Source: Planctomycetia bacterium
GTDB lineage: Bacteria > Planctomycetota > Planctomycetia > Pirellulales > PNKZ01
Length of the DNA stretch: 64,000 nucleotides
Reading direction: 5' to 3'
Assembly (NCBI GenBank): GCA_021413845.1
Contig: JAIOPP010000142.1
Span: 1-64,000, forward strand
Shown: piece after piece, positions 1 to 64,000 of the stretch
How positions within the stretch are numbered: the stretch's first letter is position 1
Layout: the number at the start of each line of letters is the position of its first letter
Notes under the pieces: generated by a model
Seen by the model: only the letters and a program-made list of their open reading frames with translations
What the model was told of the DNA's origin: nothing
Database searches by the model: none
Position numbers and translations under genes: made by a program

Positions 1-1
1 G

Positions 2-1378
2 AAGCTCGGCCGCGAAGAGTTCACTCGCGACATTCCGAACGTCAGCGAAAAGATGCTCCGCAACCTCGACGAAGGGGGCATCGTGCGGGTCGGGACGTTC
101 GTCCGCCAAGGCGATATCCTCGTCGGCAAGGTCTCGCCGAAGTCGAAGACCGAACTGACGCCGGAAGAGAAGTTGCTGCACGCCATCTTCGGCCGCGCCG
201 GCGAAGACGTGAAGAACGATTCGCTCGAAGTCCCCTCGGGCATCGAAGGCATCGTCATCCACACGCAAAAGTTCTCGCGCCGGATGAGCTTGTCGGAAGA
301 AGAACGACGTGCCTTCGAGAAGGCGTTGAAAGATGCCGAAACGGACGGCAACGCGAAGATCGCCGCGACGTTCGGAGCGTTCATCGAAGAGATCGAAAAG
401 ACGCTCGGCAAGAAAATCGCCGACGAAGACGGCAATGCCTTGGTCCACGGCCAAGAGCATCGTTACGTAGCCGAGCAAGCCGCGCGGTTCAAGATCGACG
501 TGCTCGACATTCGCAGCCCGCAACGGAAGACGGATGTCGAGAAGTTGCACAAGCAAATGTGGCCGGCGGTCGAAGAAGCGATCGACGAGCGCGATCGTCA
601 GCTGAACTCGATGAAGCGCGGCGACGAACTGCGCAGCGGCGTGTTGCAAATGGTCAAGGTCTACATCGCTGCGAAGCGTGTGATCTCGGTCGGCGATAAG
701 ATGGCCGGACGCCACGGTAACAAGGGTGTGATCGCGAAGATCCTCCCGCGTGAAGACATGCCGTTCTTGGCCGACGGAACGCCGATTCAGATCATGCTCA
801 ATCCGCTGGGCGTGCCGAGCCGTATGAACGTCGGTCAGATTTTGGAAACGCATCTCGGTTGGGCCGGGGCGAAGCTCGGCTTCCAAGCCGTGACGCCGGT
901 CTTCGACGGTGCGAGCGAAGAAGACATTCACAAGTGTCTCAAAGACGCCGGCCTACCGCTGTCGGGCAAGTCGCAATTGTTCGATGGTCGGACCGGCGAA
1001 GCGTTCGAGCAGAACACGACGGTCGGTTACATCTACATGTTGAAGCTGCATCACTTGGTCGACGACAAAGTTCACGCTCGTTCGACCGGCCCGTACTCGC
1101 TCATCACGCAGCAGCCTTTGGGCGGCAAGGCGCGGTTCGGCGGTCAGCGGTTCGGCGAAATGGAAGTGTGGGCGTTGGAGGCCTACGGCGCCGCTTACAT
1201 CCTGCAAGAGTTGCTCACCGTCAAGAGCGACGACGTCGAAGGACGCACGAAGATTTACGAATCGATGGTCAAGGGCGAGAACACGCTGGAAGCAGGCACC
1301 CCGGCCAGCTTCGACGTGCTCACGAACGAAATCCGCGGCCTTGGCTTGAACATGCAGCTGGAGAAGCGCCGCATCTGA
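2..1378 (+). CDS. rpoB: RNA polymerase beta subunit, C-terminal part (5' end outside window)
   Basis: C-terminal 458 residues of the DNA-directed RNA polymerase beta subunit, the partner of beta' in the catalytic core. The reading frame is open from base 2, so the gene starts upstream of the window. Visible signatures are [13 protein letters not shown] (about residue 232 of the fragment), [11 protein letters not shown], and the C-terminal [19 protein letters not shown] block that contacts beta'. The rifampicin-binding region should lie upstream and cannot be judged here. The stop TGA is at 1376-1378. rpoC follows after 148 bases, the normal bacterial order, and the two are presumably cotranscribed. 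Family assignment is certain. Confidence 0.98.
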
Positions 1379-1380
1379 AA

Positions 1381-1478
1381 TGACTAATGACTAATGACCA
1401 ATGACTAACGCCGGTCGCACGGCGAGAGTCATTCGGTCATCGTCGTTACTTTAGGCATTTGACATTAGACATTAGTCA
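1381..1478. repeat. Inverted array of a 7-bp repeat between rpoB and rpoC
   Basis: Four tandem copies of TGACTAA (1381-1408, the third being TGACCAA) face four degenerate inverted copies TTAGNCA (1451-1478, one being TTTGACA). The two 28-base arms pair at 24 of 28 positions around a 42-base loop. The loop itself carries a small CGCCG/CGGCG hairpin. The array fills most of the rpoB-rpoC spacer and could form a cruciform or a strong RNA hairpin. Function is unknown. No U-tract follows, so it does not look like an intrinsic terminator. Confidence 0.75.
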
Positions 1479-1526
1479 TTCGAACACAACATTGGGTCGA
1501 CCCAGGACCCCTTAGGAGAATAAACC

Positions 1527-4500
1527 ATGAGCGTCGGCGAAAGCTCTTACGATCGGATTAACGACTACGCCTCGGTGAAGATCAGCCTCGCGCGTCCGCA
1601 CGATATTCGTAGCTGGTCGTTCGGCGAAGTGAAGAAGCCCGAGACGATCAACTACCGCACCTATCGCCCGGAAAAAGACGGCCTCTTCTGCGAGCGCATT
1701 TTCGGCCCTGAAAAGGATTGGGAATGCTCCTGCGGCAAGTACCGCGGCATGAAGTACAAGGGGATGATCTGCGACCGCTGCGGCGTGAAGGTCACGCATA
1801 GCCGCGTGCGCCGCAAGCGCATGGGCCATATCGAATTGGCCGCGCCGGTCGTCCATATTTGGTTCTTCAAAGCGATGCCTAGCCGCTTGGGCAATCTGCT
1901 CGATATGAAGACCACGGCGATGGAAAAGATCATCTATTTCCAAGACTACGTCGTCATCGATCCGAAAGAGACGCCGCTCAAGAAAAACCAGATGCTGACG
2001 GAAGACGAATACCGTCAGGCCCGTGAGCAATACGGCGACGGCTCGTTCGACGCCGATATGGGCGCCGAAGCGGTGCGCAAGATGCTCGCCGGTTTGGAGC
2101 TCGTCTCGCTGTCGCAAGAATTGCGCAAGGCGCTCTCGGAAACCAGCTCGAAGCAAAAGCAGAAGGATCTGATCAATCGGCTGAAGATCGTCGAAAGCAT
2201 TCGCGATTCCGACAACAAGCCGGAGTGGATGGTGCTCGACGTGATCCCGGTGATCCCGCCGGATCTCCGCCCGCTCGTCCTGTTGGATTCGGGCAACTTC
2301 GCCACGAGCGATTTGAACGATCTCTACCGCCGCATCATCAACCGCAACAACCGGTTGAAGAAGCTCGTCGACTTGAACGCGCCGGAAGTCATCATTCGCA
2401 ACGAAAAGCGCATGCTGCAACAAGCGGTCGATGCGTTGTTCGACAACAACCGTTGCAAGCGCCCGGTCCTCGGCTCGAGCAATCGACCGCTCAAGTCCCT
2501 CACGGACATGATCAAGGGCAAGCAAGGCCGGTTCCGCGAAAACTTGCTCGGTAAGCGGGTCGATTACTCGGCTCGTTCCGTCATCGTCGTCGGTCCGCAC
2601 TTGCGGCTGCATCAATGCGGCCTGCCGAAGAAGATCGCGCTGGAGCTTTATCAACCGTTCATCATTCGCCGCTTGAAAGAGCTCGGCCATGCCGACACGA
2701 TCAAGAGCGCGAAGAAGATGCTCGAGCGTAAAGATACCGAAGTGTGGGATATTCTCGAAGAAGTAATTCGCAACCATCCCGTGTTGCTCAATCGCGCTCC
2801 GACGCTGCATCGCATGGGTATTCAAGCCTTCGAGCCGACGCTCGTCGAAGGGAACGCCATCAAGCTGCATCCGCTCGTCTGCAAAGGCTTCAACGCCGAC
2901 TTCGACGGCGATCAAATGGCGGTCCACTTGCCGCTCTCGATCGAAGCCCAGGTCGAAGCCCATACGCTGATGATGTCGATTCACAACATCTTCAGCCCTG
3001 CCAACGGTGCGCCGATTATTTCGCCGTCGCAAGACGTCGTGATGGGTTGCTACTACGAAACGATGAACGTGCCGAATCGCAAAGGCGACGACATGATCTT
3101 CGGTTCCGTGTCGGAATGCATGCTCGCGCATGCGGTCGGCAAGGTCGATACGCATGCGCGGATCAAGTTCCGCCTGCCGAAAGATCGCCGCTTGAAGGGA
3201 GAAGGGGAACAAAAGCCCGGTATTCTCATCGAGACGACGATCGGCCGCGTCTTCTTCAACGACATGCTGCCCAAGGGGATGCCGTTCTACAACATCGCGA
3301 TGCGTTCGAGCGAGTTGCAGAAGGTCATCAGCGACAGCTACCAGATGCTCGGCCGTCGCGCGACGATCGACCTATTAGACAACATGAATCGCTTCGGTTT
3401 CCGCATGGCGACGGCCTCGGGCCTGTCGTTCGCGACCGACGATCTCATCACTCCACCTACCAAGACGAAGATCATCGGTGAAGCGGAGAAGACGGTTCTC
3501 AAGTATCAAAAACTGTATCAACGCGGCGTGATCACCGAGCAAGAGCGTTACAACTCCGTCCTCGATGCTTGGACGCATGCTCGCGAACGCATCACCGCGG
3601 AAATGATGAAAGAACACGAGAACGATTATCGGTCGGAAGGCTACGTGAACCCGATTTACCTCATGGCCCACTCCGGCGCGCGAGGCGGTGTCGAGCAGAT
3701 TCGTCAGCTGGCCGGTATGCGTGGTTTGATGGCGAAGCCGTCCGGTAAGATTATCGAAACGCCGATCAAGGCCAACTTCCGCGAAGGCCTAACGGTGCTC
3801 GAATACTTCAGCTCGACGCACGGTGCTCGTAAGGGCTTGGCCGATACGGCTCTCAAGACGGCCGACTCCGGTTATCTGACGCGTAAGCTCGCCGACGTCG
3901 CGCAGAACGTCGTCGTTACGATCCAAGATTGCAAGACGACGCAAGGCATCACGAAGGGAACGATCTATCGCGGCGAGAAGGTCGAAGTTCGGCTTTCCGA
4001 CTCGATCCGCGGCCGTTGCAGCCGCACGAACATCGTCAACCCGATCACCGACGAAGTCATCGTTCGTGAAAACGATTTGATCACGCCGACCATCGCCCGC
4101 CGCATCGAAGACATGGGCTTGGAGAAGATCCAAGTTCGTAGCCCGATGACGTGCGAAGCGTCGCTCGGTGTTTGCCGCTTGTGCTACGGCATGGATCTCT
4201 CGACCGGTTCGATGGTCGAAGAAGGCATGGCCGTCGGCATCATCGCCGCTCAGAGCATCGGCGAGCCGGGCACGCAGCTCACGATGCGTACGTTCCATAT
4301 CGGTGGAGCGGGCCAACGTCAGTTGGAAGAAAAAGAAATCAAGGCGAAGAAGACCGGTATCGTGAAGTTCACGCGCATGAAGGTTGTGCGCAACATTGAA
4401 GGTCAGCTCGTCGTGCTCACCCGCAACGGTGAAATCTCCTTGCTCGATCCGAAGGGTCGCGAGTTGGAGAAGTACGAGATCCCTGCCGGTGCCGTGTTGC

Positions 4501-5846
4501 ACGTCGAAGAGAATGCGGAAGTCCAAGCAGGAGGCGTCCTCTGCGAGTGGGATCCGCATAGCATCCCGATTCTCGCGGAAAAAGCAGGCAAGGTTCGCTA
4601 CGAAGAAATCATCGACGGCGAAACGGTCCGCAGCGAGAAAGACACGACCGGTAACATTCGTAAGATCATCACCGAGCATAAGGGTGAGTTGCACCCGCAG
4701 ATCATCATCGAAGATGAGCACGGGAAGATTCTCGACTTCTATTACCTGCCCGAGAAGGCGCATCTTGAAGTCAACGAAGGTGAAATCATTACCGGCGGTA
4801 AGTTACTCGCGAAGACTCCGCGTGAAGCGGCAGGCACGCAAGACATCACCGGCGGTCTCCCTCGCGTGACGGAAATCTTCGAAGCTCGCAAGCCGAAAGA
4901 TCCGGCGGTCATCGCCGAAATCGACGGCACGGTCGAGATCCTCGGCGAGAAGCGCCGCGGCAAGCGAACGATCATCGTCAAGAGCGAGAGCGGCATCGAA
5001 CGCGAACATCTCGTGTCGCACGGTAAGCATCTTCGGGTGCATAGCGGCGACTACGTTCGCGCCGGCGAAGCGCTCGTCGACGGTCCTTTGGTGCCGCACG
5101 ATATTCTCCGGATCTCCGGCGAAGAAGCGGTGCAGCATTATCTGACCCGCGAGATTCAAAACGTCTATCGCAGCCAGCGCGTGGAAATCGACGACAAGCA
5201 CATCGAGATCATCGTCTCGTCGATGCTCCGCAAGGTGCGCATCGAAACCGTCGGCGACACCGGCTTGCTGCCGGGCAGCCTGATGGATCGCATCGAATTC
5301 CGCACGGCCAACCAAGGGCTGCACGGTTGCGTTCGCATCACGCAAAAGGGCGACAGCGAATTCGCCGAAGGCTCGATCGTTCCGAAGGAAACCTTGGAAC
5401 AGGTCAACGCTCAGATCGAAACTCTCGGCGGCACTCCGACCAAGGGAGCTCGTCCGAAGCCGGCTACTGCGAGCACGCAGTTGTTGGGAATCACGAAGGC
5501 GTCGGTGCAAAGCTCCAGCTTCATCTCCGCCGCGAGCTTCCAAGAGACGACGAAAGTGCTCACCGAAGCGGCGCTGGCCGGCAAGGTCGACAAGCTCGTC
5601 GGCCTCAAGGAAAACGTTATTCTCGGCCACTTGATTCCTGCCGGAACCGGTTTCAAGACCTACCAAGAATCGGAAGTCCGGATCAATCCGCAAGCGTTGG
5701 AAGACATCGCCGCGGAGAAAGACAAAGTCTTGTCGCGCAGCTTCCCGCTGCTCGATGGTGCCGGCGACGGCGAACGGAAGCCGGCCGCCGAAACCAAAAC
5801 CGCCAGCTCGCTCGACGCTTTGTTGGGTGGTGCCGGCGGAGAATAG
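1527..5846 (+). CDS. rpoC: RNA polymerase beta' subunit
   Basis: DNA-directed RNA polymerase beta' subunit, 1439 residues, close to the usual proteobacterial length. The N-terminal zinc site is at C67, C69, C82 and C85. The catalytic metal-binding motif NADFDGDQM is near residue 456. A second zinc cluster includes [11 protein letters not shown] near residue 874. The trigger-loop region reads [16 protein letters not shown] near residue 912. The start is supported by AGGAG at 1514-1518, eight bases before ATG. The long antisense frames seen inside this gene are codon-bias shadows. A perfect 12-bp hairpin sits directly after the stop. Confidence 0.99.
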
Positions 5847-5878
5847 TCTCTTCTCACCGACCTTTAGGTGAGAAGAGA
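5847..5878 (+). terminator. Perfect 12-bp hairpin just after rpoC
   Basis: TCTCTTCTCACC (5847-5858) pairs perfectly with GGTGAGAAGAGA (5867-5878) around an 8-base loop, starting one base after the rpoC stop. There is no T-run after it, so it is not a classical intrinsic terminator. It may stabilise the 3' end of the rpoBC message or act with Rho. The hairpin is seen directly; its role is inferred. Confidence 0.5.
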
Positions 5879-6031
5879 AGCTAGGCCGAGCGGCGAGGTT
5901 TCGGTGAAGAACCGACTCGCCGGCGGCCGAACGAATGCAGGTTGCAGTACGAAGAATCGAAATGCGAAAAATGAGCGGTTTGCGTCGGGTTTAGGCCCGG
6001 CAGACCGGCGAATCGGGATCTTGGCTCGCCC

Positions 6032-6059
6032 TTGACAGGCACCGGGGTTTCGATAGGCT
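6032..6059 (+). promoter_or_regulatory. Candidate sigma-70 promoter for rpsL
   Basis: A perfect -35 box TTGACA at 6032-6037 is followed after 16 bases by a weak -10 box TAGGCT (6054-6059). It lies in the 342-base rpoC-rpsL spacer, about 130 bases before the rpsL start. Apart from the hairpins at 5847-5878 and 6128-6148, nothing else is evident in this spacer. Confidence 0.45.
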
Positions 6060-6127
6060 AAAAGGCTCGAAATTTTTCAAATTTCGTTGCATGGCCGAAG
6101 TGCTAGATTTTCAGGTTTGATTTTAAA

Positions 6128-6148
6128 GGGCCGTGGTCGAAACGGCCC
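6128..6148 (+). promoter_or_regulatory. Leader hairpin upstream of rpsL
   Basis: GGGCCGT (6128-6134) pairs with ACGGCCC (6142-6148) around a 7-base loop, 40 bases before the rpsL start. It is within the expected 5' leader of the rpsL transcript. It could be an attenuator or a ribosomal-protein binding site; neither can be shown from sequence alone. Confidence 0.35.
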
Positions 6149-6188
6149 CCTTGGATAACTCCCCTCCGGACGACGAACGGACCCGCGA

Positions 6189-6557
6189 ATGCCGACGATC
6201 AATCAGCTCGTAAAGAACAACCGCAAGGCGCCACGCCGCTTCAGCAAGAGCCCGGTGCTTGAGAAGTGCCCGCAAAAGCGCGGCGTGTGCTTGCAAGTCA
6301 AGACGATGACCCCGAAGAAGCCGAACTCGGCCCTTCGTAAGATCGCCCGCGTGCGGTTGTCGAACGGCAAGGAAGTGACGGTTTACATTCCGGGCGAAGG
6401 CCACAACCTGCAAGAGCACTCGATCGTCCTCGTGCGCGGCGGTCGTGTTCGCGACTTGCCGGGCGTGCGCTACCACATCGTTCGTGGCGCGCTCGATACG
6501 CTCGGCGTTACCGGTCGTAAGCAATCGCGCAGCTTGTACGGTGCGAAGAAGTCGTAA
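6189..6557 (+). CDS. rpsL: 30S ribosomal protein S12
   Basis: Ribosomal protein S12, 122 residues, part of the decoding centre of the small subunit. It carries [14 protein letters not shown] (the streptomycin-site lysine region) and [13 protein letters not shown] (the second classical resistance region). Both lysine/arginine contexts look wild type, so no streptomycin-resistance change is evident. The protein ends with the basic [13 protein letters not shown] tail. First gene of the str group, followed by rpsG after 129 bases. Confidence 0.99.
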
Positions 6558-6686
6558 CGTGCGTCGCGGCTTACGAAGCCCGTCGGCCCTGTGCGGCCGC
6601 GCTTCGTAAGACTTTCACACGCAGTAATTCTAAAATCAGTCACTCTCAAATACCGAAGTCGTCAGCTTCTCGATAGGAATCATCAG

Positions 6687-7157
6687 ATGGGTCGTATTAC
6701 CGCCAGCCGTACCATGCTCGCTCCCGACGCGCGATTCAACTCGCTGCTGGTGAGCAAATTCATCAACTGCTTGATGTACGACGGCAAGAAGAATCGGGCC
6801 ACGCGCGTGTTCTACGATGCGATGGACGTCATCGCGGACAAGATCAAAGATGCCGATCCGGGCGAAGTGTTCAATCGGGCCATCGACAACGTGAAGCCGG
6901 AAGTCGAAGTCCGCTCGAAGCGGGTCGGCGGTGCGGCTTACCAAGTGCCGATGCAGGTCAACAAGGTCCGTCAGCAATCGTTGGCGATCCGCTGGGTGTT
7001 GATGGCCGTTCGCGAAAAGAAGGGCCGCGCCACCCATGAGAAGCTCGCCGACGAGCTTATGGCCGCCTACAAGCGTGAAGGAACCGCCGTGACGAAGCGC
7101 GACAACGTGCATCGCATGGCCGACGCCAACAAGGCGTTCGCGCACTTCGCGTGGTAA
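6687..7157 (+). CDS. rpsG: 30S ribosomal protein S7
   Basis: Ribosomal protein S7, 156 residues, the 16S rRNA 3'-domain assembly initiator. The open frame extends upstream to 6591, but family alignment places the start at [18 protein letters not shown] at 6675-6678 lies eight bases before this ATG. The [13 protein letters not shown] and [15 protein letters not shown] segments are typical. An intrinsic terminator-like hairpin follows the stop. Confidence 0.98.
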
Positions 7158-7216
7158 GCTGCGGCTACGGTCGATAAGCTCCGGCGAAGATCGCCGAATG
7201 TCTGTAGAATCTCCAA

Positions 7217-7259
7217 TGACGAACGAAGGTCTCACGACTTCCGTTCGTCATTTTTTTGT
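7217..7259 (+). terminator. Intrinsic terminator between rpsG and fusA
   Basis: AATGACGAACG (7217-7227) pairs perfectly with CGTTCGTCATT (7244-7254), and a run of seven T (7253-7259) follows. This is the structure of a Rho-independent terminator, so the EF-G gene may be transcribed separately or by read-through. TTAGTCG and TTAGGCA heptamers at 7292-7305 resemble the array between rpoB and rpoC. Confidence 0.7.
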
Positions 7260-7314
7260 TTTGAGTTCGTCTCTCGTTCGTCATTCAGACCTTAGTCGTT
7301 AGGCATTCTCGGCC

Positions 7315-9429
7315 ATGGCTCGCAAGCTAGAAAACATCCGCAACATCGGCATCATCGCCCACATCGATGCCGGCAAGACCACGCTGACCGAGCGGATGCT
7401 GTTCTATGCCGGTGCGATTCATCGCATGGGCGACGTCGACAAGGGAACCACGACGACCGACTTCGACCAGGAAGAGCAAGAGCGCGGCATCACGATCTAC
7501 GCCGCTTGCGTGACGTTTCCCTGGCGCGACTGCGTCGTGAACTTGATCGACACGCCGGGCCACGTCGACTTCACGGCCGAAGTGGAGCGGAGCTTGCGCG
7601 TGCTTGATGGCGCCGTGGTCGTATTCAGCGCACGCGAAGGGGTCGAAGCGCAGAGCGAAACGGTGTGGCGTCAGGCCGATCGGCATCATGTTCCGCGGCT
7701 GGCGTTCATCAACAAGATGGATCGCGACGGGGCCGATTTTTACGGCACGGTCGAAGAGATGCGCAATCGATTGGAGGCGAACCCGGTGCCGATCCAGATT
7801 CCCGTCGGCATCGGCCCGCCGCATCTGCCCGACAGGTTCCGCGGGATGATCGATCTGATCCGGATGAAGTTCGTCACCTTCTCGGCCGAAACGCAAGGTC
7901 GCGAAGAGACGCTCTCCGACATCCCGGAAGACTTGGAACTCGACGCCCACGAATGGCGCAACAAGCTGTTGGAATCGCTCTACGACCAAAGTGCCGAGCT
8001 CATGGAGCTCGGCCTCGGCGATGCGCCGATTCCCGAAGAGTTGTTGCATCAGGTGATCCGCGAAGCGACCATCGCGCGCAAGATCGTGCCGGTCCTCTGC
8101 GGCACGGCGCTGGATCACGTCGGGATCCCGCCGGTGCTCGATTCCGTGGCCCGTTATCTGCCGAGCCCGCTCGACGTTCCTCCGGTCGAAGGAGTCGACC
8201 CGAAGAACCGCGAGAAGAAGCTCATTCGCAGCCCTGATCCCGAGGAGCCGTATTGCGGCTTGGTGTTCAAAATCCTTGCCGATAAATACGGCGATCAAGC
8301 GTTCGTGCGGTTGTATTCCGGCACGCTCAAGGCGAACAGCCGCGCGTTCAATCCCGACAAAGACAAGAAGGAAAACGTCAGCCAACTCTGGCACATTCAA
8401 GCCGATCGGCGAGAGCAGGTCGAGAGCGTCGAAGCGGGCGATATCATCTGCATCGTCGGCCTACGGCACTCGATCACCGGCGACACGCTCTGCGATGTGA
8501 AAGACCCGATCTTGCTGGAGACGATTCAATTTCCGGAGACCGTCATTTCGATGGCGATCGAGCCGGAAACCTCGGCCGAGCGCAAGAAGTTGGCGGAGAC
8601 GTTGGAGATGCTGAAGCGGCAGGACCCGACGTTCCGCGCAGGCGATAGCTCCGAGACCGGGCAGACGCTCATCAGCGGCATGGGTGAATTGCATCTCGAA
8701 GTCATCAAACACCGCTTGCTGCGAGATTTCAAACTCAAGGTGAAGGTTCACAAGCCGCGCGTCAGCTATCGCGAAACGGTGCAGCGCGCGGTCGAAGCGA
8801 CCGGCGAGTGTCGGCAGCAAGTCGCCGATAAGGCGCTGTTCGCGAAAGTGAAAATCAAGCTGGAACCGACCGGACCGGCGACGCTCTTGGAATCGGTCCA
8901 TCGCCCGAGCGAACGACAAGAGCGGACGACGCAGGTCTTGAACTTGGCCGGCGATAAGTTGCCGCCGCTCTTCGCCACCGCGGCGATCGAGGTGCTGAGC
9001 CAGCAGTGCGAAGGTTCCGGCTTGGTCGGCTTCCCGCTCATGAAGCTCCGCGTGACGTTGCTCGGCGGCGAGTTCAACGAACTCGAAAGCAACGAACTCG
9101 CGTTTCGTCGGGCCGCGGCCGATGCCTTTCATCATGCGCTCGAAGCGGCGGGAGTCGCGCTGCTCGAGCCGATCATGAAGCTCGAAATCACGACTCCGGA
9201 AGAAAGCCTGGGCGAGATCGTCGCCGACTTGCAGCAACGCCGCGCCACGATTACCGAAACGCTGGTGCGTGGGCGGAACACGATCGTCGGTGCGCTGGCC
9301 CCGCTCGCCTCGCTGTTCGGCTACGCCGGCGCGATCCGCAGCTTGAGCCAAGGCCGCGCCAGTTGCTCGATGGAGCCGGCGGCTTATGGACCTGCGCCGA
9401 AGGAGGTCGCCGAGACGTTCATGATGTGA
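7315..9429 (+). CDS. fusA: Elongation factor G-type GTPase, divergent in domain IV
   Basis: EF-G family translational GTPase, 704 residues, in the str-operon position of fusA. The G domain is intact: AHIDAGKTT (G1, residue 15 on), ERGITIY (switch I), DTPGHVDF and NKMD. The C terminus keeps LEPIMKLEI and FGYAGAIRSLSQGRAS. Domain IV is unusual. The glycine-rich GGRGQYGHV loop of ordinary EF-G is replaced by RQQVADKALFAKV, and the position of the tip histidine (E. coli H583) appears to be asparagine in GGEFNELESNE. It may be a paralogue (planctomycetes carry more than one EF-G type) with an altered role in translocation or recycling. The tuf gene that often follows is absent. Confidence 0.85.
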   Translation: MARKLENIRNIGIIAHIDAGKTTLTERMLFYAGAIHRMGDVDKGTTTTDFDQEEQERGITIYAACVTFPWRDCVVNLIDTPGHVDFTAEVERSLRVLDGAVVVFSAREGVEAQSETVWRQADRHHVPRLAFINKMDRDGADFYGTVEEMRNRLEANPVPIQIPVGIGPPHLPDRFRGMIDLIRMKFVTFSAETQGREETLSDIPEDLELDAHEWRNKLLESLYDQSAELMELGLGDAPIPEELLHQVIREATIARKIVPVLCGTALDHVGIPPVLDSVARYLPSPLDVPPVEGVDPKNREKKLIRSPDPEEPYCGLVFKILADKYGDQAFVRLYSGTLKANSRAFNPDKDKKENVSQLWHIQADRREQVESVEAGDIICIVGLRHSITGDTLCDVKDPILLETIQFPETVISMAIEPETSAERKKLAETLEMLKRQDPTFRAGDSSETGQTLISGMGELHLEVIKHRLLRDFKLKVKVHKPRVSYRETVQRAVEATGECRQQVADKALFAKVKIKLEPTGPATLLESVHRPSERQERTTQVLNLAGDKLPPLFATAAIEVLSQQCEGSGLVGFPLMKLRVTLLGGEFNELESNELAFRRAAADAFHHALEAAGVALLEPIMKLEITTPEESLGEIVADLQQRRATITETLVRGRNTIVGALAPLASLFGYAGAIRSLSQGRASCSMEPAAYGPAPKEVAETFMM

Positions 9430-9681
9430 CCGATTAACGGTGAGCGAGAGAAAAACACGCGGTCTGGCTCAGCTGAGTCGTGGTCGGAGCCCGAAGACTC
9501 GTAAAGTTTCATATTTTGCGACTTCTTCGATCTCTCCAGGCTCGCGTGGCTTCCGTAGTCTGCGTTGTTTGTCCGGTCGAAAAGTGGAAGATTGTGCGGT
9601 TTGTATGCGAATTTCGAGCGCGCGGCTCAATCGTGCTCAGGCCTGGCAGGGGAAATGCCGAAAACTTTGAGATTCATCCCG

Positions 9682-9710
9682 TTGACACCTCGGACTGACT
9701 CTCTTATTAT
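9682..9710 (+). promoter_or_regulatory. Consensus sigma-70 promoter for the S10 operon
   Basis: TTGACA (9682-9687), a 17-base spacer, then TATTAT (9705-9710): nearly the ideal housekeeping promoter. It lies in the 465-base gap between fusA and rpsJ. Predicted transcription start is about 9717, giving a leader of about 178 bases. No coding region is supported in 9430-9894. Confidence 0.8.
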
Positions 9711-9716
9711 TGCCGT

Positions 9717-9894
9717 TTCCCATTCGCGGAGCCGACTCGCATTGATGAGTCGCTCGGCCCTCTCCCCGGCCTATTAACACGGCTTGTGGGGAGTTTTCGG
9801 GGCCGAAACGCAAAAATAGTTTGATCGCAGTTTGATTTACGTATTCATTTAGCATGTTGGAGCCGTCCGAAGCGGAAACGCTGGGACGCAAATC
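9717..9894 (+). promoter_or_regulatory. Structured 5' leader of the S10 operon
   Basis: From the predicted start to the rpsJ GTG the leader can fold into several hairpins: CGACTC with GAGTCG around an 8-base loop (about 9733-9752), an outer CTCCCC/GGGGAG pairing (about 9761-9792), and TTTCG/CGAAA just after it. In E. coli the S10 leader is the target of L4 autoregulation. Whether this unrelated leader acts the same way is unknown. Confidence 0.4.
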
Positions 9895-10224
9895 GTGGCC
9901 GGAACATCGAACGAAATTATTCGCATCCGTATGGAAGCCTACGACCACTCCGTGCTCGACCAGAGCGCGGCGGAGATCGTCGACACGGCCAAGCGGACCG
10001 GCTCGGAAGTGCATGGCCCGATCCCGTTGCCGACCCGCGTCGAGCGCTATACGGTGCTCGCCGGTCCGCATATCGATAAGAAGGCTCGTCAGCAGTACGA
10101 AATTCGAACGCACAAGCGTTTGATCGACATCGTTCGCTCGACGGCGAAGACGATCGAGGCTTTGAATAAGCTCAGCTTGCCGGCTGGTGTCGACATTAAG
10201 ATCAAGGCTTCGGCCCGTCACTAG
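9895..10224 (+). CDS. rpsJ: 30S ribosomal protein S10
   Basis: Ribosomal protein S10 (also NusE), 109 residues, a 30S head protein and antitermination partner of NusB. The start is GTG at 9895 with GGGA at 9883-9886. The core begins [14 protein letters not shown] and contains [15 protein letters not shown], the rRNA-contacting loop; the C terminus is [14 protein letters not shown]. First gene of the S10 operon, followed by an unusually long 219-base spacer before rplC. Confidence 0.98.
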
Positions 10225-10443
10225 TTTGGCTGATTTTCGACGCCGCTCCGCGAGTCGAAAATGGTTTGTCGCAAGAAAAGATTCGGAATTTAATCGGTTA
10301 AGAGTCGGATGGTTTCGTAGCTCAGCTGTATTTGAACTAACGCAGAATCTGAAATAACGAAGTCATGAACCTGGAAGTCTGTGGGGTAACCGGCGGCCTG
10401 TCCGCCAAGTCCCTGTAGGCAAAGATCACGCAAGGCAACGACG
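10225..10443. other. 219-base spacer between rpsJ and rplC
   Basis: No open reading frame is supported here. It holds a GGCGG/CCGCC hairpin (about 10391-10405) and an AGCTCAGCT palindrome at 10320. A short tRNA D-arm-like string occurs but no tRNA can be folded. Such a long gap inside an S10 operon is unusual and may hold RNA regulation. Confidence 0.4.
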
Positions 10444-11130
10444 ATGGCTATTGGACTACTCGGCCGCAAGGTCGGGATGACGCAAGTATTTGGACCCGCC
10501 GGAGAGGCGGTTTCCGTGACGGTGATCGAAGCCGGTCCCTGTCACGTGCTTCAATTGCGCTCGAAAGATCGCGATGGATATGAAGCGGTCCAGCTTGGTT
10601 TTGAAGACAAGCCGCGTCGGTTGGCCGCTCGTAGTGAGCGTGGTCATGTTGCGAAGCTCGAAAGCAAGCGGTCGAAAAAGCTCTCCGCCGGCGGCGTCGA
10701 GCTGGAAGGTAAGGCCGGCTGCGAGCCGCAACGCTTCATCCGCGAGATCGATCTCGACGGCGAGCATAAGGTCGGCGACAAGCTGACCGTATCCGTTTTC
10801 GGCGCCGTTAAGGCCGTCGATGTCACCGGCATCACCAAGGGTCGCGGCACCTCGGGCGTGATGCGTCGCCACAACTTCAAGGGCCAGCGTGCTACGCACG
10901 GCGTAAAGAAAGTGCATCGCCATGGCGGTTCGACCGGTAACAACACTTGGCCGGCCCGCGTTTGGAAGGGAAAGAAGATGGCCGGTCGCTACGGTGCCGA
11001 GCAAAGCACCATGCGCAACATCAAGGTCGTCCGTGTCGACGAAGAGAATAATCTCTTGCTTGTCCACGGCGCCGTTCCCGGCCCTGTCGGTGGTTATGTG
11101 CTGATTCGCGGCACGAATATGGTTCGCTAG
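10444..11130 (+). CDS. rplC: 50S ribosomal protein L3
   Basis: Ribosomal protein L3, 228 residues, an early 23S rRNA assembly protein. It starts MAIGLLGRKVGMTQVF and contains the central extension HNFKGQRATHGVKKVHRHGG that reaches towards the peptidyl-transferase centre. The C-terminal half reads KMAGRYGAEQSTMRN and VPGPVGGYVLIRG. AAGG at 10432-10435 is the likely ribosome-binding site. rplD follows after 75 bases. Confidence 0.98.
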   Translation: MAIGLLGRKVGMTQVFGPAGEAVSVTVIEAGPCHVLQLRSKDRDGYEAVQLGFEDKPRRLAARSERGHVAKLESKRSKKLSAGGVELEGKAGCEPQRFIREIDLDGEHKVGDKLTVSVFGAVKAVDVTGITKGRGTSGVMRRHNFKGQRATHGVKKVHRHGGSTGNNTWPARVWKGKKMAGRYGAEQSTMRNIKVVRVDEENNLLLVHGAVPGPVGGYVLIRGTNMVR

Positions 11131-11205
11131 TTCGCTGTCGTAAGAGATTCAAAGACTTAAAAGAATTGTTCCTGCCGGTGTTCCGGCCGTATTGGGATCG
11201 AAGAA

Positions 11206-11844
11206 ATGGCTAGTTTGCCGATTTATAATCGCTCGGGCTCGCAAGTCGGTAGCTACGAGATCGACCCGACCGATCTCGCGCCGAGAATCAATAAGCAGTT
11301 GTTGCACGAAGTCGTCGTGATGTACCAAGCGAACAAGCGGTTCGGTACGGCGAAGACGAAGAGTCGTGCGGAAGTTGCCGGTTCGACGAAGAAGATGTAT
11401 CGCCAAAAGGGAACGGGCAACGCTCGTGCCGGTGGTCGTCGCAGTCCGGTTCGACGTGGTGGTGGTCACACGTTCGCCAAGCGTCCGCGCGACTGGTACT
11501 TCCGCTTGCCGCGTAAGGCCGTGCAGCTGGCGACTCGGATGGCATTTGCCTCGAAGATCATCAGCGAGCAGGTCGTAGTGATCGACGAGTTGAAGTTCGC
11601 CGCTCCGAAGACGAAGGAAATGTATTCGATCTTGAAGGCCTTGAAGTGCGACGGTGCGAGCTTGTTGGTGACGACTGCCGCTTACGACAAGCTGGTGTAT
11701 ATGAGCGCTCGCAACATCGACAAGGTTTCCGTGTTGCATGTCGCCGACTTGAATGCCTTGAGCATTCTTCAGCCACGTAAGTTGCTTGTGACGCGCGAAG
11801 CATTGGACGCGATCAAGCAGCGTGCGGCCGCGAAGTCGGCATAG
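11206..11844 (+). CDS. rplD: 50S ribosomal protein L4
   Basis: Ribosomal protein L4, 212 residues, lining the nascent peptide exit tunnel. The long tunnel loop includes KKMYRQKGTGNARAG and RRSPVRRGGGHTFAK, matching the family. It lacks any clear alteration in the macrolide-contact loop. It sits between rplC and rplW as in other S10 operons. Confidence 0.98.
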   Translation: MASLPIYNRSGSQVGSYEIDPTDLAPRINKQLLHEVVVMYQANKRFGTAKTKSRAEVAGSTKKMYRQKGTGNARAGGRRSPVRRGGGHTFAKRPRDWYFRLPRKAVQLATRMAFASKIISEQVVVIDELKFAAPKTKEMYSILKALKCDGASLLVTTAAYDKLVYMSARNIDKVSVLHVADLNALSILQPRKLLVTREALDAIKQRAAAKSA

Positions 11845-11942
11845 GCTGGGAAGTCGGCCAAGTGCCGATTGAAATAAGAGAGACGGTTTGCCGGGTGTGG
11901 TTGGTCGAGAAGATCTTAGGTTCGTGAGAAAGAGTTCGAGTC

Positions 11943-12251
11943 ATGACCGAAATTGCCGCAACATCGACCCTGCTTCGCGCTGATCAAGTGATCTTGCGTC
12001 CGCTGGTTACGGAAAAGGGCGTGCATCGCTCTTCCCGCTACAACGCTTACGCGTTCGAAGTAGCCAAGGCCGCGACGAAGATCGACATCCGCAAGGCCGT
12101 CGAAGAGTTGTTCAACGTGAAGGTGGTTCACGTTCATACGCAGAATCGTAAGGGAAAGCCGCGACGCAATCGCTTCAAGTCGACGCACACGCGCGACTGG
12201 AAGAAGGCGGTTGTGAAGTTGAGTCCCGAGCACCGAATCGAATTGTTCTAA
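11943..12251 (+). CDS. rplW: 50S ribosomal protein L23
   Basis: Ribosomal protein L23, 102 residues, at the tunnel exit where trigger factor and SRP dock. Core features are ILRPLVTEKGVHRS, YAFEVAKAATKIDIRKAVEELFNV (split here as a typical helix-strand stretch) and the basic loop NRKGKPRRNRFKSTHTRDWKK. The C terminus HRIELF is typical. The first eleven residues are a short non-conserved extension. Confidence 0.97.
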   Translation: MTEIAATSTLLRADQVILRPLVTEKGVHRSSRYNAYAFEVAKAATKIDIRKAVEELFNVKVVHVHTQNRKGKPRRNRFKSTHTRDWKKAVVKLSPEHRIELF

Positions 12252-12365
12252 GCAGTCGAGCGGTGTCGGGAAGCGAGTGTTCGTCGTCGGTTTTCGGTTG
12301 GGTTGGTTTCGGCAGGTCGGGCTTCGGTGCTCGAACGCCGCATAGAAATAGTAAAAGAGATCGTT

Positions 12366-13223
12366 ATGGGTATTCGTCGATATAAGCCGGTCACGCCAGG
12401 ACGCCGCGGCGCCACGGTCAGCGACTTCGCCGAGCTAACGCCGGGCGCGAAGCCTGAGCGGAAGTTGATGATCCGCAAGAAGATGAAGGGCGGCCGCAAT
12501 AACCAGGGCGTGATCACGTCGCGTCATCGTGGTGGTGGTCATAAGCGAAACACGCGGTTGATCGACTACCGCCGCAATAAAGACGGCATCGCCGCGAAGG
12601 TCGATTCGATCCAATACGATCCGAATCGTTCGGCACGCATCGCGTTGTTGTTCTATGTCGACGGTGAGAAGCGGTACATTATCGCTCCCGAAGGGTTGAA
12701 GGCCGGCGACGAAGTGATGAGCGGTGCCGATGCGGCTCCGACCGTGGGCAACTGCTTGCCGTTGAAGAATATTCCGATCGGCATGAAGATTCATGCCATC
12801 GAGTTGATGCCGGGCCGCGTTGCCGTGCTCTGCCGTTCGGCCGGGACCGGTGCGACGCTGGCCGCTCGCGACGGCGATTGGGCTCAGATCAATTTGCCGA
12901 GCGGTGAAATTCGCCGCGTGCCGGCCGCAGGCCGAGCAACGATCGGCATCGTCAGCAATGCCGACCACATGAACATCGTGATCGGCAAGGCCGGTCGCAA
13001 TCGCTGGAAGGGAATTCGTCCGACCAACCGTGGTACGGCGATGAATCCGATCGACCATCCGCACGGTGGTGGTGAAGGTCGTACGAAGGGTGGTCGTCAT
13101 CCGGTGAGTCGCGAAGGAAAGCTTGCGAAGGGTGGTCGCACGCGTAAGCCGCGGAAGCCATCGAACACTGCGATCGTTCGTCGTCGCAAGTCGCGCCGCT
13201 ACGGTCAATTGAAGATCAGCTAA
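12366..13223 (+). CDS. rplB: 50S ribosomal protein L2
   Basis: Ribosomal protein L2, 285 residues, needed for subunit association and peptidyl-transferase function. The open frame extends to 12303, but the family start is [14 protein letters not shown] at 12366. [19 protein letters not shown] and the conserved [19 protein letters not shown], with its catalytic-region histidine, are present. It ends with a basic [16 protein letters not shown] tail. Confidence 0.98.
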
Positions 13224-13303
13224 GACTGGTGCTTCGGTCGGCGATGGAATTAGTCGGAAGTTTTAAGACATAAGCTTTGAGATAACGGAAACGAGATTGC
13301 ACG

Positions 13304-13582
13304 ATGGGACGTTCATCCAAGAAGGGGCCGTTTGTCGACCCGAAGTTGTACTTCAAGGTCGATAAGCTCAACGAGCGCGGCATCAAAGAGCCTTTGAAGA
13401 CCTGGGCTCGTCGTTGCACGATCGTTCCGGAGTTCGTCGGGCACACGTTCATGGTGCACAACGGCAAGCAGCACGTGAAGGTTCTCGTCACCGAGGAAAT
13501 GGTCGGGCACAAGCTCGGCGAGTTTTCCCCGACGCGAACGTTCCGCGGCCACGGCGGCGTGAAGAAGGCAGAGCCTAAGTAG
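13304..13582 (+). CDS. rpsS: 30S ribosomal protein S19
   Basis: Ribosomal protein S19, 92 residues, in the 30S head near the A-site finger. The N terminus [15 protein letters not shown] and the [20 protein letters not shown] segment are family hallmarks, followed by [20 protein letters not shown]. Length is normal. rplV follows after 92 bases. Confidence 0.98.
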
Positions 13583-13674
13583 GCTCGCCGGCAGATCGCT
13601 TAGATCTCGGTCTGAGTGTTGTGGTTAGTAAGAAACATTGCAGTTAAGCGGTTCGGTGGTTAAGGACGCATTTC

Positions 13675-14010
13675 ATGGCATACACGGCAACACACAAGCA
13701 CGCTCGCATCAGCGCCCGTAAGGTGCGCTCGCTCGCGAACTTGATTCGCGGCAAGCATGTCGACGAAGCGCAAGACATTCTCAAGTACATGCCCCATCGC
13801 GGCGCACGATTGCTGGAGAAGGTCTTGAAGAGCGCTTTGGGCAACGCGGAAGATCGTCGCGAGGCTAGCGTTCAGAACCTCGTGGTCGTCGATGCTCGCG
13901 TCGACGGCGGACCGATGTTCAAGCGGATCAAGCCGGTTTCGCGCGGCCAGGCCTACATGATCAAGCGTCGTTCGAGCCACATTCGCGTGTCGCTCGATAC
14001 GCTGAAGTAG
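13675..14010 (+). CDS. rplV: 50S ribosomal protein L22
   Basis: Ribosomal protein L22, 111 residues, whose beta-hairpin lines the exit tunnel. ARISARKVRSLANLIRGK and the C-terminal RRSSHIRVSLDTLK are typical; the hairpin reads RIKPVSRGQAYMIKRRSSH. No deletion of the macrolide-resistance type is evident. Confidence 0.97.
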   Translation: MAYTATHKHARISARKVRSLANLIRGKHVDEAQDILKYMPHRGARLLEKVLKSALGNAEDRREASVQNLVVVDARVDGGPMFKRIKPVSRGQAYMIKRRSSHIRVSLDTLK

Positions 14011-14077
14011 TCTTCGCGAAGTGATGTCGAAGTCGGGTCTTTGAGTTCAACAACAAGTTCAGCTTTCGGAATCGGTT

Positions 14078-14773
14078 ATGGGTCAAAAAGTCAATCCTAT
14101 CGCTTTCCGCACCGGTGTCATGATCGGGTGGAAGAGCCGTTGGTGCGCCTCGAAGAAGGAATTCGGCGCGCTGTTGTTGGAAGATTTCAAGATCCGGAAG
14201 TTCATCAAAGAGAAGTTCCGCAGCGCCGCGATTCCGAAGATCGAAATCGAACGGACGCGCGACGAAGTCAAAGTCATTTTGTTCACGGCCCGTCCCGGCG
14301 TGATCATCGGTCGTAAGGGTCAAGAAGTCGAACGCCTCCAGGCCGAACTGCAAGGTTTGGTCGGTCGCCGGATCAATATCAAGATCGAGGAAGTCGGCCG
14401 CCCGGAAATTCAAGCTCAGCTCGTTGCCGAAGACATCGCCGATCAGCTCGCGAAGCGGGCCAGCTTCCGCCGCACAATGAAGCGCTCCACCGATCAAACG
14501 ATGGAAGCGGGCGCAAAGGGTATCAAGATTCAATTGGCCGGTCGCTTAGGCGGCGCGGAAATGGCTCGTCGCGAGAAGCAAACCGCGGGTTCCATGCCGT
14601 TGTCGACGCTGCGGGCCAAGATCGATTACGGCTTCACGGAAGCCGTCACGCCGCAAGGTAATATCGGCGTTCAAGTGTGGGTTAACCAAGGTATGTACGA
14701 GGACGACGCCAATGGCGATGATGCCCAAGCGGGTCAAACATCGAAAAAGCCAAAGAGGACGTATAAAAGGTGA
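14078..14773 (+). CDS. rpsC: 30S ribosomal protein S3
   Basis: Ribosomal protein S3, 231 residues, at the mRNA entry tunnel with helicase activity. It starts MGQKVNPIAFRTGVMIGW, has the KH motif GVIIGRKGQEVERL and the GRLGGAEMARREK basic segment. The C-terminal tail, rich in D, Q and K after GVQVWVNQG, overlaps the start of rplP by 62 bases in a different frame. Confidence 0.98.
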   Translation: MGQKVNPIAFRTGVMIGWKSRWCASKKEFGALLLEDFKIRKFIKEKFRSAAIPKIEIERTRDEVKVILFTARPGVIIGRKGQEVERLQAELQGLVGRRINIKIEEVGRPEIQAQLVAEDIADQLAKRASFRRTMKRSTDQTMEAGAKGIKIQLAGRLGGAEMARREKQTAGSMPLSTLRAKIDYGFTEAVTPQGNIGVQVWVNQGMYEDDANGDDAQAGQTSKKPKRTYKR

Positions 14774-15128
14774 TGCCACCCGCGGTAACCGCGTGGTGTT
14801 CGGCGACTTTGGTCTTCAAGCGACTCAAGGTGGTTGGATCAGTGCGGCGACCATTGAAGCGGGTCGCATCAGTGCGCAGCAATATCTGCGCACCGAAGGC
14901 CGTTTGTACGTTCGGATTTTTCCGCATAAGTCGATTACGTCGATCCCGCTCGAAACCCGTATGGGTAAGGGCAAGGGAGAGCCGGATTATTGGGCAGCTG
15001 TGGTCAAGCCGGGAACCGTGTTGTACGAAATTTCGGGCGTGCCCGAGTCGGCAGCAAAGATGTGTTTCCGCCGCTTGGCTCACAAGATGCCGGTCGGGGT
15101 CTGCTTCGTTCGTCGCCGAACGATGTAG
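14712..15128 (+). CDS. rplP: 50S ribosomal protein L16
   Basis: Ribosomal protein L16, 138 residues, at the tRNA A/P-site of the large subunit. It starts MAMMPKRVKHRKSQRGR and contains GRLYVRIFPHKSIT and RMGKGKGEPDYWAAVVKPG. GAGGA at 14699-14703 is eight bases before ATG 14712, which favours this start over in-frame ATGs at 14718 and 14721. All three choices leave the gene starting inside rpsC. Confidence 0.96.
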   Translation: MAMMPKRVKHRKSQRGRIKGDATRGNRVVFGDFGLQATQGGWISAATIEAGRISAQQYLRTEGRLYVRIFPHKSITSIPLETRMGKGKGEPDYWAAVVKPGTVLYEISGVPESAAKMCFRRLAHKMPVGVCFVRRRTM

Positions 15129-15197
15129 TGTCTCGTCATGTAGATTGAGTTCGAATTAGTTAGCCTTGAAGCAGATAGCCTTGAAGGAAGTACGTCG

Positions 15198-15419
15198 ATG
15201 AAGGCCGCAGAACTACGTGAGATGAGCGACGAGCAATTGTCGCTGACGTTGAAAGAGACGACCGAAAACTTGTTTCGGTTGAAGATGAAGGCACAGACCG
15301 AGAAGCTCGAGTCTCCCAGCGAGCTGATGAAGCATCGTCGGTTGGCTGCCCGCATCCGAACCGTTTCGCATCAGCGAGCCACGGCCAAAGCCGCGGCGGC
15401 CAAGCCGGAATCGAAGTAA
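15198..15419 (+). CDS. rpmC: 50S ribosomal protein L29
   Basis: Ribosomal protein L29, 73 residues, a small two-helix protein near the tunnel exit. It starts MKAAELREMSDEQL, with ENLFRLKMKAQT and the RRLAARIRTV segment, and has an alanine/lysine-rich tail a little longer than usual. Its place between rplP and rpsQ is standard. Confidence 0.95.
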   Translation: MKAAELREMSDEQLSLTLKETTENLFRLKMKAQTEKLESPSELMKHRRLAARIRTVSHQRATAKAAAAKPESK

Positions 15420-15508
15420 GCCTTAAGGCCGAGCGCTTTAGGACCGTTGAAGTAAGTCACAGCAAAGTCATTAGTCGTAAAATCGAAGAGCGATAAGCGA
15501 AGTAAGCC

Positions 15509-15865
15509 ATGCCTAAACGTGTTGCCGTCGGGACCGTGATGACCGACAAAATGAGTAAGAGCCGTCGGGTCGAGATCCCGCGCGTCGTGCATCATCAGAA
15601 GTACGGCAAGATCATCCATCGCAAGACGGTCTGCCATATTCACGACGAGAACAACGAGTCGCACGTCGGCGACATGGTCGAGATCGTGGAATGCCCGCCG
15701 AAGTCGAAGCTGAAGCGCTGGCAGTTGGTGCGGATCCTTCGCAAGAGCACAATCGTCGACTTGGCCGCGATGCGAGCGGCCGAGAAGTCGATCGACGACC
15801 CAAGTCTGACCTCGGAAGGTAACGCCAAGGCGGACAGCACCGCGAAGTCGGAAGCCTCGAAGTAG
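15509..15865 (+). CDS. rpsQ: 30S ribosomal protein S17 with C-terminal extension
   Basis: Ribosomal protein S17, 118 residues, an early 16S rRNA-binding protein. The OB-fold core is GTVMTDKMSKSRRVEI, HHQKYGKIIHR and GDMVEIVECPP. The family is usually 80-90 residues, so about 30 extra C-terminal residues, rich in S, A, K and D, form a likely disordered tail. rplN follows after 137 bases, which include a GACGGA/TCCGTC hairpin at 15950-15965. Confidence 0.96.
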   Translation: MPKRVAVGTVMTDKMSKSRRVEIPRVVHHQKYGKIIHRKTVCHIHDENNESHVGDMVEIVECPPKSKLKRWQLVRILRKSTIVDLAAMRAAEKSIDDPSLTSEGNAKADSTAKSEASK

Positions 15866-16002
15866 ATTTTGTCGCAGCACGAATTTTCGATTCGATGACG
15901 TTTCGGGCGATCCCCGGATTCAAACACACAAGACGCAGCAGCCGATCGCGACGGACGTTTCCGTCAGGTCGCTTCGGCCGCAAGTAAGTTAGGTTTTCCG
16001 CT

Positions 16003-16371
16003 ATGATTCAAATGCAAACGCGCCTGACGGTCGCCGACAATACCGGCGCCAAAGAAGTCATGTGCATCAAGGTGTTGGGTGGCTCGCGTCGCCGCGTCGC
16101 TCGCTTGGGCGATATCGTGGTGTGCAGCGTGAAGAGCGTGATCGCGGGAAGTGAAATCAAGAAGGGGCAGGTCGTTAAGGGCGTAGTCGTTCGCATCAAG
16201 GCGCCGACGCGCCGGCTGGACGGCAGCTACGTTCGTTTCGACAGCAACGCTCTTGTTCTTATCGACAACGATAAGAACCCTCGCGGGACGCGCATCTTCG
16301 GTGCGGTCGCTCGCGAACTGCGTGACAAGAATTACATGAAGATCGTCAGCTTGGCCGGTGAGGTGGTGTGA
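16003..16371 (+). CDS. rplN: 50S ribosomal protein L14
   Basis: Ribosomal protein L14, 122 residues, at the subunit interface and the binding site of the silencing factor RsfS. It begins [19 protein letters not shown] and contains [14 protein letters not shown] and [15 protein letters not shown]. Length is standard. The stop overlaps the rplX start (ATGA at 16368-16371), implying translational coupling. Confidence 0.98.
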
Positions 16372-16718
16372 TGAAAATTAAAGTCGGTGATACCGTAAAA
16401 GTAATCGCTGGTGACGACAAAGGTCAGACCGGTAAGGTCAGTCGCGTTCTCCGCGACAAGAACCGCGTCGTCGTCGAAGGCGTAAGCAAGGTGTTCAAGC
16501 ACGTCAAGCGCAGCCAGAAGAACCCGCAAGGGGGCCGGCTCTCGATCGAAACGACGATCCATGCCTCGAACGTCATGCTGGTCAACCCGGCCGGTGAGAC
16601 GACTCGCGTCGGCTTCCGCAAGACGGCCGACGGCGGCAAAGAGCGGTTCGCTCGCAACGGCGGCGGTTCGCTCGGTGCGGTAACGAGCCCGAAGACGAAG
16701 TCGGCAGCGAAGAAGTAG
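16368..16718 (+). CDS. rplX: 50S ribosomal protein L24
   Basis: Ribosomal protein L24, 116 residues, an assembly initiator of the 50S subunit. The KOW motif is visible in [20 protein letters not shown]. The typical [20 protein letters not shown] block follows. The C terminus carries a short extra Gly/Ser/Lys tail. The gene overlaps rplN by four bases. Confidence 0.97.
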
Positions 16719-16821
16719 CTCCGGACGCGGAGTAGTTTCGGAAGTGGAACGAAGACGCGTTGCGGAAATAGAAATAGTCGAGTGATCGCGAAGCATAAAT
16801 CAGTAAATTAGGTTGTTTGTC

Positions 16822-17463
16822 ATGGCCGCCAAGAGCACGAAAAAAGACGCGAAGAACGCCGAAGCCGCGGTGCCGGCAGATATGCCCGCGATTCCGCGCT
16901 TGCAAGAGCGTTACCAAAAGGAAGTCTTGCCGCACCTGGTCGAGAAGCTCGGCCGAACGAATCCGCATTCGTTGCCGAAGCTCACGAAGATCGTGGTCAG
17001 CATGGGCGTCGGCTCGGCAGTCACCGAGAAGAAGCACATGGAAGAGGCGTTGACCGCCATGCAGACGATCACCGGTCAGAAGCCGGCTCCCTGCAAGAGC
17101 AAGGTCGCGATCTCGAACTTCAAGCTTCGCGAAGGGCTCGACATCGGTTGCAAAGTCACGCTCCGCGGTCCGCGGATGTGGGAGTTCTTGGATCGTCTCG
17201 TGTCGATCGCACTCCCGCGTGTGCGCGACTTCCGCGGCTTGAATCCGAACGCCTTCGACGGCAACGGCAACTACAGCCTGGGCCTAACCGAACAATTGGT
17301 TTTCCCGGAACTGAATCCGGACAAGTACACCCGTCCGCAAGGCATGAACATCGCGTTCATCACGACGACCGACAGCAACGACGACTCGCGGGAAATGCTC
17401 CGAGCGTTGGGAATGCCGTTCCGAGTGGAAGAAACGACGGGTAAGAAGTCGCCGGCGGCGTAA
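16822..17463 (+). CDS. rplE: 50S ribosomal protein L5
   Basis: Ribosomal protein L5, 213 residues, binding 5S rRNA in the central protuberance. The start is placed at ATG 16822, nine bases after the TTAGG at 16808-16812, rather than the in-frame TTG at 16813. About 25 lysine/alanine-rich residues precede the family core RLQERYQKEVLPHLVEK. GQKPAPCKSKVAISNFKLRE and GNGNYSLGLTEQLVFPE are typical. Confidence 0.97.
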   Translation: MAAKSTKKDAKNAEAAVPADMPAIPRLQERYQKEVLPHLVEKLGRTNPHSLPKLTKIVVSMGVGSAVTEKKHMEEALTAMQTITGQKPAPCKSKVAISNFKLREGLDIGCKVTLRGPRMWEFLDRLVSIALPRVRDFRGLNPNAFDGNGNYSLGLTEQLVFPELNPDKYTRPQGMNIAFITTTDSNDDSREMLRALGMPFRVEETTGKKSPAA

Positions 17464-17502
17464 GCCGCGAGCATCGAGAATGTTTTAAAGACAGGTATCC
17501 GT

Positions 17503-17688
17503 ATGGCTAGTAAATCGAAAATTGCCAAGGCCAATCGAACGCCGAAGTTTTCCAGTCGGCGTGAATCGCGTTGCAAACTGTGCGGGCGACCCCGCGCAGT
17601 GTATCGCAAGTTTGGTTTGTGCCGCATTCATTTCCGCGAGTTGGCCGACAAAGGTCTGATTCCCGGTATGCGCAAAGCGAGCTGGTAA
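17503..17688 (+). CDS. rpsN: 30S ribosomal protein S14, zinc-type
   Basis: Ribosomal protein S14, 61 residues, the short zinc-binding type found in many Gram-positive and other bacteria. It ends with the family tail [11 protein letters not shown]. The zinc site is CKLC followed by CRIH: the fourth ligand, normally cysteine, is histidine. A C-C-C-H site can still bind zinc, but the change is unusual for this family. rpsH follows after 18 bases. Confidence 0.96.
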
Positions 17689-17706
17689 GAGGGATGAACA
17701 AGTAAG

Positions 17707-18102
17707 ATGATGACCGACCCTATCGCCGATATGTTGACGCGCATTCGCAATGCCGTGCGCGTTGAGCATCCTCACGTTGAAATGCCTCTTTCCAAAGTGA
17801 AAAAGGGCATGGCGGAAGTGCTTAAACGCGAAGGCTACAGTTGGGACTTCGAAGAAGTAGGTGAAGAGCCGCTCCGGCAACTTCGCTTGCATCTGAAGTA
17901 CGGCCCGAACGGCGAGCGCGTGATTCGCTTCATCAAGCGCATCAGCACTCCCGGCCACCGCGTTTACAGCCCGTTCCGCACGTTGCGGCCCGTGCTCAAC
18001 GGCCAAGGCATTAAAATTCTCAGCACCAGCCGAGGCGTCGTGAGCGATCGCGAAGCGCGGCAACGCCAACTCGGCGGCGAAGTGCTGTGCGAGTTGTACT
18101 AA
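17707..18102 (+). CDS. rpsH: 30S ribosomal protein S8
   Basis: Ribosomal protein S8, 131 residues, binding the central domain of 16S rRNA; in E. coli it represses the spc operon. It starts MMTDPIADMLTRIRNAV (ATG 17707, or 17710) and ends with the ILSTSRGVVSDREAR motif and GGEVLCELY. Length is standard. Confidence 0.98.
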   Translation: MMTDPIADMLTRIRNAVRVEHPHVEMPLSKVKKGMAEVLKREGYSWDFEEVGEEPLRQLRLHLKYGPNGERVIRFIKRISTPGHRVYSPFRTLRPVLNGQGIKILSTSRGVVSDREARQRQLGGEVLCELY

Positions 18103-18251
18103 GCTTGCGCAAGTAGGGCCGGTCTTAGGATCGGCGTTACGACCCGCTCTCGATAGCGACGACCCATTACGCGATATACAAGAATTCAATCACACAACGG
18201 TAGTCGTTCGCGGCGTCCTGCAGGCGAACCCGACGTGAAGGTAAGGTAACG

Positions 18252-18791
18252 ATGTCTCGGATCGGTAAGAAACCGGCGAAGATTCCCAACGGCTGCAAAG
18301 TCGTCGTCGATAACGGGATCGTACGGATCGAAGGACCCAAGGGTAAGTTGGAGCAAGGGCTCCGCCCGGAAGTCACGGTCAGCGTCGATGCCGGCAACGT
18401 CACGGTTGCCCGCACCGAGGAAACGCGGCAAGGTCGTGCGATGCACGGTCTGTATCGCGCCCTGATCGTGAACATGCTCAAGGGTGTGAGCGAAGGTTAC
18501 GTGAAGAAACTCGAAATCGTCGGCGTCGGATACTTGGCGGCTTTGGCCGGCAAGGTGCTGCAGATTCGGGCGGGCTTCGCCAACGAAATTCAGATGCCGA
18601 TCCCGACCGGCTTGAAGATCACCTGTCCGGACCAGAATCACATCATCATCGAAGGAATCGACAAGCAACTCGTCGGCCAATTCGCCGCGGAAGTTCGCTC
18701 GATTCGTAAGCCTGAGCCTTATAAGGGCAAGGGAATCCGCTACGATGGTGAAGTCGTCCGTCGCAAGGCCGGTAAGGCCGTATCGAAGTAA
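18252..18791 (+). CDS. rplF: 50S ribosomal protein L6
   Basis: Ribosomal protein L6, 179 residues, near the factor-binding centre. It starts MSRIGKKPAKIPNGCKV and contains GPKGKL, the KKLEIVGVGYLAAL strand and the C-terminal KPEPYKGKGIRYDGEVV motif. Length is standard. A 149-base spacer separates it from rpsH. Confidence 0.98.
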   Translation: MSRIGKKPAKIPNGCKVVVDNGIVRIEGPKGKLEQGLRPEVTVSVDAGNVTVARTEETRQGRAMHGLYRALIVNMLKGVSEGYVKKLEIVGVGYLAALAGKVLQIRAGFANEIQMPIPTGLKITCPDQNHIIIEGIDKQLVGQFAAEVRSIRKPEPYKGKGIRYDGEVVRRKAGKAVSK

Positions 18792-18872
18792 TGCGGCTTA
18801 ACTAAAGCCCTGCGATCATAAAACATCACGCCGATAGAAACAGTCCACCGACAGAATTGACGAGAAGTAGCC

Positions 18873-19235
18873 GTGAGCCAATCTAAAACGATCAACGTCC
18901 GACGCGAGCGCCGTGGGTTTCGCGTCCGCAATAAAATCAAACGTGTGACGACCCGTCCTCGTTTGAGCGTCTTTCGCAGCAATGCGAATATGTATGCCCA
19001 GATCATCGACGACGCCTCGGGCAAGACGCTCGTCGCGGCTTCGACGTTGGAGAAGGGTGTCGCCGGCGGCAAGGGTGGCAATAAAGACGCCGCCAAAGCG
19101 ATCGGCAAGACGATCGCCGAGCGGGCTCTTGCGGCAGGCATTAAGGAAGTCGCGTTCGATCGCGGCGATTACAAGTATCATGGTCGGGTCGCAGCGCTGG
19201 CCGAAGGGGCGCGCGAAGCCGGTTTGGCGTTCTAG
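18873..19235 (+). CDS. rplR: 50S ribosomal protein L18
   Basis: Ribosomal protein L18, 120 residues, which binds 5S rRNA. The start is GTG at 18873. [20 protein letters not shown], the [16 protein letters not shown] strand and the [20 protein letters not shown] end are all typical. rpsE follows after 107 bases. Confidence 0.97.
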
Positions 19236-19342
19236 TTCCGGTCGACAGGAATCGTACGCTGCGAAAAAAAGTGCGTAGCGCGATCCGTCGGTCGATAGTC
19301 CGAAGATTCAATAACCAGTTAGATTTATAGAGCGATGCGAGT

Positions 19343-19933
19343 ATGAATCAGCCTAGCAGAGGACGCCAATCGGGCGACAATCGCGGTTCCGGCGGCGGCG
19401 AAGGTGGCGGCGGCGATAAGCGTCGCGGCCGCGGCGGCGATCGCAACCAAGGTGGCGGCGATCGCAAAGGGGATCTGATCGACAAGTTGGTCAAGATCCG
19501 TCGTTGCGCGTGCGTGGTCAAGGGTGGTCGTCGCTTCAGCTTCACGGCCATGGTCGTCGTCGGCGACGGCAAGGGGAAGGTCGGCTTCGGTTATGCCAAG
19601 TCGAACGAAGTCCCGCCGGCCGTCGAGAAGGCTACTCGCGAAGGTGGTCGCTCGCTGGTGGAAATCCAGATGACCGGTCACACGATCCCGCACTTGGTGC
19701 AAGGGCATTTCGGCTCGGCCCACGTCGTGATGTTGCCGGCCAGCGCCGGTACGGGCATCATCGCCGGAGCGGCCGTTCGCTCGGTGTGCGAAGCGGTCGG
19801 AATCAAGGATATTTTGACGAAGAGCTTCGGCTCGACGAATCCGCACAATCTAGTTAAGGCCACGATCGACGCGCTGCGGCAACTTCGCTCGCGCCAAGAA
19901 GTCGAGCGCCTGCGTGGAGTAAGCTTGTCATGA
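19343..19933 (+). CDS. rpsE: 30S ribosomal protein S5 with Gly-rich N terminus
   Basis: Ribosomal protein S5, 196 residues, important for translational accuracy. Residues 1-40 are an unusual extension of Gly, Arg, Asp and Asn (repeated GGGD/RGGD-like units) before the core LIDKLVKIRRCACVVKGGRR. GDGKGKVGFGYAKSNEVP and GIKDILTKSFGSTNPHN are the family hallmarks. The stop overlaps the rplO start (ATGA, 19930-19933). rpmD is absent downstream. Confidence 0.97.
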   Translation: MNQPSRGRQSGDNRGSGGGEGGGGDKRRGRGGDRNQGGGDRKGDLIDKLVKIRRCACVVKGGRRFSFTAMVVVGDGKGKVGFGYAKSNEVPPAVEKATREGGRSLVEIQMTGHTIPHLVQGHFGSAHVVMLPASAGTGIIAGAAVRSVCEAVGIKDILTKSFGSTNPHNLVKATIDALRQLRSRQEVERLRGVSLS

Positions 19934-20433
19934 ATCTGCACGACGTAAATCAAGGCATCGAAAAGCACAAGAAGATCAAGCGCGTCGGCCGCGGATCCGG
20001 TTCCGGGCACGGCAAGACCTCGGGTCGCGGGCACAAGGGCCAAGGCCAATTGGCCGGTTGGACGACCCACGCGGCGTTCGAAGGGGGCCAGATGCCTCTC
20101 TACCGACGCATCCCGAAGCGCGGCTTCAACAACCGTTGGGCGCTCGTCGTCAAGGTCGTCAACGTAGGCGACTTGAATGAGTCGTTCGACGCCGGTGCCG
20201 ACATCACTCCCGAGTTGCTCGCCGATGCCGTCAAGGGTCGTTACGACCTGTTGAAGGTCTTGGGCGACGGGGAAATCACCAAGAAGTTCAAGGTCTCGGC
20301 GCATCAATTCAGCAAGAGTGCCGAAGAGAAGATCAAAGCCGCCGGCGGCGAGATCGTCGTCCTGCCGGGTAAGGCTCCGGTAAAGAAGTTCGAGAAGCGG
20401 GCCAAGAAGAAGACCCCGAAAGACACGAAGTAA
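19930..20433 (+). CDS. rplO: 50S ribosomal protein L15
   Basis: Ribosomal protein L15, 167 residues, a late 50S assembly protein. The glycine-rich N terminus GRGSGSGHGKTSGRGHKGQG and the GFEGGQMPL-type segment (here AAFEGGQMPLYRRIPKRGF) identify it. It ends with a lysine-rich tail. It is translationally coupled to rpsE. Position directly after rpsE shows that the L30 gene is missing here. Confidence 0.97.
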   Translation: MNLHDVNQGIEKHKKIKRVGRGSGSGHGKTSGRGHKGQGQLAGWTTHAAFEGGQMPLYRRIPKRGFNNRWALVVKVVNVGDLNESFDAGADITPELLADAVKGRYDLLKVLGDGEITKKFKVSAHQFSKSAEEKIKAAGGEIVVLPGKAPVKKFEKRAKKKTPKDTK

Positions 20434-20661
20434 GCGGCTTGCCGAATCGACCTGTTTGCATGGCAACGGGTTGATTTTCGCGGCTTGTTTGTTTCGTTTT
20501 AAGTTCGTCTTGTCGAGCTTTTCTCCGCGCCGCATACTACCTGCCTCGCCGCAACGGCGAATCGGATCGTGGTAGTATCGGTCGGGTATGCCGGTAGACC
20601 GATTGTTCGTTTAGCCGGCGACCGACGTTCGGCCTAGCTCTAAAGGACGGATCGCAAAGCT

Positions 20662-22020
<1,359 letters not shown>

Positions 22021-22117
22021 CGATTCCGGCGGAGTTCGCCGCCGCGGCTTGTCGGCGCGATACGCACGGAAGAAAACGGATCGGACTGGAAATAGGCTCG
22101 GCCGAGGATGACAAACG

Positions 22118-22705
22118 ATGCGGCTGATTTTTCTTGGTCCGCCGGGTGCAGGCAAGGGAACGCAGTCGCAACGCTTAGTGCGATACCTGCGTGTGTCGCA
22201 TTTGTCGACCGGAGACATGCTGCGGGCTGCGATTGCCGCACGAACTTCCGTAGGGATCTTGGCCGAAGAGTATATGTCGGCCGGGCAGTTGGTGCCCGAT
22301 GCGATGATTTTGGATTTGGTTGCGAAGCGATTGGAAGAGGCCGACTGTGCGGCCGGGGCGCTGTTCGATGGTTTTCCTCGCACGCTCGGGCAAGCTCAGG
22401 CGTTCGATGATTACTTGCACGATCGAGGCCAGCCGCTCGATGTGGTTCTGGAGCTATGCGTTCCCGATCATGTCGTGCTGGAGCGGCTCGGTGGGCGCGG
22501 TCGAACGGACGACCGTCCGGAAGTGATCGCTCAGCGGTTGCGAGCCTATTGGGCTCAGACCCGGCCGCTGACCGAATACTATTCGCATCGCGGCTTGTTG
22601 GAGTCGATCGATGGTCTTGGTTCGCCGGACGAAGTGTTCGGCCGAATCAAGCGAGCCTTGGATTTGCGAAGTGCCGCAAAACCAAGACAGCGAGAAACTG
22701 CGTGA
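22118..22705 (+). CDS. adk: Adenylate kinase, short form
   Basis: Adenylate kinase, 195 residues, converting ATP plus AMP to two ADP. The P-loop GPPGAGKGTQ is at residue 7, the AMP-site segment HLSTGDMLRAAI follows, then DGFPRTLGQAQAF. The LID is the short form: RLGGRGRTDDRPEVIAQRLR lacks the longer zinc/lid insertion of the E. coli enzyme. The place between secY and map is the classical one. Confidence 0.96.
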   Translation: MRLIFLGPPGAGKGTQSQRLVRYLRVSHLSTGDMLRAAIAARTSVGILAEEYMSAGQLVPDAMILDLVAKRLEEADCAAGALFDGFPRTLGQAQAFDDYLHDRGQPLDVVLELCVPDHVVLERLGGRGRTDDRPEVIAQRLRAYWAQTRPLTEYYSHRGLLESIDGLGSPDEVFGRIKRALDLRSAAKPRQRETA

Positions 22706-22808
22706 GTGTCGGCGAGATAAAGATTACGAAGAGTTCGAGACGGACGGTTGTTGAAGCGGTCCGCTAGGTTTTTGTTTTGCTGCGAGTGGAAAAGCGAGTA
22801 TTTAGAAC

Positions 22809-23600
22809 GTGGCGACTCTCCGATCACCGCGCGAAATCGGCCTCATGCGTCAGGCAGGCCTGGCCGTTTGGGGCGCCCATCAAGTCGCCGCGGCGTTGGT
22901 TCGCCCGGGCGTAACGACGGGCGAACTCGATGCGGCGGTGGAGAAGTTCTTCATCGAGCAAGGTGCGATCTCCTTGTTCAAAGGGTATCCCGGTAAAGTT
23001 CCGTTTCCGGCGGTCACCTGCATCTCGGTCAACGAAGAAGTCGTTCACGGTATTCCGGGCCCACGAGTGTTGAAAGAAGGGGATGTCGTCAGCATCGACA
23101 CCGGCTGCAAGCTCAACGGCTGGTGCGGCGACTCGGCGATTACGCATCCGGTCGGTAAAGTCAGCTCGGAAGCGAAGCGACTGTTGGAAGTCACGAAGGG
23201 GACTCTCGATCTCGCGATTCAGCTCATCGGCGTTAAGAACCGTTGGAGCGAGGTAGCGCTCGAGATGGAACGCTATGTTCGCGATGCCGGTTTCTATGTC
23301 GTCGAATCGTTCGTCGGCCACGGGATCGGTCGCGATATGCACGAAGATCCGCAAGTGCCGAACTTCGTCAGCTCGCAATTGAAGCGTGGTGGGGATTTCG
23401 ACCTTCGGCCGGGCCTAGTGATCGCCGTCGAGCCGATGGTCAACGCCGGCACGAAGCGCGTGAAGGCGTTGTCCGACCATTGGACTCAGGTTACTTACGA
23501 CGGGAAGCCGAGTGCCCACTTCGAGCACACGATCGCCGTGACGAAGGATGGCCCGTTTTTGCTTACGGCCGGTCCGGATACCCCGGGCCCGAGCCTGTAA
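22809..23600 (+). CDS. map: Methionine aminopeptidase type I
   Basis: Type I methionine aminopeptidase, 263 residues, removing the initiator methionine from new proteins. The five metal ligands are visible: D in SIDTGCKL, D in [11 protein letters not shown] in [12 protein letters not shown] in AVEPMV and E in HFEHTIAV. The start is GTG at 22809. No N-terminal SH3-type zinc extension is present. The usual infA does not follow; weak terminator-like hairpins and a promoter separate map from rpmJ. Confidence 0.96.
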
Positions 23601-23603
23601 TGA

Positions 23604-23645
23604 GTCGGAATCCGACGGATCGGCCCGCCTCGATATGGCGGTTTG
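23604..23645 (+). terminator. Weak terminator-like hairpins after map
   Basis: GTCGG/CCGAC (23604-23616) is followed by CCGCC (23625-23629) pairing with GGCGG (23637-23641) and a TTTGT tail. Stems are short and the T-run is imperfect. Together with the promoter before rpmJ, this suggests a transcription boundary. Confidence 0.35.
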
Positions 23646-23742
23646 TCGGAGCCGTTAGCTTCAATGGTTGATTTGGATGTTTAGGTAGGATGTGTTGGGG
23701 TGGTCGAAAGATTGGGAATGCCGAAAATCGTGTTCTAGGCCC

Positions 23743-23772
23743 TTGTGGAATCTCGCCGATTCTTCGTATACT
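23743..23772 (+). promoter_or_regulatory. Candidate promoter for the rpmJ-rplQ segment
   Basis: TTGTGG (23743-23748), an 18-base spacer and TATACT (23767-23772) fit a housekeeping promoter. It is 39 bases upstream of the rpmJ start and would drive rpmJ, rpsM, rpsK, rpoA and rplQ. Confidence 0.5.
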
Positions 23773-23810
23773 GCTATGCTTTGAATCGCGCCGAGACGAG
23801 AGAGAGTGTC

Positions 23811-23924
23811 ATGAAAGTCCGTGCCAGCGTTAAGAAAATCTGCGATAAATGCAAGCTCGTTCGTCGTCGCGGCATTTTATTCGTCGTGTGTGAGAACCCG
23901 CGCCATAAGCAGCGTCAGGGTTAG
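23811..23924 (+). CDS. rpmJ: 50S ribosomal protein L36
   Basis: Ribosomal protein L36, only 37 residues. It starts [20 protein letters not shown] and holds the zinc ligands C11, C14, C27 and H32 of the classical C-C-C-H type. The C terminus is NPRHKQRQG. It lies directly before rpsM as in most alpha operons. infA, often just upstream, is absent. Confidence 0.97.
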
Positions 23925-24071
23925 AACAGCGTAGAAGTTTCTCGGGTAGTCCGCTTGGATGAGCCCTTGCATCAATAAGCCAAGTTACTAAACATCGCCG
24001 AGTTCGATAGGTTGCCGCAGCGTCGTGAACGACGTCTTTACGGACCGGGAACTAGGTCGGGAGTGTAGGTT

Positions 24072-24455
24072 ATGCCTCGTTTGCTCGGTGTGGATATTCC
24101 GAACGATAAGCCCACGTGGATCTCGCTGACGTACTTGTACGGCGTCGGCAACAAGGTCTCGCTAGAAGTGTGTCGCAAGGCCGGGGTCAACCCGCACGCA
24201 CACGCCCGCGAACTCCACGAAGACGAGGTCGCTCGGATCTCCACGTTGCTCGACAAAGATTACACTTGCGAAGGTCAGCTTCGTCGGCAGATCGCGCAAA
24301 ACATCGCCCGCCTGAAGGACATCGGTTCCTATCGCGGCGTTCGTCATCGTCGGGGTTTGCCGGTGCGCGGTCAGCGTACGCGGACGAACGCTCGTACCCG
24401 CAAGGGTCCGAAGAAGACGGTTGCGGGCAAGAAGGGCGTGAAGGATATGAAGTAG
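24072..24455 (+). CDS. rpsM: 30S ribosomal protein S13
   Basis: Ribosomal protein S13, 127 residues, in the 30S head, forming a bridge to the 50S subunit. It begins MPRLLGVDIPNDKPTWISLT, has GVGNKVSLEVCRKAG and the typical GSYRGVRHRRGLPVRGQRT segment, and ends in a basic tail that reaches the P-site tRNA. rpsK follows after 164 bases. Confidence 0.98.
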   Translation: MPRLLGVDIPNDKPTWISLTYLYGVGNKVSLEVCRKAGVNPHAHARELHEDEVARISTLLDKDYTCEGQLRRQIAQNIARLKDIGSYRGVRHRRGLPVRGQRTRTNARTRKGPKKTVAGKKGVKDMK

Positions 24456-24619
24456 TCGCTCGTTGAGAACCTGGCGACTGCCCGGCCGATTGCGGCTCGG
24501 CTCGGTCGCGGTTCTTGCGAGTTGCTTTCCTCGCGTCGCTGCAAGATGTTGCAGCCGGATCGGAAGGCGATCGTTTTCATTCAATTATGTCCGTTTGAAA
24601 TGTTAGGAGTGATCGGAAC

Positions 24620-25042
24620 GTGAACTCGCAACCTACGCAAGGTTCGGCCGCAGCATCGTCGGCAGCAGGTGGTAAGCGCCGCAAGATTCGCCGCAACGTG
24701 ACCTTGGCGATCGTCAACATCAAGGCGACGTTCAACAACACCGTCGTCACCGTAACCGACACCAAGGGGGACGTCCTCTGTTGGGCGAGCGCCGGCACGA
24801 GCGGCTTCAAGGGAAGTCGTAAGAGCACGCCGTTTGCCGGGCAATGCGCCGCGCAGCAAGCCGCGGAAAAGGCCTCGAAGTACGGTGTCAAAGAAGTCGA
24901 AGTTCGTGTGAAGGGCCCCGGTAGCGGTCGCGAAAGCGCCATCACCGCGTTGCAATCGGCCGGGATGGCCGTGAAGTCGATCGAAGACGTGACGCCGCTG
25001 CCGCACAACGGCTGCCGTCCGCCGAAGAAGCGCCGCGTCTAA
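24620..25042 (+). CDS. rpsK: 30S ribosomal protein S11
   Basis: Ribosomal protein S11, 140 residues, on the 30S platform. The start is GTG at 24620 with a strong TTAGGAG at 24603-24609. About 20 Ser/Ala/Lys-rich residues precede the core [38 protein letters not shown] and [15 protein letters not shown] are diagnostic. The S4 gene rpsD, which often follows, is missing. Confidence 0.98.
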
Positions 25043-25159
25043 GTTCGCCGGGCGATCGGCTTCCTTTGCCGATCGCCTTGCATTCCGGCCGCTCAAGCGG
25101 CTGTGGTGTTCGCTGGTTCCGGGTTTTGTGTTTTCGCGGTTTTCGTTCGGAGAGGCATC

Positions 25160-26149
25160 ATGCGTATTCGTTGGCGTGGCTTTGAGTTGCCCAGTACCGT
25201 CACGTGCGAAAAGGAAAGCCTAACCGCGACCTACGGTAAGTTCATCGCCGAGCCGTTCGAGCGTGGCTTCGGAACGACCGTGGGGAACGCGCTGCGTCGC
25301 GTCTTGCTTTCGAGCCTCGAAGGTAGCGCCGTCACACAAGTGAAGATCCAAGGCTCGCAGCACGAGTTCACGAGCATTCCGGGCGTCGTCGAAGACGTGA
25401 CCGACGTCATCCTGAACATCAAGTCGATCGTGGTGAAGAACCACAGCGAGAGCACGAAGGTTATTCGTATCGAGAAGAATACGAAGGGCCCTGTCACCGG
25501 TGCCGACGTGCAAACCGACGGCACGGTCGAGGTCATCAACAAGAACTTGCAGATCTGCACGATGACGGCCGATGTGCCGTTCAGCGTCGAAATGGTCATC
25601 GAAAACGGCCGCGGTTACGTTCCTTCGTCGGAGCATAGCCCGAACGTCGAGATCGGCATCATTCCGGTCGATGCGGTGTATAGCCCGGTCGTTCGCGTGC
25701 GCTATGAAATCGAAGAGACGCGTGTCGGACAAAAGACGAACTACGACAAGCTTACGCTGGAGATTTGGACCAACGGTTCGATCGGTCCCGAGATGGCTTT
25801 GGTCGAAGCGGCCAAGATCATGCGGAAGCACCTCAACCCGTTCGTGCAATACAGCGAATTGGGCTCGCAAGTCTTCGCCGAAAGTCGCGTCAGCGGCCCT
25901 GCGATGACCGATGCGGCCGGCGAAGCGAAGCTCAACATGAGCCTTGCCGAGTTGAACCTTTCGGTTCGTGCGATGAACTGCCTCGAATCGGAAAACATCC
26001 ACACGGTACGCGACCTCGTCGTCCGCAACCCGGATCAATTGCTCGAAGTCCGCAACTTCGGCGACACCACGCTGAAGGAAGTGACTGAAAAGTTGACTTC
26101 GCTCGGCCTGCGCCTCGGCATGCGAGTGCCGGTGAGCGGCAGCTTCTAA
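25160..26149 (+). CDS. rpoA: RNA polymerase alpha subunit
   Basis: RNA polymerase alpha subunit, 329 residues, the same length as in E. coli. The frame is open to 25103, but GGAGAGG at 25149-25155 and family alignment place the start at [14 protein letters not shown]. The N-terminal dimerisation domain has [20 protein letters not shown]. The C-terminal domain has [19 protein letters not shown] and the [14 protein letters not shown] helix-hairpin region used for promoter UP-element and activator contacts. Confidence 0.99.
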
Positions 26150-26163
26150 AGACACGTTGAATA

Positions 26164-26191
26164 CAGAGTTTCCAGTACACAGTTTCCAATA
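26164..26191. repeat. Tandem 14-mer upstream of rplQ
   Basis: CAGAGTTTCCAGTA is followed directly by CACAGTTTCCAATA (12 of 14 identical). It lies in the rpoA-rplQ spacer. Only two copies are present and no function is apparent. Confidence 0.5.
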
Positions 26192-26262
26192 CCGTCATTT
26201 TAACAGTGTGATAGTGCGATCGGCCTCGCGGCCCGTCGCGTTTCGACACGGATACGATAGCC

Positions 26263-26841
26263 ATGCGACATCGCAGAAAAGGCCGAATCCTCGGCCGCAG
26301 TCCTAGCCACCAACGAGCCTTGTTGCGCAACCTCGCCAGCGCGCTGTTCCTTACGGAGCGCGATGCGGAGTTCGATCCCAACGCTCCGAAGGTCAAGGGC
26401 CGCATCATCACCACCTTGGAAAAAGCCAAGGAAGTTCGGCCGCTCGTCGAGAAGTGCATCACGCTCGCTCGTCGCGCCGTCGAACAACGGGCCGCAGCCG
26501 CCGAGTTCGGCAGCACCGCTAAGCGCAATAGCGAAGAGTGGAAGGCTTGGAAGCAAAGCGAGCGCTATAAGAGTTGGGTCAAAGCGGTCGGTCCGTCGAT
26601 CGCCGCTCGTCGTCGCGTCTTGAAGATGCTCGGCGACAAGAAAGCCGTGAAGGTGCTGTTCGACGACGTCGCCGCACGCTTCAACGGTCGCACCGGCGGT
26701 TATACCCGCATCATGCGTTTGGCGAAGCCGCGCCTCGGCGACTCCGGCACCCGAGCCATTTTGGAATTCGTCGGCGTGCGCGATCGGGCCGCTCCGGCCG
26801 CCGCAGCCCCGGCCTTCGAGGGTGGCGAAGCTAAGAAGTAA
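26263..26841 (+). CDS. rplQ: 50S ribosomal protein L17 with internal insertion
   Basis: Ribosomal protein L17, 192 residues against about 120-130 in most bacteria. The N terminus MRHRRKGRILGRSPSHQRAL and the C-terminal GGYTRIMRLAKPRLGDSG are typical. Between CITLARRAVEQ and ARRRVLKML lies an insertion of about 45 residues rich in W, K, S and A, and a shorter one follows residue 32. The protein ends in an alanine-rich tail. It closes the alpha operon and is followed by a strong terminator. Confidence 0.95.
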   Translation: MRHRRKGRILGRSPSHQRALLRNLASALFLTERDAEFDPNAPKVKGRIITTLEKAKEVRPLVEKCITLARRAVEQRAAAAEFGSTAKRNSEEWKAWKQSERYKSWVKAVGPSIAARRRVLKMLGDKKAVKVLFDDVAARFNGRTGGYTRIMRLAKPRLGDSGTRAILEFVGVRDRAAPAAAAPAFEGGEAKK

Positions 26842-26899
26842 TACGCTCGCCGGTTACGCTAGCTGCGTATCGGCCTAGTGAGCTTATCGAATTTGGGAG

Positions 26900-26930
26900 A
26901 AGGCGGACGTTTACGACGTTCGCCTTTTTT
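26900..26930 (+). terminator. Intrinsic terminator of the ribosomal operon
   Basis: AGGCGGACGT (26901-26910) pairs with ACGTTCGCCT (26916-26925, one G-U) around TTACG, followed by a T-run to 26930. This is a strong Rho-independent terminator and marks the end of the rplQ transcript. Confidence 0.9.
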
Positions 26931-27017
26931 CGTATCTTCCGCGTAGGGACATTGCCGAACACACCGCGCCGAACAAACCGCTGTCGGGCCGTTTCGAAGT
27001 CCGAGGATGATGCGCTT

Positions 27018-27686
27018 ATGGCAGGAAGCCTACCTGTGCCGCGGTCGACGTCGTCGGCTGCAACGCTTCCCGATCTCGATCTTACGGCGCGCATGCGTCG
27101 TCTGTGCGAACATATTTGCGCGTCGCTGGATGAGCTGCGGCACGTCGACATGCGGCGCGTGGCTCTAAGAGTCTGTCAGACTCGACGCCGCGGGCCCTAC
27201 GGCGTGCAAGCGACGATGACGCCGCTCCGCTTTCGCGATGGTGCGACGTCGACGCTGCGCCGCAATCGCCGTTGGATCATTCGGCCGATGCCGCTCGACG
27301 CCGAAGGCAATCCGTGTTTGTATCTGTTCAGCCTCTACGTGCCCAGGTTCTTAGATCTTCCAGCGGCGGAAAAACTCGCCGTGACGATCCACGAGCTCTG
27401 GCATATTTCGCCCGACTTCAACGGCGACCTGAGGCGGTTTCCCGGCCGTTATCATGCCCACGGATCGCGCTGCGATAAATACCACGACGACATGCGCGAC
27501 CTGACGCGCCGCTGGCGCGCGACGCAGCCGGCCACGCCCCTCTTCGACTTCCTCGAAGGGGATTTCAAGAGCCTGCGGCAACGCTACGGCCGCATTCTAG
27601 GAATGCGCCTGCCGACCCCGCGTCTCTGGCGCGTCGACGCTCTGCCGCGCGAAGAACGCCCGAAAGACGATGCCTCGGCAGCGTAA
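27018..27686 (+). CDS. Putative zinc metallopeptidase (HExxH protein)
   Basis: A 222-residue protein of unknown function. The segment VTIHELWHISPDFNGDLRR (around residue 117) holds an HExxH zinc-protease signature followed by further histidines in GRYHAHGS. The pattern resembles the putative phage-type metallopeptidase families, which also have a FNG/FDG and RRF stretch after the zinc motif. No signal peptide is visible, so it is probably cytoplasmic. The start is placed at ATG 27018 (MAGSLPVPRS) with GAGG upstream; an in-frame TTG at 26952 is less likely. It stands alone between the rplQ terminator and the next gene. The substrate is unknown. Confidence 0.6.
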   Translation: MAGSLPVPRSTSSAATLPDLDLTARMRRLCEHICASLDELRHVDMRRVALRVCQTRRRGPYGVQATMTPLRFRDGATSTLRRNRRWIIRPMPLDAEGNPCLYLFSLYVPRFLDLPAAEKLAVTIHELWHISPDFNGDLRRFPGRYHAHGSRCDKYHDDMRDLTRRWRATQPATPLFDFLEGDFKSLRQRYGRILGMRLPTPRLWRVDALPREERPKDDASAA

Positions 27687-27842
27687 CGGCGATCGGCGTA
27701 GCTTGAACGTTCATCATTGTCATCGCTGCCTGCCGGCATTGCTCCGCGTTGACACGTTTCGACGGCATCGCTACCGTACGCCCCTCTCGCGCCGGTCGGC
27801 TTTTCGGCGGCGTTTCGAACTTTTAGGCGGTAGGCATCTTCC

Positions 27843-28796
27843 GTGCGACGGCAGCGTCTCGGTCTTCGTCTCTGCGCCCTCTTCTGCGTCGTTTCGTCGA
27901 TGCATGCCGTCGGCTGTACGCCGATGGCGCCGATGAAGAAGCTGCCCCTCTCGATGCCGACGCTCGCGAAGAATAGCGTCGTGCTCGATGTACTCTTCGT
28001 CCGCTTTCCGGTCGGCGATGCCGATCTCAATGGGCCCGTCTGGCAAGAGATCGACGAGCTGCATTTTACGGCCGACGCTCGACGACGGATGGAGTCGAAC
28101 GGTTTCCGCGCCGGCGTCATCAGTGGGCCGCTTCCGCTCAAGATCGAAGGACTTCTGAAGCTTTCGGATAAGCCGTCGAACGAACCGGACGGAGGTCGGA
28201 AAGTCGATGTCGAACGAACCTCGGCCGTGAAGCAACGACAACTGCGCGTGCGCGCCGGTCGACGGTCGAACCTCATTACGATGGGCGAGTCCGAGCGCGT
28301 GCCCGAGATGTCGCTCTTGTTGCGTGGCGACGATGGGCAAGTGAAAGGCCGCACCTATCGTGAAGTGATGGGCTTATTCGCCACTCGGGCCTATCCGCAA
28401 GGAGACGGCGGCGTGCGGATCGATCTCGTGCCGGAGCTCGAACATGGTACGGCGCAAAAGCGATTCGTCCCCGGCGACGGAATGTTTAAGGTGGAATTCG
28501 GCCCACCGCATGAAGTGCTCGAAGATCTCAAACTATCGGCCGTGTTGACGCCGGGCCAGTTCCTCGCGGTCACCTGCGTTCCTTCGCGCTCAGGCAGTCT
28601 CGGCTATCGCTTCTTCACCGAGACGAAGGGAGACGCCGCGATGCAGAAGTTGCTGCTGGTTCGATTCCTCCACTCCGAAATCGACAACCGCTTCAACGAC
28701 ACGCCCGCCGCGGTCGAGGGAGACGAAGAAGTGAAGACGGTCGACCTCGATGCCGTAACGCACGAGAATTCGTCGTTTCGGCGCGATAAGAACTAA
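27843..28796 (+). CDS. Putative lipoprotein of unknown function
   Basis: A 317-residue protein starting at GTG 27843. The N terminus has basic residues, a hydrophobic stretch and the lipobox-like HAVGC (Cys25), so it is probably a lipid-anchored envelope protein. The rest is soluble, with LNGPVWQEIDELHF, a middle region rich in charged residues, and a C-terminal half with RIDLVPELEHG and FKVEFGPPHEVLEDLKL. I do not recognise a domain. No neighbour gives a functional clue. It ends before a bidirectional terminator shared with fba. Confidence 0.55.
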   Translation: MRRQRLGLRLCALFCVVSSMHAVGCTPMAPMKKLPLSMPTLAKNSVVLDVLFVRFPVGDADLNGPVWQEIDELHFTADARRRMESNGFRAGVISGPLPLKIEGLLKLSDKPSNEPDGGRKVDVERTSAVKQRQLRVRAGRRSNLITMGESERVPEMSLLLRGDDGQVKGRTYREVMGLFATRAYPQGDGGVRIDLVPELEHGTAQKRFVPGDGMFKVEFGPPHEVLEDLKLSAVLTPGQFLAVTCVPSRSGSLGYRFFTETKGDAAMQKLLLVRFLHSEIDNRFNDTPAAVEGDEEVKTVDLDAVTHENSSFRRDKN

Positions 28797-28836
28797 GCCG
28801 CTTCAAGCTGTCGCAGCCAATAAGGTTGCAGTCAAT

Positions 28837-28877
28837 AAAAAGGCCCCGCACGCTCGAGGAGTCGTGCGGGGCTTTTA
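28837..28877. terminator. Bidirectional terminator between convergent genes
   Basis: GCCCCGCAC (28843-28851) pairs perfectly with GTGCGGGGC (28864-28872). An A-run precedes it and a T-run follows, so it can stop transcription from both sides: the lipoprotein gene on + and fba on -. Confidence 0.9.
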
Positions 28878-28907
28878 TGATTTACGCTACGCGATCGAGC
28901 GTGAAAG

Positions 28908-29900
28908 TTAGACCTTCACGCCGAGGGATTGACGTAGGCTTTCCAATTGTCCGGCCGAGCCGAGCATCTTATTCTTGTGTGTGATGAAGTCGGCATAGGC
29001 GGCCATGAACGGCTTGCCCGACGTGCGCGGATCGAAGTCCATCGGCTTATCACGGAACGTCTCGCGGAGAATCGCACACCACACCAACCGGCCGTCGGTG
29101 TCGATGTTCACCTTCGTCACACCAAGCTTCGCGGCCGGCAGATAATCGGCTTCGGGCACGCCGCTCGTTTCGGGCATGTTGCCCCCGGCGGCATTGATCC
29201 GGTCGACCCATTCCTTCGGCACGCTGCTGCTGCCGTGCATGACGAGCGGGTAGTTGGGCAACAGCTTTTGGATCGCTTGGATGCGATCGAAGTGCAGCCC
29301 TTGCTTCCCCTTGAACTTAAACGCACCGTGCGAGGTGCCGATCGCGACGGCGAGCGAATCGCAACCGCTCCGCTCGACGAATTCGACCGCTTGGTCCGGG
29401 TCGGTGAGGCAAGCGTGGTCGGCATCGACCGAGATGTCTTCTTCGACGCCGCCCAGCATGCCGAGTTCGGCTTCGACGGAGATGCCTTTATCGTGGGCCC
29501 GATCGACGACGCGGCGCGTGATCTCGATGTTCTTGTCGAACGGATCGTGCGAGGCGTCGATCATGACCGACGAGTAGAAGCCCGAGTCGATGCACTCGTA
29601 TGCGACTTCTTCGGTGCCGTGGTCGAGATGGACGGCGAAGATCGCTTCCGGAAAGACTTCTTCCGAGGTCCGAATCATCGCTTCGAGGTAACGCTTGTCG
29701 GTGTAGCCGCGAGCGCCGCGCGAGAGCTGAATGATGAACGGAGCCGAGGCGTCTTTTGGCGCGGCACCTTCGTTCTTGTCCTTCTTGCCCAAGTTGCCGC
29801 GGAACAGCCCGATGGTCTGTTCGAGATTATTGATGTTGTAGGCACCCACGGCGTATTTGCCGTAAGCATGCTCGAATAGCTCTTTCGTCGTGACGATCAT
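28908..29900 (-). CDS. fba: Fructose-bisphosphate aldolase, class II
   Basis: Class II (zinc-dependent) fructose-1,6-bisphosphate aldolase, 330 residues, cleaving fructose bisphosphate to two triose phosphates in glycolysis and catalysing the reverse in gluconeogenesis. HLDHG at residues 91-95 provides the zinc-site region; AELGMLGG, GTSHGAFKFKG, HGSSSVP and VNIDTDGR are further conserved sites. The start is ATG at 29900 (MIVTTKELFEHAYGKY), not the upstream in-frame codons. GGAG lies about ten bases before it. It is a single gene, transcribed away from the kds cluster. Confidence 0.95.
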   Translation of the reverse strand: MIVTTKELFEHAYGKYAVGAYNINNLEQTIGLFRGNLGKKDKNEGAAPKDASAPFIIQLSRGARGYTDKRYLEAMIRTSEEVFPEAIFAVHLDHGTEEVAYECIDSGFYSSVMIDASHDPFDKNIEITRRVVDRAHDKGISVEAELGMLGGVEEDISVDADHACLTDPDQAVEFVERSGCDSLAVAIGTSHGAFKFKGKQGLHFDRIQAIQKLLPNYPLVMHGSSSVPKEWVDRINAAGGNMPETSGVPEADYLPAAKLGVTKVNIDTDGRLVWCAILRETFRDKPMDFDPRTSGKPFMAAYADFITHKNKMLGSAGQLESLRQSLGVKV

Positions 29901-30160
29901 GAGAAGTGCTCCGAGGAGGCCATGCGGACGAGGGCAGGCTCTCGCAAAAAGGGAGTAAAAGACGGAATTACCGAAGTGGATAAGCTCAAAGTATATCGGA
30001 TGCGAGACGGAGTTAAAGGTGACATCGAAATCCTTACAAAACCTAAGGTTAGGGCGTTCCGGCCATCCTCTCATTCACGTTGCCGGGTTTTCGGGATCCG
30101 AGTAGAATCCCCCACCCAAATTCCACGGATTCGCCGGTGCGCCGGCAGAGGAAGATGCGC

Positions 30161-31192
30161 ATGAGCATGGACGCCGCTCGCCAACACGAATTCAGCTCCG
30201 TCGATTTAAGCCCTTTCGAGCAATTAAGCTACGCTCGGCAGATCCTGCGCATGGGCTCCCAAGCGCTGGAAAAAGTCAGCGAACGACTCGACCTCGAGTT
30301 CTGTCGCGCGGTCGAGCGGTTGCACACCTGCCGGGGGAGCGTCGTCGTCAGCGGGATCGGCAAGGCAGGCCTCGTCGGCCAAAAGCTTTCCGCCACGCTC
30401 GCCTCGACCGGCACGCGCAGCTTTTTTCTCCACCCGGCCGAAGCCGTGCATGGCGACCTCGGGCGTCTCCGCAGCGACGATGTCGCGCTCGTCCTTTCGC
30501 AGAGCGGCGAGACGGAAGAAGTCGTGCGACTGTTGCCGTCGCTGGCCGCGGCCGAGGTGCCGATCGTCGCGATGACGGCGCGGAGCAGTAGCCGCTTAGG
30601 GCGGGCCGCGGAGATCGTACTCGAACTCGGCCCGTTGCAAGAGGCCTGTCCGCTCGGTCTCGCGCCGAGTACCAGTACGACGGCGATGCTCGGCCTCGGC
30701 GATGCGTTGGCGCTCGTCACGAGCCGGATGCACCGTTTCGGTCGCGAAGATTTCGCGAGGGTTCACCCGGCCGGCGCGCTCGGTCGCCGCTTGAGCAAGG
30801 TTGAAGAGCGAATGCGTCCGGTCGATGAATGCCGTGTCGCTTCGGATGCGCAACCGTTGCGCGAAGTCTTCGCACAGGTTCGCCGTGCCGGTCGACGCAG
30901 CGGAGCCGTGATGTTGGTCGATGCCGAAGGAGCGCTCAGCGGCCTCTTCACCGATAGCGATCTCGCGCGACTGTTCGAGTCGCGCCGCTACGAAGGGTTC
31001 GACCTACCGATGTCGGCACTCATGACGAAGAACCCGACGATGGTCGTCGAAGGGACGATGCTGGCCGACGCCGTGGCGATCATGGCCGATCGTAAGTTCA
31101 GCGAACTACCGGTCGTCGATCGCTTCAGCAGGCCGATCGGTTTGCTCGACGTCACCGACTTGGTCGAGATGATTCCGGACGAGCCCCGTTGA
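30161..31192 (+). CDS. kdsD: Arabinose-5-phosphate isomerase (KdsD/KpsF family)
   Basis: Sugar isomerase of 343 residues, converting ribulose-5-phosphate to arabinose-5-phosphate, the first step of KDO synthesis for lipopolysaccharide. The SIS domain has VVSGIGKAGLVGQKLSATLA near residue 60, LSQSGETEEV near residue 111 and HPAGALGRRL. Two CBS domains follow from about residue 213, with GLFTDSDLARL and ALMTKNPTMV. GAGG at 30148-30151 supports ATG 30161; in-frame ATGs at 30155 and 30167 are possible. The next genes are kdsC and an OstA-like gene, as in the E. coli kds-lpt cluster. Confidence 0.93.
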   Translation: MSMDAARQHEFSSVDLSPFEQLSYARQILRMGSQALEKVSERLDLEFCRAVERLHTCRGSVVVSGIGKAGLVGQKLSATLASTGTRSFFLHPAEAVHGDLGRLRSDDVALVLSQSGETEEVVRLLPSLAAAEVPIVAMTARSSSRLGRAAEIVLELGPLQEACPLGLAPSTSTTAMLGLGDALALVTSRMHRFGREDFARVHPAGALGRRLSKVEERMRPVDECRVASDAQPLREVFAQVRRAGRRSGAVMLVDAEGALSGLFTDSDLARLFESRRYEGFDLPMSALMTKNPTMVVEGTMLADAVAIMADRKFSELPVVDRFSRPIGLLDVTDLVEMIPDEPR

Positions 31193-31255
31193 TTTCGTTT
31201 CGTATAAGCGACCCTCTAAAAACTTATCGCCGATTTTCCGAACGGACCGACCTCT

Positions 31256-31774
31256 ATGACGAATTCCAATCTCCAACCGATCGAACTCATCTTGGCCGAC
31301 GTCGACGGGGTGCTCACCGATGGCAGCATCATCTTCACGAACGAAGGGATCGAGATTAAGCGATTCAACATTCGCGACGGCCTGGGTATCAAACTCTGGC
31401 AACGAGCCGGCGGCAAATTCGGTCTGATTACCGGGCGCAATTCGCACATCGTCAACGTGCGCGCCGGTGAATTAGGCATCGAGATCGTGCGCCAAGGGAC
31501 GGAGAAGAAGCTCACGGCGGTGAAGGAGATTCTCGCGCAGCTGCGCTTGGAACCTCAGCAGGTTTGCTTCATCGGCGACGATCTTCCCGACCTCGCGGCG
31601 ATGCGCTACGTCGGACTCGGGGTCGCCGTCGCCGACGCTTGCATCGATGTTCGCCAAGCGGCCGATTACGTTACGCATCTCAACGGCGGAACCGGCGCCG
31701 TGCGCGAAGTGATCGAGATGATCTTGCGCGCACAGCAGCGCTGGGACGACGTTCTGCACCCTTATAACGCGTAA
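31256..31774 (+). CDS. kdsC: KDO 8-phosphate phosphatase
   Basis: 3-deoxy-D-manno-octulosonate 8-phosphate phosphatase, 172 residues, a small cap-less HAD-family enzyme that releases KDO. The nucleophile motif DVDGVLTDG starts near residue 15 and the metal-binding motif IGDDLPDLAAM near residue 105. GLITGRNSHIV is the second HAD motif. Length is normal. It lies 63 bases after kdsD. Confidence 0.95.
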   Translation: MTNSNLQPIELILADVDGVLTDGSIIFTNEGIEIKRFNIRDGLGIKLWQRAGGKFGLITGRNSHIVNVRAGELGIEIVRQGTEKKLTAVKEILAQLRLEPQQVCFIGDDLPDLAAMRYVGLGVAVADACIDVRQAADYVTHLNGGTGAVREVIEMILRAQQRWDDVLHPYNA

Positions 31775-31840
31775 GACTCGCGCGTCGAGCATCGCAGCCA
31801 TATTTGAAACCGTAGCCGATCCGAATCACCACTCCAACCC

Positions 31841-34800
31841 TTGCAGCGATCCGTGATCGAAAGCCTGACGCGCATCATCGCCAGCTTCGTGCTCACCGCC
31901 GCCTGTTATACGGCGTATGCGGTGGCGGTGGTGCCGTTCGTCGAGCCGGCGCCGCCGGAAGCAAACGGCGATCTTCCTGCTCTGACCGAAACGGATTTCC
32001 AAATCGCTCAAGAAGGAGCGGTGCGTCAACGGGCCGACTTAGCGTATTGGTTTCGCGACGGCGATTGGGAGCTGGACACTCCGTACATGCTCGAGACGTC
32101 GCAAGGCAAGCTGTTGTTTCGCGACCATCGACCTCGCGACGACGGCCTGTGGGAAATCAATCCTTGCTCGATGGTCTTACTTTCCAACGAACCGGGCGTC
32201 GATCCGGAGCTTCGTAAACGTCGGGCAACGGTGCTCCGCGCGCCGGAGGGAGCCCTACTGCGTTTCGAGACCCCGATCGACTTGAAGCAAGGAACCATCA
32301 GCAAGCTTATCGGAGGCGAATTGCTCGGCGAGGTCGAGATCACGAGCGGTCAAAAGTTGCCCGGCCCTGAAGACGATCTCAAGATCACGACGCGCGACGT
32401 GATGCTGAGCGAAACGCATATCTCGACGCCGCACATGTTGGAATACCGTCTCGGCACCCATCGCGGTCGGGGGCGCGGCGTGCTGATCGAAATGAATAGC
32501 GAAAAGACGCCCGGCGTGGGCGAGAGCCAAAATCGGGGCATTAAAACTCTGACGCTCCAAGAGCAAGTCTACGTGCATCTCGAGCCCGATGCGAACAGCG
32601 ATCTTTTCCCAGGCCGTTCGTCCGAAGCGGCGGTTGCGAAAGCGCCTGCGGAGCGTGGGGCGAAGCCTTCGCCGCCGGTCGATATTCGCTGTAGCGGCGC
32701 CTTCACGTTCGACATGGTGAAGAACATCGCAGTGTTTCGTAAGCAGGTCGACGTTACGCGGCTGAATCCTGGCGCGGAAAGTGATCAAATCAACGGCGAT
32801 TTGCTGACGATCTACTTCACGTCGGAGGCGCCGCCGACTGCCGCCGGTGTGCCCGACCCGAACGGAGCAGCGCAGGTCGCGTCGAAGAAGCTTGAGCCTT
32901 CGCGCATCGAAGTGATCGGCGAACCGGTCGTGATTCGCGCGCCGAGCAACCGCTTGCAAGCGCGCGCGCAATACGTCGAACACATTCTCGCCACGCGGAG
33001 CGTGAAGCTGCGCGATTCGGTCGAGGCGATCGTGCGGCAAGATGCCCGCGAGATTCGAAGCCCCGAGTTGACGTTCGTACCCGATGCCGCCGGCGGCTAT
33101 GGGACGATGCTCGCCCAGGGAAAAGGAAGACTCATCGGCTCCGCTCCCGACGATCCGGCACAAACCTTCGAGGCCGAGTGGACTTCGCGCTTCTACTTCC
33201 GTCCGCACGAAGGGCAACCGGTCCTCTCGATCGAAGGCAATGCGCGCGTCGAAGTGCCGGGCAAGGGAACGATGGCGGCCAGTCAGATCCATCTGTGGTT
33301 CAAAGAGGTTCCGAAGTCTTCGACCACGCCGCTAGGTACGCAACCGCTCGTCGATTTGCCGGCCGTGGATACGGGCAAGAAGCCGCGCACTGAGCTCCAG
33401 GCCGATCGCTTGCTCGCGCTCGAAGCCGTGCATATCGACTCGCCGCAAATGGTCGGCGACATCGAACGTCTTGAAGGTTGGTTCGAGCATACGAATCGCG
33501 TCGGCATGCGCCAGGCGATGTACCGTCCTGCCGGCGACATAGTGCTGGTCACCGCGCTGCTCGGTGCCGGACCTCTGCAATTTCCCGACGAACGGCCGAC
33601 GATCGTTGAACCGAAGCCGGTTCCGATGTTGGCGGAGCAACCTCGCGCAGCGGGCCTCTCCGGAGCAGTACCGCTGTCGACGATGTCCGGCGGCGGAATT
33701 CCCGCGGCGTCTCCGATCGTGCCCCGGCCGGGCATGGCGCCGATCGTGAATCCCGCGATGCAGCCGCAGCCGAATAACTTCGGGCAAGCAGCGGCTCCGG
33801 CCGCTCCGCCGGAGCCACAGCCGCAATACCATATTCGCGGTGAGTTGGCGCGGATGTTGATCAATGTTGAAGATCGCGTGATGCGAGTCCGCGAAGTCGT
33901 GGTCGAAAAGAACGTGAAACTAACGGAGACGCGCACGAAGCTCCCGACGGAGCAGCCGCTCTTGATTCAAGGCGACACGTTGCAGCTCTCACAAGCTTCG
34001 CCGACGGCTTCGTATGTCGTCGTTACCGGAACGCCGGCTTATGTCGAAGCACGCGGCATGACGATGTCGGGCGGCAAGCTGACGCTCGATCGCCCGAATC
34101 CGCAAACGAACCTGCTCGGCGTCCCCTGCCAAGGAGTGATGACGTTGCCGGTCGACCGCGACTTGCAAGGCAAGCCGACCGGTGCGCGCGAGCTTCTCAA
34201 TCTCACTTGGCAAGGAGGGCTTACGTTCGACGGCCTGACGGCGAAGTTCGAGCGGGGGGTCGAAGCGCGACTCGCCACTCAATATCTCCGCACCGATCGG
34301 ATGGACGTGATCTTCAATCGGCCGGTGGCGATGGGGGAATCGGACGGCAACCAACCGCCTCCCGATATCGAACGAGTGAATTGCTACGACGGCGCATTCG
34401 TCGAGAGCCGTACGTTCGAAGGGCCGGAGTTGAAATCCGTCGATCGTTTGACCGCTCGAACCTTAGCGCTGCATCGCCCTTCCGGCGACTTCGCCGCCGA
34501 CGGCCCAGGCGAAGTCGTCTCGGTACGTCTGGGCAAACCGAAAGATCCTGCCGCACCACCGGCGTCGAATCAACCGGTTGGCAATGCCGGGATTCCGGCG
34601 ATTCCGATCGGTTTCGGCGATGACGACCAAGCCGCGAACGCGAAGCCGACGATCAACTATTTGAATACCCGTTTCCAGCGCAGCCTCAAAGGAAACGAAA
34701 TCCGCCGCGAGATGACCTTCTCGAATCAAGTGCGCGTCCTTTACGGACCCGTGCCACAATGGAACGCCGTGATCGATCCCGACCGGCCCGAGCAATGGGC

Positions 34801-35128
34801 CCAGCAAACGGTGCTGATCGATGCCGATCAATTGCAGGTCAACGCCGTGCGCGACAGCGCGACCAACACCGATTCCTACAATCTCGTGGCCGAAGGGAAC
34901 ACGCTCGTCGAAGGGAATACGTTCACGGCCCGAGCCCCGCGACTCACGTATGCGCAAGCGAAGGATCTGTTGGTGATCGAAGGAGATGCTCGCACCGATG
35001 CCGAGCTTCATCACCAGAAGAAAATCGGCGGTCAAAATTCCGACACGAAGGCGCAGCGTTTCATGATCTGGCCTTCGACGAATCGCGTGCAAGTCGATGG
35101 CGCGACGTTTCTCGACCTGACCCCGTAG
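31841..35128 (+). CDS. Giant OstA/LptA-like envelope protein
   Basis: A 1095-residue protein. One hydrophobic segment near residues 10-35 anchors it. Long beta-strand-rich stretches of OstA/LptA-like character follow (for example ELQADRLLALEAVHIDSP, IRGELARMLINVEDRVMRVR, VLIDADQLQVNAVRDSA), with repeated units on either side of a proline/alanine-rich linker (about 600-660). Its place after kdsD-kdsC is that of lptC and lptA in E. coli, so a role in lipopolysaccharide transport across the periplasm is likely, perhaps as a fused LptC/LptA. It is about five times the size of either. The start TTG 31841 is uncertain; GTG 31853 is an alternative, and neither has a clear ribosome-binding site. No lptB follows here. 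Confidence 0.6.
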   Translation: MQRSVIESLTRIIASFVLTAACYTAYAVAVVPFVEPAPPEANGDLPALTETDFQIAQEGAVRQRADLAYWFRDGDWELDTPYMLETSQGKLLFRDHRPRDDGLWEINPCSMVLLSNEPGVDPELRKRRATVLRAPEGALLRFETPIDLKQGTISKLIGGELLGEVEITSGQKLPGPEDDLKITTRDVMLSETHISTPHMLEYRLGTHRGRGRGVLIEMNSEKTPGVGESQNRGIKTLTLQEQVYVHLEPDANSDLFPGRSSEAAVAKAPAERGAKPSPPVDIRCSGAFTFDMVKNIAVFRKQVDVTRLNPGAESDQINGDLLTIYFTSEAPPTAAGVPDPNGAAQVASKKLEPSRIEVIGEPVVIRAPSNRLQARAQYVEHILATRSVKLRDSVEAIVRQDAREIRSPELTFVPDAAGGYGTMLAQGKGRLIGSAPDDPAQTFEAEWTSRFYFRPHEGQPVLSIEGNARVEVPGKGTMAASQIHLWFKEVPKSSTTPLGTQPLVDLPAVDTGKKPRTELQADRLLALEAVHIDSPQMVGDIERLEGWFEHTNRVGMRQAMYRPAGDIVLVTALLGAGPLQFPDERPTIVEPKPVPMLAEQPRAAGLSGAVPLSTMSGGGIPAASPIVPRPGMAPIVNPAMQPQPNNFGQAAAPAAPPEPQPQYHIRGELARMLINVEDRVMRVREVVVEKNVKLTETRTKLPTEQPLLIQGDTLQLSQASPTASYVVVTGTPAYVEARGMTMSGGKLTLDRPNPQTNLLGVPCQGVMTLPVDRDLQGKPTGARELLNLTWQGGLTFDGLTAKFERGVEARLATQYLRTDRMDVIFNRPVAMGESDGNQPPPDIERVNCYDGAFVESRTFEGPELKSVDRLTARTLALHRPSGDFAADGPGEVVSVRLGKPKDPAAPPASNQPVGNAGIPAIPIGFGDDDQAANAKPTINYLNTRFQRSLKGNEIRREMTFSNQVRVLYGPVPQWNAVIDPDRPEQWAQQTVLIDADQLQVNAVRDSATNTDSYNLVAEGNTLVEGNTFTARAPRLTYAQAKDLLVIEGDARTDAELHHQKKIGGQNSDTKAQRFMIWPSTNRVQVDGATFLDLTP

Positions 35129-35162
35129 CGCTCCGTCGGCACCGCTTCGTGGTTGCGAAACG

Positions 35163-35918
35163 TCAGACGCGCCGCCGTTCCTGATCGAGTCGTTCGGCGA
35201 TGAATTGCATCGCGCGCGGCGCCATGTGGTCGTAGTATTTCCAGCTATGACCTCCGGCGGAAGTTTCTAAATCGACTTCGTGCATGATCCCCAGCGACGA
35301 CAGCTTCATATGCAACCGCTCGGAGCTTTCATGCCAACGATAGTCGACAGGATCGCTGGAAAACCAGGTGTTGCGAGGCCAATTCAAAGGATGCACGTGG
35401 AGCGTCGCCGTATCTTGGCGCACCGCTTCCGGGTCGGAATACATTTCCGCGAGCGTGCCCCCTTCTTCTTCGTCGTAATAGCGAATCTGGTAATCGATAG
35501 CCGGGCTGATCGCGGCCACGATCGGAAACTTCGCCGGATGCTTAAACGCGAAGCGAAGCGCTCCTTGGCCTCCCATGCTTGTCCCGAGTAGTGCGACTCG
35601 ACCGGGTCCGGAACCCCACCGCTCGCAAACATAGGGAAAGATATTGTCGAGCAGGTGCCTTTCGGCGGTCAGTTGCGGATCGAACTCGCGACAGATTTTG
35701 TTCGTCCACCAACTTCGTGCCGTCATCGGTCCGACGACCGGCAGCCCGTAACGGTCGAACTCTTTCCGAAACGCTTCGTTTTCGGTGAGCCGGGCGAGAT
35801 GCACGCCATGCAGATAGAGCACGACGTAGCCATGCGGATTCAGCGCCGGCGGCTCGTAGATGTCGCACGAATGGCCGCCGACCTGCACTTCGCTCCAAGT
35901 TCCGGTTGCCGCTGCCAT
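35163..35918 (-). CDS. Alpha/beta-hydrolase, esterase D type
   Basis: Putative serine esterase of 251 residues in the esterase D / S-formylglutathione-hydrolase-like group. The nucleophile elbow is GTSMGGQG with Ser114; the catalytic histidine is probably in GGHSWKYYDH and the acid in SSDPVDYRWHE. LYLHGVHLAR forms the oxyanion region. No signal peptide is visible. It converges on the LptA-like gene and diverges from hpt. The substrate is unknown. Confidence 0.75.
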   Translation of the reverse strand: MAAATGTWSEVQVGGHSCDIYEPPALNPHGYVVLYLHGVHLARLTENEAFRKEFDRYGLPVVGPMTARSWWTNKICREFDPQLTAERHLLDNIFPYVCERWGSGPGRVALLGTSMGGQGALRFAFKHPAKFPIVAAISPAIDYQIRYYDEEEGGTLAEMYSDPEAVRQDTATLHVHPLNWPRNTWFSSDPVDYRWHESSERLHMKLSSLGIMHEVDLETSAGGHSWKYYDHMAPRAMQFIAERLDQERRRV

Positions 35919-36052
35919 CGATTCTCGTTTTGCGGTTGTAAGTCGGTTCGTGCGCGAAGTGTCGCGAGTTCCACGGCTTTCAATGTATTGGCATTCGCCG
36001 GGCGCACAATAGAATGTGAGGGCTTGCAGGCCGAATATCCGAGGTAATCGTT

Positions 36053-36586
36053 TTGAAAATATTGCTGACCCAAGACGAAGTGCGCGAGGGAGTGACGCGC
36101 ATGGCGCGCGACATCAACGCCTGCTACGGCAAGCGCCCGGTGACGATCGTCGGCGTATTGACCGGCAGCGTCGTCTTGCTCGCCGACTTGATCCGCCTGC
36201 TCGAAATGCCGCTCCGCGTCGGGCTCGTTCAAGCGAAAAGCTACCGCGGCGCGTCGACCGTGCGCAGCGAATTGCAAATCAAAGCCGATGCGTTACCCGA
36301 TCTGACCGATCGCGAAGTCATTCTCATCGACGACATCTTCGACACGGGGCACACGCTCGATCGATTGCTCGAAAGCTTCGGCACGTTCGGCACGAAATCG
36401 ATTCGTTCGGCCGTCTTATTGCGCAAGCATGGACGACAAGAAGTGAAGCGCGAGCCCGACTTTTACGCGTTCGAGATCCCCGACGAGTTCGTCGTCGGCT
36501 ACGGACTCGACTACGACGACGAGTATCGCAACTTGCCGCACATCGCGGCGCTGGAGCCTCACGAGATCGTCGGGAACAAGTCGTGA
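36053..36586 (+). CDS. hpt: Hypoxanthine phosphoribosyltransferase
   Basis: Purine salvage enzyme, 177 residues, joining hypoxanthine (and perhaps guanine) to PRPP. The PRPP-binding motif VILIDDIFDTGHTL is near residue 90, and GVLTGSVVLLADLIR and VQAKSYRGAST are typical. The start TTG at 36053 has GAGG at 36041-36044. The stop overlaps the following glycosyltransferase start (GTGA), suggesting coupled translation. Confidence 0.93.
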   Translation: MKILLTQDEVREGVTRMARDINACYGKRPVTIVGVLTGSVVLLADLIRLLEMPLRVGLVQAKSYRGASTVRSELQIKADALPDLTDREVILIDDIFDTGHTLDRLLESFGTFGTKSIRSAVLLRKHGRQEVKREPDFYAFEIPDEFVVGYGLDYDDEYRNLPHIAALEPHEIVGNKS

Positions 36587-37773
36587 GTCGGCTGAGGCTG
36601 GTGTATGTAACGCGCAGATTTCGGCCTCTGCCGGGAGGATTGGAAAACGTCGCCGTGCGCATGCTCATCGAACTGGCGCGGCGTGGTCATGCCGTGCATG
36701 TAGTCACCCCTCGCTGGCAGCCCGACTGGCCGACGGAGACCGATTATGCGGGAGTGCGCGTAGTTCGGATCGCTCCTCCTGCCGGAGGTTGTTGGGGCGA
36801 AGCACGCTATGCGCGGCGGCTGGTCGCCACGCTCGACTCGCTTCGCGAGCGAATGCAGGTCGCGATCGTTTCCGGCTTGCGAATCGATGCGCAAACCGTG
36901 GTCGGCGCGGCGCGGCGAAGCGGCCGCGTGGTGTTCCTGCAGCCGGAGCGGCCGGGAATCGAAGGAGATTGTCATTGGCAAATCGAAGCCCGCGGCGGAA
37001 GTCGATTGAAACGTCGTTGCTACCTGGCCGATGGTTTCGTCGCGCTGACGGCGCTTTTGCAACGCGAACTCACGGCGGCCGGTTACGCGCGATCGCGCAT
37101 CTACGGCGTGCCGCTCGGCGTGCCGAGCGTGACGCCGACGACCGCGGCGCAGAAAGCGGAAGCACGCCGTAGCTTAGCGCAAGCCGATCCCGCTTTGGCG
37201 CTGCCGAACGATGCGCGCTTGGTCGTGTATGTCGGGCGATTGCGGTTCGGGAAGGGATTGGAGGTGTTGCTCGAGGCGTGGCGCGGCATCGTCGCGGATC
37301 GAGAAAATGTAGTACTTTGGCTGGTCGGCGAAGGGCCCGACGCCGAGGCGCTGCGCGAACGGATGTTCGAGCTTGGTTTGGCGAAGAGCGTGCGTTTGAC
37401 CGGTGCTTTCGACGACGTAGAAGATGTGTTTCGCGCCGCCGATCTCGCCGTGTATCCTTCGCAAGACGACGGGCTCGGTGTCGGCGTGCTCGAAGCCGCG
37501 ACGTACGGGCTGCCGATCGTTGCCGGCGATACCGTGACGCATCGCGAATTCTTCTCGGACGATCGTGCGGCGCTGCTCGTACCGAAGCACGACGCTGCCG
37601 CACTTGCGGCAGGCCTCGCATCGCTCCTCGACGACGACACACTTGCCCGCCAACGTGGCGCAGAGGCGCGGCTTCGCGTGGAACGGGAGCATGGCCTCAC
37701 GGCGATGGTCGATACCTACGAACGACTGTTGATCGAAGCCGTCGCGCGAAAGCCCGCCGAGGTGCGGTCATGA
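36583..37773 (+). CDS. Glycosyltransferase family 4-like protein
   Basis: GT-B fold glycosyltransferase, 396 residues, starting GTG 36583 inside the hpt stop. The N terminus RRFRPLPGGLENVAVRM and C-terminal VGRLRFGKGLEVLLEAW, LVGEGPDAEALRE and GVGVLEAATYGLPIVAGD are typical of the GT4 nucleotide-sugar binding half. It probably adds a sugar to a cell-surface polysaccharide or glycolipid. The open frame extends further upstream but overlaps hpt, so GTG 36583 is chosen. The next gene overlaps by four bases. Confidence 0.8.
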   Translation: MSRLRLVYVTRRFRPLPGGLENVAVRMLIELARRGHAVHVVTPRWQPDWPTETDYAGVRVVRIAPPAGGCWGEARYARRLVATLDSLRERMQVAIVSGLRIDAQTVVGAARRSGRVVFLQPERPGIEGDCHWQIEARGGSRLKRRCYLADGFVALTALLQRELTAAGYARSRIYGVPLGVPSVTPTTAAQKAEARRSLAQADPALALPNDARLVVYVGRLRFGKGLEVLLEAWRGIVADRENVVLWLVGEGPDAEALRERMFELGLAKSVRLTGAFDDVEDVFRAADLAVYPSQDDGLGVGVLEAATYGLPIVAGDTVTHREFFSDDRAALLVPKHDAAALAAGLASLLDDDTLARQRGAEARLRVEREHGLTAMVDTYERLLIEAVARKPAEVRS

Positions 37774-38930
37774 CGCGCCGTCGGTTAGTGCATGTCGTCG
37801 AGTCGCTCGAGCCGTGGAGCGCGCAACGGATGCTCTCGCTGGTGGCACGTCGGCTCCCGGTCGACATGTTCGAGCAGCGGGTCGTCGCATTACACAGTGC
37901 CGGCGAAAGTGAAGATCTTTGTCGCGCCGAGTTGCTCGCTGCGGGAATTCAGGTTGACGTCGTCGGTGGGCTTCGCGCGAGATCGCAAAACAGTGAGCGA
38001 CGAAGCTGCGGCGATTCACGCGTTGCCGCGACTTGGGGTGTGCGCCGATTTGTCGCTCGCGATGCCGCGGAGATCGTCCATCTTTGGGACGACTCGGCAC
38101 GCGCGTGTGTCGGCCCCTGGATCGCGTTGACTAACGGGCCGGCGATCGTGTACTCGCTGCGAAACCCTCGATGCGACGCGCTTGGGCTCGATCGGTTTTT
38201 GGAACGTCGCACGTTGTCGCGCGCCGCGGCGATCATCGCAAACGATCCCACTGTGCGAACGCAGCGACTGGCGGTTCATCCTCGATATCAATCGCAATGG
38301 GCCGGCAAAACGCGCGTCGTGCGCGATTCGATCGAACCCGCTAAGACTTATCGGAACGACGGCATTCGCTCGGCGCTTGGAGTTCCGCAAAGTACGAAGC
38401 TGATCGGCACTGCCTGTCGGCTCGTGCCCGATGCGAACGTGCGCGACTTGCTCTTCGCCGGCGCGTTATTGAAGCTCGTCCATGAAGATTTTCGCATCGT
38501 TATCTGCGGCGATGGCCCCTCGCGCGATGATCTTCGTCGTTTCGCCACGCTTATGCGCATCGACGAGATTACGCACTTCGTCGGGCCGGCGATCGATCCC
38601 GATGCCGTTATTTCGGAGCTTTTCGCCTATGTCGCTCCCGCCTATTGGGCCGGCCCTGCGCGCGAGATCGGCGTTGCCTTGCGACACGGCGTTCCGGTCG
38701 TCGGTGTCGACACGCCCGTTCGCCGCGCCGAACTCGACGTCGAACGAAACGGCTTCGTCTTTCGTGAACACGACCAAGGCGCGCTGACGCGCCATCTGCA
38801 TCAACTCTTGGGCGACGCGCCGGTTTACGACCGCATGAGCTCCGCGGCCCGCGAACGGGCTCAAGGGTTCTCGCATCCGGACGAAGTCGCCGCGCAATAC
38901 GCCGCGATTTATGACGAAGTCGCCCGATAA
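37770..38930 (+). CDS. Glycosyltransferase, GT-B type
   Basis: A second glycosyltransferase, 386 residues, starting ATG 37770 across the previous stop (ATGA). The C-terminal half is clearly GT4-like: VICGDGPSRDDLRRF, YVAPAYWAGPAREIGVALR and GVPVVGVDTPVRRAEL. The N-terminal half is less typical and starts RLVHVVESLEPWSAQRML, as in other planctomycete-type glycosyltransferases. It acts with its coupled neighbour, probably on the same glycan; the acceptor is unknown. Confidence 0.75.
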   Translation: MTRRRLVHVVESLEPWSAQRMLSLVARRLPVDMFEQRVVALHSAGESEDLCRAELLAAGIQVDVVGGLRARSQNSERRSCGDSRVAATWGVRRFVARDAAEIVHLWDDSARACVGPWIALTNGPAIVYSLRNPRCDALGLDRFLERRTLSRAAAIIANDPTVRTQRLAVHPRYQSQWAGKTRVVRDSIEPAKTYRNDGIRSALGVPQSTKLIGTACRLVPDANVRDLLFAGALLKLVHEDFRIVICGDGPSRDDLRRFATLMRIDEITHFVGPAIDPDAVISELFAYVAPAYWAGPAREIGVALRHGVPVVGVDTPVRRAELDVERNGFVFREHDQGALTRHLHQLLGDAPVYDRMSSAARERAQGFSHPDEVAAQYAAIYDEVAR

Positions 38931-38945
38931 GCGTTCGCGCGTCGA

Positions 38946-39770
38946 CTACAACTCGCGAATCCAAATGTTGCGAAAGCGGGTCGGGTTGCCGTGATTCTGT
39001 AGATTAAACGGCAGTTTATCCGCATGCTTCGTATACGACGGCGGGCGATCGTAGAACGTCCCCCCTTCCAGCGCGAAATGGTTCTGCACGAGAACCCCGT
39101 TTTGCAAGACGGTCATATAGGCGGGCTCAAGCAGTTTGCCATCGTCGGCGAATTTCGGAGCGGTGAAGATAATGTCGTACGTTTGCCACTCGCCCGGCTT
39201 GCGACAGACATTCACAAGCGGCGGACGTTGCTTATAGATCGAACCGGCTTGGCCGTCGAAGTAGGTTTTGTTTTCGTAGGAATCGAGAATTTGCACTTCG
39301 TAAATTCCCATCAAGTAGACGCCGCTATTGCCGCGCCCCTGCCCTTCTCCCTTCACGACGTCGGGCGTGGCCCATTCGATGTGCAACTGGCAACTGCCGA
39401 ACGAGCGGCGCGTGGTCACTCCCCCTCCTCCGCCGACCGTGGCGACGCCGTCTTTCACGGTCCAGCCTTGCCCGCCGGTGAACTCCTTCGCGAGATCCTT
39501 GCCGTCGAAAATAACGATCGCATCCGAGGGGGCCGTCGTTGCGTCGCCGGGGTTCACGATCGTCGGCTCTTTCCATTCCTTCCCGCTCACATACTCTCGA
39601 CTCGCCGGGGCAGCCTTCTTCGGCGCTTCCTTAGCGGCGGGCTCTTTAGCGGCAGGTTCTTTAGCGGCCGATTGCTTTTCGTCTTTAGCTGCTTCGACGG
39701 GTGCCGTGAAGCCGGCGATCAGAAGCGAAGCGACGGCGGTGCGAAGATAAAACATAGCTGCGATGCGCAT
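38946..39770 (-). CDS. Secreted DUF1080 (3-keto-disaccharide hydrolase-like) protein
   Basis: A 274-residue exported protein. It has a signal peptide (AVASLLIAGFTAPVEAA), then a low-complexity linker with repeated AAKEP units, and a DUF1080 domain (about 85-274) of the concanavalin/jelly-roll type. Typical segments are IFDGKDLAKEF, GNSGVYLMGIYEVQILDSY and PTRFRNIWIREL. This domain is very common in planctomycetes and is thought to act on glycans. It ends 15 bases from the end of the convergent glycosyltransferase gene. Confidence 0.85.
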   Translation of the reverse strand: MRIAAMFYLRTAVASLLIAGFTAPVEAAKDEKQSAAKEPAAKEPAAKEAPKKAAPASREYVSGKEWKEPTIVNPGDATTAPSDAIVIFDGKDLAKEFTGGQGWTVKDGVATVGGGGGVTTRRSFGSCQLHIEWATPDVVKGEGQGRGNSGVYLMGIYEVQILDSYENKTYFDGQAGSIYKQRPPLVNVCRKPGEWQTYDIIFTAPKFADDGKLLEPAYMTVLQNGVLVQNHFALEGGTFYDRPPSYTKHADKLPFNLQNHGNPTRFRNIWIREL

Positions 39771-39932
39771 GCACGGATCCTCGAACTAGGGCTACTGGGC
39801 AAGATGCTTTTTCGGCGTCGACATAGGCCGCGACGCTAGTATGCGTCGAGCCGAGGCGCGTCGCAAGCCGGCAGCCGATCGGGAGCGTCCGCACTTCTGC
39901 CGTCGTGTTCAAGACGCGGCGTTTGAGAAAAG

Positions 39933-40952
39933 TCAGCTACCGCTGGGAACAACGCCGGAGAGGCCGCCGACGATGGACGTGAACCAGGCCGCACCGCCGA
40001 CATAGACGCTGAAGACGATGATCGCCAACAGGCCGAAGCAGAGGTAGCGTTCCACCCCGTGACCGGCGAACGCCACGGCCGTCAGACCGAGCGATAGGAG
40101 AATCGTACCGGCGACGAATAACATTTCGCGCCAATAACCCCACATCATATTCGACGAGACAGCCTCGGTGGCTGCGTTCTGATTCTCGGCCCATTTCGCT
40201 TCGCTTAGGCGGCGCTCTTTTTCATGCGCTTTGCGCAAGTCTTCCAAGCTCTTGAGAACTTCGTTTTTGCGTTTGTCGGTGATCTTGTCGTCGGCCAGTT
40301 CCGCGTTATAGGCCTTCGTTTCGACTTGATACGGCCCTTCGAAGTGCTGCTCGTCTTGCAAGACACGCGCCTTGAGCCGCGAGATGTTGCGCGCTCCCAA
40401 CCCATCGCAGCCGCGCGCCGTCAGCACTAAGACCAAACCGAGCATTAAGATCGCTTGCGCACCGGCCAGCAACGCTCCGCCGGAAAGTTCGCCGGAGCGT
40501 GGTGCCACGGTCGGGCCGACGTTGCGCACCGGCGTCGTGGGTTGCACGACCGTCTGCGCCGGCGCCGGCTGTTGTGTCGCGGCGGGTTGCGTCGTGGCGG
40601 CGGCTGGAGCGGGGTCGCTTCCCGACCATCGCCCTGCCGCGGCATCGGCTGCCGTCTGCGTCGTGGCCGGAGCAAGCGGAACGGTTCCGTAAGTTTGTGA
40701 AGACTGTGGTTGAGCGGCCGCGGCCGTGGTCGTGCTCGGAGCGGCAGCCGCACCGGCGGGAGCAGCAGGTGCGGTCGATGGTAATGCCGTACCCGAGGCG
40801 GAAGGTCCGACCGCAAGCGTCGAGCCGGTCGGCGACGTTGCGGAAAGTTGAAAAATAATACCGCAGCCCGGTGCGGGACAGCGCAACTTCATCCCGGCAT
40901 GTTCAAGCGGAACCTGCAAGCGATGCCCGTTCGGACAGACGGCTTCCAACAT
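39933..40952 (-). CDS. Zinc-ribbon membrane protein of unknown function
   Basis: A 339-residue protein. It begins with a zinc-ribbon-like site (CPNGH near residue 6, CPAPGC near residue 25). A long Ala/Thr/Pro/Gln-rich stretch (about 35-160) follows, then a transmembrane helix with LLAGAQAILMLGLVLVLTA, a charged coiled region (about 195-255) and two more C-terminal helices. The architecture is common in planctomycetes. Function is unknown. It stands alone. Confidence 0.55.
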   Translation of the reverse strand: MLEAVCPNGHRLQVPLEHAGMKLRCPAPGCGIIFQLSATSPTGSTLAVGPSASGTALPSTAPAAPAGAAAAPSTTTAAAAQPQSSQTYGTVPLAPATTQTAADAAAGRWSGSDPAPAAATTQPAATQQPAPAQTVVQPTTPVRNVGPTVAPRSGELSGGALLAGAQAILMLGLVLVLTARGCDGLGARNISRLKARVLQDEQHFEGPYQVETKAYNAELADDKITDKRKNEVLKSLEDLRKAHEKERRLSEAKWAENQNAATEAVSSNMMWGYWREMLFVAGTILLSLGLTAVAFAGHGVERYLCFGLLAIIVFSVYVGGAAWFTSIVGGLSGVVPSGS

Positions 40953-41225
40953 TTCTTAAGTTCCTACCGACATCAGGATGTGAGTCTATGAGCCAACGCC
41001 GTGCGATCGAACGGCCGCTCCGGCAAAACGTCGCCGTATTCAGAAGTGCAGTGTCAGTATAGACGCCGGCAATTCGGGATGCAAAACGCTCTTCCTCTTC
41101 CGCCGGTGCGGAAAGGCCGTTTCCCTGCCGTTGCCTAGCGCCGTAGAATCTATGCCATGCCCGACGGCGGGGAGTTTTCGGACTCTAGCGATTGTCGGGC
41201 CGTCTTTCCTCGTGAGTTCGCCGTG

Positions 41226-41627
41226 ATGTCGATCGCCGATCGCGTTCTGGAATCGTATCTCGACGAATCGCTCCCGGTCGAAGAAGCGGCCTCGGTCGAA
41301 CGACTCTTGCGCGACGACCCGTCGCTGCTCGAGCGATTGTCGGTGCTCATCCGTCGGCGCGACCTCGGCGACCATTCGCTCGGTGCGATTTGGCAGCGGC
41401 AGCGGATCACCTGCGCCGACCGGAGCACGCTGGGAGCCTATCTGCTCGGCGTGCTCGACGGTGCCTCGCGGCGCTATTGGGATCTGCATCTCAATGTCGT
41501 CGAATGCCGCTTCTGCCGCGCCAACCTCGACGACATGCGCTTACGTCGTGAAGCTCGGCCAGATCAGACCACGGCTCGACGGCGAAAGTTTTTCGAGTCG
41601 AGCGTCGGCCGATTGGCGAAGCCCTAG
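41226..41627 (+). CDS. Small anti-sigma-like protein
   Basis: A 133-residue protein. The first half resembles anti-sigma factor N termini (helical, LESYLDESLPVEEAASVERL). The second half has HLNVVECRFC, a possible zinc site with one histidine and two cysteines. No transmembrane segment is seen. The start is unsure: ATG 41226 (MSIADRVLE) is preferred because conservation seems to begin there, but an ATG at 41157 would add 23 residues. No sigma factor gene is next to it, so the role is unknown. Confidence 0.45.
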   Translation: MSIADRVLESYLDESLPVEEAASVERLLRDDPSLLERLSVLIRRRDLGDHSLGAIWQRQRITCADRSTLGAYLLGVLDGASRRYWDLHLNVVECRFCRANLDDMRLRREARPDQTTARRRKFFESSVGRLAKP

Positions 41628-41635
41628 CGGGCGGG

Positions 41636-42463
41636 CTATAGTAGCCCGATGCCGTAGACCAACAGCGCGGCAGAACCGCCGGCAAGTACGGCGGCAACGA
41701 TCTTTTCCCAGCCACGCATCGCAAGCGGCGGATAGAACGTCCGAGGTCGATAAGGATCGAAGCCTCGCGCCGTCACGCTTTCGGCCAATGTCTCGGCTTT
41801 GCGCAGCGCGGCGGCGATGACCGGCAGCAGGATGCCAAGCTCCGCACGATAGGAACCGAACCGATCTCCCGGCATTCCCCAGATTCGAAAGCGGTAACCT
41901 CGGAGTTTTCGCGCCTGCCGCACCTCGATCGCCTCCTCGATCAGCAGAGGTAGGAAACGGAGCGCGGCCGTCGTCATAAAGCTGAGTGTCGTCGGCAGGC
42001 GGAACCACGACAGCGCGGCCAGCATACGCTCGGGACTCGTCGACAGACTGACCGTAAAGCCGGCGAGCGCCGTGGCGAGCAGCCGCAACGACTGCATCGC
42101 TCCATAACGCAAGCCTTCGACGGTGAGCACGACGCCGGCGAACCGATCGCCTCCGGTGCCGCGCGGCGCCACCAACGTCAATAGCGGCGTTCGCGGCTCG
42201 AAGGAATAGAAGAACCCTTGCGTGAGCATCGTCCCCCATACCGTCAGCGCGAGAATGCCGAGAATCGCTCCCCAACCGCGCGCCGGAAGCCTGAGACCGG
42301 TGCTGAAGAAGATCGCCGTAGCGAACAGAACGCCAAGCTCGTCGAGCGATTGTACGACGGCCGCTGCGACCGAAATACCGAACACGTAGAGAAGCTTGAC
42401 GCGCGGGTCGAGCCGTGCCAACCAAGCGCGAGCGTTCGTCGGCGTAAACAGAGCGGAAGACAT
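41636..42463 (-). CDS. ECF transporter T component
   Basis: Energy-coupling-factor transmembrane (T) protein, 275 residues, linking the ATPases to the substrate-binding S component. It starts MSSALFTPTNARAWLARLDP and has five or six hydrophobic segments. The two coupling motifs are RKLRGYRF (near residue 190) and TARGFDP. ATG overlaps the stop of the ATPase gene by one base (TAATG). The operon order S-ATPase-T matches YkoEDC-type vitamin transporters. Confidence 0.85.
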   Translation of the reverse strand: MSSALFTPTNARAWLARLDPRVKLLYVFGISVAAAVVQSLDELGVLFATAIFFSTGLRLPARGWGAILGILALTVWGTMLTQGFFYSFEPRTPLLTLVAPRGTGGDRFAGVVLTVEGLRYGAMQSLRLLATALAGFTVSLSTSPERMLAALSWFRLPTTLSFMTTAALRFLPLLIEEAIEVRQARKLRGYRFRIWGMPGDRFGSYRAELGILLPVIAAALRKAETLAESVTARGFDPYRPRTFYPPLAMRGWEKIVAAVLAGGSAALLVYGIGLL

Positions 42464-44166
42464 TAGGCATCGCTCCGCGATGGATCGCCGGCTTGAAGTT
42501 GCCGAGCAAGAAACTCGGCGATGAGCCCGGTGACGTCGAAGGAGTGCAAGCCATGTTCGCGGCGAAAGTCCCACACGGCCGACGAGCGCAACTCGGCCCG
42601 TTGCATGAGCGACGGATCGGCGAGCAAGTCGGCGGGAGTTCCTGTTTGCAGCAGCTTGCCTTCCGCTAAGACGAAGATGCGATCGGCATAGCGCACCGCC
42701 GTTGCGAGATCGTGCGTGGAAAAAAGGAGCGCTTCCGGACCTCCCGGCGTGCCGACGCAACGGCTTAAGAGCTCCATCATCCTTACGATCATCGGCCCGT
42801 CCTGACCGGTCGTCGGCTCGTCGAGCAGCAAGAGCCGGGGCGAGGTTGCCAGGGCCGCGGCGATCGCGGTTCGTACACGTTGCCCTTGGCTGAGCGCCTG
42901 GGGCGTCTCCGTAAGTAGTTCTTCCAGCGCGAACAAGTTCGCCATCAGTTGCACGCGCTCCGCAACGACCGCCGGCTTGAGCCCTATTTGCCGGGGCCCG
43001 TATGCGAGCTCCTCGGCAACCGTACGATGGACGAGCGTGAGCTCGGCCCGTTGCGGAACGAGGACCGTCGGTAACGTGCTTTTGTCGTTCACGTTCCAAT
43101 CGATGCGGCCGCCGGTGGGGTCGAGCAACCCGGCGAGCAAATTCATCAGCGTGCTCTTGCCTGCACCATTGGGGCCGACGAGCGCGATCCGCTCGCCGCG
43201 CGAAATCTCGAAAGAGACGTCGCTCCAGACCGGCTCACCGCTGGGATAGCGATACGTTAAGCCGCGCACCGCGAGTACCGTTTCCGCGGTCTTCGCAGTG
43301 CGCAGTCGATCGGACTGTGCGATGGTTGTCGGAGGCCGCCGTCGAGATTGAGACACGTTTCCTTTCAAGCCGGCGATCGTCCAGGCTTCCGGTTCGACGA
43401 GCCCCACGGTGCGCAGCGCCGCCGTCGCGCGCGGAATATCGGTTGCGTCGATGTCCGCGGCGAGTCTTCCTCCCTCGAGCAGCAACAATCGATCGGCCTC
43501 GGGCAGCAACTCTTCTAGGCGATGCTCCGCCACGACGATCGTCATTCCGGCGGCGCGCAACAGGCGCAATTCGGCGATGAATGCCGAGGCGGCACGTGGA
43601 TCGAGCCTGCTGAGGGGTTCGTCGCAGATCAGAATGCGCGGCCTCATCGCTTCGATCGCGGCCAAAACCAAGCGTTGTTTCCAGCCCCCGGAAAGATACG
43701 GCGTCGGAACGTGGCGGAAGGGATTGAGCCCGAATTGTTCGGCGATTTCCGCGATCCGGAGGCGAATCTCTTCGACCGGCAGATTCAAGTTTTCCAAGCC
43801 GAAAGCCAGTTCCGCTTCGACGGTCGACGTGCAGATTTGATCGTCGGGCGATTGCAGCACAAGGCCGACGAAGCGCGCCGCATCGGCAGTCGCCAGCGTG
43901 CGGGTATCGCGCCCGAACCAACGCACCGCTCCGCTCATCGTTCCGCGCGCGTATTGAGGAATCAAGCCGGCCAGTGCGCGCAGCAACGTCGACTTTCCCG
44001 AGCCGGTCCGCCCGGCGACGACGGTCCATGAGCCGGCTGGAAGCGAGAAGGAAAGGTCGACGAGCGTCGGTTGATCGCGACCCGGAAACGTGTAGCCGAG
44101 TCGGTCGACTTCGATCGCGCTGGCTGCGAGTGTGGGTTCGTGGAGGCCGGTCGTTGCACGATTCAC
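42463..44166 (-). CDS. ECF transporter fused double ATPase
   Basis: ATPase of an energy-coupling-factor transporter, 567 residues, with two ABC domains in one chain. The first has the Walker A GRTGSGKST, signature LSGGWKQRL and Walker B ILICDEP. The second (about residue 320 on) has GPNGAGKST, LSQGQRVRT and LLLLDEPTTGQD. GTG 44166 overlaps the stop of the S gene (GTGA), so the frame upstream is not used. A fused EcfA-EcfA' chain, as in YkoD, is known. The vitamin transported cannot be read from this gene. Confidence 0.9.
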   Translation of the reverse strand: MNRATTGLHEPTLAASAIEVDRLGYTFPGRDQPTLVDLSFSLPAGSWTVVAGRTGSGKSTLLRALAGLIPQYARGTMSGAVRWFGRDTRTLATADAARFVGLVLQSPDDQICTSTVEAELAFGLENLNLPVEEIRLRIAEIAEQFGLNPFRHVPTPYLSGGWKQRLVLAAIEAMRPRILICDEPLSRLDPRAASAFIAELRLLRAAGMTIVVAEHRLEELLPEADRLLLLEGGRLAADIDATDIPRATAALRTVGLVEPEAWTIAGLKGNVSQSRRRPPTTIAQSDRLRTAKTAETVLAVRGLTYRYPSGEPVWSDVSFEISRGERIALVGPNGAGKSTLMNLLAGLLDPTGGRIDWNVNDKSTLPTVLVPQRAELTLVHRTVAEELAYGPRQIGLKPAVVAERVQLMANLFALEELLTETPQALSQGQRVRTAIAAALATSPRLLLLDEPTTGQDGPMIVRMMELLSRCVGTPGGPEALLFSTHDLATAVRYADRIFVLAEGKLLQTGTPADLLADPSLMQRAELRSSAVWDFRREHGLHSFDVTGLIAEFLARQLQAGDPSRSDA

Positions 44167-44810
44167 GGCGCGGTCTTTCGGAGTTGAAAGCCCCAAAGCG
44201 TACCGATCGCGGCGCCGATGGCGCCGTATCCTAAGCCGGTAACCAGAGCCACCCTTTGGACATACCACATCGGGAACATGAGCTTGTAGAAGTAGATCGA
44301 AATGAAGAACTGAGCGTAGAGCGCAATGGCATTGGCAAGCCCGATGGCGAGCGCCGTGCGAGCGACGAGCAGCGTCGTCGGCTTGCCGGGCAAGGTCGTT
44401 CTGCGCTCTAGTTTCGTCACTCCGAAGAGCGCCAAGATCGCTTCATGCACGACGATGCTCAGCCCGACCATGGCGATGCCGGCGAGCGAAAAGCTTCCCG
44501 ACACGATCCCGTTGAGCAACCAGACGGTCAGGATCGTCAACGTCGCCGTGCCGATGCGCGGGATCAGCGTCACGATTACGGCCATCAGCAAACAGGGAAT
44601 CCCTTCGCCGCCAATGCCGTCGAGATAGACGGCCCAAGGCCCGAGGAAAACGTGAACGACCGAGCCGGCGAGCCGAGCCGCGAACGACACCGCGAAGTGG
44701 AGCGCCGCGACCATCGCGATGGTCGAAAGTTCCCGATTGTCGAAGAGTCCGCCGGCGCTGCGGCCGGCGAACATCGGAGCGGCAAGCGGCGAATCGTCGG
44801 CTACGTGCAT
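44163..44810 (-). CDS. ECF transporter S (substrate-binding) component
   Basis: Integral membrane protein, 215 residues, with about six hydrophobic segments, in the S-component position of an ECF operon. The start is ATG 44810 (MHVADDSPLAAPM) with GAGGA five bases upstream. Segments such as ILTVWLLNGIVSG and AIALYAQFFISIYFYKL are typical of such proteins. The substrate is unknown; the operon layout resembles the thiamine-precursor transporter YkoEDC, and no riboswitch was recognised upstream. Confidence 0.7.
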   Translation of the reverse strand: MHVADDSPLAAPMFAGRSAGGLFDNRELSTIAMVAALHFAVSFAARLAGSVVHVFLGPWAVYLDGIGGEGIPCLLMAVIVTLIPRIGTATLTILTVWLLNGIVSGSFSLAGIAMVGLSIVVHEAILALFGVTKLERRTTLPGKPTTLLVARTALAIGLANAIALYAQFFISIYFYKLMFPMWYVQRVALVTGLGYGAIGAAIGTLWGFQLRKTAP

Positions 44811-44865
44811 GGTTCCTCGACTAGCCGACGATCGGATCGCACCGGATGCGAGCTTCGTTCGACTC

Positions 44866-44876
44866 TGGTATACAAT
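44866..44876 (+). promoter_or_regulatory. Extended -10 promoter candidate for the fatty-acid operon
   Basis: TGGTATACAAT contains an extended -10 box (TG at 44866, TATACA at 44869-44874). No good -35 box is seen. It is about 105 bases before the first gene of the beta-oxidation operon, in the divergent space next to the ECF operon. Confidence 0.4.
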
Positions 44877-44980
44877 GCCGATAAACATCGCAGGAACGGG
44901 CGCTCGCAACGCCGCCGTTCCGAATCGAACAGAATACCCATCGCCCACCCCTCTTCGCCAGTCCCGTTGCGGAGCACTCG

Positions 44981-47155
44981 ATGCCCAACGTCATCACACT
45001 TTCCTTTCCGGAAGCCGACATCGCCCTGCTGACGCTCGACGACCCGTCGAAAGGGGCGAATGTACTTTCTCGCCCCGTGCTCGACGAGCTTGCCGCGCAC
45101 TTAACGAGTTTGGAAAGCCGCACCGATCTGGCCGGCCTCATCGTGCGCTCGACCAAGCCGGGCATTTTCATCGCGGGGGCCGACATCCGCGAGTTCGTCG
45201 CCGCCGGCAAGATCACGAAGCAAGAAACGATCGCGATCGCCGATCATGGACGTGAGTTGTTTCGTCGTTTGTCTCGGCTCGCCGGCCCGAGCGTCGCGGC
45301 GATCGACGGCATTTGCGTCGGCGGCGGGGCCGAGTTGGCGGTGTGGTGCGATCGGCGGCTGATGACCGCAAGCCCTAAGGCGCAGATCGGATTCCCGGAA
45401 GTGAAGCTCGGTATGTTTCCGGGCTGGGGCGGAACGGCCCGTCTGCCGCGCATCGTCGGCCTGGCGAACGCCGTCGAGATGATTACCGGCGGAGAATCGA
45501 TCGATGGACGCGCGGCTCGCGCGATGGGGCTGGCGACGGAAGTCGTGGAAGTAGCCGAAGCCGACGCCTTGCTCCAAGAAGCGATCGCGCTCGTGCGCGC
45601 GGAACGGGCAAGCGGCGACTATTTGCGCGACCGCGAACTTTGGTCGAAGCCGAGTACGCTCAGCGAGACCGAGCTAGGGTTTCTCGGCGCGACCGGCAAT
45701 GCCTACATCATGCAGCAGACCAAGGGGCAGTATCCCGCTCCGATCGCGGCGCTGAACTTACTGCTCGAAGCGGCCGGCGTCGATATCGACGAAGCCTGTC
45801 GGATGGAAGCGGACGGGTTCGCCGAAATCTTCGGCACGCCGGTCAATAAAGCCTTGCTCAACGTCTTCATGCTGACGGATCGGAATAAGAAAGATGCCGG
45901 GATCGCCGACCGCGCGATCAAGCCGAAGCCGATCGCAAGCGTCGGCGTCGTCGGAGCCGGCATCATGGGCTCGGGCATCGCCGGCGCGTGCGTTAAACGA
46001 GAGGTACCCGTGACGATCCTCGATGCGCGGCCCGAAGCGCTGGCCGGTGGAATGCGCAAGGCGATCGAAGAAGCCGCTTACGATAAAGTCGCGAAAGGTC
46101 CGACGACCGAACGGCTGTTGAAGTTTGCGCCGCTCGTGCGGGCCGTCGGGAATGAAGCCGAGTTTGCTTCATGCGAGCTCGTGGTCGAGGCGATCGTCGA
46201 GAACGAGAAAGTGAAGCGGGAGCTCTATTCCAAGCTTGAGCCGCAACTTTTGGAGCTCGCGATCTTGGCCTCGAACACATCGGCCATTTCGATCACGCGC
46301 TTGGCGAAAGGGTTGAAAAATCCGGAGCGATTCTGCGGCATCCACTTCTTCAATCCGGTGCGGAAGATGCCGCTGGTCGAGGTGATCCGCGGCGCGCAGA
46401 CGAGCGACGAAACGATCGCGTCGGCAGTCTCGTTCGCCAAAGGACTCGGCAAGAGTCCGATCGTCGTGGAAGACGGGCCCGGGTTCCTGGTGAATCGGTT
46501 GTTGTTCCCCTATATGAACGAGGCGTTGGAGTTGCTTGTCTCCGGCGTGCCGATCAAGGCGGTCGACGGCGCGGCCAAAGGCTTCGGTATGCCGATGGGG
46601 CCGATCACGTTGTACGACGTCGTCGGGCTCGATACGGCGCTGTTCGCCGGCCGTGTGATGGTCGAGGCGTTTCCCGATCGCTTTCTGACGTCGCCGCTGT
46701 TGGAAGAAATGGTGCAAGCCGGCCGCTTGGGGCAGAAATCGCGCAGTGGGTTCTTCGCCTATAAAGATAAGTCCGATCGGGGTGAGCCCGACCCGACGTT
46801 CGATCCGATTCTTGCCAAGCACGCTCGCAAGCCTGCGGGTTCGGAGAAGTCGGCGAAGCTCGACGCACAAACGATCGCGCTCCGGCTATTCTTGCCGATG
46901 CTGCTGGAGGCGACGCGCGTAATCGCCGAGAAAAAGGTGCGCGATCCGCGCGATGTCGACCTCGGGCTCATTTTCGGGATCGGCTTTCCGCCGTTTCAAG
47001 GAGGGCTGCTGTTTTGGGCCGATACGTTCGGCGCGGCGCAGATCATTGAAATGCTCAAGCCGTTCGAGGCACTGGGCGAACGGTATCGCCCGACGCCGCT
47101 CTTGCTCGAGCTTGCGGCCGGCGGCGGCAAGTTCTACGACCTCGCGAAGAAATAA
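44981..47155 (+). CDS. fadJ: Enoyl-CoA hydratase / 3-hydroxyacyl-CoA dehydrogenase
   Basis: Bifunctional beta-oxidation enzyme, 724 residues, in the FadB/FadJ alpha-subunit family. The N-terminal crotonase domain (about 1-300) carries GIFIAGADIREF, GICVGGGAELAVW and the catalytic glutamate region FPEVKLGMFPGWGGTARLPR. The NAD-binding domain starts near residue 320 with GVVGAGIMGSGIAGAC, and the catalytic histidine is in IHFFNPVRKMPLVEVI. Thiolase, ligase and dehydrogenase genes follow in one operon. Confidence 0.95.
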   Translation: MPNVITLSFPEADIALLTLDDPSKGANVLSRPVLDELAAHLTSLESRTDLAGLIVRSTKPGIFIAGADIREFVAAGKITKQETIAIADHGRELFRRLSRLAGPSVAAIDGICVGGGAELAVWCDRRLMTASPKAQIGFPEVKLGMFPGWGGTARLPRIVGLANAVEMITGGESIDGRAARAMGLATEVVEVAEADALLQEAIALVRAERASGDYLRDRELWSKPSTLSETELGFLGATGNAYIMQQTKGQYPAPIAALNLLLEAAGVDIDEACRMEADGFAEIFGTPVNKALLNVFMLTDRNKKDAGIADRAIKPKPIASVGVVGAGIMGSGIAGACVKREVPVTILDARPEALAGGMRKAIEEAAYDKVAKGPTTERLLKFAPLVRAVGNEAEFASCELVVEAIVENEKVKRELYSKLEPQLLELAILASNTSAISITRLAKGLKNPERFCGIHFFNPVRKMPLVEVIRGAQTSDETIASAVSFAKGLGKSPIVVEDGPGFLVNRLLFPYMNEALELLVSGVPIKAVDGAAKGFGMPMGPITLYDVVGLDTALFAGRVMVEAFPDRFLTSPLLEEMVQAGRLGQKSRSGFFAYKDKSDRGEPDPTFDPILAKHARKPAGSEKSAKLDAQTIALRLFLPMLLEATRVIAEKKVRDPRDVDLGLIFGIGFPPFQGGLLFWADTFGAAQIIEMLKPFEALGERYRPTPLLLELAAGGGKFYDLAKK

Positions 47156-47231
47156 TCCGTAGTAAGAAATAGATTGTAAGAAGAAATTCGCTCGCCTCGC
47201 CCGTTGGATTTTTTAGTGGAGTCACGCTCCC

Positions 47232-48389
47232 ATGCATGAAGCCGTCATCGTCGACGCCGTCCGAACTCCGATCGGCCGCGCGCATAAAGACAAGGGAATC
47301 TACCGTCACGTCCGGAGCGACGATCTCGCCGCGATCGTCGTCGAGGCGCTGATCGAGCGCTCGGGCATCGATCCTGCCGCGATCGAAGACGTCGTCTTGG
47401 GGAACACGCAGCAACAGGGAGAGCAAGGTTTCAACGTCGCGCGCAACGTCGCGCTGCTCGCTGGCTTGCCGACGACGGCGGCCGGCGCGACGGTGAATCG
47501 TCTGTGCGGCTCGAGCTTGCAGGCCATCGCGCAAGCTTCGCATTCCGTGATCGCCGGCGGAGAGGATGTGCAGATCGTCGGGGGGTTGGAGCACATGCTG
47601 CATATCGCGATGGACAAAGACATCGACATCAACCCAAAGCTGTTTCATCAGACGAGCCGCGGCGCGCTCAACATGGGCTTTACCGCCGAATTTCTCGCAC
47701 AGACTCAAGAAATCTCGCGAGAAGAACAGGATGCGTTCGCGGTGCGCAGCCATCACCGAGCCGCCGCCGCACAAGCCGGCGGTAAGTTTCGCAGCGAAAT
47801 AATTCCGGTGTGGGGAAACGACGAAGCCGGGCGGCGCGTGCTCGCAGAAGTGGATCAATGCGTCCGGCCCGATTGCAGCATGGAAGGGCTCGCTGCGCTT
47901 AAGCCGGCCTTCATGCCGGTCATCGGCACCGTGACGGCTGGGAATAGTTCGCCGCTCAACGACGGCGCGGCGGCGCTGTTGCTCATGAGTCGCGCAAGGG
48001 CCGACGAGCTTGGCTTGAAGCCGCTCGTAAAAGTGCGGGCCACGGCGGTGTGCGGAGTCGATCCGGCGGTGATGGGAACCGGACCGGTTCCGGCGACGCA
48101 GAAGGTTCTCAAGCGGGCTGGGCTCTCGCTGAAAGACATCGGCCTGATCGAGCTCAACGAAGCGTTCGCGGCGCAAGCGTTGACGTGTATTCGGATGCTC
48201 AAGCTCGATGAAGAGAAAGTGAACGTGCATGGCGGAGCGCTGGCGATCGGACACCCGCTCGGCGCGAGCGGGGCGCGGATCGCCACGACCCTCATCCATG
48301 CCATGCTCGATCGAGACGTAGAACTCGGTTTGGCGACGATGTGCATCGGCGTCGGGCAAGGAATCGCCGTCGTCTTCGAGCGGGTTTAG
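47232..48389 (+). CDS. fadI: Acetyl-CoA C-acyltransferase (thiolase)
   Basis: Thiolase, 385 residues, the last step of beta-oxidation, splitting 3-ketoacyl-CoA to acetyl-CoA and a shortened acyl-CoA. The acylated cysteine is in VNRLCGSSLQ (near residue 91); the catalytic histidine in AIGHPLGASGARI and second cysteine in TMCIGVGQG are present. GNSSPLNDGAA and NEAFAAQ complete the family motifs. It lies 76 bases after the hydratase/dehydrogenase, and the pair forms the trifunctional complex in other bacteria. Confidence 0.93.
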   Translation: MHEAVIVDAVRTPIGRAHKDKGIYRHVRSDDLAAIVVEALIERSGIDPAAIEDVVLGNTQQQGEQGFNVARNVALLAGLPTTAAGATVNRLCGSSLQAIAQASHSVIAGGEDVQIVGGLEHMLHIAMDKDIDINPKLFHQTSRGALNMGFTAEFLAQTQEISREEQDAFAVRSHHRAAAAQAGGKFRSEIIPVWGNDEAGRRVLAEVDQCVRPDCSMEGLAALKPAFMPVIGTVTAGNSSPLNDGAAALLLMSRARADELGLKPLVKVRATAVCGVDPAVMGTGPVPATQKVLKRAGLSLKDIGLIELNEAFAAQALTCIRMLKLDEEKVNVHGGALAIGHPLGASGARIATTLIHAMLDRDVELGLATMCIGVGQGIAVVFERV

Positions 48390-48422
48390 CCGCACTTCTC
48401 GCTAGCGCAGTTCGAGTAACTT

Positions 48423-50102
48423 ATGGACACCGTCGTCTCCCGGAATTCGTTGGTGGCGCATTTTGCCGAGAACTTGCGAAACGCGCCGGCGAGACCGTGT
48501 ATTTGGTTTCGCCGCGACGGAGAGGTCGTCGAACTTGCGTGGCAGGACGTCGGCTGGGATGCCGCACGCTTCGCCGCAGCGCTGAGGAAATTAGGAGTCG
48601 TTCGGGGCAATACCGTGGCGCTGGCGTCGCCGAACCGCTACGAATGGATCGTCTGCGATCTCGCGATACTCAGCATCGGTGCGATTCACGTGCCGATTCA
48701 TGCTTCGCTCAGCGGCCCGCAAATGCGGTTTCAAATCGAAGATTGCCGAGCGAAAGTCGTCGTCGTTGCCGGCGACGAGCAGGCCTCGAAGTTGGCCGGG
48801 GTCGGGGCTATCTCGGATGTCTGCTACGCGGCGTTCGACCCAACGACCGTGCGAGTGAACGACGCGCCGATACCAAGATTGGTCGAGATCGCCGAGGGGT
48901 GCGACGACGAGTCGACATTCGTTTCCGTTGCTGCGACTGAGCCTGCGACGATTCTTTACACTTCAGGGACGACCGGCGAACCGAAGGGAGTGGTCCTTTC
49001 GCACGGCAACTTGACGACGAATGCCGAAGCGATGGTGCGCGGATTTCAGCGCGACGAAGTCGATCGCAGGATGAATTTGCTGCCGCTGAGCCATGTGTTT
49101 GCGCGCACGTGCGATGTGTATACGTGGATCGTCGGCGGATCGGAGTTGGCGCTGGCCGACACGCCGCAAACGGCGCTCGCCGATTGTGCGACGTTTCGGC
49201 CGACGCTCTTGAACGGGGTGCCGTATTTCTACGAGCGCGTGATGCGCCGGCTGATCGAAAGCGGTAAGTCGGAGGTGCCCGGCGCGTTGAAGCAACTGTT
49301 CGGTGGACGGATGCGGCATTGCTGCTCGGGAAGCGCGCCGTTGCCGGAGCACGTCGCAAGTTTCTACGCCGAGCATGGCGTGTTGCTGACGCAAGGTTAC
49401 GGGCTCACGGAATCGTCGCCGGTGATTACGATGAGCACGCCGACGATCCATCGGGTCGGCACGGTCGGCCAGGCCATCGAACGGGCCGAGGTGCGCATCG
49501 CCGACGACGGAGAGATTCTCACGCGCGGGCCACATGTGATGCTCGGCTATTGGAACCGGCCGAAGGAGACCGCCGCGGCTTTAAAAAACGGCTGGCTGCA
49601 TACCGGCGATCTCGGCATGCTCGATGCCGACGGTTTCCTGCGCATCACCGGTCGGAAGAAAGAACTGATCGTGACGAGTGGGGGGAAGAAGATCGTGCCG
49701 TCGATGGTCGAGGCGGCGGTCACGGCCGATCCGTTGTTCCGTCAAGCGGTCGTCGTCGGCGATGGACGGAACTATTTGACGGCCCTGCTGGTGCCGTGCC
49801 GTGCGACGTTGGCGAGTGCGCTCGCGACGGCGGCCGGAGAGTCGGCCGACGGCAACGTCGAGCGGCCGGACTTGTTGCAGCGTGCGGAAGTTCGTGCGCT
49901 GGTCGAAGATCGGCTTCGAGCTTGCCTTGCGCATCTGTCGCCTTATGAGCAAGTGCGGCGGTTTGTGCTTTTGGAGCAAGAGTTTTCCGTCGAGCGCGGC
50001 GAGCTGACGCTGACGCTTAAGCTGCGTAGGGCGCAAATCGCGGCGAATTACGCTACGCAGATCGAGCGACTCTACGCAGCCGAAATCCGACCGAATGCGT
50101 AG
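48423..50102 (+). CDS. fadD: Long-chain fatty acid-CoA ligase
   Basis: AMP-forming acyl-CoA synthetase, 559 residues, activating fatty acids for oxidation. The AMP-binding motif ILYTSGTTGEPKGVVLSHG is near residue 178, YGLTESSPVITMS near residue 324, and the GWLHTGDLGMLDADGFLRI / GRKKELIVTSGGKKIVP region is the adenylation hinge and C-terminal start. The long-chain specificity is inferred from the operon. It follows the thiolase after 33 bases. Confidence 0.88.
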   Translation: MDTVVSRNSLVAHFAENLRNAPARPCIWFRRDGEVVELAWQDVGWDAARFAAALRKLGVVRGNTVALASPNRYEWIVCDLAILSIGAIHVPIHASLSGPQMRFQIEDCRAKVVVVAGDEQASKLAGVGAISDVCYAAFDPTTVRVNDAPIPRLVEIAEGCDDESTFVSVAATEPATILYTSGTTGEPKGVVLSHGNLTTNAEAMVRGFQRDEVDRRMNLLPLSHVFARTCDVYTWIVGGSELALADTPQTALADCATFRPTLLNGVPYFYERVMRRLIESGKSEVPGALKQLFGGRMRHCCSGSAPLPEHVASFYAEHGVLLTQGYGLTESSPVITMSTPTIHRVGTVGQAIERAEVRIADDGEILTRGPHVMLGYWNRPKETAAALKNGWLHTGDLGMLDADGFLRITGRKKELIVTSGGKKIVPSMVEAAVTADPLFRQAVVVGDGRNYLTALLVPCRATLASALATAAGESADGNVERPDLLQRAEVRALVEDRLRACLAHLSPYEQVRRFVLLEQEFSVERGELTLTLKLRRAQIAANYATQIERLYAAEIRPNA

Positions 50103-50140
50103 AATAGAGTAGCCTAGCCGCACCGCTTCGTTCGCCTTTC

Positions 50141-52075
50141 ATGTTAGGATTCGCCGCCGTGACTACCGCCGATAAGCCTGCCGCCGACGAAGGAAAATCG
50201 TTTGCCGAGACCGCGCTGAAGATGGGGGGCAAGAGCGACGACGAAGCCCGCCGCACCGGGGCGATCGACAAGGCCGACGACCAGGTCGAATCGCTCTTCG
50301 CGCCGCAATATCAGACGACGGCGAGCCCTGCCCATCGGGCCGTTTGGGATGAAGCCGGAGTGCCGATCGATTTGTTCGCGTTCGAGCCGGAGCCGACGCC
50401 GCCGCATGTGCAGAAGGTGATGGACGACTCGCTGGCCGTGGTGCGCAAGTTTAAGCAAAGCGGCACGCTGTTGAACGCCGAAGGAAAAGTGACCGACGAA
50501 GTGCTCGCGGCACTCGGGACCGCCGGTTATTGGGGCTTGCTCGTCGATCGTGAATTCGGCGGCAGCGGCGCCCCGTTTTCCGTGTTCGCGCCGTTTCTCT
50601 CGCGCATGGCGATGCTCGACCCGACGATCGCCGGAATGGCGAGCGTGCATGGTTGCATCGGCGCGGTCGATCCGGTGCGCACGTTCGGCAACGCCGAGCA
50701 GAAACGCCGCTACTTACCGCCCTTGGCGAGCGGTGCGAAGCTCTCCGGATTCGCTCTCACCGAGCCATGGGCCGGCAGCGACCTCACGGCGCTCCGAACG
50801 CGCGCGGTGCGCGAAGGAAACGAATTCGTCGTCAACGGTGAAAAGCTGTTCATCACGAACGTCGTACCGGGGCGAACGCTCGGGCTCGTCTGCCTCATCG
50901 AGAACAAACCGGCGGTGCTCGTCGTCGATCTGCCCACGGAAGAAAATGAGCATTTCCAGCTGAAGAAGTACGGACTCTACGCACTGAAGCACACTTACAA
51001 TCGCGGCATTATCTTCCGCAATTTCCGTGTGCCTGTCGCGAACTTGCTCACTCCGCCGCGCGGCGATGGATTGACGATCGCCTATCACGGCTTGAATCTC
51101 GGGCGGACGGCATTGTGTGCGACGGCGGCCGGCAGCATGCGCAATATGCTTGCCGAAATGTTGCCGTGGGCGAAGTTTCGGCGCACGTACGGCGAAGAGA
51201 TCGTCGAGCGCGAGTTGGTGCAGCGGCGCATCGGTCGGCTTGCGGGCCTGATCGTCGCGGCCGATGCGCTGACTGCCTGGTGCTCATCGCTCATCGACCA
51301 CGGCTATCGCGGCGAGATGGAATGCATCATCGCCAAGATCTTCGGGAGCGAGATGCAGAAGGAAGCCGCCATCGAACTACTGATGAAGACGCACGGCGGG
51401 CGCTCGTTCCTGCAAGGACACCTCTTCGGCGACAACGTGCATGAATATCTCGCCCCGTGCATCTACGAGGGAGAAGGTGAAATGCTCGGCATGGCGTTCT
51501 TTAAGTCGCTCGTGAAGCAACACGGCACGGAATACTTCGAGCCGATCGGCAAGACGCTCGTCGCGGCGAAGATCAAGAAGCCCGATCTTAAGAATCCGGC
51601 GCATCTATGGACCTTGCGCAAGCCGATGCTGCACTACGGCAAATGGATGCTCGGGCGGAAATTGCATAGCCGCAAAGCGTCGTTGCCGCCGATGCCCGAG
51701 GCGCTGCGACGCCATGCGGAATTCGCCATCGCGTTTCTTAACGGCTCGGCTTTGGAGATCAGCGGCGTGATGCGGAAGCATCAATTGGCTTTGGCGGATC
51801 GGCAGTGTCGAATGTCGGAAACATCGGCCCGCGTGCAAACGGCGATCGTGATGCTTTGCACGAGCCTGTACGCTGCGCGGCACACCGACGACATGGTGCG
51901 CTCGGCGGCCGATTGCGTTTGCCAAGATTTTGCGAGATCGCTGACCGGCAAGCGTGTGGAAGATCGTTACTTCCGCGTGGTAACGAAACTCGGCGAGCAA
52001 GTCGCCGCCGGCGGTTTCTCGCCGCTCGAAGGGACGCAGGCGGGCGAGATACTGATGGGATACAAAAACGAGTAA
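50141..52075 (+). CDS. Acyl-CoA dehydrogenase, long C-terminal form
   Basis: FAD-dependent acyl-CoA dehydrogenase, 644 residues, catalysing the first oxidation. GFALTEPWAGSDLTALRTRA, the NVVPGRTLGLVCL strand, and GRSFLQGHLFGDNVHEYLAP are typical; the catalytic base is probably the glutamate in CIYEGEGEMLG. The C-terminal extension of about 200 residues resembles the membrane-associated very-long-chain (VLCAD/ACAD9) group. The start ATG 50141 is not certain. It ends the operon; electron-transfer flavoprotein genes are not in the window. Confidence 0.88.
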   Translation: MLGFAAVTTADKPAADEGKSFAETALKMGGKSDDEARRTGAIDKADDQVESLFAPQYQTTASPAHRAVWDEAGVPIDLFAFEPEPTPPHVQKVMDDSLAVVRKFKQSGTLLNAEGKVTDEVLAALGTAGYWGLLVDREFGGSGAPFSVFAPFLSRMAMLDPTIAGMASVHGCIGAVDPVRTFGNAEQKRRYLPPLASGAKLSGFALTEPWAGSDLTALRTRAVREGNEFVVNGEKLFITNVVPGRTLGLVCLIENKPAVLVVDLPTEENEHFQLKKYGLYALKHTYNRGIIFRNFRVPVANLLTPPRGDGLTIAYHGLNLGRTALCATAAGSMRNMLAEMLPWAKFRRTYGEEIVERELVQRRIGRLAGLIVAADALTAWCSSLIDHGYRGEMECIIAKIFGSEMQKEAAIELLMKTHGGRSFLQGHLFGDNVHEYLAPCIYEGEGEMLGMAFFKSLVKQHGTEYFEPIGKTLVAAKIKKPDLKNPAHLWTLRKPMLHYGKWMLGRKLHSRKASLPPMPEALRRHAEFAIAFLNGSALEISGVMRKHQLALADRQCRMSETSARVQTAIVMLCTSLYAARHTDDMVRSAADCVCQDFARSLTGKRVEDRYFRVVTKLGEQVAAGGFSPLEGTQAGEILMGYKNE

Positions 52076-52148
52076 AATATTGTTGAGCGGCGAGTGCTGG
52101 AGTGTTTATATAGTTCTCAGGCCGATGTTCTAGCGCGAGAAACGTTCC

Positions 52149-52364
52149 ATGATTCGTCGAGTTCCCGACAGCCCTAAGCTTCCACCTATCGACGTGTCGG
52201 CGTATCGCGGTAAATGGATCGCGATCGATTCGAAAACGCACAAGGTTCTCGGGCATGGGGATTCCCCAGCATCGGCGACGAAGAAGCTTGCGCTGAAAAA
52301 TATCGAGCCGTTACTGTATTTCGTTTCCTCGTCCGATGCATACTTCGTCGGAAGCGGCGCATGA
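52149..52364 (+). CDS. Small DUF5678-like protein
   Basis: A 71-residue protein with YRGKWIAIDSKTHKVLGHG, matching the pattern of DUF5678 proteins (YxGKWVA...kV...H/G). No catalytic residues are evident. The stop overlaps the next start (ATGA at 52361-52364). Such small proteins often sit directly before a retropepsin-like gene, as here. Function is unknown. Confidence 0.6.
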   Translation: MIRRVPDSPKLPPIDVSAYRGKWIAIDSKTHKVLGHGDSPASATKKLALKNIEPLLYFVSSSDAYFVGSGA

Positions 52365-52759
52365 TTTTTCCGTACCTCGAAGTGGTACGCCACGGTGGAG
52401 TCCGGTCGCTGCCGATCATTCCGATCCGATTACACGGTCCGCTCAGACATGTCGATTTACTGGCGCTCGTGGATTCCGGCGCAGAGCAGAGCGTCGTCAA
52501 CTTTAAACTGATCGAATATCTAGGGCTCGCCGCCGAAGGGGCAGTCGTCGTTCAAATTATCGGAGTGGGCGGCAAGGAGAGTCGCGGCTACGTGATCGAC
52601 GTGGATCACCAACTCAGGAATTATCGCTGGCAAGCGCCGGTCGTATTCTCCGAAGCAATCGAAGCCCCGGTGATTCTCGGTCAGGCGGGATTCTTTGAGC
52701 ACTTCAACGTAACGTTTAAGCGGCGCTCGGCGTTGATGGACATTCGACGAACGAGATAG
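52361..52759 (+). CDS. Retropepsin-like aspartic protease
   Basis: A 132-residue protein starting ATG 52361 (MIFPYLEVVRHGGVRSLP). VDLLALVDSGAEQSVVN holds the D-S-G active-site motif with the hydrophobic residues of single-domain retroviral-type proteases. VILGQAGFFEHFNVTFKRR is the typical C-terminal ILG...F...F stretch. It should work as a dimer. No target or transmembrane region is visible. It is coupled to the small upstream gene. The frame continues upstream to 52214 but overlaps that gene. Confidence 0.7.
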   Translation: MIFPYLEVVRHGGVRSLPIIPIRLHGPLRHVDLLALVDSGAEQSVVNFKLIEYLGLAAEGAVVVQIIGVGGKESRGYVIDVDHQLRNYRWQAPVVFSEAIEAPVILGQAGFFEHFNVTFKRRSALMDIRRTR

Positions 52760-52796
52760 ATAGCCGGTGTTGCTCTCAGAAGCTCTTGCAGCCAAG

Positions 52797-52895
52797 TTAC
52801 CGGCTCATGCTCGCCGCCACGACCAGTGCCGAGACGCCCCACCACAGAGTCGCGGCGATCAATAAGCTTTTCATGATGAATAAATTGCGGGCCAT
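52797..52895 (-). CDS. 32-residue single-helix membrane peptide
   Basis: A short frame MARNLFIMKSLLIAATLWWG..., with one hydrophobic helix (LLIAATLWWGVSALVVAA) and a C-terminal MSR. GAGG lies six bases before ATG 52895 on the minus strand, which supports it being translated. It is not part of a larger recognised gene. A small membrane regulator or a spurious frame are both possible. Confidence 0.4.
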   Translation of the reverse strand: MARNLFIMKSLLIAATLWWGVSALVVAASMSR

Positions 52896-53095
52896 GGAAC
52901 ACCTCGGGGAGCTTTTGAGGATCGGCGTTCGAGGTTGCAACTGCCTCGTATCGCCATGAACTCTCAAGCGCGGGGGCGGGGCGAGTGTTACTTCGCGGCG
53001 CGAGGATTTTCGCGAAACCGCAAGCGTGGCGGGAGTGTTGAGCGGCACTGCGGTGCCAGGTGAGTAGCCGACCCCTGGCCCCCGACCCCTGCTCA

Positions 53096-54679
53096 CTACA
53101 GCGTCGGCCCGATGCTCCAGGGGGCGAATTCTTCTTCGCCGATGCCGTGTTGTTCGCTCTTGGTTTTTTTGCCGCCGGCGACTTCGAGAACGAGCTCGAA
53201 GATCTGCTTGCCCACTTCGGCGAGCGGCGTCCCCTGGCTCAAGACCACTCCGGCATCGAAGTCCATGTCGTCGATCATCCGCTCGTACATCGGTGTGTTC
53301 GTGGCGATCTTGATCGACGGCGTCGGCTTGCAGCCGAAGCAACTGCCCCGGCCGGTCGTGAAGGCAACGACGTTGCAACCGCCGGCGACGAGGCCCGTCA
53401 CACTTACGGGATCGAGGCCCGGCGTATCCATGAAGACGAACCCGCGGCTCTTGATTTGCTCGGCGTAAAGGACGACGTCGTTGAGCGCGGTCGAGCCGGC
53501 CTTCGCCATCGCACCGAGCGACTTTTCGTAGATGGTCGTCAGGCCTCCTTCTTTGTTGCCGGTCGAGGGATTGTTATCGAGCCGCGCGCCGAACATAGCC
53601 GCGTACTTCTCCCACCAGCGAATCCGCTCGACGAGTTTCTTGCCGACCTCGGGGGTGCGAGCCCGCTTCGTCAGCAAGTGTTCGGCGCCGTAAGTCTCCG
53701 AGGTTTCCGCAAGCACCGTCGTGCCTCCGCAAGCTACTAAGAGATCGCTCGCGATGCCGAGCGCCGGGTTGGCAGTGACGCCGGAGTTGCCGTCGGAGCC
53801 GCCGCAGTTGAGCCCGAGCACGATTTCGCTGGCCGGGATCGACTCGCGGCGCACATCGTTCACGCGCGGCAGCAACTCGTTGATCTGCCGCAATCCTTCG
53901 TCGATGGTCTTCTGCGTGCCGCCGAGTTCTTGCATGACGAGGACCGGCGTCTTCGTCTTCGAGCCGTTGTCGTTCTTCAAGCCGGAGATCTGCACAAGGC
54001 CGCGCGTATCGACTAAGTAAGGAAGCGAAGCGGTTTCGCAGCCGAGGCCGATCAACAAGTACGCGCCGATATTCGGATGATGGGCGAAGCCGGCGAGCGT
54101 GCGATTGAGTTGCTCGTGGTCGTCGCCGCCGAACTGCATGCCGCAGCCCCCTTTATGGACGAGCGGTAGCACGCCGTCGACATGAGGAAATTGCTTGAGC
54201 ACGTCTTTGTTGAATCGGGCCGCGATGTATTTACTGACCGAAGCCGAACAGTTCACGTTCGAGACGATGGCGAGATAGTTGCGCGTGCCGACACGGCCGT
54301 CAGGCCGACGATAGCCTGGGAAGGTGCGGTCGGTGATCGGCGTCGGATCGGCGGGGATCTCGGTCGAGTATTCGTACTGCCGCTCGAAGATCGTGGCCGT
54401 CAGGTTGTGCATGTGGACCCAATTGCCCGGCTCGATCGGCTGCGAGGCGAAGCCGATGGTTTCGCCGTAGCGCGTGACCGGTCCCCCTTTAGGGACGGCG
54501 GTCAACGCGATCTTATGACCCATCCGCACGGCACCATCGAGCACGACGGTCTTGCCGCCGGCAGTTGCTTTGTCGCCCGCAACGAGATTGCGTACGGCAA
54601 TGCAGACATTGTCGGCAGGGTGGAGTTGCAAGACATCGGGCACAGAGGCTGCGACGGCGGGCATAAAGGAATGTCTCAA
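53096..54679 (-). CDS. UxaA family hydratase (altronate dehydratase-like)
   Basis: Sugar-acid dehydratase family protein, 527 residues, with an N-terminal SAF-type domain (about 1-95, LQLHPADNVCIAVRNL) and a large UxaA catalytic part. PGYRRPDGRVGTRNYLAIVS, NCSASVSKYIAAR, HKGGCGMQFGG, GLNCGGSDGNSGVTANPALG and FTTGRGSCFGCKPTPSIKI are the conserved blocks; their cysteines probably bind an iron cofactor. The real substrate may be altronate, galactarate or another sugar acid. No other hexuronate gene is adjacent. Confidence 0.85.
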   Translation of the reverse strand: MRHSFMPAVAASVPDVLQLHPADNVCIAVRNLVAGDKATAGGKTVVLDGAVRMGHKIALTAVPKGGPVTRYGETIGFASQPIEPGNWVHMHNLTATIFERQYEYSTEIPADPTPITDRTFPGYRRPDGRVGTRNYLAIVSNVNCSASVSKYIAARFNKDVLKQFPHVDGVLPLVHKGGCGMQFGGDDHEQLNRTLAGFAHHPNIGAYLLIGLGCETASLPYLVDTRGLVQISGLKNDNGSKTKTPVLVMQELGGTQKTIDEGLRQINELLPRVNDVRRESIPASEIVLGLNCGGSDGNSGVTANPALGIASDLLVACGGTTVLAETSETYGAEHLLTKRARTPEVGKKLVERIRWWEKYAAMFGARLDNNPSTGNKEGGLTTIYEKSLGAMAKAGSTALNDVVLYAEQIKSRGFVFMDTPGLDPVSVTGLVAGGCNVVAFTTGRGSCFGCKPTPSIKIATNTPMYERMIDDMDFDAGVVLSQGTPLAEVGKQIFELVLEVAGGKKTKSEQHGIGEEEFAPWSIGPTL

Positions 54680-54996
54680 GTGCGAAAGGAATCGGGCGAT
54701 CGGCGGGGGTAGGCCGATCTTGGGTCCGGATCGGCTGCCGGCGGGAAACGCTACTTTTACCCTACCGCCGCTAGGCCGCGTCGTCTATCCCTGCCGCCTA
54801 GTAGCCGGCGGCGTTATCCCTTCGGCCTGTCGAGGGTTAGCTGCTTTGCCGCCGGTGACATTTCGGAATCGGAGTGCGAAATCGGAGCCGTGGTCGGGAA
54901 TCATTCGCTTGGCGACGACGTCTATAATAAGGCTGCAACGAAACGTGGTAGAATAGTCGATAGTATCGGCAGCGCTTCCGAACAGCCCTTTTCTCA
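54680..54996. other. Divergent intergenic region
   Basis: 317 bases between the UxaA-family gene (-) and the giant membrane protein (+). No gene is supported. A perfect TATAAT at 54923-54928 with a poor -35 is the only promoter candidate on +, about 62 bases before the start codon after the transcription start. The rest is GC-rich without clear repeats. Confidence 0.5.
54923..54928 (+). promoter_or_regulatory. Perfect -10 box before the giant membrane protein
   Basis: TATAAT at 54923-54928 matches the ideal -10 hexamer. No convincing -35 box is found 15-19 bases upstream (ATCATT at 54900 is the nearest). The predicted start is near 54935, about 62 bases before the GTG start. Confidence 0.4.
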
Positions 54997-57900
54997 GTGA
55001 GTGCGACGACGCGCATGGCAAGTGGTGCCGCAAAGCCTCGATCCGGTTCATCCGATGGTTCGCGCGGGGAAGCTTCTCGCGGGGGTGGCCCGCGCTCGGC
55101 CGGTCGGGTCATCGAATACCAAGCCTACATCGACGGCCAACTTCGCAAGACGCGGAGCCGTGTGAAATGGGTCGATCTGGGATCGAGCCTCACTCTGCTC
55201 GCCATCGGCGTGCTGGCCTATCTGCTCGTCGCTGCCGTGATCGATCATTGGGTCGTGCCGGGGGGCTTAGGATTCTCCGGACGCTTGCTGCTGTGCATCG
55301 GCTTGGTCGGCGGCGCGGCTTATCACTTGGTTGGTCGCTTTGCTCCTTTGCTGCTGCGCAAAGTAAATCCGGTCTACGCGGCCGAGGCGATCGAGCGCGG
55401 TCAGCCGATGAAGAACTCGCTGATTAACTTTCTGTTGCTACGGAAGCAGCCGAACCTCTCGTCGGAGTCGATGCTGGAGGCGATGAAGGAGCAAGCGGCC
55501 GTGCGACTCTCGGCCGTGCCGGCCGATGCTCCGGTCGACCGGACGGCGCTCATCCGCCTCGGCTACGTGTTGTGCGCGGTTCTAATCGCCGCCGTGGTTT
55601 ACGCTTTGGCCGGTCCGAAGGATGCGATTCGATCCGTGAATCGGGTCATCGCCCCTTGGGCCGATCTTGCGCCGTCGACACGCGTGAAGATCGTCGAACT
55701 GACGCCGGCCGACGTCGAACGGCGGCGCGATGAGGTCGTCGAAGTGAAAGTACGCACGAAGAACATGCGCGCCACGGATGAAGCCGTGGTCTTTTACTCG
55801 AACTCCGGGAAGCCGGAAGACGACATCGCCGTGCCGCTCCGATCGGATGACGTGCTGCATTGGTCGGCGACCATTCCCGGCGGCAGCGAAGGGCTTAAGC
55901 AAGACTTGTACTACTACGTTCGGCTCGGTGATACCGAATCGCCCCGCTATCGCATTCGCGTCGCCGCCACGCCGGTTATTACGGTCGGTCGCGTGCAGTA
56001 CGAGTATCCCGCTTACACGGGCTTGCCGCCGCGCATCGTCGAGCGCCAAGGAGATTTGAAAGGTTTGGAAGGGACGCGCGTCGTCCTTACGGCCGAGACG
56101 AACCAACAGATCCGTTCGGCGTTCGTGGCCTTCGATGCGGCGCGCAATCGCGATGTGGAATTGACGCCCGATGAAAACAAATTGAAAGCGACTGGAAGCT
56201 TCGAGCTGGCGCTGACGAAGGATCGGAAGCGGCCTGCACATACGTCGTATATGCTGCGGTTTGCGAATATCGACGGGCAAGAAAATCCGAAGCCGATCGA
56301 GCACAAGATCGACGTCACGGCCGATCAAGCTCCGGAAGTAAAAGTGATCGAGCCGACGAGCCCGGCCTCGCAAGAGTTGCAGGTGCCGCTCGGTGCGCCG
56401 TTGCGCATTACGCTGGCGGCGCGCGATCCCGACTTCAAGCTTGCCGACCTGGCCGTGGTCTTTGAGCGCGGGGGCGTACCGCTACGCGAAGAGCGCATGC
56501 TCGCGGAACCGCGCGACGGCGACTTCTCGAATACGGTCGTGTTCGATGCGGCGCGCTATGGTTTGAAGGTCGGCGATCGGGTGACCTTCCGCGGTCGCGC
56601 GAAGGATAACAAAGCGCCGCAGCCGAATATCGCGGAGACGGCGCGCTACACGATCGTCGTCGTTCAAGGCAACGGCGCGGCCGGCCAACCGCCGAAAGCC
56701 GGCGAGCAAGGGCAACCGAACCAGCAGCAGAACAATCAACCGCCTGGGAACCAACCTCAAGACCGGAAACCCCAACAAGGCAACGACCCGCAACAAGGGA
56801 AGCCTTCGGGTGACCAACCGCAGCCGCCGGCCGGCGACAACCGTGAAGGAAACCAGCAACCGAACGGAAAAGGCACGTCTCCGAACGGCCAGGGAAATCA
56901 AAAGGGCCGGCCGCAAAACGAAAATCGCCCTCCGGATCAACAGCCCGGCACCCAGCAGCCCAACGATCCGAAGTCCAATAGCCCGCAACCGAATCAGCAA
57001 CAGACCCGTGGCGGGCAAAAGGAAGATTCTCGCAACGGACAGCCGCAAGATGCGCCCCGGCCCGGCGAAGGGAAGCAAGACGCCGGCTCGAAGCCGGGAG
57101 AGAACGGCGGTGCTAAGAACGGGCAAGACGAGAAGCCGATCGATCCCGAAGTCGATCCCGGGAAGGCAATTCAAGAGCTTAAGGATTTCTTCGACAAGCA
57201 GGACGCCAAGGACGAAGCGCAGAACAAGAACGAGCCGGGAAAGCAGCCGAAAGACGAAGGGAAGCAAAACGGTTCGCCGGGAAGCGGCGATAAGAATGAG
57301 TCGGGAAATAAGCAACCTTCCGGCAAACAACCCGCTGCCGAATCTGCGAACAAAAAGCCCGACGACCGACAAGGGGCCGGCAAAGAACCCGGCATGAAGG
57401 AGGGCTCCGAAAAGGGAACCGAGAAAGGTTCGCAAAAGACGGACGACCCCAACGGCAAAGGTGGCAAGCCGGACCAAGAGAACGGCAAAGAAGGAAAGAA
57501 AAACGACGGCCCATCGCAACCCGGCGGACCCTCGGGCGCAGGAAAACAGTCGGGCGGCGACGAGGGGAAGCCCGGCGGCGATCAACAATCGGGCGGCAGC
57601 CCGAGCGGCAAGCAATCGGAACGGCCCGGCAGTCAGGCGGGCAGCCCCGGCGGCTCCGAGGGGATGCGCGCCGACGATAAGGCTCAAGGAGCCGCCGAAC
57701 GTCGTGAAGGGAAAAACGACGGCGGTCGCGAGGTGGAGCGCAAGCCGACCGATGGCAACGGCGGAGAGAAACCGGTAGCGAACGAGAGCCGCAAGCCCGG
57801 CGACACGACGGGTGCTAAGCCCGCGGATCGGAACGAGAGTCAACCCGCCGGCGAAAAGAACGGCTCGGAAGCTCCGATGCCGGGCACAGGTTCGAAACCG

Positions 57901-59169
57901 AACGGGGAAGGTAAGGAAGCACCGCCGAAAACAGGCACGGCGAACGAAGGTAATCCCACGCCGGATCGTGAAGGCAAGCAATCGGGCGGCGGCGATGGTG
58001 GTCAATCGGGAAGCGCATCGTCGAAGCCGGGCGAAAAGTCCGGCGCGAAAAAGAATGCGGAGAAGCCCGGCGAGAAGCCGGTCGGCGAACGTGAAGGGGA
58101 GAAGCCTTCGGCCAACAATGGTCAGCCGTCGGGCAATCAAAAAAATCCCGGCGATGTCGGCGGAAGCAATACGAAGAACGAAGGGACTCCTGAAGCGCAA
58201 GAAACGAACAAGCCTCGCGACAAGACCGGCGGCGCTGATGCCGGCAGTAAGGAAGAATCTCGCGGCGATCCCGGCAAGTCGCCGAGCGGTAGTAAACAAG
58301 AATCGGACGCGCAGGGCCAATCGAGCGGCGATCGTTCGGGCAACGGAGAAGAAGGGGGCGGAATGAAGTCGCCCAAGAAGGGGACCGGCTCGGCTGGCTC
58401 GAACACTCCCGGCGATCAAGGCTCCGGCGCAGCCGCTGAAGAGGGAGACTCCGTCACGGGGAACAAGCCGGGCGACAAGGCGCGCGGGCCGGCGCCTTCG
58501 GAAGGGAAGCAACCGGGAGGCAAACCTTCGGGCGAAAAGGGAGACGGAAATCAATCGCGAGCCGGCGGAGACCGATCGGGCGGTACGGGCCAACCCCCCG
58601 CAGATGCATCGAGAGGAGATCCTTCCGACGATCAAGCGAACCAGGGGGGCCGAGATGCGAAGCCCGGCGAACGCCCTCAGGACGGCGCCGCGCAAGGTGA
58701 CGGCGGGGGCGGAATTCCCAAAGGACCGAGCGGGGGCCGTTTCGGTCGGACGACCGAGCCTGGGGGCGATGCCGCGAATCTCGACTACACGAAGAAGGTG
58801 ACCGACCTGACGCTCGATCGCTTGAAGAATCAACTCGACAAGGGGCAAGTCGATCCGGAGTTGTTGAAGAAGTTCGGTTCGCGCGAGGCGCTCGATCAGT
58901 TCGCGCGGAAGTGGGACGAAATGCGCCGTGCGGCGCAACAGCCGGGCGCTCAAGGAGATGCGGCCCGTAAGCAATTCCAAGAGACGCTCAAAGGCCTCGG
59001 CTTGCAATCGCGGACGACGTCGCAGCAGGGGCGCCGCACGGGGGACGATGATTCGCGCGAACTACGTGGTTCGCGCCGAAGCGAGCCTCCGGCCAAGTTC
59101 GCCGATCAGTACCGCGCCTACACGACCGGCATCGGCCAAGCTCCTGCGGAACCGGCCAAAAAGCCGTAA
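54997..59169 (+). CDS. Giant membrane protein with long disordered region
   Basis: A 1390-residue protein. Two membrane helices lie at about 58-84 and 88-112 and a third at about 185-205. A beta-rich, probably extracytoplasmic domain follows (to about 555) with VQYEYPAYTGLPPRIV and IRVAATPVITVGR. Then come about 700 residues (557-1260) of G, P, Q, N, K, E, S and D, with no hydrophobic segment. The C-terminal end (1262-1390) is ordered and conserved-looking: LDYTKKVTDLTLDRLKNQL and FGSREALDQFARKWDEM. Similar planctomycete proteins exist with a DUF4175-like N-terminal part; their function is unknown to me. The start is GTG 54997; ATG 55015 is an alternative. Confidence 0.6.
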   Translation: MSATTRMASGAAKPRSGSSDGSRGEASRGGGPRSAGRVIEYQAYIDGQLRKTRSRVKWVDLGSSLTLLAIGVLAYLLVAAVIDHWVVPGGLGFSGRLLLCIGLVGGAAYHLVGRFAPLLLRKVNPVYAAEAIERGQPMKNSLINFLLLRKQPNLSSESMLEAMKEQAAVRLSAVPADAPVDRTALIRLGYVLCAVLIAAVVYALAGPKDAIRSVNRVIAPWADLAPSTRVKIVELTPADVERRRDEVVEVKVRTKNMRATDEAVVFYSNSGKPEDDIAVPLRSDDVLHWSATIPGGSEGLKQDLYYYVRLGDTESPRYRIRVAATPVITVGRVQYEYPAYTGLPPRIVERQGDLKGLEGTRVVLTAETNQQIRSAFVAFDAARNRDVELTPDENKLKATGSFELALTKDRKRPAHTSYMLRFANIDGQENPKPIEHKIDVTADQAPEVKVIEPTSPASQELQVPLGAPLRITLAARDPDFKLADLAVVFERGGVPLREERMLAEPRDGDFSNTVVFDAARYGLKVGDRVTFRGRAKDNKAPQPNIAETARYTIVVVQGNGAAGQPPKAGEQGQPNQQQNNQPPGNQPQDRKPQQGNDPQQGKPSGDQPQPPAGDNREGNQQPNGKGTSPNGQGNQKGRPQNENRPPDQQPGTQQPNDPKSNSPQPNQQQTRGGQKEDSRNGQPQDAPRPGEGKQDAGSKPGENGGAKNGQDEKPIDPEVDPGKAIQELKDFFDKQDAKDEAQNKNEPGKQPKDEGKQNGSPGSGDKNESGNKQPSGKQPAAESANKKPDDRQGAGKEPGMKEGSEKGTEKGSQKTDDPNGKGGKPDQENGKEGKKNDGPSQPGGPSGAGKQSGGDEGKPGGDQQSGGSPSGKQSERPGSQAGSPGGSEGMRADDKAQGAAERREGKNDGGREVERKPTDGNGGEKPVANESRKPGDTTGAKPADRNESQPAGEKNGSEAPMPGTGSKPNGEGKEAPPKTGTANEGNPTPDREGKQSGGGDGGQSGSASSKPGEKSGAKKNAEKPGEKPVGEREGEKPSANNGQPSGNQKNPGDVGGSNTKNEGTPEAQETNKPRDKTGGADAGSKEESRGDPGKSPSGSKQESDAQGQSSGDRSGNGEEGGGMKSPKKGTGSAGSNTPGDQGSGAAAEEGDSVTGNKPGDKARGPAPSEGKQPGGKPSGEKGDGNQSRAGGDRSGGTGQPPADASRGDPSDDQANQGGRDAKPGERPQDGAAQGDGGGGIPKGPSGGRFGRTTEPGGDAANLDYTKKVTDLTLDRLKNQLDKGQVDPELLKKFGSREALDQFARKWDEMRRAAQQPGAQGDAARKQFQETLKGLGLQSRTTSQQGRRTGDDDSRELRGSRRSEPPAKFADQYRAYTTGIGQAPAEPAKKP

Positions 59170-59289
59170 AGCGGTCGTACGGCGGCTCTGCATGTCTATT
59201 CGCAGCAGACTTCTTGAGTTCGGCTAAAAAACAGCCGTCAACGGCGATTTTATAGCCGTTCATTTTCAATTCCTTAATCTTGTTTCTTG

Positions 59290-59314
59290 CAAAACGTACG
59301 GTATTAACGTTTTG
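59290..59314. repeat. Perfect 8-bp inverted repeat before the prepilin gene
   Basis: CAAAACGT (59290-59297) and ACGTTTTG (59307-59314) are perfect mirror images around 9 bases, 18 bases upstream of a sigma-54-type promoter. It might be an activator or repressor site. Confidence 0.5.
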
Positions 59315-59331
59315 TAAGTATTTTTACGGAC

Positions 59332-59349
59332 TGGCTTGTCCTTTGCATT
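59332..59349 (+). promoter_or_regulatory. Sigma-54-type promoter for the prepilin gene
   Basis: TGGCTTGTCCTTTGCATT has GG at 59333-59334 and GC at 59345-59346, separated by exactly ten bases, and matches the TGGCACG-N4-TTGCA consensus at 10 of 12 fixed positions. Predicted start near 59358. The gene begins at 59407 after AGGAG at 59394-59398. Confidence 0.55.
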
Positions 59350-59406
59350 GGCGGCGCGGCATTACGTTTTTTTAATGTCTGCATCTAATGAGCAGGAGTA
59401 GTTTCC

Positions 59407-60246
59407 ATGTCTGAATCGAAGTCCGTACGTGGGCACAAGCGGAGCGGGTTTACGCTGATCGAACTCGTGGTGGTCATCATCATTCTCGCCACGATCGCCG
59501 GCTTCGTCATCCCGCAGGTCGGCATGATCGGCCGCTCGTCCGACATGGCGGCGACGGCGAAAACGCAATCGGACGTCGCCTCGAATATCCAACTCTTCTT
59601 CACGCTACAGAAGCGCTACCCGCAAGGGCTAGATTCGTTGCTCGACACCACGGGAACGCTTTATTCCGCGAACACGACCAATGGGGATACGCAGACGCAC
59701 GGGCTCCCTTACTCGGGCGCGGACGATACCCGTCTGCAGGCCCAACTCGCCAAAGCCACGTTTACCGTCGCGGATAAGACCTACGCTCGCTCGCTGACGC
59801 GCGCCGGCTTCGATTGGGTCCACGACCATACCGTTCCGACTGCGCCCGCCACGACGAACTCCAACAACTCCGGCGACGTGTTTCGCGGCCTGATAGCCGA
59901 TGCCAACGGCACCGGCAACACGGCACCGACGACGATCGACGTCGCCGAGGTCACGGGGGCGGCTCTGTTGCTGAAACTGGTTCCCCAGGGTTTGAAAACC
60001 GGAGAGCGCGTCGTCGCGTTCGGCGTGGGGCCGAGGAACACGGCGATCAGCAAAACATTGACGAACTCGCCGACTTATCCCGGCGCCGACGGCAAATACT
60101 ACGGCCGCTACATCGCCTACTTCAAGGTTTACGCATCGGGAGAACGAGCGGTCATGATCGGCACTTCCGATAGCTACGGTCGGACGCCGGACTACACGCA
60201 ACAGCAGTTCAACGAATCGCTGCCCGACGGTGGTCGCCAAGGCTAA
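59407..60246 (+). CDS. Type II secretion/type IV-like prepilin
   Basis: A 279-residue protein with a class III (prepilin) signal: the cleavage motif SGFTLIELVVVIIILATIAG begins near residue 16, where the G-F peptidase site is expected and E at position +5 is present. After the hydrophobic helix it is a soluble, beta-rich region with repeats of T, N and G. This is a pseudopilin or major-type pilin of the planctomycete kind. AGGAG at 59394-59398 is eight bases before the ATG. No pilus assembly genes are adjacent. The terminator after it makes it a single-gene transcript. Confidence 0.85.
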   Translation: MSESKSVRGHKRSGFTLIELVVVIIILATIAGFVIPQVGMIGRSSDMAATAKTQSDVASNIQLFFTLQKRYPQGLDSLLDTTGTLYSANTTNGDTQTHGLPYSGADDTRLQAQLAKATFTVADKTYARSLTRAGFDWVHDHTVPTAPATTNSNNSGDVFRGLIADANGTGNTAPTTIDVAEVTGAALLLKLVPQGLKTGERVVAFGVGPRNTAISKTLTNSPTYPGADGKYYGRYIAYFKVYASGERAVMIGTSDSYGRTPDYTQQQFNESLPDGGRQG

Positions 60247-60563
60247 TAGTTGAGGCTTCCGAAGCGGCTTTTGAGTCGTCATCGAACGGAGCGGGGGAGC
60301 CGAGTGGTTCCTTCGCTCCGTTTTTTCGTTGAAAAGCTGCAGGCCGTCTTCTTCGGCTTTCCCCCCTGTGTGCGACATAGCGCAGCCCGCATTGCGATTA
60401 AAATCGAAAATCTTCCCGGTTGGCGCTTTCCGTCGCCGCGCCGAACGCTTATTTTCTCGGAACGAAGATACCTCTAAAGGGGTGTTCTCGACTGGGCCGT
60501 TTCGGTGGCTTTCTCAGCGGCATCGGGCGGGATTCAACCAAGAGCCTACAGCGAGAGATTTCC
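60247..60563. other. Intergenic region after the prepilin gene
   Basis: 317 bases without a supported gene. It begins with an intrinsic terminator (60285-60326). A CGATT-AA-AATCG palindrome lies at 60395-60406. No promoter with good boxes was found for the following autotransporter-type gene. Confidence 0.5.
60285..60326 (+). terminator. Intrinsic terminator of the prepilin transcript
   Basis: AACGGAGCG (60285-60293) pairs perfectly with CGCTCCGTT (60314-60322). A T-run of six follows (60321-60326). The loop is 20 bases and can pair further inside. Confidence 0.85.
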
Positions 60564-63500
60564 ATGGCAGCGGGTTTGCCAGGGGGGCTTATAGCGCGAA
60601 GCCGCCTCGTCACTACCGGGTGTCGAGTTGCGATGCTCGCGTTCGTCGTCGGCATTACGTTTTCCGGCTCCGGTGCATTGCGAGCTCAAACGTCGACTTG
60701 GCTGAAGACGACCAGCGGCAACTGGTCGCTCGCGGACAATTGGAGCACGTTGCCGATCGGCGGACCTACGGCGCTGCTGCTTTTCAACGGCAGCGGCGCG
60801 CAGGCTTATATCGCGACGAACGACTTGGCCGATCCGTTCTTCATGAACCAGATCGTCCTCAACAGCACTTCGAGCGGCACGCCGACGATCGCCGGCGCGC
60901 AATTGCGATTCGTCGGCAGCAATGCGCAGATCAAGCAAGACGGCGGCGGCGCATTTATTTTTACGGCGCCGATCAAATTCGACCTCCCTCTGACGCTCGC
61001 CGGCTCAGGCGCCGGCTACGTGACCTTCAACGGTGCGCTGAGCGGCATGGGGGGCATCATCAAGTCCGGCACGAGTACGTTCGTCTTCGGTTCGCCGGCG
61101 GCCGATACGTTGTCGAGCAATACCTTCGTCGGCGGGCTCACGATCGCCGACGGCACGATTCGCTTCGATAACACACTCGACACCGGTCCGACGGCGCTGC
61201 GCTCGAATCGCATCACGTTCACTTCCGGCGCGGGAAGCCTGCGTTTCGGCGGGCCCTCGGCAACCACGCCGACGGAACTGCGGATCGGAGAAATCTCCGG
61301 CGCGGCCGGCCTCGTGCTCGCGCGCACCACGGCGGTCAATGAGAACGCCGGCTTGAACGTCGTCATCACGACTTTGGGCGACGCCTCCTACGGCGGCACG
61401 TTTGACAATACGGGAACCGGCGCGGGCCTCGCCACGACGCTCAAGATTCGCGGCGTCGGCAATCAGACGTTTTCCAATTCGGTCGCCGACACTTTCAAGA
61501 TCAACGGCGACCTCGAAACCTTTCACGGTGCTACGACGACGCTTGCCAACTTCGCGTCGACCGGCACCGCAAGCGCAGGGAAAATCATCTTGAGCGGCGG
61601 CACCTTCGTGCTCGATAACGTCGCCAGAAACGACAACGACCGCATTCGCACCTCAGGCACCGTCGATATGGCCGGCGGCGGAACTTTTCGCTTGTTGGGC
61701 AATGCTTCGGGCACCGCCGAAGTCTCCGGCCGACTTGAGCTCGGAGATAACAATATGATCGCCCGAGGGGGAGCTTTGAAAATCGAGATCGTGCATATCG
61801 CGACGTCGTCTCCCACGACCCTCACGTTCAGCGTCTTCGAAAGAGATTCCTCGTCCAGCCCTCGTTCGACGGTCGACTTTGCGGCGGTCAATGCATCGGG
61901 CACGGCCATTCCGCTCGGCGGAGGTGGAACGAATCCGCGCATCATCCTTACGACCGGCGTTCGTCTGACGACGACCAATTTGCTGTTTTCACGCTCGAAC
62001 TCTTCGGCAAGCAACAACACTTACGGCTATGCGACCGTCAACGGCACCGACTTCGCCACTTATGGTTCTAACGGCGTCGTAGCGGCCGGTTTTACGACGT
62101 GGAGCGGAACGGCGAATTCGTCGACGAATTTCAATCTCTCGGTGAATGGAACCACCGGAACCTCTAGTTCGACATTTTCCATCGGCTCTCTGAAGCTTAC
62201 ACCCGCTTCCGGCAGCATCGCGCTCGACATCAACGGCTCCGGAAATCTGCAAACGAACGGGATCTTGCTCGCAGGAAGCAATAACGCCGCGATCACGTCT
62301 TCGGGCGGCGGGGGCTGGGTCGGTTTCGGGATGCGCTTCGCTCATGTGCAGTCGGCCGTGCTGACGATCGGCGCTTCGATCGGCAGCGATAACAACCCGC
62401 TCGTGAAGGCCGGCGGGGGAACGCTCTACCTCTCGAATACCTCGAACGTCAACTCGACGGCGACCCTCACGATCAACGACGGGGTCGTGCGGGCATCGTC
62501 GACGACTCTCCCCACCGGCACGATCGAGTTCCGCGGCGGCGTCCTTGAAGTCACCGGCGGGGGGACGTTCAATCGCGCGCTCGGTACCACTGCCAACACC
62601 CTGAACTGGCAGAACGGCACCTTCGATCGAGGGAGCGGCGGCTTCGCAGCCTGGGGTGCGGCCGTGACGATCGATCTGAAAAATCTCGGCGCCGATCAGC
62701 TCTCTTGGCGCGAGACGAACTTCGTCGGCGAGGGCTATGCGCTGATCTTCGGCTCGAAAACCGCCGATGCGCGAGTCTCGCTCTTAGACGACTTGAACCT
62801 TTCCGAATCCTCGGTTCCATCGCCGGAAACTTACAATGCTCGCGAGATTCAAATCGTCGACAATCCGAATTCGCCGACCGATTTCGCGAGGCTTTCCGGC
62901 CAGGTCTCGGGAGCGATTACCGACGATCTCCTGAAGACCGGTGCGGGAATCTTGGAACTAACCAATACCAACACTTACTTAGGCGGCACCATCATCGCCG
63001 AAGGATCGCTGCTCGTAGCGAACTCCGCCGGCTTGGGAGATCTTAATGCCGCTTATGTATTGCTAGGCGCGAGAAGCGGTTCGGCCGATGTCGCACTACT
63101 GACCAGTAGCACGTCGACTGCCATTACGATCAAACGGGACATTCTCGTTCAGTCCGGCGGCACGGGCAGTGCCATGCTCGGCAACACGATCGCGCTCGAC
63201 GCCGTGTCGGCATCGAACGCAGTATTTAGCGGCAATATCCTCGTCGGACTCCAAGGAGATTCGCTCGCCAAGAGTCTCAAGTTCACAGCCGTCGCCGGCA
63301 CCACGGTCACGTTTTCAGGATCGATCACGACGCATTCCGGTTACACGGGAACCGTGTCGATGCAAAAGGTCGGCGGCGGCGATGTGCTGCTCAGCGGTGC
63401 GACTTCCTACTCCGGAGCGACTACGGTTTCCGCCGGCAAACTCATCATCGGCACCGGCGGGCTACTCGCGGGGAGCGGCGGAGTTTCCGTTGCCGCCGGC

Positions 63501-64000
63501 GCTACCTTGATGATCGCCGTCGGCGGACAGATTACCGGCAGCGGCGCGATCAATGTTTCCGGCTCGGCTGCGATCGACAACGCGTCAGTCAATCGCGGAA
63601 CGGTGATCGTCAACGGCACGGCGGGGACATCGAATGCCTCGATCGTCGTTGGGCAAGGAGGCTTGCTGCAAGGGAACAACGGTGTCGTCAACGGCAGCGT
63701 CACGATTCAACGCGGCGGCGGCATCGGGCCGGGCAATAGCGTCGGCACGTTGAACATCAGCGGGCCGTCGTCGAGCACTTGGGAGGCTGGGTCTCATGTC
63801 TACTTCGAGTTCCGGCATGCCGGCGGTAATGCTCCCGGAACCGATTGGGATTATCTCAATCTCGGTGCGAGCCATCTGAATATCAACGGCACCGCGGCCG
63901 ATCCGATTTTCTTGCATATCGATTCTTGGCTCTCGAATAACAACGGCCACGGCTCGAACGATTTCGACTCTGCGACGACGTACTACCATTGGAAATTCGT
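60564..64000 (+). CDS. Secreted autotransporter-repeat protein (3' end outside window)
   Basis: Partial gene, 1145 codons, still open at the window end. An N-terminal signal peptide (hydrophobic region AMLAFVVGITFSGSGALRA) ends near residue 41. The body is beta-helix-like, with G, S, T and N-rich repeats and motifs such as LTINDGVVRASSTTLPTGTI, LLKTGAGILELTNTNTYLGG and GGGIGPGNSVGTLNISG, the signature of autotransporter-associated beta-strand repeat proteins, common in planctomycetes and often ending in a PEP-CTERM or type-V-type anchor. The C terminus cannot be seen. The start ATG 60564 has a weak GAGAGA upstream. Probably a cell-surface or secreted adhesin or structural protein. Confidence 0.75.
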   Translation, partial: MAAGLPGGLIARSRLVTTGCRVAMLAFVVGITFSGSGALRAQTSTWLKTTSGNWSLADNWSTLPIGGPTALLLFNGSGAQAYIATNDLADPFFMNQIVLNSTSSGTPTIAGAQLRFVGSNAQIKQDGGGAFIFTAPIKFDLPLTLAGSGAGYVTFNGALSGMGGIIKSGTSTFVFGSPAADTLSSNTFVGGLTIADGTIRFDNTLDTGPTALRSNRITFTSGAGSLRFGGPSATTPTELRIGEISGAAGLVLARTTAVNENAGLNVVITTLGDASYGGTFDNTGTGAGLATTLKIRGVGNQTFSNSVADTFKINGDLETFHGATTTLANFASTGTASAGKIILSGGTFVLDNVARNDNDRIRTSGTVDMAGGGTFRLLGNASGTAEVSGRLELGDNNMIARGGALKIEIVHIATSSPTTLTFSVFERDSSSSPRSTVDFAAVNASGTAIPLGGGGTNPRIILTTGVRLTTTNLLFSRSNSSASNNTYGYATVNGTDFATYGSNGVVAAGFTTWSGTANSSTNFNLSVNGTTGTSSSTFSIGSLKLTPASGSIALDINGSGNLQTNGILLAGSNNAAITSSGGGGWVGFGMRFAHVQSAVLTIGASIGSDNNPLVKAGGGTLYLSNTSNVNSTATLTINDGVVRASSTTLPTGTIEFRGGVLEVTGGGTFNRALGTTANTLNWQNGTFDRGSGGFAAWGAAVTIDLKNLGADQLSWRETNFVGEGYALIFGSKTADARVSLLDDLNLSESSVPSPETYNAREIQIVDNPNSPTDFARLSGQVSGAITDDLLKTGAGILELTNTNTYLGGTIIAEGSLLVANSAGLGDLNAAYVLLGARSGSADVALLTSSTSTAITIKRDILVQSGGTGSAMLGNTIALDAVSASNAVFSGNILVGLQGDSLAKSLKFTAVAGTTVTFSGSITTHSGYTGTVSMQKVGGGDVLLSGATSYSGATTVSAGKLIIGTGGLLAGSGGVSVAAGATLMIAVGGQITGSGAINVSGSAAIDNASVNRGTVIVNGTAGTSNASIVVGQGGLLQGNNGVVNGSVTIQRGGGIGPGNSVGTLNISGPSSSTWEAGSHVYFEFRHAGGNAPGTDWDYLNLGASHLNINGTAADPIFLHIDSWLSNNNGHGSNDFDSATTYYHWKF

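Follow-up and report, generated by a model that had tools for sequence, protein, structure and literature searches.

A predicted covalent fusion of LptC and several LptA-like modules encoded beside kdsD-kdsC in planctomycetes

The large open reading frame (ORF) that follows kdsD and kdsC directly in tandem, on the same strand, in the window (the whole 64,000-nucleotide stretch of Planctomycetia bacterium DNA that was analysed) very probably encodes an LptC covalently joined to about five LptA-type modules in a single chain, which would carry lipopolysaccharide (LPS) from LptB2FG to LptD. The ORF (31841-35128) has 1095 codons from TTG 31841, and the starts of its orthologues align with GTG 31853, so the protein probably has 1091 rather than 1095 residues. 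An earlier note on this DNA, made from the letters alone, had described kdsD-kdsC followed by a 1095-residue LptA-like protein, and profile searches bear this description out. KdsD falls in the KpsF/GutQ family (TIGR00393, 245.7 bits vs a cut-off of 203.7), KdsC exceeds the cut-off of TIGR01670, and PF03968 (LptA / LptD N-terminal domain, LptD_N), the only Pfam match in the large protein, scores 27.8 bits vs a curated cut-off of 20.4 at residues 988-1057 (DNA 34802-35011), which places the protein in the OstA/LptA superfamily. Homologues in 40 of 40 related genomes indicate that it is not a chance reading frame. Two further very long ORFs are present in the window, at 1527-5846 (1,439 residues) and 54997-59169 (1,390 residues). 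The features of the locus are listed in Table 1.

Table 1. Position of the genes and of the predicted domains of the large protein in the window.
Feature	Position	Strand	Basis
kdsD	30161..31192	+	Arabinose-5-phosphate isomerase; SIS and two CBS domains (Pfam); ORF open from 30080
kdsC	31256..31774	+	Kdo-8-phosphate phosphatase; TIGR01670 179.4 bits vs cut-off 106.95
Predicted fused LptC-(LptA)n protein	31853..35128	+	PF03968 over cut-off, orthologue starts, AF2 and fold matches
N-terminal transmembrane anchor (predicted)	31874..31930	+	Residues 12-30 of the 1095-residue frame, mean hydropathy 1.93; also in orthologues; AF2 helix 2-25
LptC-like beta-taco domain	32084..32587	+	Fold matches within model residues 75-278
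LptA-like module 1	32663..33142	+	Residues 271-430 (model 2 residues 4-163), LptA 2r19_A fold match
LptA-like module 2, boundary approximate	33143..33490	+	Profile similarity to module 1 (E 7e-5) and module 4 (E 4e-6); strands continuous in both models
Pro/Ala-rich disordered linker	33497..33814	+	pLDDT < 50 at residues 549-654; 42% P+A over 590-662
LptA-like module 3, weakest supported	33827..34123	+	Five beta strands in both models; profile similarity E ~7e-4 to 2e-3, near reversed control
LptA-like module 4	34133..34531	+	Profile similarity to module 1 E 4e-8; LptH 4uu4 match
Second disordered Pro/Ala-rich linker	34541..34639	+	pLDDT < 50 at residues 897-929; 39% P+A
LptA-like module 5, C-terminal, the one recognised by Pfam	34652..35098	+	PF03968 27.8 bits; LptD-N and LptA fold matches

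An ordinary LptA was rejected as the identity of the large protein, which scores far below the cut-off of the NCBI LptA equivalog TIGR03002 (26.4 vs 71.7 bits) and, at 1,091-1,095 residues, is no small single-domain protein. PF03968 was matched in 33 of 38 orthologues (E <= 0.1), and the PDB profile search with the window family retrieved mostly LptA, all matches being weak (best E 0.002). The LptC profile PF06835 gave no match in the window protein in the Pfam search; it is weak and sub-threshold in 5 of the 38 orthologues, and clear (60-68 bits) in shorter relatives from the phylum. The single sequence of E. coli LptC gave no usable hhalign match, and the LptC-like module showed no significant similarity to the other modules in the internal profile comparison. 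Therefore, the LptC assignment of the window protein rests on the fold model and on the relatives in the phylum. Pattern scanning was done on an 11-sequence subset, the 38-sequence alignment being too diverse, and a single-protein scan of the genome contigs gave no matches.

The N-terminal anchor proposed in the earlier note was recovered as a hydrophobic helix, and the Pro/Ala linker as a stretch that is disordered in the model and reaches 42% P+A at residues 590-662, vs 18% in the whole protein. In profile comparison, modules 1, 2, 4 and 5 match each other as repeats (E 4e-8 to ~7e-4); the reversed-profile controls score no better than 0.003, and module 3 is marginal. The best count is one LptC-like and about five LptA-like units.

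The AF2 model of the large protein (13 sequences, mean pLDDT 73, pTM 0.53) contains an N-terminal helix and then ~55 strands in four blocks (78-243, 276-546, 659-893 and 934-1082), split by disordered stretches of which the two longest separating ones are 549-654 and 897-929; with 13 sequences and this pTM, the relative placement of the modules is not fixed by the model. The best Foldseek matches to the model are LptD and LptA. According to VIA-align, LptC 4b54_A superimposes on the LptC-like domain with a Z of 11.1 and an rmsd of 2.3 over 122 residues (residues 83-243), and two further structures, 3my2 (Z 10.9, residues 84-245) and 6mit_C (Z 11.3, residues 75-278), match the same domain. The predicted N-terminal part is a single helix (residues 2-25) followed by an LptC fold (residues 83-245, Z about 11). 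In the second model, of the middle part, residues 271-430 match LptA 2r19_A (Z 13.0, rmsd 3.1 over 125 residues, 22% identity). Behind them, residues 769-1070 match LptA, LptH and the LptD N-terminus at Z 10.7-14.3 (VIA-align): LptH 4uu4 at residues 769-966 (Z 10.7, rmsd 2.2), LptA 2r19_B at 861-1060 (Z 10.9) and the LptD N-terminal domain 4q35_A at 774-1070 (Z 14.3), to which the C-terminal part is closest in fold. The several OstA-like beta parts noticed from the letters appear in the predicted models as about six units of the beta-taco (jellyroll) fold of the OstA/LptA superfamily, and the specifically LptC-like character of the first is a sharper statement than that of the earlier note.

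Across the genome of the window (7.08 Mb, 99.6% complete), the fused protein is the only one to score above the PF03968 cut-off, and profile searches found neither a separate LptC (PF06835) nor an OstA_2 protein (PF13100). A PF03968 match on contig C85 was rejected as LptA, its frame containing a stop. The absence of a normal lptA-lptC pair among these results, together with the predicted fold, agrees with the proposal that a single protein takes the place of lptC and lptA. LptB is present over its equivalog cut-off (320.7 bits) on another contig than the fused gene, and none of the loci checked by motif showed lptB next to the fused gene. In the lptB neighbourhood (L084:6039-9547), two same-strand ORFs resemble signal peptidase I by sequence inspection. 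Furthermore, the genome encodes two LptF/G-family permeases, WaaA and LpxC. The LptD candidate is a 1,124-residue protein (L037:1742-5110, minus strand), matched in 29 of the 30 genomes that were searched. Compared by itself with Pfam, NCBIfam and PDB profiles, it gave only a low-complexity repeat and no LptD match; 8 of its 15 aligned orthologues match PF04453 LptD (E <= 0.1), and it is probably LptD, recognised only through these orthologues. The repeat, Pro/Gln/Ala-rich and pericardin-like, precedes the presumed barrel and occupies residues 266-298. With lptB, lptF, lptG and, via orthologues, lptD found in the genome, the Lpt system looks complete at the level of gene content except for separate LptA and LptC, roles which the fused protein can fill.

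The fused protein was found in all 40 related genomes searched, which represent about 20 families of one order, Pirellulales. Identity to the window protein is 57-60% in three copies from the same genus and falls to about 25% in others. In 33 of the 38 fetched loci, kdsC is followed immediately by the gene on the same strand, most of the five remaining loci being contig ends or cases where the neighbour was not found. Profile search recovered long relatives in 16 of 16 same-class genomes sampled, eight of which have no PF03968 match at all; PF03968 misses many true relatives, so a genome without a match may still encode the protein.

Elsewhere in the phylum the arrangement extends further than the earlier note had proposed. 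A kdsC match was obtained in 123 of 148 planctomycete genomes, and among 60 kdsC loci that were fetched, 59 have a downstream ORF. In 39 of these 59, a lower bound because picking the longest same-strand ORF mis-picks some loci, the next ORF encodes at least 518 residues (median about 990, maximum 1,705) with an N-terminal membrane helix. Twenty-five of the 39 proteins match PF03968 and 16 match PF06835 (E <= 0.01). A profile built from the 39 has 28 PDB matches, 27 of them Lpt proteins, with LptC at positions 8-217 and LptA and LptD-N behind; most of the profile can be aligned to the window family (E 3e-32). The fusion is most strongly evidenced by one family of 640-670 residues encoded right after kdsD-kdsC, in which Pfam reads one LptC (60-68 bits) and then 3-4 LptA domains. 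Another family shows kdsC-adjacent anchored proteins of 1,604-1,705 residues (L165:793-5604, plus strand; L199:850-5964, minus strand), whose length suggests that they carry still more modules. A few planctomycete genomes have short LptA-like ORFs instead or in addition, such as those of 190-371 residues at L129:4722-5342 (minus strand), L130:4895-5464 (plus strand) and L137:3173-4285 (plus strand); at least one genome with a short LptA-family ORF also has a kdsC-adjacent OstA protein of 350 residues (L138).

A sister family of the same class, f21 (for instance L126, L133 and L134), gave a kdsC match in 0 of 12 genomes sampled. Its genomes keep the long protein, which lies beside kdsD in the three loci read; another phosphatase may act there, or the Kdo pathway may differ. 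This family and the Lpt system of Borrelia, which has no LPS and for which such a cargo has been proposed (PMC10353723), are what speaks for a bridge of the same fold that transports another (glyco)lipid and not classical LPS, and a beta-taco groove could carry such a lipid. Nevertheless, we consider this unlikely for the window protein: its genome encodes lipid A-Kdo synthesis, with kdsD and kdsC alongside the gene and LpxC and WaaA elsewhere, and lipid A is reported in planctomycetes, as cited in PMC5394234. It is very unlikely that the long protein has only the role of LptC or of a scaffold while a small, very divergent LptA encoded elsewhere forms the bridge. Such an LptA could escape PF03968, as the eight same-class genomes that have the long protein and no match illustrate, but nothing else in the window genome is over threshold, the LptA-like modules sit inside the long protein, and the fusion is conserved in every one of the 40 relatives. 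Finally, an unrelated beta-rich periplasmic protein (an AsmA/TamB-like bridge or an adhesin) that merely resembles LptA is hardly conceivable, since, even if other families do have long beta-groove bridges and unrelated beta-rich chains occur among the fold matches at lower Z, no TamB/AsmA-type chain is among the fold matches listed, the top ones are all Lpt proteins, and LptA, LptC and LptD were retrieved by sequence profiles as well as by folds.

In the Lpt route, LptB2FG extracts LPS, which passes to LptC, LptA and LptD through continuous beta-taco grooves. With LptC and LptA fused in one chain, the route of LPS would be the same and the handovers intramolecular. We infer the membrane topology, the binding of LPS, the docking to LptFG and LptD and the direction of transport as follows. 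The N-terminal helix would anchor the fused protein in the inner membrane, and the LptC-like domain would receive from the LptB2FG transporter LPS made with Kdo from the neighbouring KdsD and KdsC. This LPS would then be pushed through the tandem modules along their hydrophobic groove, with the linkers acting as hinges, and the C-terminal module would dock onto outer-membrane LptD at its periplasmic domain.

The E. coli locus kdsD-kdsC-lptC-lptA-lptB has the same order of kdsD-kdsC and then bridge genes. The likeness drawn in the earlier note holds for this part and fails for lptB, which follows lptC-lptA in E. coli and is elsewhere in the planctomycete genome. LptC and LptA of E. coli, taken together, share with the fused protein the sequence of membrane helix, LptC domain and LptA domains, with the C-terminal end expected to face LptD. 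They differ in that E. coli uses two proteins of 191 and 185 residues and free oligomerisation of LptA, whereas the planctomycete protein is one chain of about 1,090 residues, has a gene-encoded set of about five LptA-type modules and, unlike E. coli LptC and LptA, contains Pro/Ala linkers. The C-terminal part also resembles the LptD N-terminal domain (Z 14.3); however, LptD has an outer-membrane barrel, which the fused protein lacks, and a separate LptD-like protein is encoded. In the same PVC superphylum, LptA and LptC of the verrucomicrobial Methylacidiphilum have the same proposed role, although they are reported as separate proteins under neighbouring locus tags, Mfum_1152 and Mfum_1153 (PMC10542722).

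A review from 2014 mentions, without giving detail, that fusions carrying as many as four OstA domains are predicted in many Gram-negative organisms (PMC3944529). They have several OstA/LptA domains per polypeptide, as does the planctomycete protein, so the fusion as such is already known from that text; the planctomycete protein differs in its about six beta-taco units, including the LptC-type one, and in its place beside kdsC across the phylum. No description of LptC-LptA fusions in planctomycetes was found in the open-access full-text literature (subscription papers being outside this scope). The biology suggested to be undescribed is not wholly so, and the interpretation given in the earlier note is partly supported overall. 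What appears to be new is the number of modules, the explicit order of LptC and LptA, the conserved place beside kdsC and the spread throughout the phylum.

According to a review, the periplasm is believed to be bridged by about four OstA domains (PMC3944529). With about six beta-taco units, and LptF/G and LptD in addition, the bridge would be longer or slacker, which might be tied to the planctomycete periplasm, variable and sometimes greatly enlarged (PMC5394234). Across Planctomycetota, where the proteins of different lineages range from about 520 to 1,700 residues, the gene-encoded number of modules could act as a ruler for the distance between inner and outer membrane at export sites, as opposed to free oligomerisation of LptA; we put this forward tentatively, at somewhat less than an even chance.

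The planctomycete Lpt set is called largely reduced in one survey (PMC8871954), and another reports only LptD and BamA as clearly detectable (PMC3422733). An LptC-LptA fusion would explain why planctomycetes seem to be without LptA and LptC and, if it is true throughout the phylum, would fill this gap in the published surveys. It would also mean that one polypeptide with a set length can form the bridge, a point relevant to the copy number of LptA per bridge, and structural studies would gain a naturally pre-assembled bridge. The LptC-LptA interface is a target of thanatin-type antibiotics; in these bacteria, if the fusion is true, this interface would become an intramolecular junction.

Follow-up and report, generated by a model that had tools for sequence, protein, structure and literature searches.

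A DUF4175-like, putatively Bat-associated membrane protein of Planctomycetes with a long disordered tract that may serve as a tether

Gene clusters of the Bat ('Bacteroides aerotolerance') type are widespread, and in Planctomycetes they occur as MoxR-DUF58-BatA-GATase1-like clusters. According to PMC3557215, the function of Bat proteins is unsettled. A DUF4175 annotation together with predicted transmembrane helices is given for AdvA of Acinetobacter baumannii, which has been shown to be a cell-division protein (PMC7481262) and which is likened by description to the protein analyzed here. TonB, TolA and the vWA-type force transducers proposed in PMC12204202 share a plan of membrane anchor, extended spacer and end domain; the spacer of the vWA type comprises about 100 residues, and the same source proposes membrane-tethered transducers with disordered spacers for Planctomycetes. 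The Planctomycetes have an unusual envelope. According to PMC10632474, P. limnophila can do without several genes of peptidoglycan and division that are essential in other organisms, so that a conserved envelope tether would, if true, be of wider interest in this group.

The protein studied here is encoded on a stretch of 64,000 nucleotides from a Planctomycetia bacterium, termed the window in the following. Its features, with the evidence on which each is based, are:

54997..59169, plus strand: whole open reading frame, 1390 open codons, 1390 amino acids
54997..55611, plus strand: N-terminal tail and three membrane helices (AlphaFold model, hydropathy, charge distribution)
55612..56670, plus strand: three tandem Ig-like beta-sandwich domains (AlphaFold model, fold searches)
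56671..58746, plus strand: disordered low-complexity tract of 692 residues (composition; preserved in length and composition across 45 orthologs)
57136..57207, plus strand: short helix-like motif within the tract, residues 714-737 (scores above tract shuffles)
58747..59166, plus strand: C-terminal helical domain, residues 1251-1390 (alignment, model, class search)
59086..59136, plus strand: C-terminal tail motif, residues 1364-1380 (shuffle test)

The N-domain was detected in all 40 relatives and in 147 of the 148 genomes of the class, and no description of this near-universal protein was found in the open-access papers searched. Proteins of this kind are known but functionally unexplained; the form with a disordered tract is new, as is the short conserved helix motif within the tract. 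An earlier note on this DNA had overlooked the kinship with DUF4175-like and Bat-cluster proteins, the Ig-like domains, the tract helix and the class-wide spread.

In the AlphaFold model of the N-domain (pLDDT 89), membrane helices occupy residues 35-86, 93-120 and 183-205, with hydrophobic windows falling in residues 58-104 and 182-211, and the Ig-like domains extend over residues ~228-323, ~326-438 and ~442-556. Lysine plus arginine residues number 12 in residues 1-57, zero in 81-91 and nine in 113-181, a distribution that, by the positive-inside rule, fits a predicted placement of the tract outside the cytoplasm. Foldseek and VIA matches of the N-domain were generic Ig-like folds and uninformative on function.

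The Ig-like ectodomain region aligns with part of the DUF4175 profile (PF13779). The window protein, aligned over residues 311-465, has a whole-protein score of 17.2-18.1 bits, below the curated cut-off of 27.3, and is therefore termed DUF4175-like and not filed as a member of the family. One ortholog (L101) exceeds the cut-off with 29.5 bits, and 22 of 32 members match at E ≤ 0.1. The alignment is confined to profile positions ~177-381 of 825 and thus falls short of full-length homology; the disordered middle region sets the window protein further apart from the family.

Two paralogs from the same genome (C77 and C6) lie inside MoxR-DUF58-BatA clusters, and the window protein is accordingly homologous to a protein encoded within such clusters. 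Among the paralog loci, MoxR is found nearby in 18 of 20 and DUF58 in 19 of 20; none of the 51 ortholog loci read contains MoxR. Orthologs and MoxR-cluster paralogs form separate clades with full support, a branch at 100/99 setting the window clade of 52 rows apart, while the places of paralogs L157, L035, L142 and L141 are unsure because of their long branches. The two groups share homologous N-domains and similar tails but differ in what lies between. The middle region of the paralogs is ordered, more hydrophobic (14-26% in 20/20) and helix-like, whereas the orthologs carry a tract of 436-994 residues with 1-5% hydrophobic residues, and the longest low-hydrophobic run measures 57-280 residues in paralogs (n = 20) vs. 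471-1122 in 48 orthologs. We give even chances to the view that a disordered tether has replaced the long middle region of the paralogs in this DUF4175-like, Bat-associated planctomycete inner-membrane protein; one lineage would then have parted a Bat-cluster member from MoxR and added the tether.

The tract was defined as residues 559-1250, bounded by the two homology-defined ends. G, P, Q, N, K and E make up 67.9% of its residues and V, I, L, M, F, W, Y and C only 2.5%, with W, Y and C all absent and F at 0.4%. It holds 100 K+R vs. 107 D+E, with R at 4%, and its mean hydropathy of 0.293 lies well below the charge-hydropathy boundary of 0.417, deep within the range of disordered proteins. All parts are kept in 45 of the 48 complete orthologs. 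The earlier note had described a 1390-residue membrane protein in which a disordered tract of about 700 residues joins a membrane domain to a conserved end domain; frame, helices, structure and disorder predictions and the ordered ends, found in 147 (N-domain) and 115 (C-domain) of the 148 class genomes, all bear this out, and its concern that homologues might lack the C-terminal domain is refuted by the presence of this domain in 45 of the 48 complete orthologs. Its second concern, an assembly artefact, and likewise an accident of the frame are out, as the same orthologs hold the frame and pN/pS lies below 1. The frame is intact in single-contig genomes, too, and is kept in two same-genus relatives. 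Comparison with these two relatives gave pN/pS of 0.57-0.61 for the tract, 0.35-0.39 for the N-domain and 0.27-0.29 for the C-domain, and the tract is therefore under protein-level constraint, albeit weaker than that on the ordered ends. A stop-free frame arose in 0 of 2000 codon-position shuffles and in 0 of 2000 plain shuffles of the tract, and a search of the tract for a tandem array yielded none. Contigs of some draft genomes end within the tract (L062-L064), which indicates that the tract breaks assemblies; it is not a product of them.

The helix motif, whose pattern was picked after inspection of the sequences and whose scoring excluded the tested sequence and, for four near-relative sets, those relatives as well, beats all 200 shuffles of its own tract in 27 of the 32 sequences from this order. 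Of the 20 loci from other orders, 10 reach 0/200 and the other 10 fall short. By the shuffle test of its own tract the motif was not found in L050; it is weak in L046 (1/200) and L049 (3/200), and in L058 the top-scoring site is out of register. L063 and L064 are unfair tests, since 130 residues next to the contig end had been trimmed from each.

The C-terminal domain is all-helical in its model (residues 1258-1282, 1287-1293, 1296-1314, 1318-1333 and 1366-1379), which is of moderate confidence with a mean pLDDT of 67 and values of ~85-88 over the core. No match to the PDB was obtained at E ≤ 0.001, which is not proof of a new fold. The class genomes with the domain have a single match each, and it occurs in 35/35 genomes of the same order; in 33 of the 148 class genomes it was not detected. 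Counts vary with search settings, 45 of 51 loci being found with filters off and six further loci being missed with default filters.

A flexible chain of about 700 residues with a conserved helix and a conserved helical end suggests a long tether on the outer side of the membrane. Judged from sequence and models, it is an evenly balanced proposition that the protein is a membrane-anchored periplasmic tether whose helical end domain is thereby carried to a partner some way off in a Bat-type complex. The N-terminus would be cytoplasmic and everything after residue 205 would lie outside the cytoplasm. The Ig-like stack may dock BatA/GATase1-like partners at the membrane, and the flexible tract would let helix motif and C-domain reach and hold a partner at far or variable distance, candidates being peptidoglycan, the outer membrane or further members of the complex. 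Its role would be that of a scaffold or tether and not enzymatic. With regard to the flexible periplasmic spacer envisaged in the earlier note, placement outside the cytoplasm fits, while a crossing of the periplasm is unsupported. Going further, a Bat-type complex might have left the MoxR cluster, with disordered arm, docking helix and end domain holding partners between the planctomycete membranes; this would involve a wide and variable intermembrane space, an arm of several hundred residues and a class-wide tether, and we consider it possible but doubtful. Helix motif and end domain provide definable, testable handles on Bat-type function.

That the tract instead covers the membrane surface as an entropic brush or as hydrated filler, with bulk and charge mattering and not specific reach, is unlikely. 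Such a role would agree with the fast drift in length and sequence (36-50% identity between same-genus tracts) at steady composition and with the negative net charge in 43 of 45 orthologs, but sits poorly with a helix motif conserved within the tract and with a C-domain that is better conserved among same-genus proteins than the N-domain (72-79% vs. 67-71% identity).

Gene neighborhoods bear on the choice of partners. No Bat-type gene adjoins the window gene. In family f22, a GATase1-like gene lies directly upstream of the ortholog in 18 of 36 genomes, as derived from gene coordinates, and is preceded by a BatA-like gene in all 12 loci read (BatA PF07584 and GATase1_like PF07090, both over cut-offs); since these 18 genomes belong to one family, perhaps few events are involved. 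In the window's genome the orthologous GATase1-like gene, which scores 346 bits against 89 for the next best match, resides at C74; its neighbors include BatA- and DUF58-like genes but no DUF4175-like one. The GATase1-like partner is present in 147 of 148 class genomes, and its co-occurrence with the protein is uninformative because both are near-universal. G081 lacks the protein and has the GATase1-like gene and G166 shows the reverse; the losses are not linked, which counts, if anything, against strict dependence on this partner. The commonest conserved neighbor is the metabolic gene nadB, which follows the ortholog immediately in 20 of 51 loci from several families, and its proximity is left unexplained by any Bat reading. 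Together with the GldA-, GldFG- and DUF4340-like genes (Pfam) that follow in part of the order, it could point to partnership with nadB or a Gld-like ABC transporter string and not with Bat-type proteins. NadB makes an NAD precursor, however, and no obvious link follows from this role; the string is moreover missing at the window, and a Bat-type gene is adjacent instead in half of the f22 genomes, so that we regard such a partnership as improbable.

Still less probable is a TonB/TolA-like force transducer, in which a membrane motor would pull the tract and the C-domain would act on an outer-membrane partner. The plan of anchor, extended spacer and end domain is shared, and other tethered transducers with disordered spacers are proposed for Planctomycetes, but the window protein has three transmembrane helices in its model and Ig-like domains where TonB and TolA have a single N-terminal helix, its end domain is all-helical in a model of moderate confidence, and its spacer is several times longer than that of the vWA type (PMC12204202). 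Condensate formation near the membrane, also raised in the earlier note with a view to the low-complexity, G/P/Q/N-rich tract, is unsupported and highly improbable, given that aromatic residues are nearly absent from the window's tract, arginine accounts for 4% and the predominant residue differs among orthologs, whose tracts may be rich in Q, G, S, E or K.

The tail motif resembles in form the tails of the MoxR-cluster paralogs, although the sharing is partial: trained on the tails of those paralogs, 13 of 20, that matched a pattern chosen by eye, it is recovered at ≤5 of 500 shuffles in 34 of 49 orthologs, and 15 fail. Among the 258 control tails, one reached a score of 36.4; it is probably paralog L035 itself, left among the controls.

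A match to shikimate dehydrogenase (E 0.037; 13.1 of 196 bits) and weak PDB sequence matches of the protein were dismissed as chance, and PHROGs returned a single match at E 0.51. An Rfam scan of positions 52000-61000 gave no match over the gathering score, and a promoter scan found none. No clear ribosome-binding site was seen at either GTG 54997 or ATG 55015. The conserved N-terminus of the orthologs, M-A-S/T-G, matches ATG 55015 (1384 amino acids) and not GTG 54997, and the former is likely the true start.

The predicted protein consists of a membrane-anchored Ig-like part (N-domain), a long disordered tract and a helical end domain (C-domain), and is encoded in a genome of 7.08 Mb (167 contigs). 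Judging from the N-terminus common to orthologs, i.e., its counterparts in other genomes, ATG 55015 is the likelier start codon.

54997-59169 (+): whole open reading frame, 1390 residues
Part 1: N-terminal tail and three membrane helices
Part 2: three tandem Ig-like domains, from an AlphaFold model
Part 3: residues 559-1250, tract of 692 residues, from composition
Part 4: residues 1251-1390, helical domain, from a model

The AlphaFold model of the N-terminal 557 residues (mean pLDDT 89.3, pTM 0.61) matches generic Ig-like folds in the PDB, and that of the C-domain has a mean pLDDT of 67.2, with about 85-88 over residues 1270-1330. The tract contains 2.5% V/I/L/M/F/W/Y/C and its net charge is near zero.

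The earlier note had left room for an assembly artefact. The tract proved to be real, its frame being open in the window and kept in same-genus relatives as well as in most orthologs. Stop-free frames arose in 0/2000 codon-position and 0/2000 plain shuffles of the tract, and the two same-genus relatives that keep the frame give a tract pN/pS of 0.57-0.61. N-domain, tract and C-domain share one frame in 45 of the 48 orthologs that are not cut by a contig end, with tract lengths of 436-994 residues (median 658), a hydrophobic fraction of 0.9-5.3% and, in 43 of these 45, a negative net charge. In the other three complete orthologs (L113, L116 and L117) the C-domain was not detected; in the latter two, from family f23, the tract bears repeated helix-like units (LQSGD..R..A..KLD.LK) rather than plain low-complexity sequence. 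In two draft loci (L063 and L064) the tract passes into short tandem repeats (GAGQQ, SGGEK) where the contig stops, as if it grew through repeat expansion. An 841-residue antisense frame (56482-59007, minus strand) covers the tract because of its codon make-up; it was rejected as a gene, since in the orthologs the longest antisense frame over the tract can be anything between 80 and 931 codons.

With regard to family affiliation, the whole protein gave no useful match in Pfam or NCBIfam (E<=1), and no paper on it was found in the open-access literature searched. The N-domain alone scores 17.2 bits against DUF4175 (residues 311-465), below the cut-off of 27.3. Of the 32 members aligned, 22 reach E<=0.1 (as low as 8.4e-9), and an ortholog from another family (L101) exceeds the cut-off with 29.5 bits. 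The A. baumannii division protein AdvA also bears this annotation (PMC7481262). The window's genome encodes two paralogs, on contigs C77 and C6, each clustered with MoxR- and DUF58-like genes. Among 20 paralog loci compared (18 from relatives and these two), MoxR occurs in 18 and DUF58 in 19, vs. 0/51 and 2/51 ortholog loci, respectively, both of the latter more than 8 kb off. In a tree of 72 N-domains, all 52 orthologs fall to one side of a branch with support of 100/99. The middle part of the paralogs is 14-26% hydrophobic, and their longest low-hydrophobic run (57-280 residues) does not overlap in length with that of the orthologs (471-1122). A long disordered tract thus characterizes the window's clade, its MoxR-cluster kin being more ordered there. 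Excerpts of PMC3557215 describe Bat proteins as having no settled function, propose a periplasmic complex and report that Bat loss in Leptospira biflexa left growth, shape and oxidative-stress survival unaffected.

The ortholog is present in 40/40 relatives, the window's own genome included. In the class sample, the N-domain was found in 147/148 genomes (E<=1e-10) and the C-domain, as a single match per genome, in 115/148 (E<=0.001), including 35/35 of the window's order. The N-domain profile matches 154/199 genomes of the phylum sample, matches outside the class having far lower scores, often in several copies, such that orthologs and paralogs are not separable there. For P. limnophila, 108 phylum-specific essential proteins of unknown function are reported (PMC10632474).

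Gene neighborhoods offer candidate partners. In 18/36 genomes of family f22 (counted from match coordinates), the ortholog immediately follows a GATase1-like gene, which is itself preceded by a BatA-like gene in all 12 of these genomes whose upstream stretch was read; at L105 and L111, BatA (PF07584) and GATase1_like (PF07090) exceed the Pfam cut-offs. Seven other f22 loci read (L101-L104, L106, L108, L109) contain neither gene. One genome from the window's order, G029, has a GATase1-like gene about 3.9 kb upstream of the ortholog (L060). The window's genome carries the ortholog of the f22 GATase1-like gene elsewhere (C74:45225-47513; 346 bits vs. 89 for the next match), adjoining BatA- and DUF58-like genes and lacking a DUF4175-like neighbor. 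On a simple reading, the window protein would be the member missing from this set. The other conserved neighbor, nadB, counts against this reading: it lies 34-593 bp downstream of the ortholog in 20/51 loci across several families (L044, L046-L048, L051-L053, L056-L059, L061, L068, L113-L116, L118-L120), and in some members of the order GldA-, GldFG- and DUF4340-like genes (Pfam) come next, all four names being given by reading the sequences. The window has neither nadB nor this string; a prepilin-like protein (N_methyl; 59407-60246, plus strand) is encoded after the ORF.

A new element is a putative docking helix within the tract. Tracts of the order contain a DPGxAFExILxHxxxQ-type stretch 66-373 residues past the N-domain. 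Scored with a profile built without the tested sequence, against 200 shuffles of each own tract, it exceeded all shuffles in 27/32 sequences of the order (window: 30.0 vs. a shuffle maximum of 8.6) and at 10/20 loci outside it; the remaining five of the order comprise two weak cases, one sequence without the motif and two not fairly tested. Same-genus sequences share 46-61% identity over the motif region, which aligns without gaps, vs. 36-50% with many gaps over the surrounding tract. The motif looks like a docking helix.

The distribution of positive charges (12 K+R over residues 1-57, 0 over 81-91 and 9 over 113-181) and the three membrane helices suggest that the N-terminus is cytoplasmic and that everything from the Ig-like domains onward lies outside the cytoplasm. 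The protein may be a tether, whose Ig-like stack would sit at the membrane with BatA-/GATase1-like partners and whose flexible tract would carry the docking helix and then the end domain on a distant partner. The domain layout, its conservation, the clade and the gene association are computed results; topology, docking and reach are inferred. Disordered spacers are discussed for periplasmic force transducers in excerpts of PMC12204202. Besides a spacer crossing the periplasm, the earlier note had considered condensate formation, which is less likely because the tract has no aromatic residues to speak of. A TonB/TolA-like role is not favored, the membrane anchor being different.

Elsewhere, a bifidobacterial cluster containing an FN3 protein is reported (PMC8430577). 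Further genes of the window are a small retropepsin-like aspartyl protease (52214-52759, plus strand; PF13650, 24.4 bits, cut-off 24.3) and, after the prepilin-like gene, a long ORF (60420 onward, plus strand) that leaves the window and has 1193 residues or more. In several loci of the order a divergent LpxK gene (PF02606) lies just upstream of the ortholog, e.g., L052:12271-13446.
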